From a virus, in the IMG/VR virus record IMGVR_UViG_3300046167_000257, positions 1 to 29,827 of that record: DNA of 29,827 nucleotides; one strand, written 5' to 3'. Both the position numbers and the translations under genes were made by a program. How positions within the stretch are numbered: position 1 is the first letter of the stretch; every line of letters starts with the position of its first letter. Below the pieces are notes generated by a model that saw nothing but the letters and a program-made list of their open reading frames with translations, ran no database searches and was not told where the DNA came from. Positions 1 through 29,827 of the stretch are shown here, one piece after another.

Positions 1-49
1 TATGCAGTACATATTGTTGTAGATTTTAAAACCCCCTATCCCTATTAAA

Positions 50-376
50 TTATTCATGAAAGTGTCTATGTTCATCATCTGTAAATTCCTTTCCATACTT
101 GTTGTAAACACTGCAATCACCAATCGTAAACGCATCTTCAACTGGAAAATAATATATTAGCATTTCACAAAACTTTTTATCAGGTAAATGAAAACCATAT
201 CGTGATGAATATAATTCTTCTGCTGGTTTATTAATCATCTTGCCAAGAAACAATGGCAATAGGTTCTGTGTGGCAATCTCTTGGATTGCATACAAGTCAT
301 CAGCATCTAATAAGTCCACATCAAAGTATGGTTCATTGTACTCATAAAATCCATCTACTATTTGATTTACTTTCAT
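50..376 (-). CDS. Hypothetical protein, 108 aa
   Basis: I do not recognise this protein. It is acidic in its N-terminal third (a DVDLLDADD stretch near residues 19-27), has no membrane segment or signal peptide, and ends in a His-rich tail (DDEHRHFHE). The ATG at 374-376 is followed by an uninterrupted frame to TAA at 50-52. It lies 3 nt downstream of the DUF1599-like gene on the same strand and is the last gene of the minus-strand early/replication operon seen here. The remaining 49 bases to the window edge hold no gene I can support. Function unknown; tight spacing suggests co-expression with the replication genes. Confidence 0.7.
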   Translation of the reverse strand: MKVNQIVDGFYEYNEPYFDVDLLDADDLYAIQEIATQNLLPLFLGKMINKPAEELYSSRYGFHLPDKKFCEMLIYYFPVEDAFTIGDCSVYNKYGKEFTDDEHRHFHE

Positions 377-379
377 ATC

Positions 380-673
380 TTATTTATTAATCATTGCAAG
401 TAGCATAGCATAGTTAGCAAGGTCCATAATTGAATCATTGATTGATTCATTCTTTGGTGCATCATTACTATTAAGTAATACACCTAACCTTGCAACCTTT
501 GTTGCTATAAGGTTTAAACAATTAAGTTGTGCATTGCCACCAGCTATTTGACCAGCCATCTTAAAGTTTGACAACCTATCTGCATTTGCATAGTCATCAC
601 CCTTGTTTAGTAGTACATCACGCATCTTATTAATGTACTCATCAAAAAATTCTTGTTGTTCTTCTTTTGTCAT
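380..673 (-). CDS. DUF1599-like small phage protein, 97 aa
   Basis: The sequence carries a pattern I associate with the DUF1599 / nucleotide-modification-associated family: a KGDDYANADRLSNFK block near residues 24-38, then helices with a conserved LNLIATKVARL stretch and a C-terminal MDLANYAML segment. These small helical proteins are common in phages and are loosely linked to nucleotide metabolism, sometimes compared with MazG-type folds; the substrate is not known. It sits between an upstream VRR-NUC nuclease gene (12-nt gap) and a downstream unknown gene (3-nt gap) in one minus-strand operon. The family call is from motif memory; the biochemical role is inference. Confidence 0.6.
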   Translation of the reverse strand: MTKEEQQEFFDEYINKMRDVLLNKGDDYANADRLSNFKMAGQIAGGNAQLNCLNLIATKVARLGVLLNSNDAPKNESINDSIMDLANYAMLLAMINK

Positions 674-685
674 ATTGCTACAAAA

Positions 686-928
686 TTAATAAATTATTTT
701 ATCATCCTTCAAACACATTGCTTCAAAGCCCATTTCACGCAGCTGGTCAATCCTATATCGTTGTAATGGCTTTAAGGTATCAGAACCAGTTTTGCATTCA
801 ATAAACACAACCTTACTATCTTTTAAGCACATAAGGTCAGGGAATCCATTCTCACTCAATCTAATAATGTTTAACACCATATAACCTTTGTCTTTGTATT
901 CCTTTATTACTTTACTTTGGTAGTTCAT
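686..928 (-). CDS. VRR-NUC domain nuclease, 80 aa
   Basis: This is a minimal stand-alone VRR-NUC (PD-(D/E)xK superfamily) endonuclease. The expected motif order is present: an N-terminal helix containing Q4, then G28-F-P30-D31, then E44-C-K46 (the (D/E)xK pair) and Q56 in the following helix. Phage VRR-NUC proteins of 80-110 aa are usually found beside helicases and are thought to process branched or damaged DNA with a divalent metal. Here the gene overlaps the end of the SF2 helicase gene by 17 nt, consistent with the two acting together in replication or recombination. The start is the ATG at 926-928. The fold is clear from the motifs; the exact DNA substrate is unknown. Confidence 0.82.
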   Translation of the reverse strand: MNYQSKVIKEYKDKGYMVLNIIRLSENGFPDLMCLKDSKVVFIECKTGSDTLKPLQRYRIDQLREMGFEAMCLKDDKIIY

Positions 929-2135
929 AATCCCTTTTAAACATTCTCAATGTATAGTCCTTTTTATTAGTCACACTCTTATATATTTTAGATTCAATAC
1001 CTTTTCGAGCAAATACCCAATACACATCATTGTTCTTGCGTTCCATTGTTGTCATCCTATCCTTTGACTGGAAGTAACTGATTGCACTGAAATCAATGTT
1101 ATAATACACCAATGCATCAGCTTCACGTAATGATATACCCTCACGACCTGATATGATCTGAAGTGCTATGTTCTTATAACTACCATTGAACTCATCTAAT
1201 GTAGTGCATAAGCTATCACCAAACACTTGCTTTAATATGTCCAGCTCACCTTTAAACTTATAGAATAAACCAATCTTTTGCCCTTTAAATTTATCACGTA
1301 TGTATTCCGCCTTTGATGTGTCAAGTATCACAACACTACCATCCTCAAGAATACACGAACCACTACACAATTGATGTATCTTATTTTTCATCTTTACTGA
1401 TGTATCTGCTATGATTGCACCAGCCTTACCAACAACAATCTTGTCTTTCTTTAATGTGTTAATGATGTCATGTGTACTTTCTTTTATATCACACCACAAT
1501 ATGTGTTCATTCACATTAGATTCAAATCCAGCTTCTGACTGTGTGTATGTTATAATGTGTTTATCAATGTATGGTTTTATCTTATTATAGTCAGCACTTG
1601 AATAGTCTTTGACATTAGCATAACCAAAATTACGTTCGGTAACATTCACAAACTCCTTTGCCCATTTATAGAAGTTTAATTGTTTAAACGGACTATTTAA
1701 ACTAACCCAATATTGATGATAAACTTGAGAATAACTTTCCGCGTTTGGTGTACCTGACAAGAATATCATTGGCAATGTGGACCAACGTTGTTTGATTAGT
1801 TTAGTTGATTTGTTTGGCTTTGGAAACGAACCATTTCGATGGTGTTCATCGCTAACCAATATATCAAAGTCACCATCTACTTTGTGCAATGATTCGTTGT
1901 TTATTATTGTTATATCAAAGCTAAACCCAAATTTGTCATAATCATCTTGAATGCTGGTAATGGCTTTCTTTTTAGTAATGAATAAAACATTAGATGCACC
2001 AAGTTCTTCACATATTGATAATGATGTTAATGTTTTGCCGGTACGAACTTCCATCTGCAAATAGAGCAAACGATAGTCTGCAATGATGTCAACACCACGC
2101 TTTACAATATCCTTTTGATAATCTCTTAATTCCAT
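912..2135 (-). CDS. SF2 DEAD/DEAH-type helicase, 407 aa
   Basis: A complete superfamily 2 helicase of the compact phage type. Visible motifs: RDYQ near residues 4-7 (Q-motif region), a Walker A RTGKT at 31-35, DEHH at 96-99 (motif II, a DEAH variant), SGTP at 127-130 (motif III), and a C-terminal helicase lobe with GREGISLREAD near residue 330-340 (motif V) followed by QSKDRMTTMER (motif VI, arginine finger). It should unwind or translocate on DNA using ATP during phage replication or recombination. It starts at the ATG 2133-2135, directly after the stop of the primase C-terminal frame, and overlaps the VRR-NUC gene downstream. The helicase call is firm; the specific role (fork helicase or branch-migration/repair) is inferred. 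Confidence 0.88.
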   Translation of the reverse strand: MELRDYQKDIVKRGVDIIADYRLLYLQMEVRTGKTLTSLSICEELGASNVLFITKKKAITSIQDDYDKFGFSFDITIINNESLHKVDGDFDILVSDEHHRNGSFPKPNKSTKLIKQRWSTLPMIFLSGTPNAESYSQVYHQYWVSLNSPFKQLNFYKWAKEFVNVTERNFGYANVKDYSSADYNKIKPYIDKHIITYTQSEAGFESNVNEHILWCDIKESTHDIINTLKKDKIVVGKAGAIIADTSVKMKNKIHQLCSGSCILEDGSVVILDTSKAEYIRDKFKGQKIGLFYKFKGELDILKQVFGDSLCTTLDEFNGSYKNIALQIISGREGISLREADALVYYNIDFSAISYFQSKDRMTTMERKNNDVYWVFARKGIESKIYKSVTNKKDYTLRMFKRDYELPK

Positions 2136-2444
2136 TTAAAAAGGTAAATCATAATTAACCATAAACCATCTGTCACCATTTGTATGACCTTCGGTATATT
2201 CACCACCAATGTAGTTTGCATACTTCTTAACCCAAATGTTAAACTTCTTTTGTGTTAACCATTTCTTATAATCTTGGTAATCATTCACAAACTGATCATA
2301 CATATTGCGTTTGTTCAATCTAATATTAAACAATTCAGTTCCATCATAATTGCACCACTCATAAAACTCTTGTGATGTTTCACTAATGAATTTACGAAGT
2401 TTGATATTCTTTGCATTGGTTTGTTTAATTAGTTTATGTGTGAA
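2136..2444 (-). CDS. Primase-helicase, C-terminal fragment (frame-shifted)
   Basis: This frame continues the primase-helicase gene after a frame break. The upstream frame ends in CIQLYFHT then TAA at 2434-2436. One nucleotide over, the sequence reads on as HKLIKQTNAKNIKLRK and then FISETSQEFYEWC, a KKWLTQKKFNIWVKKYANY block and NGDRWFMV, which is the usual C-terminal tail (a winged-helix-like module) of Bacteroidota phage primase-helicases. An ATG in this frame exists at 2537, but the residues it would add overlap the upstream gene in another phase and look non-coding, so I place the start of meaningful coding at about 2444. Joining needs a +1 shift or an indel near 2437-2442 (a CACACA tract). 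Whether it is translated separately, by recoding, or not at all cannot be told. Confidence 0.7.
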   Translation of the reverse strand, partial: FTHKLIKQTNAKNIKLRKFISETSQEFYEWCNYDGTELFNIRLNKRNMYDQFVNDYQDYKKWLTQKKFNIWVKKYANYIGGEYTEGHTNGDRWFMVNYDLPF

Positions 2445-4023
2445 AGTATAATTGAATACAACCAACCATGTAATTGTCAAATCTTGCATATTCATCTTCA
2501 TCCCAGTCATCAAATAATGTACGACCAAAATCATCATATGGTGTTAAATCACTATTATAATATTGTGCTACCTCAACTTCATGCCTTCTTCGGTCATGAC
2601 TATTCCCTTCACCTTTGATTGCATAGTTAGTTGATATTAACATTTTTGGTGATTCCTCAACACCAAGTTTGATTGCATCCTTTCCTTTACGTTCTAATGT
2701 TATTCCTTCAGTGACCAAACTAAACTTTGATTCAAAGTCAAAATTCTTCTTGACATCATCAAACACTAATATTTGTGTATCTTGACTTATAGTCTGATAT
2801 GGAAACGATTTCTTATCATCAAATGACTTTCCATCTAATATGCCAACCCTTCTGATTTCTTTTAATCCTTGCACAAATAAACCTTTACCAGTTCCACCTT
2901 CAGGATTGTCACTAATTACTTCATCATTTAATATTATTGCTTTGTTGTCAATCTTATTTTTATAAGTATGTAATAAATAACCAATTGTGCATTCAATAGA
3001 TAATGGTTCACCATTACTTATGTTATTAATAAACTTTTGATAATCATTTTCAATATTGTCAGTTTCATTAAAATCCCTATCAATGATTTGGTTCTTCCAT
3101 ATATACCCATTTACATTGACATACTCATTTAAAAATACTTTGTCCTTTGTAACCTCTAAAATACCATTCCTAAATGCAATAAATGATTTGTGTTGTGTAT
3201 CATTCAACATCATCAGGTCAATTGTTTCAAGTATGGTCAGAAATGAATCAGTAAATAGGTTTTGATAAGTTGCCACATATGAATAAACATCTATCTCATT
3301 ATTGTCCAATAGATAAGATAAAACAAAATCCTTTATTATTTCAGTTGATGTTTCCGATACAATGTTAGACTGTATTTTAACAAACGATGGTTTAAGACTA
3401 TCAGCAAAGAAGAACTTTTTAAATCCATTGCGTTCTAAAAACAATTTATATTTTAAAGGATCTATCTTTATATTCTGCTTCTTATCGTAGTACCAAAAAT
3501 CATCATGTTCTGATTCATGGGATATTTGTTCATATACTTCACCATTTATGTTGTGCAGTTCCTGAACCTTTTCCTTTCCATATTTAAGGTCCTTTTTAAT
3601 ACTATCTATTTTGGACCAATCTTCAAAATACTTACAACCAAATTGTCTGATTCGATATGCACTTTTAATGGTATTAACTAAACTATCATCAATGTAATCT
3701 TCAAAGACTACATTATTTTTTACATAATTAATTGCATTAATTTCCTGAACTCCATATTCACAAAACGCACCACATATATCAAAAACAAAAGAATTTCGTT
3801 CACCAACAACATAATCCTTTTGCCAGTTGAATTTCATTATTAAATCAATCTTCTTAAAGTCATCATTGATTGGAATGGTTGGGATCTTTTCAGCAATTAA
3901 AAAACCATCATCAACCAGCTTTGGATTGTACTGTATAGCTTCATAATTAATATAAATATTTGGATCGTATGATTCGAAACAAACTCGATCAACGTTGCAA
4001 GTAGCAGCATCAAAATAGTCATA
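2434..4023 (-). CDS. Primase-helicase, central SF3/D5-like ATPase part
   Basis: This is the central part of a VirE-N/BT4734-type primase-helicase. Taking the in-frame ATG at 3837 as residue 1, the ATPase core shows Walker A GGTGKG at 314-319, Walker B VFDDV, and an SF3 motif C-like KMLISTN, followed by the DDFGRTLFDDW block typical of this family. The frame is open upstream of that ATG to about 4023 and encodes conserved primase sequence there (CNVDRVCFESYDPN), so the ATG at 3837 is internal and not the real start. The protein would unwind DNA and prime replication. The frame is severed from its N-terminus at 4023-4025 and from its C-terminus at 2434. The three frames together would give about 774 aa, a normal length for the family. 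Confidence 0.8.
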   Translation of the reverse strand, partial: YDYFDAATCNVDRVCFESYDPNIYINYEAIQYNPKLVDDGFLIAEKIPTIPINDDFKKIDLIMKFNWQKDYVVGERNSFVFDICGAFCEYGVQEINAINYVKNNVVFEDYIDDSLVNTIKSAYRIRQFGCKYFEDWSKIDSIKKDLKYGKEKVQELHNINGEVYEQISHESEHDDFWYYDKKQNIKIDPLKYKLFLERNGFKKFFFADSLKPSFVKIQSNIVSETSTEIIKDFVLSYLLDNNEIDVYSYVATYQNLFTDSFLTILETIDLMMLNDTQHKSFIAFRNGILEVTKDKVFLNEYVNVNGYIWKNQIIDRDFNETDNIENDYQKFINNISNGEPLSIECTIGYLLHTYKNKIDNKAIILNDEVISDNPEGGTGKGLFVQGLKEIRRVGILDGKSFDDKKSFPYQTISQDTQILVFDDVKKNFDFESKFSLVTEGITLERKGKDAIKLGVEESPKMLISTNYAIKGEGNSHDRRRHEVEVAQYYNSDLTPYDDFGRTLFDDWDEDEYARFDNYMVGCIQLYFHT

Positions 4024-4460
4024 AAGTGATCCTTATTAAACTGCTTAAAATATTGTTCATGTTCTTTTGCATTGCATTTTGGTATTGAAACAATGGCTTT
4101 GTATCCATTTCTTGATGGTGACATAAATACCGAAACAATATGTTTGTTTTGTTTCAGCTGGTCAAACATCATATCCATCTTATTATTTGGTATTTTATCA
4201 AAGTCCAATACCATTAAACCACTATGTTCTTTTAGTCCTGACTTTTTACGTTGTGTAAATACACCACCAAAGATAATACAAGGTAATTGATTTTTTAATT
4301 TGGAACGTGCATCACCTTCCAATGTCATCATTTTATCAATGATGTGTTTTGACTTTCCTTCCTTTATTCTTTTAAGTGATTGGTCAAGTTGGACATCATA
4401 GGGGACATCCGATGATTTAAAAAGTGATTTAAAGATTGAAATCTTTGTGTTTTTTATCAT
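3897..4460 (-). CDS. Primase-helicase, N-terminal VirE-N/BT4734-like fragment
   Basis: The first 146 residues form a recognisable VirE-N / BT4734-like domain: ISIFKSLFKSSDVPYDV at the start, a KKSGLKEHSGLMVLDFDKI block (the conserved DxDK-type acidic motif of the primase-like fold) and SPSRNGYKAIVSIP. At 4023-4025 the conserved sequence leaves this frame; the remaining 41 codons to the stop at 3897 are hydrophobic and unrelated. The true continuation (YDYFDAATCNVDRVCFESYDP) lies in the frame reached by a -1 shift, as if a TTTT run had become TTT. The start is the ATG at 4458-4460, which has a good Bacteroidota promoter 11-44 nt upstream. Loss of one base by error or mutation is the simplest reading. 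Confidence 0.78.
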   Translation of the reverse strand: MIKNTKISIFKSLFKSSDVPYDVQLDQSLKRIKEGKSKHIIDKMMTLEGDARSKLKNQLPCIIFGGVFTQRKKSGLKEHSGLMVLDFDKIPNNKMDMMFDQLKQNKHIVSVFMSPSRNGYKAIVSIPKCNAKEHEQYFKQFNKDHFMTILMLLLATLIEFVSNHTIQIFILIMKLYSTIQSWLMMVF

Positions 4461-4462
4461 AT

Positions 4463-4471
4463 TGTGGATAC
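4463..4471 (-). promoter_or_regulatory. DnaA-box-like site upstream of primase
   Basis: On the minus strand this reads GTATCCACA, one mismatch (first base) from the DnaA box TTATCCACA. It overlaps the last base of the -7 box and covers the expected transcription start of the primase promoter. The same window encodes a stand-alone DnaA domain IV protein (6697-7122). A single near-match in AT-rich DNA can arise by chance. Confidence 0.35.
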
Positions 4472-4504
4472 AAATTTATAATTTTTATTTTTAGACTAAC
4501 AAAA
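4471..4504 (-). promoter_or_regulatory. Bacteroidota-type promoter for primase operon
   Basis: On the minus strand a TTTTG (-33 element, 4500-4504) is followed by a 21-nt spacer and TAAATTTG (-7 element, 4471-4478), matching the primary sigma consensus of Bacteroidota (TTTG / TAnnTTTG). The primase ATG lies 10 nt after the -7 box, so the leader would be very short. It probably drives the replication operon from primase to the 108-aa protein. Confidence 0.6.
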
Positions 4505-4512
4505 CAAATCCT

Positions 4513-4565
4513 ATGTGTCCTCGTAAAACGCTGATAATCATATGTTTTAACGATTTAGGACACAT
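4513..4565. repeat. Inverted repeat, 9-bp perfect arms
   Basis: ATGTGTCCT at 4513-4521 is perfectly complementary to AGGACACAT at 4557-4565. Inside the arms a second partial match occurs (CGTAAAAC against GTTTTAACG), so the two halves are diverged inverted copies of a motif of about 18-20 nt. A related GCGTCCTAA sits at 4645-4653. It lies between the primase promoter and an 11-C tract, in the longest non-coding stretch of the window. It could be an operator or origin iterons. Confidence 0.55.
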
Positions 4566-4580
4566 TTATTTCCCAAGTGA

Positions 4581-4618
4581 CCCCCCCCCCCTTAAAATGA
4601 ATTTGATTTTTGTGGGGG
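4581..4618. repeat. 11-C homopolymer and hairpin
   Basis: Eleven consecutive C at 4581-4591 are followed by AAAAT (4594-4598), a 7-nt loop, ATTTT (4606-4610) and GGGGG (4614-4618), so CCCCC/GGGGG and AAAAT/ATTTT can pair as a two-part stem with a small internal loop. Nothing else in this AT-rich window resembles it. No T-tract follows on either strand, so it is not a typical terminator. The rest of 4461-4649 holds the promoter and inverted repeat listed separately and no gene I can see. An origin or secondary-structure element is possible; the exact C count should be treated as uncertain. Confidence 0.5.
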
Positions 4619-4649
4619 AGCAATAAGGGAAAAAATCTCAAAACGCGTC

Positions 4650-4808
4650 CTAATTAATAAAATGGTTAATTGCTTTGTCGATTGAACCATATGATTCCAA
4701 AACTTGCCATCCTAAATTCTCGATGTGCTTCTTTGAATAATGATCGTACGTTTCCAATCCTATTGATTGCAAATAAAAATGTCCTAAATCTTCGATTGTA
4801 TATTGCAT
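4650..4808 (-). CDS. Small hypothetical protein, 52 aa
   Basis: A short ORF beginning MQYTIEDLGHFYL and ending IDKAINHFIN; soluble, mildly acidic to neutral, predicted helical, with no domain I recognise. The ATG at 4806-4808 is preferred over an upstream start at 4838, because that one lies inside a strong terminator hairpin (4822-4852). It reads in the same direction as the primase and is separated from it by the structured 4461-4649 stretch. It lies just past the terminator of the preceding gene, so it may depend on readthrough or on its own weak promoter. Small early proteins of this type in phages often modify host functions, but nothing here shows that. Confidence 0.5.
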   Translation of the reverse strand: MQYTIEDLGHFYLQSIGLETYDHYSKKHIENLGWQVLESYGSIDKAINHFIN

Positions 4809-4821
4809 AATGTTATATATT

Positions 4822-4852
4822 AAAAAACCCCTCACCATATGATGAAGGGTTT
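4822..4852 (-). terminator. Rho-independent terminator after the 61-aa gene
   Basis: On the minus strand AAACCCTTCATC (4852-4841), loop ATAT, then GGTGAGGGGTTT (4836-4825) forms a 12-bp stem with two G-T wobbles, followed by a run of T (4827-4822). It lies 10 nt past the stop of the 61-aa gene and should limit transcription into the 52-aa gene and the primase region. Confidence 0.85.
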
Positions 4853-4862
4853 GTGTTAGTTG

Positions 4863-5048
4863 TTATAATTCACTCATTAAGTTCATTAATCTATCCCACT
4901 CATTGTTTAACCTTTCTAATCTTAAATTAATTTTATGATTAGTTTCGCCAATATTTCTATTTCCTAAAGATAAATTTAATCTATGCTCATCTAAATTAAT
5001 TCTTTCTTCAATTGAGATCATTCTGTTGTTAATTTCTTGTAAGTTCAT
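4863..5048 (-). CDS. Small coiled-coil hypothetical protein, 61 aa
   Basis: The protein is highly charged and helical with heptad-like spacing of Leu, Ile and Met (MNLQEINNRMISIEERI to the C-terminal WDRLMNLMSEL), suggesting a small coiled-coil dimer. I recognise no family. The ATG at 5046-5048 is chosen because the longer frame to 5078 would start at a TTG overlapping the -7 promoter box. It is the first gene of the leftward unit, has its own promoter (5076-5107), and is followed 10 nt after its stop by a strong terminator, so it is probably a monocistronic early transcript. Confidence 0.6.
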   Translation of the reverse strand: MNLQEINNRMISIEERINLDEHRLNLSLGNRNIGETNHKINLRLERLNNEWDRLMNLMSEL

Positions 5049-5075
5049 TTTGTTATTGTTTTTATTATTATGATA

Positions 5076-5107
5076 CAAATATAGTATAAAATATTAATAC
5101 AATGCAA
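5076..5107 (-). promoter_or_regulatory. Leftward promoter, TTG-N21-TATATTTG
   Basis: On the minus strand TTG (5107-5105), 21 nt, then TATATTTG (5083-5076) fits the Bacteroidota -33/-7 consensus. The ATG of the 61-aa gene is 27 nt downstream of the box. It faces away from the rightward promoter in the same divergent intergenic region. Confidence 0.55.
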
Positions 5108-5153
5108 GTTTTATTTTATTTTTTTTATTGTAAAATATTTTAATACATTTGCA
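5087..5153 (+). repeat. Imperfect direct repeat in the divergent promoter region
   Basis: TAAAATATTAATACAATGCA (5087-5106) recurs as TAAAATATTTTAATACATTT followed by GCA (5131-5153), with a 2-nt expansion and one substitution. A T-rich run lies between the copies. One copy overlaps the leftward promoter spacer and the other contains the rightward -7 box, so both could be operators for one regulator that coordinates the two divergent units. The repeat is AT-rich, so some of the similarity may be compositional. Confidence 0.4.
5144..5151 (+). promoter_or_regulatory. Rightward -7 box TACATTTG
   Basis: TACATTTG matches TAnnTTTG and lies 17 nt before the ATG of the first plus-strand gene. The -33 position is only T-rich with no clear TTTG, so this promoter may need an activator or be weak. 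It is the only candidate seen for the ten-gene plus-strand operon. Confidence 0.4.
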
Positions 5154-5168
5154 GTTCAATATAACACA

Positions 5169-5315
5169 ATGAAAAAAAATATTATTATCTACTTCGCAAC
5201 ATACCTACCATTCAGCTTGGTATTGTTTGCCCTTAATTATTCAGTCATTGCAACAATTTTCTTTGTCATTGGCATTGTTTCACTTTTAGAATATTACAGT
5301 CATGACAGAATATGA
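5169..5315 (+). CDS. Small membrane protein, 48 aa
   Basis: Starting MKKNIIIYFATYLPF, this protein is almost entirely hydrophobic, with two likely transmembrane helices (about residues 4-22 and 26-41) and a short polar C-terminus (EYYSHDRI). It is the first gene after the divergent promoter region, and its last bases overlap the next ORF by 14 nt. Two short helices and small size resemble holin-like or superinfection-type membrane proteins, but there is no family motif, so function is unknown. Its early position argues against a lysis timer. Confidence 0.6.
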   Translation: MKKNIIIYFATYLPFSLVLFALNYSVIATIFFVIGIVSLLEYYSHDRI

Positions 5316-5472
5316 AAAATCACAACTTCGTTTATTAGTTTATGATAAACTTGATGAACTACAAAAAATGCACGTTGAATATTATAATGATGATGAAGAA
5401 CATTATTCACCAGCTTTAAGAATAGAATCAAAAATCAGAGAATATCAAACCATATTGGAAAAACTTAAATGA
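5302..5472 (+). CDS. Small hypothetical protein, 56 aa
   Basis: The ORF runs MTEYEKSQLRLLVYDKL to TILEKLK; it is highly charged and helical, with an acidic middle (NDDEEH). It overlaps the upstream membrane protein gene by 14 nt and the next gene by 4 nt (ATGA), which supports translational coupling and genuine coding. No family is recognised. Its charge and helical periodicity suggest a coiled-coil or binding role in early infection. Confidence 0.6.
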   Translation: MTEYEKSQLRLLVYDKLDELQKMHVEYYNDDEEHYSPALRIESKIREYQTILEKLK

Positions 5473-5732
5473 AATTTCAAAACACAATATCAAACGAACT
5501 TAAAGACATTTTAAAGTGTTGCACAACTGTTCCTGAACGAATAAAGATTGCAGAGAAACACAACATATCAATCCACACACTTAATAGTGTGCTGGAGGGT
5601 AAACGAAATATCACATACAATAATCACGATGCAATACTTGAACTACTTGCACAGGCAATAAGCAATGCAAAGTCTTTTCATATGTCATTGATTGATTATT
5701 TTCACGAAACAAAATACATTAAATTTATATAA
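5469..5732 (+). CDS. Small putative DNA-binding protein, 87 aa
   Basis: The sequence begins MKFQNTISNELKDIL and contains a possible helix-turn-helix-like segment around residues 22-45 (PERIKIAEKHNISIHTLNSVL), where the pattern 'RIKIAEKHNIS..TLNSVLEGKR' resembles a recognition helix arrangement. This is suggestive only. It overlaps the upstream gene by 4 nt (ATGA) and is followed one base later by the ssDNA-binding-like gene. If it binds DNA it is the best candidate in the window for a regulator of the divergent promoter region, though the gene is downstream and not beside the operator. Confidence 0.5.
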   Translation: MKFQNTISNELKDILKCCTTVPERIKIAEKHNISIHTLNSVLEGKRNITYNNHDAILELLAQAISNAKSFHMSLIDYFHETKYIKFI

Positions 5733-5733
5733 C

Positions 5734-6327
5734 ATGGCAATTTTAGCAACAACAAACCAAACAAAGAAAAGCATTGAAATCATTCCAGCTGGTTCATATC
5801 CAGCAAGATGTTATTCAATGATTCACATTGGCACGATTGAAGAAACATTCAATGGTGAAACCAAAGAACGAAACAAAGTACGCATCACTTGGGAACTACC
5901 AACTGAAACAATGACATTTAATGAAGAACGTGGTGAACAACCTCGTGTCATTGCAAAGGAGTTCACACTATCCTTGCATGAGAAATCAACCCTTCGTGCA
6001 TTCCTTGAATCTTGGCGTGGTAAATCATTCACCGACAAAGAAGCAAGTTCATTTGATGTGACCAATTTACTTGGTGTGCCTTGTCTTTTATCAATCACGC
6101 ACAAAACATCAGGCAACGGTAAAACCTATGCAAATATTGCAAGTGTGTCAATGCTACCAAAAGGAATGGATTGTCCTGATCAAGTCAATGAACGCCAAGA
6201 GTTTACCTATTCAGATTTTAAGCAAGAATTATTTGATTCCTTTCCTGATTTTATCAAGGAAAAAATAATGATGTCAAAAGAATACCAATCGTTAAATAAA
6301 GATAGCAATGAAAACCTCCCATTTTAA
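5734..6327 (+). CDS. Putative ssDNA-binding-like phage protein, 197 aa
   Basis: Start chosen at ATG 5734 (MAILATTNQTKKSIEIIP); an upstream ATG at 5692 would extend into the previous gene. The protein shows a beta-rich pattern (SYPARCYSMIHIGTIEETFNG, then RITWELP, then LLGVPCLLSITHKTSGNGKTYANI) that resembles OB-fold-like phage proteins found in replication operons and often annotated as ssDNA-binding or simply as phage protein. The C-terminus is acidic and ends NENLPF, reminiscent of the acidic tip with terminal Phe in SSB proteins that recruits partners. The last 20 nt overlap the next gene. The fold assignment is inference from pattern and from its position near the DnaA-like gene. Confidence 0.6.
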   Translation: MAILATTNQTKKSIEIIPAGSYPARCYSMIHIGTIEETFNGETKERNKVRITWELPTETMTFNEERGEQPRVIAKEFTLSLHEKSTLRAFLESWRGKSFTDKEASSFDVTNLLGVPCLLSITHKTSGNGKTYANIASVSMLPKGMDCPDQVNERQEFTYSDFKQELFDSFPDFIKEKIMMSKEYQSLNKDSNENLPF

Positions 6328-6700
6328 CGATATAGCAAACAATGTAATTCAGGGGATGACCGATCCCCTGATTGCATATGCAGAACTTAAAGAATACAAA
6401 CGTGATATTGACCAAGCAATCAAGGACATTGAACCAATTGCATTGGAGGAATCAGAGAAATACGGCAAATCCTTTGAACTGCATGGAATTAAATTTGAAC
6501 GAAGAAATGGATCAACACGCTATGACTTTAAGCATATTGAACAATGGCAAATGATGCACCAAGAACTAAAGAACTTTGAAATGCAATCTAAACAAGCACT
6601 TGCAGCAATGAAGCATGGTGCAAATTATATTGATGAGAATGGTGAGCAAATCCCAGTTCCAAAAATAACTTACACAAAAGATTCACTTATAACAAAATGA
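6308..6700 (+). CDS. Hypothetical phage protein, 130 aa
   Basis: This is a helical, charged protein with a central YGKSFELHGIKFERRNGSTR block and a following YDFKHIEQWQMMHQELKNFE stretch. I have an impression of this pattern from other Bacteroidota phages, where it lies beside the ssDNA-binding-like gene, but no function is known to me. It overlaps the previous gene by 20 nt and the DnaA-like gene by 4 nt (ATGA), so it is translationally coupled to both. A role as accessory factor in replication or recombination is inference from neighbours only. Confidence 0.6.
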   Translation: MKTSHFNDIANNVIQGMTDPLIAYAELKEYKRDIDQAIKDIEPIALEESEKYGKSFELHGIKFERRNGSTRYDFKHIEQWQMMHQELKNFEMQSKQALAAMKHGANYIDENGEQIPVPKITYTKDSLITK

Positions 6701-7122
6701 AAAACATACACCCCTATTTAATACCAGCCTTTGATGTTTACGAAATCAATAAACAATTGTCTGACTACACAACACCTGATGCAATCAAATATCAGGTTGC
6801 AAAGTATTATTCAAAGAAATCAATTATCAAAGTGTTGTATGGTCAATTGACTGCAAACGATATGCAAGAAATTATCTTGTCAAAGACACGTAAACAAGAA
6901 ATCATTCGACCACGTTACACAACAATTTATTTTTTGCGTAATATATTAAACCTTAAACTTGCAACCATTGGTAAAATTATGGGATTTCGTGACCACTCAA
7001 CAATTATACACGCTTTAAAGAGTTATGAAAGTTGGTGTGAATATGATAAACCATTGTTCGAAGATCACATTCAAATGTGTTCATTGTTTAAAGTACCCAA
7101 CCGAATCCAGTTCCAAAGATGA
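6697..7122 (+). CDS. Stand-alone DnaA domain IV protein, 141 aa
   Basis: Residues 70-110 match the C-terminal DNA-binding domain of DnaA: an IRPRYTTIYFLRNIL helix, LATIGKIMGF, and the signature RDHSTIIHALKSY (98-110), the helix that reads DnaA boxes. There is no AAA+ module (no Walker A), so it cannot form an ATP-dependent DnaA filament. The N-terminal half (DVYEINKQLSDY..) is not recognised. Such phage proteins probably bind DnaA boxes at the phage origin or compete with host DnaA. A DnaA-box-like site lies upstream of the primase at 4463-4471. It overlaps both neighbours by 4 nt. Domain call firm; role inferred. Confidence 0.82.
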   Translation: MKNIHPYLIPAFDVYEINKQLSDYTTPDAIKYQVAKYYSKKSIIKVLYGQLTANDMQEIILSKTRKQEIIRPRYTTIYFLRNILNLKLATIGKIMGFRDHSTIIHALKSYESWCEYDKPLFEDHIQMCSLFKVPNRIQFQR

Positions 7123-7367
7123 ACCCATTAATTAAATTATACTTGCTATCACTTGAAATGATTCCATTGCTGGATGATGTCGAAATACAAGGTGTCAAAG
7201 TACAACGTGACATTAAACGAGTATCACGTACATTGGAAACCTTTGTTGTGGATGCTTGTGATTTACTTGACAAACAAGATACCAAGAATGAAATCCATGA
7301 TAAACTGGTTACTAACTTTGGCAAGTTAATGGATAGTTTAACCGAAGAAAATATTGTGAATCTGTGA
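7119..7367 (+). CDS. Hypothetical protein, 82 aa
   Basis: A small helical acidic protein (MNPLIKLYLLSLEMIPL at the start; VDACDLLDKQDTKNEIH in the middle). No recognised domain, no clear membrane segment although the first 20 residues are hydrophobic. It overlaps the DnaA-like gene and the lysis-like gene by 4 nt each (ATGA in both cases), placing it at the junction between replication and lysis genes of the plus-strand operon. Function unknown. Confidence 0.6.
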   Translation: MNPLIKLYLLSLEMIPLLDDVEIQGVKVQRDIKRVSRTLETFVVDACDLLDKQDTKNEIHDKLVTNFGKLMDSLTEENIVNL

Positions 7368-7822
7368 TTTTTCATTTATTGTTTATTTATTTATTCCAAC
7401 CCACATCATCGTTTGATGGTGTGGCAAGGGATAATTTAGTTGATGCAATTATTTTTGTTGAATCACGCAACAATCCCAACGCATGGAACAAACGCGAAGA
7501 TGCTTGTGGTGTTTTGCAGATTAGACCAATAATGATAAAAGATGTGAATCGTATTTTAAAACGCAAACAATACACCTTAAATGATAGATGGAACAAAACA
7601 AAATCCATTGAAATATTTTATATAATACAAGAATACTATTCACCAAACGGAACACCTGAACGCATTGCACGTGTTTGGAATGGTGGACCAAATGGATACA
7701 AAAAACCACAAACACTTGCCTACTGGCATAAAGTAAAACAAAATTATGAAATACTACATTCTAACACTTGGATTTGCATTAATAGTTGCATCATTAATGA
7801 TCAACGATTTAACACGCAATAA
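7364..7822 (+). CDS. Putative lytic transglycosylase (SLT-like), 152 aa
   Basis: After a short hydrophobic N-terminus (MIFHLLFIYLFQPTSS, likely signal anchor or signal peptide) the protein has the lysozyme-like pattern of SLT domains: IIFVESRNNPNAWN with the probable catalytic Glu in ESR, then DACGVLQIRPIMI (the G-x-x-Q-I motif), and a RVWNGGPNGY stretch with an aromatic/Gly motif typical of the family. It would cleave the peptidoglycan glycan strand. The last 77 nt overlap the next gene, so its C-terminal 25 residues may have little constraint. An amidase is encoded separately on the other strand (9399-9812), giving two cell-wall enzymes. Family confident, exact clade not determined. Confidence 0.75.
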   Translation: MIFHLLFIYLFQPTSSFDGVARDNLVDAIIFVESRNNPNAWNKREDACGVLQIRPIMIKDVNRILKRKQYTLNDRWNKTKSIEIFYIIQEYYSPNGTPERIARVWNGGPNGYKKPQTLAYWHKVKQNYEILHSNTWICINSCIINDQRFNTQ

Positions 7823-8000
7823 ACAAGAAATTATTGAGCCGCCTATCCTAACCAATACCGATACTATTTATTTGCAATTGGATAGCTTGGAAAAACAACA
7901 AGATACAATCAAACTTTATTATGAAAAAGAAATATCTAATTATCACATACTTCCTTCTACTGAACGCATTCGCTTATTCTCAAACCGCATTAATCGATGA
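7746..8000 (+). CDS. Small membrane-anchored protein, possible i-spanin, 84 aa
   Basis: An N-terminal transmembrane segment (MKYYILTLGFALIVASLMI) is followed by a polar stretch predicted to be helical (DTIYLQLDSLEKQQDTIK). This is the layout of a phage i-spanin: inner-membrane anchor with a periplasmic coiled coil. It overlaps the transglycosylase by 77 nt and the following exported protein by 80 nt in different frames, the nested arrangement often seen in spanin pairs. No sequence family is recognised, so the spanin role is inferred from architecture and the lytic neighbour. Confidence 0.5.
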   Translation: MKYYILTLGFALIVASLMINDLTRNKQEIIEPPILTNTDTIYLQLDSLEKQQDTIKLYYEKEISNYHILPSTERIRLFSNRINR

Positions 8001-8307
8001 AAAGACTGGTGATACTTTGGTTGTTATTACCCTCAATCAAATGGATGATATTTATGTTGAACTTATTCAAAAAGATTCTCTTATGGCTCAAGCAAAAATA
8101 AACGCGTTTAAGGAACTTAAATACATCGAGTTAATAGATAGTACACGAACAAACTTTGAACGCACTCAACACGCTTTAAATAGCCTCAATGAACGTTATG
8201 ATGTTGTTTTGACCAGCAACCAAAGACAACAACACAAACTTAAACGTTCACGACAATCATTAATCATTGCAATTGGTGTAATTGCTTTGCAGATTATTTT
8301 AAAATAA
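7921..8307 (+). CDS. Exported coiled-coil protein, possible spanin partner, 128 aa
   Basis: A signal peptide (MKKKYLIITYFLLLNAFAYSQ) precedes a charged helical region (ELIQKDSLMAQAKINAFKELKY and onward, heptad-like) and a C-terminal hydrophobic segment (QSLIIAIGVIALQIILK) that could be a membrane anchor. There is no Cys after the signal peptide, so it is not a classical o-spanin lipoprotein. The layout recalls proteins near lysis genes in other Bacteroidota phages. Its start lies within the previous gene (80-nt overlap) and its stop overlaps by 9 nt the end of the convergent metallophosphoesterase frame. Role in lysis is inference. Confidence 0.5.
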   Translation: MKKKYLIITYFLLLNAFAYSQTALIDEKTGDTLVVITLNQMDDIYVELIQKDSLMAQAKINAFKELKYIELIDSTRTNFERTQHALNSLNERYDVVLTSNQRQQHKLKRSRQSLIIAIGVIALQIILK

Positions 8308-8949
8308 ATGTGTAAACCTTGCCACCTGACCATGATCTTTGTGTAATAGGAAGCCTTCAATCGCTTTTGGTGAATGCTGAAATCCATTCCGATGATGCCA
8401 TGAATCCGTACCGCTTGGTGAACGTAATGACTCAATTGTGATACCCTGATAATCTTTCGATTGCTTATGGTGAACATGGTGGGTAAAAATGTATCTGTGC
8501 TTTGTGTTTGCCCAATATTCTTTTGCCTCAACTGCCATGAGCAATGGAAGGTCATTCATCTTTGCACCATCACCATGTGTTGTGCCAATAACGTTCTGAC
8601 CATACTGAAAATATTTCCGATGTGCAATTGAACAATCAAAGGTCATGTTCTTGTTATTTCTGAACCACGTTTGAATGACATCCGCTAAAAAGAAACCACT
8701 TTGATAGTCATGGTTTGATGGATTGAATGTGAAGTGTACATCCGCCAATGGAAGCAACATTTCAAGAACATCAACATAAACTTGTTTTGCTTTTAAAAAG
8801 TTTGAATAGAACATTCCATCCGTATCTTGTGGAGTACCCGCACTCGTGGTTCTTTTGGGGCTATCGATGTGAAGTATATCGTTCCCACCAATGAAAAGTA
8901 TTTGGTCTATATTATAACCACGTGACTTTGTCAATGATACCTTGCACAC
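8299..8949 (-). CDS. Metallophosphoesterase, C-terminal fragment (frame-shifted)
   Basis: This frame holds the rest of a calcineurin-like metallophosphoesterase. It has GYNIDQILFIGGNDILH (the GGND metal motif), FNPSNHDYQSG (NHD), THGDGAK (GD), and YIFTHHVHHKQ (the late His motif). With the N-terminal frame (DPADVHIGK) these make the full set D-x-H, GND, NHD, GH-like. An ATG at 8949 opens this frame but begins inside the shared overlap; conserved sequence starts only around SRGYNID, at about 8925. The two parts must be joined by a +1 shift near 8923-8932, so the enzyme is broken as sequenced. It would hydrolyse phosphoesters, probably in nucleic acid processing. It converges on the plus-strand operon. 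Confidence 0.7.
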   Translation of the reverse strand: MCKVSLTKSRGYNIDQILFIGGNDILHIDSPKRTTSAGTPQDTDGMFYSNFLKAKQVYVDVLEMLLPLADVHFTFNPSNHDYQSGFFLADVIQTWFRNNKNMTFDCSIAHRKYFQYGQNVIGTTHGDGAKMNDLPLLMAVEAKEYWANTKHRYIFTHHVHHKQSKDYQGITIESLRSPSGTDSWHHRNGFQHSPKAIEGFLLHKDHGQVARFTHLF

Positions 8950-9421
8950 CTTCCTTCACACGTTGAACTGCAATGTTAGTGTTATAGTCCTCACCAGTTT
9001 CAAATGCTTCACAAAGTTTGCCAATGTGAACATCAGCTGGATCAACAACCAGCAAATGACCATCTTGTATTTTGGTTCGTGTTAGTGGTGGATATGTTGG
9101 TGCATAATCTTTTAAGTCATTGATTAGTTGTTCACGAATTTTATCATAATCAACTGCACCTTCAAAGTCAGGATTCTTAAAAAATAAACTTGTGTCTTTG
9201 GTTTTAACCCAACCATGTTTGACATTATGAGTTGGCACACCAGCCACTTCACAATATGTGTCAATCTTGGATTTTAAATTTAAGAAGTATTTTTTTACAC
9301 TTAACTCTGATTTTCCAGTTAAGTCACCGATTCTTTTATAATAAGTATTACGTTGCTCATTATCAAATTGCGGATACTTGTTAAAGATGTCAATCCATTC
9401 ATCCGAATAAATCCTTTTCAT
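8912..9421 (-). CDS. Metallophosphoesterase, N-terminal fragment (frame-shifted)
   Basis: The start is ATG 9419-9421 (MKRIYSDEWIDIFNKYP), 23 nt inside the end of the amidase gene; the longer frame beginning at 9484 runs deeper into the amidase in another phase and is not needed. Residues 1-60 look like a small HTH-like or winged helical region (KRIGDLTGKSELSVKKYFL), then the enzyme domain opens with VVDPADVHIGK, the first metal motif. The frame ends in a stop at 8912-8914, right where the remaining motifs (GGND, NHD, HGD) continue one base over. The composite protein would be about 373 aa. Position directly after the amidase suggests late expression. Confidence 0.7.
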   Translation of the reverse strand: MKRIYSDEWIDIFNKYPQFDNEQRNTYYKRIGDLTGKSELSVKKYFLNLKSKIDTYCEVAGVPTHNVKHGWVKTKDTSLFFKNPDFEGAVDYDKIREQLINDLKDYAPTYPPLTRTKIQDGHLLVVDPADVHIGKLCEAFETGEDYNTNIAVQRVKEGVQGIIDKVTWL

Positions 9422-9812
9422 TTTGTACATTATATGATGGACACGCTTTGTTTGAAAACTCATTGTGTCCATGTATAGTAACATCCGGATAGCAACCTTT
9501 TAACTTTTTTACAAGTCTTATGATTGAATCCTTTTGTGCTTTTGTTCTTGTGTCTTGTGGTGTTTTGCCATCTGCTTCCACACCACCAACATATGCAATT
9601 CCTATTGAATATTTGTTTTGTCCTTTAGTGTGACTTCCCATCAATTCGATCGGTCTTCCAGCATTTATGTTGCCTTTTATATCAATGACATAATGATAAC
9701 CGACATCCGACCACCCACGATTCAAATGCCATCTTCGTATGGTATCAACGCTGATGTCATCCCCTTCACGTGTTGCAGTGCAATGAATAATTATCTTATG
9801 GATTGCCCTCAT
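9399..9812 (-). CDS. N-acetylmuramoyl-L-alanine amidase (endolysin), 137 aa
   Basis: This is a single-domain amidase_2 enzyme of the T7-lysozyme type. Zinc ligands can be assigned as H10 (IIIHCTAT), H116 (IHGHNEFS) and C124 (KACPS), with K122 and Y39 (VGYHYVI) at the positions of the T7 catalytic Lys and Tyr; the spacing H116-K122-C124 equals that of T7 lysozyme. It cuts the amide bond between MurNAc and the stem peptide. Length (137 aa) is slightly below T7 lysozyme (about 150 aa). It has no signal peptide, so it would need the adjacent holin to reach the wall. It overlaps the holin gene by 4 nt. Confidence 0.9.
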   Translation of the reverse strand: MRAIHKIIIHCTATREGDDISVDTIRRWHLNRGWSDVGYHYVIDIKGNINAGRPIELMGSHTKGQNKYSIGIAYVGGVEADGKTPQDTRTKAQKDSIIRLVKKLKGCYPDVTIHGHNEFSNKACPSYNVQNEKDLFG

Positions 9813-10228
9813 ATTTGTTTCTTAACATCCTTGATCTTTGAAATCATTTGTTTGAATTTATCAATAAACGAATAACCTTTAACTGCAATAAATGATTCAT
9901 CCATTGACTTAACTTCAATGCTTATCAAAGTTAATGCAGTGATTTTGGTTGCAAGAAACTCCACATCAACAACACTCATTGTTAATTCATTTATGATAAA
10001 CACATCCGAACCATACACCATCATAATAGTTGTGATGTATGAAATTAGTTTTGGAACGAGTCCATTTCTAAATATTTTGGATGTGATTTTTTCGTTTAAT
10101 TGTTTGGCTTTCCAAATGCCAAATGCAGTGTCAATAATGGTGCTTAAACTAATTAAAATTATAAGCGGTTTTATTGGTGCAAAAAATAGTATGATGACTT
10201 TCAATATGGATGTCAAATATGTTTTCAT
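9809..10228 (-). CDS. Phage holin, 139 aa
   Basis: The N-terminal half is strongly hydrophobic, with at least two transmembrane helices (about residues 8-36 and 57-78) separated by a charged loop carrying WKAKQLNEKITSK, and a third weaker helix near 90-105. The charged C-terminus (KFKQMISKIKDVKKQI) is typical of holins. The pattern IIDTAFGIWKAKQ followed by an SKIFRNGLVPKL segment fits the phage_holin_4 / Bacteroidota holin group. It would form membrane lesions that release the amidase encoded by the overlapping next gene (4-nt ATGA). The upstream gene also overlaps by 4 nt. Confidence 0.8.
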   Translation of the reverse strand: MKTYLTSILKVIILFFAPIKPLIILISLSTIIDTAFGIWKAKQLNEKITSKIFRNGLVPKLISYITTIMMVYGSDVFIINELTMSVVDVEFLATKITALTLISIEVKSMDESFIAVKGYSFIDKFKQMISKIKDVKKQI

Positions 10229-10584
10229 TCTTCTTCATCCGTTTCAGGAACCACACAGAATGTTGATTCAGGATATTTTTCACAGTATGCCTTTAAATAA
10301 AGCGAGTCATCTCCAGCGAATGTATGTACACCAACTGGGTCAGGATAAACCTCGTAATCCTCTAAACTTTCAACCTCTTCGTTCAATAACATATCAACGC
10401 TATACATAGTAGATAGGTCTGTGCATTCACCTTCCTCATCAAATGCTCTGCAAATATGTCCTATCTCAACGATTGCATTGATTGCTGGTATCAAAGTTTC
10501 GTTTCCTTCCTCATCTTTATTATATAAGGTTGGTCTAATGGTTTCCCATTGCTTGTCTGTAAATTCGTATTTCTTAAAAATCAT
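10225..10584 (-). CDS. Acidic hypothetical protein, 119 aa
   Basis: A strongly acidic protein (DEEGNE, ESLEDYE, ETDEEE at the C-terminus) with four Cys (in HICRAF, GECTDL, AYCEKY and TFCVVP) and no membrane segment. I do not recognise a family. It sits between the lectin-like tail protein and the holin with 4-nt overlaps on both sides (ATGA), which makes it part of the late operon and suggests a tail-fibre accessory or lysis-linked role. The Cys residues could bind metal or form disulfides. Function remains unknown. Confidence 0.65.
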   Translation of the reverse strand: MIFKKYEFTDKQWETIRPTLYNKDEEGNETLIPAINAIVEIGHICRAFDEEGECTDLSTMYSVDMLLNEEVESLEDYEVYPDPVGVHTFAGDDSLYLKAYCEKYPESTFCVVPETDEEE

Positions 10585-12299
10585 AATGTTGTTAATGTTG
10601 CTAATTCACTATTTGATAATCTTGTGTTGTAAATTTGAGCTTGGTATACTTTTGTTTTTTCTTGGTAGGTAGGTGAATTTTGATAGTTTTCAAGTCTTAA
10701 TCCTCCGCAAGTAGGCACAGTACCTAAAGTGTCAACTCCAATCAATGACCCATTTAAGTAAAATGCAAAATCATTTTCTTTGTAAGCAAATGCAGCTTTA
10801 AATCTTCCCTCACTCAAAACACCACTTGCTATCGTTACTTGATTCCCACTATTGTCGCAATACGCTTTTAAAAGATTTGAACCATCTAAATAAAAGTAAA
10901 TACCATTTGCTGGTGATGAAGTGTTGTATATGTTCATTATTACAAAATCTTCACCAGTAGTTTGTAGTTCAAAGTCAACAAAAATAACTCCCTCCGTTTG
11001 TCCTATTGAATCAGAAGCGTTTGTTAATTCACACGCATCCGCATTCCTCGTAACGGATGAGCCTGATGTATTTATTATGGTTGTGGGATAGTTGCCAACC
11101 TCAAGTTGGGCTCCAAAAACATAACCACCACTTGATCCGTCACCATTATAAGAAGGTTGGTTAGATGAATCTAAAGTATATCCGCTTGTCGGTAAAAACG
11201 AAACGTTTGGTGCATTAGTTGCACTATTTGCAGTATACGTCATTGAAACTCTATACCACCCACTACCATAATCTTCGATTTTTGTGCTTGTTGCGTTTGC
11301 CGTACTTACAACAGATTGATTTGATAAATTATAAATTACATAAGGACTTGGAGTTTGTCCACCTACTCTTAAAAATGCGTAGCTATATTCGTCAGCTTTG
11401 TAAAAAGCAGATACAGTATGAGCAACACCATTTGTTGAAGATATAACTTGATATGCTATTTTAATACTTAACCCTGAAGATGCAATAATTTTATCTGCAT
11501 TTGTTGTTCCATCTGGCGAAGTTGTATTGTTTGCAGTTATTGTAGTACCGCTTTTTGTCCAAGCTGCATTATCTAAATCACTCGAATAGGTAGCTATGTT
11601 ACTTCTTTGTGGCTCTAAAATTAGTGAGCCATTGGAGTTGTTAAGGTAGTCAACGCGAGGAATATTTAACCTCGTTGTGGTTGGAAAATATGTCTTTGCG
11701 GATGAGCCTTTGACGAGTTGTGCGTTTTGTATGTAAATGCTGCCACTTGTTCCACTTACGTCATTATTTCCGTCTGCGGGGTATATTCTCACATCAGTTA
11801 TATCACCACTATAAGTGATTGAACATCTATAAAAACCATTACCTACACTTTCAATACTTGCACTTGTTGTATTATAGCTGCCTAAAACTCCGTTTTCAAG
11901 GTCAAAATATGCACTATTATTACTTCCTTTCATATGCAACCAATTAAGTGTAGATGCCTTTGCGTAAACACTTAATGTTTGTTCTCCACTTAAAGAAATA
12001 AATTGACGAATAAAACCATAAATACCAGTCTTTTCAATTAACCAAGCATTTAAGTTTGAGTCATAAGTTTCTGTTGAATTGTAGTTGCCCCAAGTCGTAT
12101 CAAAATCATTTGATTGCTGAAGCAAATTATACGGCATCTCTTGAATATAGCCCTCTGAATCTGTGTATGTTCCAGTGGTGCTTCTTGAGAATGTAAATTC
12201 TTGCTTGTAGAATCGTTCACCCTCTTTGTAGTATCCGAGTAGGTTGTCTGTCTTTCCAGCCCAGTTACCACCGCCTAATTGTATTGTAGGTTCTGCCAT
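10581..12299 (-). CDS. Lectin/CBM-like tail protein, 572 aa
   Basis: The protein is beta-rich and rich in Ser, Thr, Asn and Gly. It has an N-terminal peptide with a FSRSTTGTYTDSEGYIQ motif, two related carbohydrate-binding-like modules (each ending in YRxSxTY and then a QLVKGSS.. or QLEVGNYPTT segment), a SLILEPQRSNI linker, a SPDGTTNADKI motif, and a C-terminal LamG/concanavalin-like domain (about residues 435-572). The same motif set occurs in the adjacent 643-aa protein, so the two are paralogues. Such proteins are receptor-binding or capsid/tail decoration proteins that bind surface polysaccharides. Stop and start of successive genes overlap by 1-4 nt. Domain calls are by pattern. Confidence 0.7.
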   Translation of the reverse strand: MAEPTIQLGGGNWAGKTDNLLGYYKEGERFYKQEFTFSRSTTGTYTDSEGYIQEMPYNLLQQSNDFDTTWGNYNSTETYDSNLNAWLIEKTGIYGFIRQFISLSGEQTLSVYAKASTLNWLHMKGSNNSAYFDLENGVLGSYNTTSASIESVGNGFYRCSITYSGDITDVRIYPADGNNDVSGTSGSIYIQNAQLVKGSSAKTYFPTTTRLNIPRVDYLNNSNGSLILEPQRSNIATYSSDLDNAAWTKSGTTITANNTTSPDGTTNADKIIASSGLSIKIAYQVISSTNGVAHTVSAFYKADEYSYAFLRVGGQTPSPYVIYNLSNQSVVSTANATSTKIEDYGSGWYRVSMTYTANSATNAPNVSFLPTSGYTLDSSNQPSYNGDGSSGGYVFGAQLEVGNYPTTIINTSGSSVTRNADACELTNASDSIGQTEGVIFVDFELQTTGEDFVIMNIYNTSSPANGIYFYLDGSNLLKAYCDNSGNQVTIASGVLSEGRFKAAFAYKENDFAFYLNGSLIGVDTLGTVPTCGGLRLENYQNSPTYQEKTKVYQAQIYNTRLSNSELATLTTL

Positions 12300-14230
12300 T
12301 ATAGTATTATATAGTTATAAAAGTTAGCTAAATTATTAAAACTCAAGTTTACCTGACCAGTCAAATCCGATAGCTCCTCATCACTTAATGCTTCGTTAAA
12401 AGTCATTAGTTGTTTTGTTTTGCCGTAGAAGTCTAATGCACCATCACCTCTATCAAACGCTAATTCTGATAAACCAACTGGAGCAAGTCCACTTGTATCG
12501 GTTGCAACCTCAACACCATTTACCCATAGTGCAAAGTCGTTAGCTTTATATTTAATTGCTATTTTATTATAATCTGTATCATTTGATAAGATTGTAGTTG
12601 TAAAAAATTGAGCAACATTGCCAGAATAAACCGCAACCGCTAATCCATTAGTAGCAGAATAATACCACAATGAAATTCTATTTACAGCAGTTCCATCGGA
12701 AACGCTCAAAAATCTTTCATTAGAATCATCCGCCAACGCTGCTATCTCTGCAAATAAAACCCCCTCCGTACTATTAAACGTCGCAGCAGTCCCAGCATTG
12801 TTGCAGACATCGGCGGTTCGAGTTGTTGTGCTTCCGTTGGTTGGTATGTAGGATGTTAAATAGTTGCCTTGCTCTAATTGTGCTCCCCACATATATATAC
12901 CGCTTGATGGTATATCATCAATCCAAAGACCTTGAGTACTTGAATGTGTGTTATCTTCTATAAGGTCAAATCTTTGCCATTCTGTTGTAACCGACAAACT
13001 TTTTTGTGTAACTGTAAAGATAGGGTCTTTTAAAGTTACATTAACTGTACCGCTTACGCTTTTTAAATAAACAGACCTTGCCACAACTCCAGTAACTGAA
13101 GCACTTTTTAATACTCCTGAAGTTCCGTTACCTACAAACTTTGTTGCGTTATTTGTTCCGTCAGGGCTTAATGTCTCAGTAGTGTTGTGAGTTGCAGTAA
13201 CACCGCTTTGTATTGTCCATTGAGAAAAATCAGTTGAGTAGTTTAATAAATTAGTCCTCTGAGGCTCCAGCAATAAACTCGCACAACTTGCCCCATAATC
13301 CAAGCGAGGAACGTCGTTTTCAATGTATTGTATAACTGATATGCTATTAATAACCGAACCAGTACTTGAAGAATAGCCATTGTTAAAACCTACAAAAGTA
13401 TTGCTCGTTCCGCCAACTGCCTCAATTGTTTGAACACCTACCGATAATGCGTATTGATTGCCACCAAAATATAATTGCGTTGCTCCGTCTAAACTTGCAA
13501 CATCAACAACAACCTTATAATATTTATTTGCAGTAACTACACCACCTTGATAAGCAAGTCCACCGCTTGTTTTGGTTAGTTGTCCACCAGATATACTTGC
13601 AGAGCCGCTCCAATCACTATCCGTTGCAAAATCCCCGTTTGTTACTTCTTCCGTTGTACCCAAAACTTTTGCAACCTCAATCAACCCCTCACTATTTACC
13701 CTTGTTGCACTTGATGAACGTGAGAAATCAAAGTCGCCTATGTTTGTTACTTCTTTTACTGATACGTTGTCTATTGAGAAATCAGCAGTACCATTTGTGT
13801 AATAACTTGATAAATAAACTGCCAATACAGAATTAGTTGCTGTGTGATAATAAGTGAAAGTTTCAAAGTCAGAAGAATTGCCACTATCAACATCTATATA
13901 AACTCCATTAAGTAATCTTAATCTATAAAAATTAGAATCATTTGACTTTAAAGAAGTAGTTATTTTGTATGTCTTACCAACAATAACATTTATGTTTTGA
14001 GATATTCTATTATTGAAATTACTTGCTAAACCTTGAATTGTTGCAACTCCACTTGTTACAGTAAAAGAAGTAACTTCTGTACCAGCGTTCCAATTATTTG
14101 TTCCATCACTAAAATCCCCATTAGTAACCAACTCACTCCCAAATGTTGGGTTAGGCTTTACCGAGTATAGCTTTCCGTTTTTATATCCGCTTGGTATTTG
14201 TATTAAACTTGCTTTGTCTAATATGCTCAT
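12299..14230 (-). CDS. Lectin/CBM-like tail protein, 643 aa
   Basis: A larger paralogue of the downstream 572-aa protein. Three module openings are visible: VTNGDFSDGTNNW near residue 34, VTNGDFATDSDW near residue 197, and NYSTDFSQW near residue 335. There are also SRSSSATRVNSEGLIE, PRLDYGASCASLLLEPQRTN, SPDGTNNATK and GNYLTSYIPTNGS motifs, then a LamG-like C-terminus with KANDFALWVNGVEV and LSDEELSDLTG. These mirror the 572-aa protein. The role is probably binding of host glycans at the tail or capsid surface. The start codon overlaps the stop of the 50-aa gene. No catalytic motif is evident, so I see binding rather than depolymerase activity. Confidence 0.7.
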   Translation of the reverse strand: MSILDKASLIQIPSGYKNGKLYSVKPNPTFGSELVTNGDFSDGTNNWNAGTEVTSFTVTSGVATIQGLASNFNNRISQNINVIVGKTYKITTSLKSNDSNFYRLRLLNGVYIDVDSGNSSDFETFTYYHTATNSVLAVYLSSYYTNGTADFSIDNVSVKEVTNIGDFDFSRSSSATRVNSEGLIEVAKVLGTTEEVTNGDFATDSDWSGSASISGGQLTKTSGGLAYQGGVVTANKYYKVVVDVASLDGATQLYFGGNQYALSVGVQTIEAVGGTSNTFVGFNNGYSSSTGSVINSISVIQYIENDVPRLDYGASCASLLLEPQRTNLLNYSTDFSQWTIQSGVTATHNTTETLSPDGTNNATKFVGNGTSGVLKSASVTGVVARSVYLKSVSGTVNVTLKDPIFTVTQKSLSVTTEWQRFDLIEDNTHSSTQGLWIDDIPSSGIYMWGAQLEQGNYLTSYIPTNGSTTTRTADVCNNAGTAATFNSTEGVLFAEIAALADDSNERFLSVSDGTAVNRISLWYYSATNGLAVAVYSGNVAQFFTTTILSNDTDYNKIAIKYKANDFALWVNGVEVATDTSGLAPVGLSELAFDRGDGALDFYGKTKQLMTFNEALSDEELSDLTGQVNLSFNNLANFYNYIIL

Positions 14231-14379
14231 TTGATTCTGTTTAAACTTTTAATTATACAACTTCGGTTTTCAACCACACCGCCATCGGCTAACACTCTTA
14301 ATTTATATGCCTCAAAAAGAATCCGACCAATTGAATCGAATGTTTTTATTGCACTATATTGAACGCCAAATCCAATCAT
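14227..14379 (-). CDS. Small conserved-looking tail-region protein, 50 aa
   Basis: This ORF is short (MIGFGVQYSAIKTF to CIIKSLNRIK) but is firmly supported by its position: its ATG (14377-14379) overlaps the stop of the 91-aa gene and its TGA (14227-14229) overlaps the ATG of the 643-aa tail gene. It contains LRVLADGGVVENRSC, a motif pattern I associate with small proteins beside tail-fibre genes in phages of this type. It has no transmembrane segment of its own. Likely a structural adaptor or a leader for the tail protein; function unknown. Confidence 0.6.
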   Translation of the reverse strand: MIGFGVQYSAIKTFDSIGRILFEAYKLRVLADGGVVENRSCIIKSLNRIK

Positions 14380-14654
14380 TAAAGCTTGATCAATAAAACA
14401 GATCCACTTGCAACATTCACAGTCTTGAATGGTCGTTCACTCGCTGGAGCAATTACCATCCCTTTGGTCAATGTCTTTCCAGTCAATCCCCATTCTGCAA
14501 GAATGTCATTGTCTAAAACATCAGTCAATGCAGTAAAAACCACATCATCATTAACCACTAAAAATCTATAATTTGTCGCAATTGTGCCAGTCACAACCGC
14601 ACCATTGTCTGCATATTTTCCGCCTTTTAAAGCAACTAATTCTTCTATTGTCAT
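14379..14654 (-). CDS. Hypothetical small tail-region protein, 91 aa
   Basis: Starts MTIEELVALKGGKYADNG and is beta-rich with Gly, Thr and Val (GAVVTGTIATNYRFLVVNDDVVF), ending GSVLLIKL. The pattern suggests a small beta-barrel or beta-sandwich structural protein such as a decoration or tail accessory protein. It lies 3 nt from the tail-completion-like gene and overlaps the 50-aa gene by one base. No named family is recognised. Confidence 0.65.
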   Translation of the reverse strand: MTIEELVALKGGKYADNGAVVTGTIATNYRFLVVNDDVVFTALTDVLDNDILAEWGLTGKTLTKGMVIAPASERPFKTVNVASGSVLLIKL

Positions 14655-14657
14655 TTT

Positions 14658-15053
14658 TTAAATACTTTCTCTAACACTATACTCCATGATTACCCTCGCA
14701 CATTGCGAAGTTGAATCAAATAAAATCTCTTGATTGGATAAATAAATTTGCTGAATTGTTTTGCCACCGCTTACACCTTTAAATCTATTTAAAATCAAAT
14801 CAATTTGGTCAGCAATATTTGCAGCTTCAGCAAAACCACCATTCCCATCTTTAACTTTGCTTGCAAAAATATTAATTTCAACATCGTGATTAATTATCGA
14901 ATAACCATCCTTAAAGTTTTCAGGTGTTGATTGTTCTGTTATAATAACACGCGGAAACAAATTTTCTTGTGCAGCAAGTCCATAGTTCAATTGCTCAACG
15001 ATACTCGTTATTGATGAAACATTCAACAGTTGATAAATAGCACCCCCAATCAT
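14658..15053 (-). CDS. Putative tail completion/terminator-like protein, 131 aa
   Basis: The N-terminus (IGGAIYQLLNVSSITSIVEQ) followed by LAAQENLFPRVIITEQSTPENFKDG and VEINIFASK resembles small tail completion/terminator proteins of the DUF3168 type, which cap the tail tube before it joins the head. In many phages this gene sits beside the gp10-like neck gene (here 21781-22248). Its position after the tail tip and an HNH gene is therefore unusual. It could instead be a tail-fibre assembly protein. The gene is complete, with start 15051-15053 and stop at 14658. Confidence 0.5.
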   Translation of the reverse strand: MIGGAIYQLLNVSSITSIVEQLNYGLAAQENLFPRVIITEQSTPENFKDGYSIINHDVEINIFASKVKDGNGGFAEAANIADQIDLILNRFKGVSGGKTIQQIYLSNQEILFDSTSQCARVIMEYSVRESI

Positions 15054-15071
15054 TAATGCAAATTTGTACTA

Positions 15072-15389
15072 TCAATCAAATTTATTTGTGTAAACTTTTT
15101 TACTTTGTTTAGCAGTTTTTGATGCGTTGCATGATCTGCACAATGCTTGGAAGTTGTTTTCATCCCATTTATCACCACCATCAGACACCGGAACAATGTG
15201 GTCAGTGTAGTATGATGATTGATGACAATCCACAACCTCACACACCGGATGTTGCATTTTATAAGCAAGTGATAATTTACGCCAACGTGATGTGTTATAA
15301 AACTTCAAATCCGCTTGGTCTTTCAACCAGTTTTTTTTCTTTGGTTTATCCTCTCTAAACGAATAAACTTTGTGTGGCATCTTTGGCAT
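15072..15389 (-). CDS. HNH endonuclease, 105 aa
   Basis: An HNH nuclease with zinc-binding CxxxxC-like pair (CEVVDC) and CRSC, and the catalytic core YYTDHIVPVSDGGD with DH as the first two residues of the motif and the NNFQALCRSCNASKT segment closing the beta-beta-alpha-metal fold. Basic flanks (KPKKKNWLK at the start and KQSKKVYTNK at the end) suit DNA binding. Phage HNH proteins of about 100 aa usually nick DNA and are often near terminase genes, where they help packaging; here the gene lies between the tail tip and a tail-completion-like gene, which is unusual and suggests a mobile (homing) insertion or rearrangement. Confidence 0.88.
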   Translation of the reverse strand: MPKMPHKVYSFREDKPKKKNWLKDQADLKFYNTSRWRKLSLAYKMQHPVCEVVDCHQSSYYTDHIVPVSDGGDKWDENNFQALCRSCNASKTAKQSKKVYTNKFD

Positions 15390-15391
15390 TA

Positions 15392-18103
15392 TTAAGGATG
15401 ATATGTATTGCCTTGCAAGGTATGATAATCACCATTTTGATCTCGCCAATAAATATGTCTTCCATAAAACATAAACTCACCATTTTTAAAATAATCACCA
15501 CCGCCACCAGCTTCAGATGTTGGTGGTAGTGCATTGCCTTTCATTTGAAATAAATCCGCACGTACTTTGTTTGATTCAGTAACCTCACCTTTTTTGAATA
15601 CTGGAATATCCCCTTCATTAATTGGATAGGTTGTTTCCTTTTGGACAACTGGAATAAATTCAGCACCAATAGGAACATCCGCAGTCACCTCGAAATAATC
15701 TGTTTCATTGTTATTGTTTGAATTAATAACACTTAAAATATCACCCTCATAAATCCTATTACCTTCATATGGTGGAATGTTTATTTGTTGCACAACATTT
15801 AAATCAGGAAAAAATCTTTCTATATAATCAACACCTTCAAAAACACCACCATCATCAACCACTCTATTTTTTTGAAAAACTGCATAAGTATCTGATGAGT
15901 TTAGCATTGGTGTGAGTTCTTCAATACCTCGATAAATTTTGTTTGTTTTAGTTGCAGCTTCCATATCTCTGTTGTCAACAACATCTTCTTTGTCAACAAC
16001 ATCACCAATTTTTTTAATTGTGACTTGTGTTCTTGCAGATATTTGTTCAAACCACTCACCATCAATTTGGTCCATTTCATAATTACGAGTGCAACCACTA
16101 AACACATAAACCTTGTCATTGTATGAAATTGATTGGTAAGGATAATAATCACCAACCAAACCAGTGGATATTTTTTCTAATGGTTTTGTTTGTAGTGACA
16201 TAGCTTCCAGCACACGTGCATAAGAAAGGAATGGATCTATTTCGTCAAAATCACACAACCATTGTGTTGATTCAACCAAACTTGTTGATTGTGTATTGTT
16301 ATAATTTTCATCAATCTGAATTTTTGCAATTGTTGATGTTCCAATTTCAGAGTCTACAATAATCAACGGATCAAGTTCAACCTCTTTTGTATAAAAACCG
16401 CTTGGATTTTCAACCTCCAAAGTCATGGTGTTGTTGTCTGTGCTTTGTTCTTCTGGAAATCTTACTTGTATCCTGTCAATAATAAATGCAGTTGAATAGT
16501 CAAGTGCAGTATTGTCATTAATAAAATCATCTTTGCCAATATAGTTTGGTGTTATTCTTAAAGTAAAATCACCATCAAAATCAATTGATGGTGTATTGAA
16601 TACAATGGTTGTTTGACCATTTGTATTTTTTACAATTTTTGTCATTTTTGCATTTGGTGAATTTACCAAATCATTTCTCCATTCACCATTTATATGAGGA
16701 GGATTACCAACACCGCGTAAATAATAATCAGTTGTAAAAAGTTCAACATCAACTTGACAACTGAAGTTTGGTAAATTATTAAATGGCTCACCTCGTTCAG
16801 TTCTCAATCTCATTGATATTCTTATGTTTTCAAGACCATTACCTTTAATACTTCCAATATTTACTTCACGTTGATTTGGGTTTAAATCAATAGGCGATAA
16901 TGTGTGACTTTTAATTGACATGAAATCAATTGGAATTTTACCCTCAATGTGTTGCTTTGCTAAAATTCGTGTTCTGTAAGCTCCAGCAAAATATCCAAAT
17001 GTGCCACCAGATAATATGTTTAAATCTTCACTCCCTGAATTTCCAACTGACTTTTGATGTGAATATGTGTCATCCGTATATGTACCATCCTTTAAATATT
17101 CACGATATTTGATTGAACTTGAATCAAAATTACGTACTTGCTGAATCCAATAAACACCATCAGCATGATAGATTCGACAACTAAACAAATCCATCAACCC
17201 TTTCAGTGCATCATAATATGATATAAATTGAACTGGATTTTCATTGGTGTCACCGATAAACATATTGTCAGGGATATATGTGTAATCAATTGGTGAATCA
17301 TCCGTTGTTGTTGATGAAAGAAGTTTTGATTTATATTCTATTGATTCACGTATGTAAGCATCTGATGCTGACCAAAATTGTTTTAATCCAAGTATGTCAA
17401 GAATTTCAAATATGTTGCTTTGTATTTTATTAACTGTCAATGTTTCTTGAATGTACTCGTATTTTTTAAGAGCATCAAGTCCATCAATTGCTTTAAATGT
17501 ATAAGGTCTTGGTTTATCAATGTTTGACCATTGAACAAGGTCCATCACAATTATACCAGCCCAATCAAGTTCCCAATCTGTTGTGTATCTATACACCAAC
17601 AATTTAAGTTTGTTATCTTGTGTAATTTGGTATTGTTCAAAGAACCTATCAAAGTAACGATCATTATTTGCATATGTGACTGATGTGCTTGATGACTTTA
17701 TTGATGCAAGTATTTCATCACCCTCACCTTTCCATTCTGTTTTTAAATCAACAAGTCTTGGTTCAAATATTGGTTTAAATTGATTCGCAACAATATATGT
17801 ATTTCCTATTTGATCATAGGTTGCAGAATATGCAACATTAGTTGTTATTTGTGTAGTGATTCCGTTTGAATAAATTGACGATACAATTGGCAATGGTGCT
17901 TGTGAAACTCCATCAATATATAAAACCAATTCTTGACCAACCTCAAGAAAATCACGCCAATCTTTATTAATGTAAAACGTGTTACCAGTGCCACCAATTA
18001 TGTCAAGATTTGGAAGTCCAATATAATCATCTCCATATAATTCAACCTTATAACGTGTATTGTTATTTGATTTTAATTCACTTCTAAATATTACGTTTCC
18101 CAT
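15392..18103 (-). CDS. Tail tip / baseplate hub protein, 903 aa
   Basis: A large protein immediately downstream of the tape measure, the usual position for Dit/Tal-type distal tail proteins. N-terminal residues 1-200 (ELKSNNNTRYKVELYGDDY, then IFEPRLVDLKTEWKGEGDE and DWAGIIVMDLVQW) have the look of a hub domain. The middle is beta-rich, and a C-terminal GGGGDYFKNGEFMFYGRHIYWRDQNGDYHTL is a terminal beta motif. No separate Dit gene precedes it, so Dit- and Tal-like functions may be combined. It would form the tail tip that contacts the host and anchors receptor-binding proteins. Length is at the high end for such a hub. Call is positional plus pattern. Confidence 0.7.
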   Translation of the reverse strand: MGNVIFRSELKSNNNTRYKVELYGDDYIGLPNLDIIGGTGNTFYINKDWRDFLEVGQELVLYIDGVSQAPLPIVSSIYSNGITTQITTNVAYSATYDQIGNTYIVANQFKPIFEPRLVDLKTEWKGEGDEILASIKSSSTSVTYANNDRYFDRFFEQYQITQDNKLKLLVYRYTTDWELDWAGIIVMDLVQWSNIDKPRPYTFKAIDGLDALKKYEYIQETLTVNKIQSNIFEILDILGLKQFWSASDAYIRESIEYKSKLLSSTTTDDSPIDYTYIPDNMFIGDTNENPVQFISYYDALKGLMDLFSCRIYHADGVYWIQQVRNFDSSSIKYREYLKDGTYTDDTYSHQKSVGNSGSEDLNILSGGTFGYFAGAYRTRILAKQHIEGKIPIDFMSIKSHTLSPIDLNPNQREVNIGSIKGNGLENIRISMRLRTERGEPFNNLPNFSCQVDVELFTTDYYLRGVGNPPHINGEWRNDLVNSPNAKMTKIVKNTNGQTTIVFNTPSIDFDGDFTLRITPNYIGKDDFINDNTALDYSTAFIIDRIQVRFPEEQSTDNNTMTLEVENPSGFYTKEVELDPLIIVDSEIGTSTIAKIQIDENYNNTQSTSLVESTQWLCDFDEIDPFLSYARVLEAMSLQTKPLEKISTGLVGDYYPYQSISYNDKVYVFSGCTRNYEMDQIDGEWFEQISARTQVTIKKIGDVVDKEDVVDNRDMEAATKTNKIYRGIEELTPMLNSSDTYAVFQKNRVVDDGGVFEGVDYIERFFPDLNVVQQINIPPYEGNRIYEGDILSVINSNNNNETDYFEVTADVPIGAEFIPVVQKETTYPINEGDIPVFKKGEVTESNKVRADLFQMKGNALPPTSEAGGGGDYFKNGEFMFYGRHIYWRDQNGDYHTLQGNTYHP

Positions 18104-20419
18104 TTATCTTGAAAATCCTTTTTCTCTATTTTGAACAAGTATTAAATCGCGACCTGAAATCTTTGTTTCTAATGATATTGGTTGCAATGCCATTGTTCCC
18201 ATTCCGCCACCAGTTGGTGATGGTGATGGACCACCAGCATTCATGTCAATACCTTTTTTACTTATATTTGATAACGCAGTTCCTGCTGCTATTAATGCAA
18301 TACCACCAGCAATTGCAAGACCAGCCCCCGCTGGACCAAGTGCAATTGATTTTGCAATAGCACTTTCAGCAATACCAATTGCAATCATTGATTCTCCAAA
18401 AGTTTGCATAAATCCACCAATAGCTTTCATAAACCCTTGACCAAATTCTTGAACATCTGAATCACCAGTCATTGCATCACCTAAAAACTTTCCAAGACTG
18501 ACCGCACCTTGTGTTGCTAATTGTTTTAAACCATTAGAAAGTGACTCCCCCATCTTCATTCCAATTTCTTGTGCTTGTGATACAAGCCCTAATTCTTGAT
18601 TTGATAATGGTTCAATTTTTATTTGAACTGGTTCAATTGCTTTGTTTGCCATTTCACTAATTTGTGAAGTGACATTTTCAATGCCCTTTTGTGGTGGTGC
18701 TTGTATTGCAATTGCAGTTGATTTTGTTTTTACACCACCAGTTGTTATACCCCCAGTTTTATCATCTGTTAATTTTAATTTACCAACCCTTTTTAATATT
18801 TGTTCTAATTCTTTGACATTATCAACTGCATCAACATTTGTTGCATTTAAAGCAATAAGTTCTTTATCAAGTGCTTTAATGTTGTTCTCAATATTTTTTA
18901 TTCCAGCTAATTCAGTACCAATAAATTCACCTTGCTTACCAACTTGTCGAGTCGCTTCAAGTGCTTGTTGAAGTGCTTCCTTTTTTTGTAATACTAAATT
19001 TTTTCGCCTTTCAATTCCTTGCCTAATTATAGCATTTGTTTGCTCAATTGTTGCCTTTGTTGTTTCAATTGTAACTCTTATTTCTTCAACAGATGCTTTT
19101 GATCCTTTTTTCTTTAATTGATTAACCTTATCAAGTTGAGTTTTTAATTCTTCATACGACTCACTCATTTGGTCTGTTGCATCCTTAACACTTTTAAAAA
19201 TGTTATTAGTTTCGCTCGCCGCAATATTTAATGCAGATAATGCAGATGCCAATGCAATTGCAACCAATACCGCTGGATGTGCAATCAAGAATGCCATTGC
19301 AAGTTTTAATGCACCAAATGCATAAATCAATGGACCAATTGCCGCTGCAGTTGCAGCTAATTGAATGATAATTTGTTGTGTTTCAGGATTCAGTTCTGTA
19401 AATCCTTGTGCTAATTTTGCAAGGAAGTCTGTGACCTTAATAACGTGTGGAGCAAGTTTTTCACCTATGGCAATTCCCATTGCTTCGGCAGCTGACTTGA
19501 GTTTAAACATAGAACCCTCAAGTGTGTCATCCATAATACCAGCCATTGCTTCGGCTGCACCACCTGACTTTTCATATGCTTCGGTAAGCTGGTTTGTTGT
19601 TTCAATGTTTTCAGACAAAGTTATTGCAACACCAACCGAACGTTTGTCAAAAAATTCAAGTGCAGTTGCAGCTTTATCACTACTTTCAGATATTTTCTTT
19701 ATTGCATCATCAAAATTAAAACCATCTTTTGTTGCCTTTAACATCATACCACGCAACATTGTTCCAGCGGTTGATGCTTCATGGCTATTGTTAACAAGCA
19801 CAGATAATTGTGCAGTTGTTAGTTCCAATGAATTACCCATTGCGTTTGCAATTGGTGCAACTTTATTCATTGAGTTTTGGAACTTTTCTAAATCAAGTGC
19901 AGATGATGAAAATGATTTTGCCATTACATCAGTCACACGTTGCATCTGATCCGCTTCCATTCCGAATGCTCTCAATGTACCTCCAGCAATTGTTGCTGAT
20001 TGTGCTAAATCTTCACCAGTTGCAAGTGCAAGGTTTAATGTTGCACCAGTTATTTTTTCAATCTCACTTGCACTAAAACCAAGTTTTGAGTAATTCAACA
20101 TTAATTCTGCAACCTCACTTGATGAGAATCTTGTTGTCATACCAAGATTTTTTGCAGTGTTTTCAAGATCTTTAAATGCTTGACCAGTTGCACCACTTAT
20201 GGCTTTAACCTTTGCCATTGATTGCTCAAACGTTGCAAATGTTTTTGTTGCAACCGCACCAAGTCCAACAATTGGTGCAGTCAACGACATAGACATTGAA
20301 CGACCAACAGACTTCATTTTTTCGCCTGATGCTTGAAGTTTTCTAATTAAATTTTGTTGAGATGTACTAAATGCTTTTAGATCAAATCCAGCTCTTATGT
20401 TAATACTTTTCTTTGCCAT
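18104..20419 (-). CDS. Tape measure protein, 771 aa
   Basis: The N-terminus (residues 1-50) is followed by the TP901-type conserved core (GLGAVATKTFATFEQSMAKV; SGATGQAFKDLENTAKNLG; SSSEVAELMLNYSKLGFS). Hydrophobic segments lie at about 343-400 (QQIIIQLAATAAAIGPLIYAF and onward) and 663-721 (AIAKSIALGPAGAGLAIAGG), with long charged helices (about 410-530) between. These features define a tail tape measure that sets tail length and may help DNA cross the inner membrane. At about 0.15 nm per residue, 771 aa suggests a tail near 110-120 nm. It is one base upstream of the tail tip gene. Confidence 0.92.
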   Translation of the reverse strand: MAKKSINIRAGFDLKAFSTSQQNLIRKLQASGEKMKSVGRSMSMSLTAPIVGLGAVATKTFATFEQSMAKVKAISGATGQAFKDLENTAKNLGMTTRFSSSEVAELMLNYSKLGFSASEIEKITGATLNLALATGEDLAQSATIAGGTLRAFGMEADQMQRVTDVMAKSFSSSALDLEKFQNSMNKVAPIANAMGNSLELTTAQLSVLVNNSHEASTAGTMLRGMMLKATKDGFNFDDAIKKISESSDKAATALEFFDKRSVGVAITLSENIETTNQLTEAYEKSGGAAEAMAGIMDDTLEGSMFKLKSAAEAMGIAIGEKLAPHVIKVTDFLAKLAQGFTELNPETQQIIIQLAATAAAIGPLIYAFGALKLAMAFLIAHPAVLVAIALASALSALNIAASETNNIFKSVKDATDQMSESYEELKTQLDKVNQLKKKGSKASVEEIRVTIETTKATIEQTNAIIRQGIERRKNLVLQKKEALQQALEATRQVGKQGEFIGTELAGIKNIENNIKALDKELIALNATNVDAVDNVKELEQILKRVGKLKLTDDKTGGITTGGVKTKSTAIAIQAPPQKGIENVTSQISEMANKAIEPVQIKIEPLSNQELGLVSQAQEIGMKMGESLSNGLKQLATQGAVSLGKFLGDAMTGDSDVQEFGQGFMKAIGGFMQTFGESMIAIGIAESAIAKSIALGPAGAGLAIAGGIALIAAGTALSNISKKGIDMNAGGPSPSPTGGGMGTMALQPISLETKISGRDLILVQNREKGFSR

Positions 20420-20420
20420 T

Positions 20421-20753
20421 TTAATTGAACCAGTTTGGTTTTAGTTTTTTAAGTTGTTCAATTTCTGTTTTTGTGTATGGATTTGATTTTGTTCCTTTCT
20501 TACCGCTTACTTCTTCCCACTCAAACTTCATCAAATCTTGTGGTCTTTTCATTGATTTTTGTCCTTGTGATTTTAATGTAACATATGAAATCAATCTTGC
20601 AGTTTCCCACATTGATCTTGCATTAATGTTTTCGTTCAAACGATGTCCAACATATGCATCCCATATTTCTACCATTGTATAATTATTTAAACATAAAGGA
20701 CTTTGTTTTAATGCACCCAAAACAAAACCCCTTATGAAATTATGCAATGGCAA
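20421..20753 (-). CDS. Tail assembly chaperone, frameshift-extended (GT-type) part, 110 aa
   Basis: This frame has no ATG at its start; the first in-frame start-like codon is a TTG at 20751-20753. It is read in the -1 frame relative to the preceding gene, entered at the slippery heptamer at 20759-20765, so the natural product is a fusion of the 95-aa chaperone with about 112 more residues. The sequence (PLHNFIRGFVLGA, YTMVEIWDAYVGH, SYVTLKSQGQKSMKRPQDLMKFEWEE) fits the helical C-terminal part of tail assembly chaperones that recruits tape measure and tail subunits. It lies between the G-like gene and the tape measure, the conserved position. Separate initiation at TTG is possible but unlikely. 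Confidence 0.8.
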   Translation of the reverse strand: MPLHNFIRGFVLGALKQSPLCLNNYTMVEIWDAYVGHRLNENINARSMWETARLISYVTLKSQGQKSMKRPQDLMKFEWEEVSGKKGTKSNPYTKTEIEQLKKLKPNWFN

Positions 20754-20755
20754 TT

Positions 20756-21043
20756 TTACTTTTTTGCTTCCACATTTAAGTTGTTAAATGCTGCCATGTC
20801 TTGTGACATAGCTTCAGTGAATACATTAATCAAACCCATGTCATCATCAATTGCATCAATAATAAAGTCCTTTGTGACCTTTTCACCTGATGATTTCATT
20901 CCAGCATAAGCAATGTCAACAATGGATTCCATTGTCATATTATCACCCATTTTTGAAACGCTTTCACCAGTTTCTTTTTCAAACATTAACAATGCTTTGA
21001 AACCGAATTTGAATTTGTACTCTTTGTTTTTAATTTTTATCAT
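20756..21043 (-). CDS. Tail assembly chaperone (G-type), 95 aa
   Basis: Start set at ATG 21041-21043 (MIKIKNKEYKFKFGFKALL); the longer frame upstream would begin in the terminator hairpin. A compact alpha/beta protein with a KFKFGFKALLMFEKETGES pattern usual for gpG-like chaperones of siphophages, ending NLNVEAKK and TAA. It supplies most of the chaperone dose while a fraction of ribosomes slips -1 at A-AAA-AAG just before the stop to make the longer form. Both are needed to hold the tape measure during tail polymerisation. It lies downstream of a terminator after the major tail protein. Confidence 0.82.
   Translation of the reverse strand: MIKIKNKEYKFKFGFKALLMFEKETGESVSKMGDNMTMESIVDIAYAGMKSSGEKVTKDFIIDAIDDDMGLINVFTEAMSQDMAAFNNLNVEAKK
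20759..20765 (-). promoter_or_regulatory. Programmed -1 frameshift slippery site A AAA AAG
   Basis: On the minus strand, the last codons of the chaperone gene read GCA AAA AAG TAA; the heptamer A AAA AAG is the canonical slippery sequence. A -1 slip changes reading to AAA AAA GTA AAA TTG CCA, which joins the 110-aa downstream frame. No strong downstream hairpin was evident by eye. Confidence 0.8.
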
Positions 21044-21054
21044 GTCACAAATAT

Positions 21055-21085
21055 AAAAAAAGGGAATGAAGTTACCCCCATCCCC
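21055..21085 (-). terminator. Rho-independent terminator after major tail protein
   Basis: On the minus strand GGGGATG (21085-21079), a 10-nt loop, CATTCCC (21068-21062; one G-T wobble) and seven T (21061-21055). It lies 31 nt after the major tail protein stop and would reduce expression of downstream tail genes relative to the abundant tail tube protein. Confidence 0.75.
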
Positions 21086-21116
21086 CATTTATCACAATAT
21101 AACAAAAATCAATTTT

Positions 21117-21521
21117 TTATGGTGTGACTGTTCCTTTTGTCACTGCACCAGTTCCTTCAAATGATACTGAAAACGTTGTTGATTCCTCAAGTCCATCAGT
21201 TCTTTCAAGTGATGTTATAAAGCACGAACCGCTGTATTCAGTATCGCCTGAGATATCGGTTGTGTAAGTTATTGTAACTGCATTTCTTGCTATAAACGCA
21301 TCAAATAAATCTTCATACCCATAAGATGCATCCTCGTCAAAAAACCCTTCAGCTGAACCACTAAATGCTTTTTGTCCTTCAAGACTTTCTTTCCATCCGT
21401 TTGAATCTTTTGTACTTGCGTCCCTTGTTGACATATCAAATGTCAATGAGTTTGATGTCAAGTGTGCTATCGTTGTCCCAGCAACTTGAATTTTTGCGAG
21501 AGTTCCGTTTAATATTCCCAT
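21117..21521 (-). CDS. Major tail protein, 134 aa
   Basis: A beta-rich small protein (MGILNGTLAKIQVAGTTIAHL, then SNSLTFDMSTRDASTKDSNGW, then KAFSGSAEGFFDEDASYGYEDL) with the typical major tail tube / TP901-1 tail pattern in which STRD..TKDSNGWKE and SGSAEG motifs recur. It should form the tail tube through hexameric rings. It is located between the neck genes and the tail assembly chaperones and is followed by its own terminator, as expected for a highly produced structural subunit. Confidence 0.88.
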   Translation of the reverse strand: MGILNGTLAKIQVAGTTIAHLTSNSLTFDMSTRDASTKDSNGWKESLEGQKAFSGSAEGFFDEDASYGYEDLFDAFIARNAVTITYTTDISGDTEYSGSCFITSLERTDGLEESTTFSVSFEGTGAVTKGTVTP

Positions 21522-21550
21522 TTTTTTATTCCCTTAATTTTTATACAATA

Positions 21551-21784
21551 TTAGTTATTAGATTTTTTCTTTTTTGTAACTTTTTTAACTTTTGGTTTTT
21601 CTTCATTTTCAATTGCTACTTCAATAATGTGTTCAATTTCTTCTTCAAAAGTAAAACCATCAAGTGCTTTTGCTACTTTCAAATCAATCAATTCTTTTCC
21701 CAATTTATTGGAAACACGCAATTGTGTTCCTTCAGGCAATGTTCTTGCATGGATTGCATAATCCTTTGTTAATTCTATTCTCAT
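21551..21784 (-). CDS. Small protein before major tail, 77 aa
   Basis: The N-terminal part (RIELTKDYAIHARTLPEGTQLRV) is beta-like and the C-terminus is first acidic (EEEIEHIIEVAIENEE) and then strongly basic (KPKVKKVTKKKKSNN). No family is recognised. Its last position before the major tail gene and 4-nt overlap with the gp10-like gene suggest a neck or connector accessory protein. The bipolar charge hints at nucleic acid or subunit binding. Confidence 0.6.
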   Translation of the reverse strand: MRIELTKDYAIHARTLPEGTQLRVSNKLGKELIDLKVAKALDGFTFEEEIEHIIEVAIENEEKPKVKKVTKKKKSNN

Positions 21785-22248
21785 AAATTTAATTTTTTTG
21801 CTTTTCTTTTTATATACTTTTCAAGTTTATCACTTGCTTGTGTGTATATTTTATCACTCGTTTCAGAATAAGTTTTCTGAATAAAATTCTTTTTCCCAGT
21901 TGGGTTTGCTGAATGTGTTCCAACTCCGTACTCAATCCACCACGCATAAAAACCATCAAACTTCCTTGCACCTTTTCCATATTGTGGACCAACTAAAACA
22001 TTTGGATATTTTTTTGATGGTGATGTTTTGACCTTAATTGCGTTTTTTAGTTCTTGTGGTGGGTAATCAGTACCCCTTATAGTAATGGTTTCAGTTCGTT
22101 GATTTGGTGCATTTTGTTTCATCTTATCAACCACTGGTTGCATTTGCCTTCTTAATATTTTAAGAATTTCACGCCTTTTCATCTTGTCATCCAAAGATTG
22201 AATTTCAAGCATAACACCTTCAAAACCTTCAATTTTATAGTTTATCAT
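21781..22248 (-). CDS. HK97 gp10-like neck/tail component, 155 aa
   Basis: The pattern MINYKIEGFEGVMLEIQSLDDK followed by LRRQMQPVVDKMKQNAPNQ, and a WWIEYGVGTH motif near residues 109-118, is characteristic of the HK97 gp10 / phage neck protein family, in which an aromatic-rich x-E-x-G-T motif precedes the C-terminal helix. It helps join the head to the tail. Neighbours are the head-closure gene upstream and a small protein downstream, both with 4-nt overlaps. Position and motif agree, so confidence is good. Confidence 0.8.
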   Translation of the reverse strand: MINYKIEGFEGVMLEIQSLDDKMKRREILKILRRQMQPVVDKMKQNAPNQRTETITIRGTDYPPQELKNAIKVKTSPSKKYPNVLVGPQYGKGARKFDGFYAWWIEYGVGTHSANPTGKKNFIQKTYSETSDKIYTQASDKLEKYIKRKAKKLNL

Positions 22249-22556
22249 AGTTTTTTGTTTGCACTAATCATCAAACCTTCACGACCAAGTTCCTGGATGT
22301 CCAGGATATCATAGTATTTTGAATTGTAAAAAATACGCATTGATTCATCAATTCCATCAAAGAACCGAATCTTAAATTTAACCTTACTTGTTGATGTAAC
22401 TTGGTCCGCTTCAACTTTTTCATTACCAGTTCCACGTTGCACATTTGCAAAAGTTGTGTGATACGTTGACCAACTTGCATTGTATTCACCAATTGAATTG
22501 GTTGAAAACGTTTGTGATTCAATCACAATCTTTCTATCTAAACGACCTATGTTCAT
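22245..22556 (-). CDS. Head-tail joining/head closure protein, 103 aa
   Basis: A small beta-rich protein (MNIGRLDRKIVIESQTFSTN; EYNASWSTYHTTFANVQRG) that matches the head-tail adaptor family (SPP1 gp16 / phage_H_T_join type): an N-terminal DRKIVIE strand, the A-S-W segment, the F-A-N-V-x-x-G turn and RFFDGIDESMRI. It closes the capsid portal exit after packaging. It overlaps both neighbouring genes by 4 nt. Confidence 0.82.
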   Translation of the reverse strand: MNIGRLDRKIVIESQTFSTNSIGEYNASWSTYHTTFANVQRGTGNEKVEADQVTSTSKVKFKIRFFDGIDESMRIFYNSKYYDILDIQELGREGLMISANKKL

Positions 22557-23107
22557 ATTTCAGTTCGTTGGCTAACCATTGACATTTGAAATTTTGTTCC
22601 GCGAGATAGGTTGTGCATATTGCTTCCAACAATTGTGCTTTGTCTATTTTCAAAGAAATCTGAAACAATCATTCGCAATGCTTGTTTCACCATGTCATCA
22701 GTATTTGCCGAAGTTGTTATTTCAATCTCAATTGGAAAGTCACGATCATATAAGTTTGGCAAATTGTCCTTCATTTCTACATAAGAATAAAGTCCATTTG
22801 TTGCAATGTATTTTGATGAATCCAACAATGTACGTGTGTTGTCAGAGTCATAATAGTAAATTGAAAAGGTATCCAAAGGGTTGACATCAATTCTGAAATC
22901 ATCCCATTCAGTCATGTACCCAGTCACTCCGCCTTTGATAAGCAAACCAGCTTCGTTCCATAACATCAAGTGTGCAGATGCTATGTAATCGTTTATTAAA
23001 TCATCAAACGATGAATCCAATATATTTAAATGTCTTTTTGCTTCAACCAAAGTCAATGCCCAATTGACCTCTGGTGTATAGCTTGTTATTTTTTTGTTTC
23101 TTATCAT
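22553..23107 (-). CDS. Head-tail connector protein, 184 aa
   Basis: The protein begins with the connector pattern WALTLVEAKRHLNILDSSFDDLINDYIASAH (split here as LTLVEAKRHLNI and DDLINDYIASA), typical of phage gp6-like head-tail connector proteins (HK97 gp6 / SPP1 gp15 type), and ends with a helix (VKQALRMIVSDFFENRQ) characteristic of the family. It assembles on the portal. It is longer than the minimal family (about 100 aa) through a beta-rich middle (GGVTGYMTEWDDFRIDVNP). A terminator follows the capsid gene just upstream. Confidence 0.82.
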   Translation of the reverse strand: MIRNKKITSYTPEVNWALTLVEAKRHLNILDSSFDDLINDYIASAHLMLWNEAGLLIKGGVTGYMTEWDDFRIDVNPLDTFSIYYYDSDNTRTLLDSSKYIATNGLYSYVEMKDNLPNLYDRDFPIEIEITTSANTDDMVKQALRMIVSDFFENRQSTIVGSNMHNLSRGTKFQMSMVSQRTEI

Positions 23108-23114
23108 TGATTTT

Positions 23115-23148
23115 AAAAAAAAAGAGGATGGGCAAAACCCACCCTCTT
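23115..23148 (-). terminator. Rho-independent terminator after major capsid protein
   Basis: On the minus strand AAGAGGGTGGG (23148-23138), loop TTTTG, CCCATCCTCTT (23132-23122) forms an 11-bp stem with one G-T wobble, followed by a run of T extending to 23115. It lies 28 nt after the capsid stop and likely boosts capsid mRNA relative to downstream genes. Confidence 0.85.
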
Positions 23149-23176
23149 AATATATTAACTAATTACTATAAATGAA

Positions 23177-24382
23177 TTATCCGAATGTTCCGACTGAAAT
23201 AGCGGCATCCTGAACTAATTTCATATCGAAATATGAGTTTAAGATTAATCTATTTGTTCCGCTAATCGCCTGACTGTAAGGATCTACAAGTATTTCAATA
23301 CCTCCAAATTGTGCAATCATAACTTTTGAGAAGTCACCATAATAAACCGCTGGATTTGTAATATCAGCAATTTGGTTTGAGAACTTCGCTTTTACTCCCA
23401 TGATTGCTTCATCAATGATTAATGGATTAACACCACTAACTTGTGCAGCTGTGTAAACTTCATTGAATAAATCATTTGAGATTGCAAAACCTAAATTTCC
23501 ACGATTGTGGTTGTTTGATTGTACTTCCTCAACTAATGCCATCATCAAGTTTGTGATGTTTGCATTTGTTACTGGAGTTTTTCCGTTTCCTAAATAATCG
23601 TATGCACCATTTGCAGAATCATCAGTAAAAACTGCATATTCAAGTTTTGCACCAAGTGATTGAGCAATTGAGTTTCTCAATGCTGATTCAAGTGATTCGT
23701 TGTGTTGCATTGCAGCTTGTTTGCTATAATCAACATAAGATGCAACTCTACGTGGTGCAAGGTCTTTTTTAGTCATTGCAGAACCACCATCAGCAGCTGC
23801 ATCCGTTTCACCTTCCCATTGTGTTGTTACGGCACCAAGAACTGGAATTCTTTGATCAGATGTTGATGACACACGTGTCACACCTAAATCGTCAAGAATT
23901 GTGTTTGCGTAAACGGCATCCACGAAATTTCCAACCTCAATACCAGATGTGCCATTTTCAGTAATAACCGCACGATTCAAAATCATTGATGGTATAACAA
24001 CACCATTTGCACTTCGACCAATTGCGTTCATTTCTCTCTGACCTTCTTGAGCCATTTCTAATTCAACACCATCAAGTTTTTCACCATATGCTGCACGTAC
24101 CGCTTTACCGAAAGAAAATTCTCTAACTATTTCTTTTTCTTCTTTGCTTTCAGTCACTACTGGACTTCCGCCTAAATTTGCTGCTTTCATTCTAATTTCT
24201 TCTTCTTTTTCTACTTTTGGAAGTTCATCAACTAATTCAGTTAATCTTTCCATGTTTGTATCAAATGATACTTTTTCATCTTCAGAAAAATCTCTATTTT
24301 CTTCAGATACTAAATTTTCAAGAGCATCAAGGGAAGTTTTCACTTCACCAATTTCTTCTCTTATTACTTTACTATTTCTCAT
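23177..24382 (-). CDS. Major capsid protein (HK97 fold), 401 aa
   Basis: Residues 1-70 (MRNSKVIREEIGEVKTSL, then LENLVSEENRDFSEDEK) form a charged coiled coil, the HK97 delta/scaffolding domain, followed by a linker. The mature domain begins near residue 90 (FSFGKAVRAAYG) and contains the HK97 hallmarks: SMILNRAVITENG, TSTSDQRIPVLG-like strand (SSTSDQRIPVLG), a TQWEGETDAAADGGSAM segment in the E-loop region, and the C-terminal strand DPYSQAISGTNRLILNSYFD. The S78 protease encoded just upstream should cleave the delta domain. Strong terminator downstream. Confidence 0.93.
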   Translation of the reverse strand: MRNSKVIREEIGEVKTSLDALENLVSEENRDFSEDEKVSFDTNMERLTELVDELPKVEKEEEIRMKAANLGGSPVVTESKEEKEIVREFSFGKAVRAAYGEKLDGVELEMAQEGQREMNAIGRSANGVVIPSMILNRAVITENGTSGIEVGNFVDAVYANTILDDLGVTRVSSTSDQRIPVLGAVTTQWEGETDAAADGGSAMTKKDLAPRRVASYVDYSKQAAMQHNESLESALRNSIAQSLGAKLEYAVFTDDSANGAYDYLGNGKTPVTNANITNLMMALVEEVQSNNHNRGNLGFAISNDLFNEVYTAAQVSGVNPLIIDEAIMGVKAKFSNQIADITNPAVYYGDFSKVMIAQFGGIEILVDPYSQAISGTNRLILNSYFDMKLVQDAAISVGTFG

Positions 24383-24419
24383 TTTCTAAATTTTAATACT
24401 ACAAAAATCAATTATTTGA

Positions 24420-25334
24420 TTATAGGTACTTTGTAACAATTTTAACTTTGTTATAATTTCGCAAAGCTGATTTTGTTTCAAGTCCCATTTCTTGTTCAAC
24501 AATTTCTTCTTCAACAACCTCAAGTGATTTTTTAAGTTCATCAACTTGGTCAGCACTTCGTTTGAACGCATCACGATTTGAACCAGCACTCACAATTGAC
24601 CACTCAACCAATTCTTGTCGTGTGAAGTAAATGGTGTTTCTGTCCTCATCATCTTCTTTGCCATAACGATATTCATGCGGTATTGCACCAACACTCGCCA
24701 TCTTTAAAATCCCATCTTGCATTTTGTTAAATACTTTGTCAGCAATTGGATTGTTTCCTTCACGTTCAAATGTTACTTCACCAATCAATGCTTCACCATC
24801 TCTAAAAACTCGTGATGTTCCAATGATTGTGTCAGGATTTGAACCACTCACTTCATGATTGTATCCAACAATTGGATTTCTATCATAAGTTGACAAATCC
24901 CAACCATCAAGTTTGAATGATGTTCCATGTCTGTCAATGGATTCTGTTGATATTACAAATTGCGCAGTACGTTCAACTTCGTTAATATTTCGAACCTCTG
25001 CAAGTCTTTCAATTTTATTCATTACTTTTCTATTTTGTTCAATTTCTTTTAATTTACTTTCTGACCATCTCAATCCAGCTTTGCCACCCCACAACAAAAA
25101 TGATATTGTTCCACACGCTTCAGTGTTGTCAGGATCATAATATACTTCAGCACGTGACAAATATGAATACATGCGTTTTAAAATATCCTCCGAAATCGGT
25201 CTTTTTTCTGACAAATCACGACCTCTTTTTTTGCCAATAGCGGTTGCACATTTATTGCCAACCTTTTCATTTAACTCAATGCCACGTTTTGCATTGTTTG
25301 AAACCGCTTCAGGATAATCACTATAACTCGCCAT
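24420..25334 (-). CDS. Prohead protease (peptidase S78) with extra N-terminal domain, 304 aa
   Basis: Residues about 115-270 are a prohead serine protease: AQFVISTESIDRHG, the catalytic H160 in VGYNHE, the catalytic S214 in GILKMASVGAIP, and WSIVSAGSNRDAF. H and S are 54 residues apart, near the HK97 spacing. Residues 1-100 (SDYPEAVSNNAKRGIELNEK, then RPISEDILKRMYSYLSRA, then WGGKAGLRW) are an additional helical domain that I have seen in head-gene contexts of phages but cannot name with certainty. It cleaves the capsid delta domain and possibly its own tail. It overlaps the portal gene by 14 nt. Confidence 0.9.
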   Translation of the reverse strand: MASYSDYPEAVSNNAKRGIELNEKVGNKCATAIGKKRGRDLSEKRPISEDILKRMYSYLSRAEVYYDPDNTEACGTISFLLWGGKAGLRWSESKLKEIEQNRKVMNKIERLAEVRNINEVERTAQFVISTESIDRHGTSFKLDGWDLSTYDRNPIVGYNHEVSGSNPDTIIGTSRVFRDGEALIGEVTFEREGNNPIADKVFNKMQDGILKMASVGAIPHEYRYGKEDDEDRNTIYFTRQELVEWSIVSAGSNRDAFKRSADQVDELKKSLEVVEEEIVEQEMGLETKSALRNYNKVKIVTKYL

Positions 25335-26541
25335 CTTCCTTCTTATAATAATTATCCATGTCCTGAATAGGTATTCTATTTATTTGGACATAACGTTCAT
25401 CACCGCCTTCAATTGGATTTCTATCCTCAAGTTCAAGTACATCGTTTATGCTATAAGCACCAATGTCAGTCATCAATCGATAATATTCCCCTTTTGTCTT
25501 GACATCAGTACGCAATAACCTATCAACATTATGTTTAAAATAATGGTCAAGTTTTTCAGTATCTTTTAATAATTTTCTTCTATATTCTTGCTCAATCTTT
25601 TCAATCCACGTACCTATTGAGTAAGTCACAAATTCAATTGATTGGTGTTCAATGTTTGAAAACGTTGAATTTTCCATTTCATTAATCATGTGAGATGGTA
25701 TTCCAAGAATGGTTGCAATCTCATTCTTTTGGAATTTTCTTGTTTCAATAAATTGTGCATCTTCAGGTGGTAAACCTATACGATGATATTTTGAACCAGC
25801 ATCAAGAATTGCAGTTCCACGTGTTCCATTTGGTCCATAGTTTGCAGTCCATTGTTGACTGATTGCTTCTTTTGTTTCAGGTTTTAACACACCAGCATAT
25901 TCAATGAATCCATCTATTCTTGCTGATTTGTTATAAAAGTCAGCACCATAATCTTGTGCTGCAATAGATAAACCAAGATTTTGTTTGTGTGCTTTTATTG
26001 CCGAAAGTCCAACAACTGGATCAACTCCAAACCCTCGAAGATTAATCATGTCAGCATCTTTGACAAGCAATGATTCAGTTTCATTGTATGCTTCCTTGAC
26101 CTGAACCTTCCAATAAATCTCATCATCATATTTTATTGGTTCACATTGTTCACGTGTTACATTGACCAATGATGTTGGTGTTCCGAATTGATCACGTTCA
26201 ATAATGGCCAAACCATTTCCATGATTGATTGCTGATGTTATTAATATTTGTGTGAAGTCAAAAGAAATTGATTCATAATTTGCTTCAGCATTCAACAAGT
26301 ATTCTGTTGGATGTGCAACTATTTCACGCCTTCCGTTTTGTTTTCGAAAAACCTCAACTGGCAACATTGCCACTGATTCTGTAATTCTTCTTACACCAGC
26401 CCAATATGCTGACAAACCCATTGCGGATTCCTCAGTGACTGGAGTTCTTCCAATCATTCCACCAAAGTTTGCATTTAAGAAACCTTTTTTTGCGGATAGA
26501 ACTGGATTGATTCTTTTGATTTCAAATCCAAATAAATTCAC
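25321..26541 (-). CDS. Portal protein (HK97 type), 406 aa
   Basis: An HK97-type portal: SAYWAGVRRITESVAMLPVEV (classic motif), LNHGNGLAIIERDQFG-like (INHGNGLAIIERDQFGTP), LRGFGVDPVVGLSAIKAH, FQKNEIATILGIPSHMIN near residue 270-285, and the C-terminal NPIEGGDERYV. It forms the dodecameric portal ring at one capsid vertex. No in-frame ATG lies near the N-terminus, and the start appears to be GTG at 26539-26541 (residues MNLFGFEIKRINP), which follows a 7-bp hairpin. Upstream is an unknown 135-aa gene and downstream the protease. Confidence 0.92.
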   Translation of the reverse strand: MNLFGFEIKRINPVLSAKKGFLNANFGGMIGRTPVTEESAMGLSAYWAGVRRITESVAMLPVEVFRKQNGRREIVAHPTEYLLNAEANYESISFDFTQILITSAINHGNGLAIIERDQFGTPTSLVNVTREQCEPIKYDDEIYWKVQVKEAYNETESLLVKDADMINLRGFGVDPVVGLSAIKAHKQNLGLSIAAQDYGADFYNKSARIDGFIEYAGVLKPETKEAISQQWTANYGPNGTRGTAILDAGSKYHRIGLPPEDAQFIETRKFQKNEIATILGIPSHMINEMENSTFSNIEHQSIEFVTYSIGTWIEKIEQEYRRKLLKDTEKLDHYFKHNVDRLLRTDVKTKGEYYRLMTDIGAYSINDVLELEDRNPIEGGDERYVQINRIPIQDMDNYYKKEDGEL

Positions 26542-26564
26542 TATTGCAAAAATGAAACAATAGT
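26540..26564 (-). promoter_or_regulatory. Hairpin containing the portal GTG start
   Basis: On the minus strand ACTATTG (26564-26558) pairs with CAATAGT (26546-26540) around an 11-nt loop. Two of the three bases of the GTG start codon (26539-26541) lie in or at the foot of the stem, so folding could lower portal translation, useful for a protein needed in only twelve copies per capsid. Stem is short and AT-rich. Confidence 0.35.
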
Positions 26565-26590
26565 TTTTTATAAATATGTAAAATATTTAA

Positions 26591-26998
26591 CTACTTTTTC
26601 TTAAAATTAATTGATTGCAATGCTTTGAATGATTGATAATTTCGATGCGGTTTATAGTCAGGTAAATAAATATTGATTTCCTTAACGCATTGATCGTAAG
26701 CCATTTTGCGAATCTTAACCTTTTTTAAATGCTTATGAAACAAGTCATCAATTCCTTTTGTTACTGCATCAATTATTTCTTCAGGAACTTCAATCTCACG
26801 ATTGTTTTTATTTGATAATATCACACGATATGAATCAAAATCTTTGTAGTGATTAAAATGTGGTGCATATTCACGAACCAAATCAAGTGCAGCATCATAG
26901 GCATCTTCACTGGTGTGATATCTTAACATCTCAAGAAACAAGAAATCAAAGTTCCTTTTATTGTTTAAAACATCATATATTTTTTTAGGTACTTTCAT
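26591..26998 (-). CDS. Hypothetical protein between terminase and portal, 135 aa
   Basis: A basic, helical, aromatic-rich protein (YDVLNNKRNFDFLFLEMLRY near the start; YAPHFNHYKDFDSY in the middle; QSFKALQSINFKKK at the end). Not recognised. It overlaps the end of the upstream TerL gene by 4 nt (ATGA) and sits before the portal gene, a conserved position in related phages by impression. A packaging accessory is a reasonable inference from position; nothing in the sequence shows it. Confidence 0.6.
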   Translation of the reverse strand: MKVPKKIYDVLNNKRNFDFLFLEMLRYHTSEDAYDAALDLVREYAPHFNHYKDFDSYRVILSNKNNREIEVPEEIIDAVTKGIDDLFHKHLKKVKIRKMAYDQCVKEINIYLPDYKPHRNYQSFKALQSINFKKK

Positions 26999-28593
26999 AT
27001 AATATACAAATCGCCATCCTCTAAATAAGACTTGTTTGAATCAGGTTTGTCAAGCCACAAACCAAATGCCATGATATTAGAAATCAATCCATCAATTTTT
27101 TTATTCGGTGAACGTGTATCCTTTTCAAGTTTTATGTTTCCAGCGGGATCAGACTTCACCGATGCATTGCCAACCATCCAACGCAAAACTGGATTGTTGC
27201 CATGATTAAACTTTTTACTTTCAACCGCAGCTTGTAGTTCTTTAGTTGGTGCGTTCATAGATTTAAATCCTTGTCTAAATTCAATCAAGTCAAATCCTTC
27301 TTCATACAACTTTGGCGCAATGTGATGTGAGTTCCAATTGTCATATGCAATGGATTGAATATCATACAACTTGTTTAACTGACCAAGTTTATATATTATA
27401 AAATCATAGTCAATAACATTCCCACTTGTTTCTTCAATATATTCATCACGAACCCATTCACGATAATTAATATTTTTTTTGTCAGCTGATTGTGTTCCTT
27501 TGTCTTCAGGCAACCAAAACCAATTTTTGGAATAGTACTTTTCATCTATTTTCCAAACTAAACTGAATGCAGTGATGTCACTTCGTGATGACAAATCAAG
27601 TCCACCATAGCAAGGATATTCACGCAACATCTCATCATCAAAATCCCAATGTGATTTGGTCCATACCTCATCATTAATCCAACCATCTTTTGATTGTGTC
27701 CAAACATTTAAATAATATCTTTTGAATGAATTCAAACTTGCTGCACTAACCATTGCTTTGTTTGCTTCCTTTTCATATGCACGTTTGCCAATTGATATGT
27801 TGTAATTTGGATTTGCTTTTTTCCAAGTACGTTCATCAAATGGATCATCTTCTTTGTCTGCACCATAAATGCAAACAAGTTGTGATTCATCTTCAATCAA
27901 ACCTTTTGCAATGTCAATTGCTTGTTCATGCCTTTGGTATCCAATGCCATATAAATCAGAACCAGCAGTTGTGATAATAAATGACAAAGGTTGCTTCCTG
28001 GCCCCTTGTGATTTCTCAACCATTTCAAGAACTTCATTGTTTTTGTGAACGTGCAACTCATCAATGATTGCCAATTGTGGATTTATTCCATCCTCCCCCC
28101 CAGCTTCTTTTGATAATATTTGATATGTTTTTAAACCACCAATGTGGTCAGGTGCAGTGATTGAGTTTCGATATATATTGCACTTGGATTTTAATCTTGG
28201 TGATTTTTGTATCACTTGCTTTGTTGCATCGAACACAAGACCAGCTTGTTTCCTTCCCCAAGCAACACCAACAATTTCAGAACCGCCCTCGCGTTCAATG
28301 TCAATAAAAACACACGCAATTGATGCAGCCAAAAATGATTTGCCTGATTTCTTTGGTATCTCAATGTAAGCACTTGTGTATTTTCGAAGTCCAGTTGCTT
28401 TGTGTTTCCAACCAAACAAAGGTTTTATAATATCATCCTTTTGCCATTGCTCCAAAATAAATGGTTCACCAGCTTTGTCACCTTTTACGTGTTTGACATT
28501 TTCTTCAATATATTGGACCACAATATTTGCAGTCCTTTCATCAAAGTAGTATTTATCAAGGTCAATATTTTTAAAATTAGTTTTATATGCCAT
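26995..28593 (-). CDS. terL: Terminase large subunit, 532 aa
   Basis: The protein starts at ATG 28591-28593 (MAYKTNFKNIDL); the longer frame upstream lies in TerS. The ATPase has Walker A IPKKSGKS (79-86) and Walker B LAIIDE (174-179, D178 E179), with the coupling motif TTAGSD (208-213). The nuclease domain begins at D333 (GGLDLSS), with D418 (AYDNW) and D501 (KIDGL) as the other acidic residues. It is of the Terminase_1 (HK97-like) group, which packages DNA and cleaves concatemers, consistent with the P27-type TerS beside it. It overlaps TerS by 11 nt. Confidence 0.95.
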   Translation of the reverse strand: MAYKTNFKNIDLDKYYFDERTANIVVQYIEENVKHVKGDKAGEPFILEQWQKDDIIKPLFGWKHKATGLRKYTSAYIEIPKKSGKSFLAASIACVFIDIEREGGSEIVGVAWGRKQAGLVFDATKQVIQKSPRLKSKCNIYRNSITAPDHIGGLKTYQILSKEAGGEDGINPQLAIIDELHVHKNNEVLEMVEKSQGARKQPLSFIITTAGSDLYGIGYQRHEQAIDIAKGLIEDESQLVCIYGADKEDDPFDERTWKKANPNYNISIGKRAYEKEANKAMVSAASLNSFKRYYLNVWTQSKDGWINDEVWTKSHWDFDDEMLREYPCYGGLDLSSRSDITAFSLVWKIDEKYYSKNWFWLPEDKGTQSADKKNINYREWVRDEYIEETSGNVIDYDFIIYKLGQLNKLYDIQSIAYDNWNSHHIAPKLYEEGFDLIEFRQGFKSMNAPTKELQAAVESKKFNHGNNPVLRWMVGNASVKSDPAGNIKLEKDTRSPNKKIDGLISNIMAFGLWLDKPDSNKSYLEDGDLYII

Positions 28594-29059
28594 CAGAATA
28601 TATGTCCTTATCTTCTTCAGGTTTTTGTTGCAACTGGATTCTTGTTCTTGCACTTGGACTAAATCCAAACTCTTGTGACAATCTTAAAAAGTCCTTTCGT
28701 AATTTATTTAATTCCGTATATAATGGATCAATTCTTTTCATTCCTTTGTCATCAAGATAATACCTTCCTTTTGTGTTTTCTTTTAACCATTCCAATTCAC
28801 TATACACATAACAATATTCTTTAAACAAAGTCAGGTCAATGAATGAAATATATCCATACAATTTTTGTGACTGCATCAATTGTTGAGTCCACATTTGTTT
28901 TGCAACATCATTCAAATCTTCAGGTGGGGATGGTACTTGGTCATGAACCCAGTCCAAAGAATTTGCATCTGCAATTTGGTCATCATGTCTTGATGGTTGA
29001 TAATAACCCTTTTTAATTGTTATTGCTTTTGGTGGTGGTACTGGTCCTCTTTTGCCCAT
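28583..29059 (-). CDS. terS: Terminase small subunit (P27 type), 158 aa
   Basis: The N-terminus (MGKRGPVPPPKAI) and the conserved VPSPPEDLNDVAKQMWTQQL segment, followed by SFIDLTLFKEYCYVYSELEW and a C-terminal SQEFGFSPSARTRIQLQ motif, match the terminase_4 / P27 small-subunit family. It binds the packaging start site and recruits TerL. It overlaps TerL by 11 nt and starts 1 nt after the AP2/HNH gene stop. The R-rich C-terminal GFSPSARTR motif is the family hallmark. Confidence 0.92.
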   Translation of the reverse strand: MGKRGPVPPPKAITIKKGYYQPSRHDDQIADANSLDWVHDQVPSPPEDLNDVAKQMWTQQLMQSQKLYGYISFIDLTLFKEYCYVYSELEWLKENTKGRYYLDDKGMKRIDPLYTELNKLRKDFLRLSQEFGFSPSARTRIQLQQKPEEDKDIYSDGI

Positions 29060-29060
29060 A

Positions 29061-29789
29061 TTATAATAAATTTCTCATGTGTGGTAGATTGTTTTTTATA
29101 ATATATTGATCTCTAAAAATAGCAGCTTCAACCTTATTTTTAAAATTACCTAAATCGTGCCTTTTATTTTTAAAATTAATTAAAACACGATAAGTATTTG
29201 ATTCTGTATTTTTGTGAACCCCTATAAAACCGCTGGTGTTTTTTAAGGACCTTCTATTTGTTGCATTTATATAAGGCTCTACATAACGACAATTTGATGG
29301 TTCATAATTACCATTATTGTTTATTCTATCTATTTGCAATCCTTTTTTATACCCATTATTCAAAGACCATTTTTCAAATTCATAAAAATCATTATTCCAC
29401 AAATCACATATTTTTATTCCTCTACCACCATAATTTTTAAAAGATTTGCTTTTTTCGTTTGTGCATCTATATTTAATGCCATGCCAAACACTATACAAAT
29501 CTCTGTCGCTTATGTAAATGCCATTATTTTTTGGAATTTTTTTATTTTTTCTACCACCTACATGATCAACACACCATTTTCTTTTTTTAGTAGATTTAAT
29601 TTGAACACCACAAATCAAGCAATCACTTGAAATAATAGTTTTTAAATTATGTTTACTTTTCCAATTTCTATAACATACATCTGATGTAAAACTTTTATGT
29701 TCTTTATTTAAAAAATCAAATGCCTTTTTTACTGACCCAATTCTTTGAGCCATATCTTCAACTTTTTTATGAAATTTATTTTTATCCAT
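29061..29789 (-). CDS. AP2-HNH homing-type endonuclease, 242 aa
   Basis: The start is ATG 29787-29789 (MDKNKFHKKVEDMAQRIG); a TTG three codons upstream is possible. The central region carries a Cys-based zinc-like motif (CLICGVQIKSTKKRKWCVDH), then YSVWHGIKYRCTNEKSKSF and the NYGGRGIKICDLWNN-plus-LQIDRINNNGNYEPSNC core typical of the HNH nucleases of homing endonucleases. The C-terminal 50 residues (SGFIGVHKNTESNTYRVL and DLGNFKNKVEAAIFRDQYI) form an AP2 DNA-binding domain. AP2-HNH proteins are selfish mobile elements in phages. It directly precedes TerS (1-nt gap) with no gap that would show a recent insertion. Confidence 0.88.
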   Translation of the reverse strand: MDKNKFHKKVEDMAQRIGSVKKAFDFLNKEHKSFTSDVCYRNWKSKHNLKTIISSDCLICGVQIKSTKKRKWCVDHVGGRKNKKIPKNNGIYISDRDLYSVWHGIKYRCTNEKSKSFKNYGGRGIKICDLWNNDFYEFEKWSLNNGYKKGLQIDRINNNGNYEPSNCRYVEPYINATNRRSLKNTSGFIGVHKNTESNTYRVLINFKNKRHDLGNFKNKVEAAIFRDQYIIKNNLPHMRNLL

Positions 29790-29827
29790 TATTCCCAAAC
29801 CCTAAACTAACTTTTGTGTAAAAAAAG

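Follow-up and report, generated by a model that had tools for sequence, protein, structure and literature searches.

The stretch of viral DNA analysed here, called the window in what follows (29,827 nucleotides; IMG/VR record IMGVR_UViG_3300046167_000257), raises the question of why a conserved replication gene should be spread over three reading frames. Three overlapping open frames lie on the minus strand at 3897-4460, 2434-4032 and 2136-2543, the conserved frame being left at about 4026 and the middle frame terminating at a TAA at 2436-2434. The original prediction, which saw here a single primase-helicase broken twice, had the coordinates right, with the first break at a TTT run (4025-4023) and the second beside this TAA and a CACACA tract (2442-2437). 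It left open whether the breaks reflect sequencing or assembly indels, a decaying prophage, or recoding, the last including a +1 slip at ACA-TAA-A.

Its view that the conserved sequence continues through all three frames is borne out by the domain content. The N-terminal part (3897-4460) carries the BT4734-like primase domain (PF08800, BT4734-like_N; E 3.9e-16, above the Pfam cut-off), and the middle part (2434-4032) contains most of phrog_28855 (E 8.7e-116) together with a DUF5906 match (E 2.7e-6; 28.4 bits versus a cut-off of 27.6), which we take to be D5/SF3-helicase-like. The C-terminal part (2136-2543), in the third frame, has a conserved C-terminus and matches no family of its own. Judging from these domains, this is an ordinary tailed-phage replication gene that joins a BT4734-like (archaeo-eukaryotic-type) primase to a D5-like helicase, and the real phage very probably encodes it as an intact single protein of about 774-779 aa. 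Its downstream neighbour (912-2135) encodes a distinct helicase (phrog_62; ResIII). Among annotated phage records, MW202828.1 (43% identity, labelled 'vire al domain') comes closest, and weaker matches to the gene come from Polaribacter, Flavobacterium and Bacteroides phages; these matches of the primase-helicase therefore suggest a Bacteroidota host.

The gene was compared with its homologues, as the original prediction had proposed. Among 23 relatives retrieved by a scan of IMG/VR (L002-L024), 22 have a single open frame across both break sites, as judged by their ORFs, with a continuous frame of 779-807 aa from stop to stop; that of L009 measures 706 aa, as the contig end cuts it at a point beyond both sites. 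The sole split relative, L019, carries its own one-base insertion near window position 3926, away from the sites broken in the window, and the apparent break at 3928 arises from this insertion. In an alignment of the 19 close relatives (the distant L020 and L022-L024, all intact by ORF, were omitted), the window lacks one base at about 4026 (break 1, 4022-4030) and has one base too many at about 2445 (break 2, 2437-2446) with respect to 19/19 sequences, and neither site is broken in any of the 19. Both indels are thus private to the window record, and, since neither site is broken in the aligned close relatives, the split is, on this alignment, not due to chance. The second break does exist near CACACA and TAA as predicted, but its indel lies a few bases upstream, in the T run at 2445-2443, just ahead of CACACA-TAA. 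Because the indel maps there, the TAA at 2436-2434 is just the end point of a wrong frame.

The selection acting on the gene limits how old a real break could be. Compared with seven relatives, the Ka/Ks ratio ranges from 0.014 to 0.152 in the first segment, from 0.025 to 0.082 in the second, and from 0.046 to 0.115 in the third, and the same comparison revealed no internal stops in the segments flanking both breaks. All three segments are under strong purifying selection; the primase-helicase has been maintained as a whole, and a genuine break could only have arisen very recently.

The primase-helicase is not the only gene affected. A wider search, in which the window was compared with the proteins (100 aa or longer) of 100 loci, pointed to further breaks; seven stretches of the window of >150 bases have no protein-level relative among them. 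On the minus strand, a DNA repair exonuclease (phrog_704) is divided into a 5′ part (8912-9484) and an overlapping 3′ part (8299-8949), with the window being one base long at the break, at about 8930, in comparison with 8/8 aligned relatives. A plus-strand gene (7364-7822) has a shifted 3′ end, as one base present in 8/8 aligned relatives is missing from the window at about 7742 and the frame overruns the usual stop. The window thus carries four private coding single-base indels in a 30-kb record, and a C tract at 4581-4591 is perhaps a fifth, its length being 11 bases in the window, exactly 10 in 15 of 19 relatives, and 8-9 in the others. Several further candidates were discarded: at 20433 and 21532, the ORFs behind the apparent breaks seem to run antisense to window genes; at 22029 and 27249, the indel belongs to a relative (L083 and L063/L025, respectively) and the window is unaffected; the indel at 5731 is shared with L012 and hence is not private; and that at 4814 was set aside, since some close relatives are equal in length there.

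The C tract belongs to a non-coding stretch (4461-4660) that lies upstream of the primase-helicase and is strongly conserved; in it, on the minus strand, a G8-G10 tract follows a C-rich run. The tract is present in 19 of the 23 relatives, and of the remaining four, one is cut by the contig end and three are distant. A core pattern of the stretch matches 19 places on viral contigs exactly, and the stretch has no match in Rfam; as a guess, it might be a replication origin or a regulatory element. On the other side of the gene, most close relatives carry an extra gene of ~200-217 aa between the primase-helicase and the downstream helicase (for instance L003:3660-4265, with an N6_N4_Mtase, i.e. 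DNA methylase, match), which is absent from the window and from L004, L006, L014 and L017.

Whether the window is unusually rich in breaks was assessed by a uniform scan of proteins of at least 150 aa, in which a break counted only if two or more other contigs supported it. The comparison comprised 67 records with >2 kb covered; the loci L001, L016, L019, L025 and L035 were left out, being the window itself or contigs already represented. The window showed 3 breaks in 22.2 kb versus 4 in 485.4 kb for the 67 records, a contrast that is flattered by the exclusion of dataset 3300046167, which was separated only after its counts had been seen. With 0.18 breaks expected in the window, the Poisson probability is about 0.0009, where the kilobase totals are approximate, as loci of one contig may overlap. 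These three window breaks exclude the one at 7742, which was found by a separate indel comparison and alignment. The excluded dataset resembles the window in being break-rich, with breaks in three of its five records (000405, 000811 and 000181). One of them, IMGVR_UViG_3300046167_000405 (L070, L076), accounts for six break rows, one break being counted twice; its 3.35-kb ends overlap at 92% identity and it has several private frame breaks, so that, from its sequence, this contig seems to be mis-joined and rich in errors. One apparent break each is also seen in a few comparison records. Private indels of 1-2 bases, coding or not, occur in 37 of 97 sequences, the window among the 97, a count that serves as a pointer only, because loci sharing 400 bases were grouped, which merged different contigs and lost some nearest relatives. 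Since such small indels are common elsewhere, the excess of breaks in the window rests on the scan of coding breaks.

Taken at face value, breaks in several genes (the primase-helicase, the exonuclease and the plus-strand gene at 7364) of a record that differs from all aligned relatives at these sites could mean that the indels are genuine and of very recent origin, with the window representing a phage genome that has become defective or a prophage just starting to decay. A very recent break would be compatible with the low Ka/Ks values. However, the strong constraint and the lack of extra stops in all three primase-helicase segments show nothing of the relaxed selection of a pseudogene and argue against long-term decay, leaving the decaying prophage of the original prediction poorly supported. 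Moreover, ten proteins were scanned, and those for structure, packaging and lysis mostly match their phage families over their length (a 903-aa protein has no family match), and a scan of genome contigs returned one distant relative and no near-identical prophage. We consider a recent real mutation of this kind unlikely. Much less probable is a chimeric assembly or recombination event that imprecisely joined two related phages at the break sites. The family is mosaic, with the nearest relative changing along the primase-helicase (window 2204-4500), which suggests frequent recombination in this phage group, and the related record 3300046167_000405 looks mis-joined; yet no template switch or junction is seen at the indels, where, within 60 bases, the relatives that are close on one side are about as close on the other (mismatches on either side: L003, 2/2 and 2/3 at the two sites; L012, 1/1 at site 1). 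A chimera is, in addition, a kind of assembly error and thus overlaps with the explanation we favour.

Programmed recoding, in which ribosomes would change frame at both sites (by a +1 slip at ACA-TAA-A at the second) and yield one protein, appears the least credible of the readings. Conserved sequence does resume in another frame past each break, and the second break is near a stop codon. Nevertheless, 19/19 aligned close relatives encode the protein in one frame at both sites, so the frame change is conserved in none of them, and the second indel falls upstream of ACA-TAA-A. The relatives mostly read Y-F-[K/T]-H-K-L at this point, and a slip at the stop would change this order of residues; the exonuclease and the gene at 7364 carry the same kind of private break, and no Rfam element was found within the window. 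The recoding option of the original prediction, including the slip at the stop, is thus not supported by the comparison. A combination, in which the breaks are real and recent in the window lineage and the full-length protein is still made through two ribosomal frameshifts, strikes us as equally far-fetched.

Uncorrected sequencing or assembly indels, an option that the original prediction had also listed, are the best explanation, to which we assign a probability of about 85%; this technical origin is what we infer from the sequence comparisons, because the changes are private, a single 30-kb record holds four coding indels and the gene is still under intact selection. The changes are also scattered and in excess of those in the comparison records. 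The record would then contain residual single-base errors, two in the primase-helicase, one in the exonuclease and one at the end of the plus-strand gene, and the C11 tract would probably represent one further error. A point against this explanation is that the coding indels sit outside long homopolymers. Residual indel errors are typical of long-read data and are described for long-read virome assemblies (PMC6487183), and the density seen here, 4-5 indels in a window of 30 kb, is near the order given there for polished long reads. The likeness to those assemblies consists in scattered one-base indels that split conserved genes, and the match is one of pattern and density only, a long-read platform for the window being itself inferred.

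Two frameshifts within the same replication gene would, if real, be a striking finding, but the comparison with relatives weighs against them; the breaks are probably artefactual and call for no new biology. The result serves mainly as a caution: when an essential gene is split in a metagenomic virus record, its relatives should be examined first, and only then should recoding or decay be considered. Stop-codon-dependent +1 programmed frameshifting is exemplified by prfB, and the window resembles this system in having a stop codon near its second frame change; in contrast to it, the change in the window is not conserved in relatives and maps upstream of the stop. A further parallel is with the BT4734-like primase-helicases of phrog_28855, with which the window shares the domain order, a BT4734-like N-terminal domain followed by a DUF5906/D5-like helicase, and whose close members are ~84-93% identical to it at the DNA level; they differ in keeping the gene in a single open frame, whereas the window carries two private single-base indels.

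Follow-up and report, generated by a model that had tools for sequence, protein, structure and literature searches.

Several described replicons couple a single primase-helicase to short repeats or to a structured DNA element located near its gene. The alpha protein of P4, whose primase domain is of the TOPRIM type, binds repeats of its origin via a winged helix (PMC4234260), and the origins of PICIs always contain two sets of iterons flanking an AT-rich stretch (PMC6092414). ORF904 of the Sulfolobus plasmid pRN1, which combines an AEP primase, an SF3 helicase and a winged helix, has been proposed to assemble at a stem-loop (PMC4234260). In plasmids of the pRN family, a long C tract likewise precedes the promoter of the replication operon; it is dispensable in pRN1 (PMC4234260). 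To judge from the literature searched, few origins of Bacteroidota phages have been characterised, and BT4734-like primases recur in mobile elements of Bacteroidota. We describe here a conserved element beside such a primase gene and compare it with these systems.

The stretch of DNA analysed, hereafter the window, comprises the 29,827 bases of a virus record (IMGVR_UViG_3300046167_000257) and has a GC content of about 34%. Its positions 1 and 29827 adjoin in relatives, and a related contig, G001, spans this junction with only about 13 extra bases, so that the window corresponds to a nearly whole, circularly mapping genome; the record is classed as linear. G001 itself (33,988 bases) maps around the circle once, and since its two ends, which overlap by 3.35 kb, match at only 92% identity, it seems to be a chimeric assembly of two strains. 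Relatives were retrieved via the DnaA-C protein, a 21-base block of the element and the primase, and conservation was evaluated in the 22 contigs, including the window, that cover the element (21 distinct sequences). Close relatives were found neither in phage DNA records nor, with the patterns used, as prophages in bacterial genomes. Positions 4850-5060, between a small ORF and a divergent promoter region, form a highly variable gene slot whose content differs among close relatives.

The helicase domain of the primase-helicase encoded next to the element (Table 1) corresponds to DUF5906 (D5/SF3-like). The protein is intact in relatives (774 aa), and the copy in the window is split by two single-base frameshifts, for which sequencing error and a broken copy are indistinguishable. 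In a structure model made from 27 sequences (mean pLDDT 70), the C-terminal end has the order helix-helix-helix-strand-strand, which, read from the secondary structure of the model, resembles a winged-helix arrangement. The best PDB matches of the model by Foldseek were the primase-helicase of SaPI5, followed by those of ASFV and poxviruses, in a partial alignment with a TM of approximately 0.35 by query length. Pfam, the model and Foldseek together thus predict that an initiator-type protein with primase, helicase and C-terminal DNA-binding domains is encoded directly beside the site.

The element itself is bounded by the start codon of the primase at 4460 on the minus strand and, on the other side, by a small ORF of the same strand whose end is at 4650. 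Its mean pairwise diversity was 0.0535, with 83% of the sites invariant, compared to 0.19 at 4-fold sites in the 5' part of the primase gene and 0.23-0.30 at those of two other genes (130-aa and DnaA-C); in other words, positions 4461-4649 have evolved approximately four times more slowly than the silent sites of the adjoining primase gene in the 22 related contigs. Conservation extends to a promoter box, TAnnTTTG, that precedes the ATG by a few bases, to three GGACACAT-type sites, to TGATWATCA, to the C tract with a GGGG facing it, and to GGGAAAAAA. An exact 21-mer block of the element occurs once per contig and is confined to this group. In the relative L053 (primase 85% identical), the upstream gene has been exchanged and a terminator abuts the element, whereas every part of the element is kept. 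Judged from these alignments, the stretch is a conserved non-coding element, and since it is retained beside a replaced neighbour, it is a unit of its own that is unlikely to act as part of an upstream transcript. The preliminary description had named absence of repeat conservation among relatives as an argument against its proposal; on the contrary, the repeats are conserved.

Table 1. Coordinates of the element, its parts and the two proteins considered as binders (positions in the window).
Feature	Position	Strand	Basis or remark
Primase-helicase gene (BT4734-like AEP primase, SF3/D5-like helicase, C-terminal winged-helix-like domain)	2136..4460	-	Pfam PF08800, PF19263
Conserved non-coding element, candidate initiator-binding origin / operator	4461..4653		Low diversity; kept with other upstream gene
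Near-DnaA box GTATCCACA	4463..4471	-	At predicted transcription start; judged no functional DnaA box
-7 promoter box TAAATTTG of primase gene	4471..4478	-	Sequence; -33-like TTTG at 4500-4503 (or 4505-4508)
Site 3, GGACACAT	4513..4520	-	Invariant in 22/22 contigs
Dyad TGATAATCA (TGATWATCA)	4532..4540		Conserved among relatives
Site 2, GGACACAT	4558..4565	+	Inverted relative to sites 1 and 3; one change in 2/21 distinct sequences
C11 tract	4581..4591		Length 8-11, usually C10, in 22 contigs
GGGGG facing the C tract	4614..4618		Core of a conserved but weak stem-loop with AAAA/TTTT; no covariation support
GGGAAAAAA block	4627..4635		Invariant in close group
Site 1, GGACGCGT (GGACACAT in L053)	4643..4650	-	Could close a 97-nt stem-loop with site 2
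DnaA-domain-IV protein (PF08299)	6697..7122	+	Possible accessory factor; unsupported as binder of the element

The promoter motifs named in the preliminary description are in the sequence: the Bacteroidota -7 consensus is TAHHTTTG, 4-5 nt from the start site (PMC6847099), and the window has TAAATTTG at a spacing of 21 bp from the upstream TTTG, varying between TAAATTTG and TACATTTG in the group and reading TAATTTTG in L053. The three GGACACAT-type sites are located 35 to 170 bp upstream of this box in alternating orientation, neither regularly nor at 11-bp spacing; the C tract lies between site 1 and sites 2/3, with an AT-rich stretch off to one side. The inverted repeat reported earlier (ATGTGTCCT at 4513-4521 and AGGACACAT at 4557-4565) does have perfect arms of 9 bp, but by itself it is no better than chance, as arms of at least 9 appeared in 31 of 300 shuffles of the region. 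It gains meaning from its conservation: one arm has an invariant ATGTGTCC, and the second arm is altered at one position in two of the 21 distinct sequences. The third related copy, GCGTCCTAA, exists as well, although at 4645-4653, i.e. ending 4 bases beyond the region originally delimited and overlapping the stop codon of the next ORF. The run of 11 C, also noted before, is the sole C/G run of at least 8 in the window and is beyond chance (runs of at least 10 in 2 of 200 shuffles); it is retained in all 22 contigs. As for the CCCCC/GGGGG hairpin, pairing of the facing GGGGG with the C run is feasible, but the resulting stem-loop is weak and lacks covariation support.

The possibility that structure rather than linear sequence is read here was considered in two forms. 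In the first, similar to pRN1, a stem-loop of 97 nt, closed by sites 1 and 2 and with the CCCCC/GGGGG hairpin inside it, would be extruded and recognized as such by the primase-helicase. A helix of 12 bp can indeed form between sites 1 and 2; almost every pair is kept, and G-U/A-U swaps are tolerated. In addition, pRN1, which has the same enzyme architecture and a C17 tract of unexplained role ahead of its replication operon, needs a stem-loop of 100 nt (PMC4234260). On the other hand, it is the sequence that is conserved rather than the structure: the outer stem has no compensatory two-sided changes, the covariation term is approximately zero, inner pairs are broken in many sequences, and site 3 is as good a partner for site 2 as site 1 is. 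Moreover, pRN1 has its stem-loop 3' of the gene, and it still replicates when the C tract is deleted (PMC4234260). The phage system shares with pRN1 the protein domains and a poly-C tract upstream of the promoter, but its repeats are conserved in sequence and its stem-loop lacks covariation support. We regard this form as quite improbable. In the second, the two helices (site 1 with 2, site 2 with 3), which are mutually exclusive and individually conserved, would act as alternative hairpins of an RNA leader or attenuator regulating read-through transcription into the primase. The terminator just upstream of the element in L053, the primase's own promoter downstream of the hairpins and the lack of covariation all speak against such a leader, to which we assign hardly any weight; in a search of Rfam, no family reached threshold or came near a gathering score.

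A DnaA-based explanation was prompted by the near-DnaA box and by the DnaA-domain-IV protein of the phage, which was suggested to bind the element. This protein keeps the box-reading signature (RDHST), and a PF08299 match was found in 30/30 primase-bearing virus records searched (27 above the curated cut-off); the encoding of a DnaA domain IV protein recalls bacterial oriC and other DnaA-box origins. However, GTATCCACA is not conserved, being replaced by GTAACCACA, GTAGCCACA, GCAATCACA or GCAATCTACA in relatives; it is the one near-box of the window, against 14 expected by shuffling, and neither a canonical DnaA box in the 29,827 bases nor a cluster of conserved boxes was found. Unlike DnaA-box origins, the element has GGACACAT as its repeat, and two plasmids with related iterons, described below, have no gene for a PF08299 protein. 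The proposed binding of the element by the 6697-7122 protein was therefore not borne out, and an origin or control site dependent on it is very improbable; in the simplest reading, this protein has an accessory role or its site of action lies elsewhere. The structure model of DnaA-C was too poor for use. The scarcity of near-boxes was not taken as avoidance of DnaA boxes, as it was inconsistent in relatives when compared with composition-matched permutations. In summary of these three readings, the RNA leader, the pRN1-type stem-loop and the DnaA origin are less likely because of the terminator in L053, the lack of covariation support and the lack of boxes, respectively.

More distant homologues proved informative on the repeats. 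Most primase homologues of approximately 40% identity sit in podophage contigs of about 60 kb, of which MW202828 is a complete example. Upstream of their primase genes, TGATNATCA was enriched 24-fold, and YRACAY repeats with a period of 11 bp were observed as 36 pairs at 22 of 43 loci, compared to 0.06 pairs expected as estimated from the rest of the loci. In these contigs (L060-L119) the 11-bp iterons reach the start codon, and each contig has 1-2 DnaA-domain-IV genes. The same primase-helicase, at 32-34% identity, is also encoded by pSR14 and pSR31, circular plasmids of Salinibacter ruber that carry terminase genes as well. Directly 3' of the primase-helicase gene, both have iterons of 10-11 bp in two opposed sets (TGGTCCAGGGG and GGGTGGGACACC in pSR14, GTGTCACAGGG and TGTGACACCCC in pSR31), with the opposed set approximately 200-300 bp beyond the first; the regions are L158:4752-5108 and L160:2405-2740, respectively. 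Neither plasmid encodes DnaA-C (PF08299). These opposed iteron regions are likely the origins of plasmid-prophages.

When all 5-mers were compared across the four sets, the top three were G/C-rich (C tract, terminators and iteron spacers) and the next was GACAC/GTGTC, the core of GGACACAT in the window; since the motif had already caught attention when the comparison was run, and the loci of any one group are related rather than independent, this result is supportive and not a formal test. The suggestion that the YGYGTCCT copies may be iterons is supported in so far as the core they match, GACAC/GTGTC, reappears in true 11-bp iterons next to this primase-helicase, both in distant phages and in plasmids. 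The phages Leef_1, elemo and Panino were set aside as comparators, having only partial primase similarity; elemo and Panino have a separate annotated initiator, and no comparable repeat array was seen in Leef_1. A Persicobacter plasmid had no clear iterons.

Taking these results together, the reading that we favour, and hold to be probable though well short of certain, is that the element is an initiator-binding origin, which would probably double as an autoregulatory operator of the primase operon. The primase-helicase would be the likelier binder of the repeats rather than DnaA-C, because the plasmids with iterons lack the latter. Its C-terminal winged-helix domain would bind the GACAC/GTGTC-core copies, that is, the three GGACACAT-type sites around the TGATWATCA dyad, and this binding would load the helicase ring; the assembled helicase may then melt the neighbouring AT-rich, promoter-proximal DNA, where priming and replication would begin, and occupation of the same sites would probably also tune transcription of the primase operon. 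Of the earlier proposal of an origin or master control site, a replication-linked control element beside the primase stands on the constraint and the recurring core, whereas its being an origin, with replication starting there, is what we infer.

The main rival is an operator with a promoter and no origin function, in which a phage regulator, or an autorepressing primase-helicase, would bind at the GGACACAT sites and the dyad to time primase expression, and the origin would lie elsewhere. The conserved Bacteroidota promoter directly between the sites and the ATG, as well as the operator-like TGATWATCA dyad and alternating sites, agree with it; the window has just three sites, not spaced at 11 bp, and in both phage groups, including the 60-kb phages with iterons reaching the start codon, the sites are at the promoter or start codon as operators are. 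However, the plasmids carry the same core 3' of the gene, at a distance from its promoter and arranged as two opposed sets, as is typical of origins, and a similar repeat cluster was not seen in the divergent promoter region 5060-5480. We consider a pure operator a serious possibility but rather unlikely.

If the element is an initiator-binding origin, it is probably, by analogy, of the initiator-iteron kind of P4 and PICI. Like P4 alpha with its ori repeats and the pri-rep-ori modules of PICI/SaPI, it has a single primase-helicase with a C-terminal DNA-binding domain (predicted here), short repeats beside the gene and an AT-rich stretch; the best structural match of the phage primase is that of SaPI5, and the two iteron sets of PICI origins resemble the opposed sets of pSR14 and pSR31. 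The differences are that the phage primase belongs to the BT4734-like AEP family rather than being of the TOPRIM type as in P4 (PMC4234260), and that the element, located on the 5' side of the gene, overlaps the promoter and has only three sites and a C10 tract. A repeat core common to phages and small plasmids, next to the same enzyme in each, offers a concrete and testable candidate for an initiator-origin pair and points to a compact replicon that could serve as a basis for genetic tools. Current origin models do not account for a conserved C10 tract where the GC content of the genome is about 34%. As a speculative extension, there may be a replicon family of Bacteroidota phages and Rhodothermota plasmids in which a BT4734-like AEP primase-SF3 helicase reads its own GACAC-core iterons, with the phage origin condensed to a promoter-embedded module whose strictly conserved C10/G10 tract participates in melting or priming, e.g. 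by trapping an R-loop or hairpin. If this were true, such a role would also give a function to the unexplained C17 tract of pRN1.

The cumulative GC skew, proposed earlier as a check, did place a minimum near the element, consistent with an origin there, but turned out to be uninformative because it follows gene direction. Over the nearly complete circle, the detrended skew had its minimum at 3864 and its maximum at 13264. Because transcription switches direction (divergently) at approximately 5.1 kb, near the minimum, the skew does not separate an origin from gene orientation, and in the complete MW202828 it likewise follows the transcription switch. The third-position skew of leftward genes was -0.16, -0.025 and -0.115 in three arcs, a weak trend in the expected direction.
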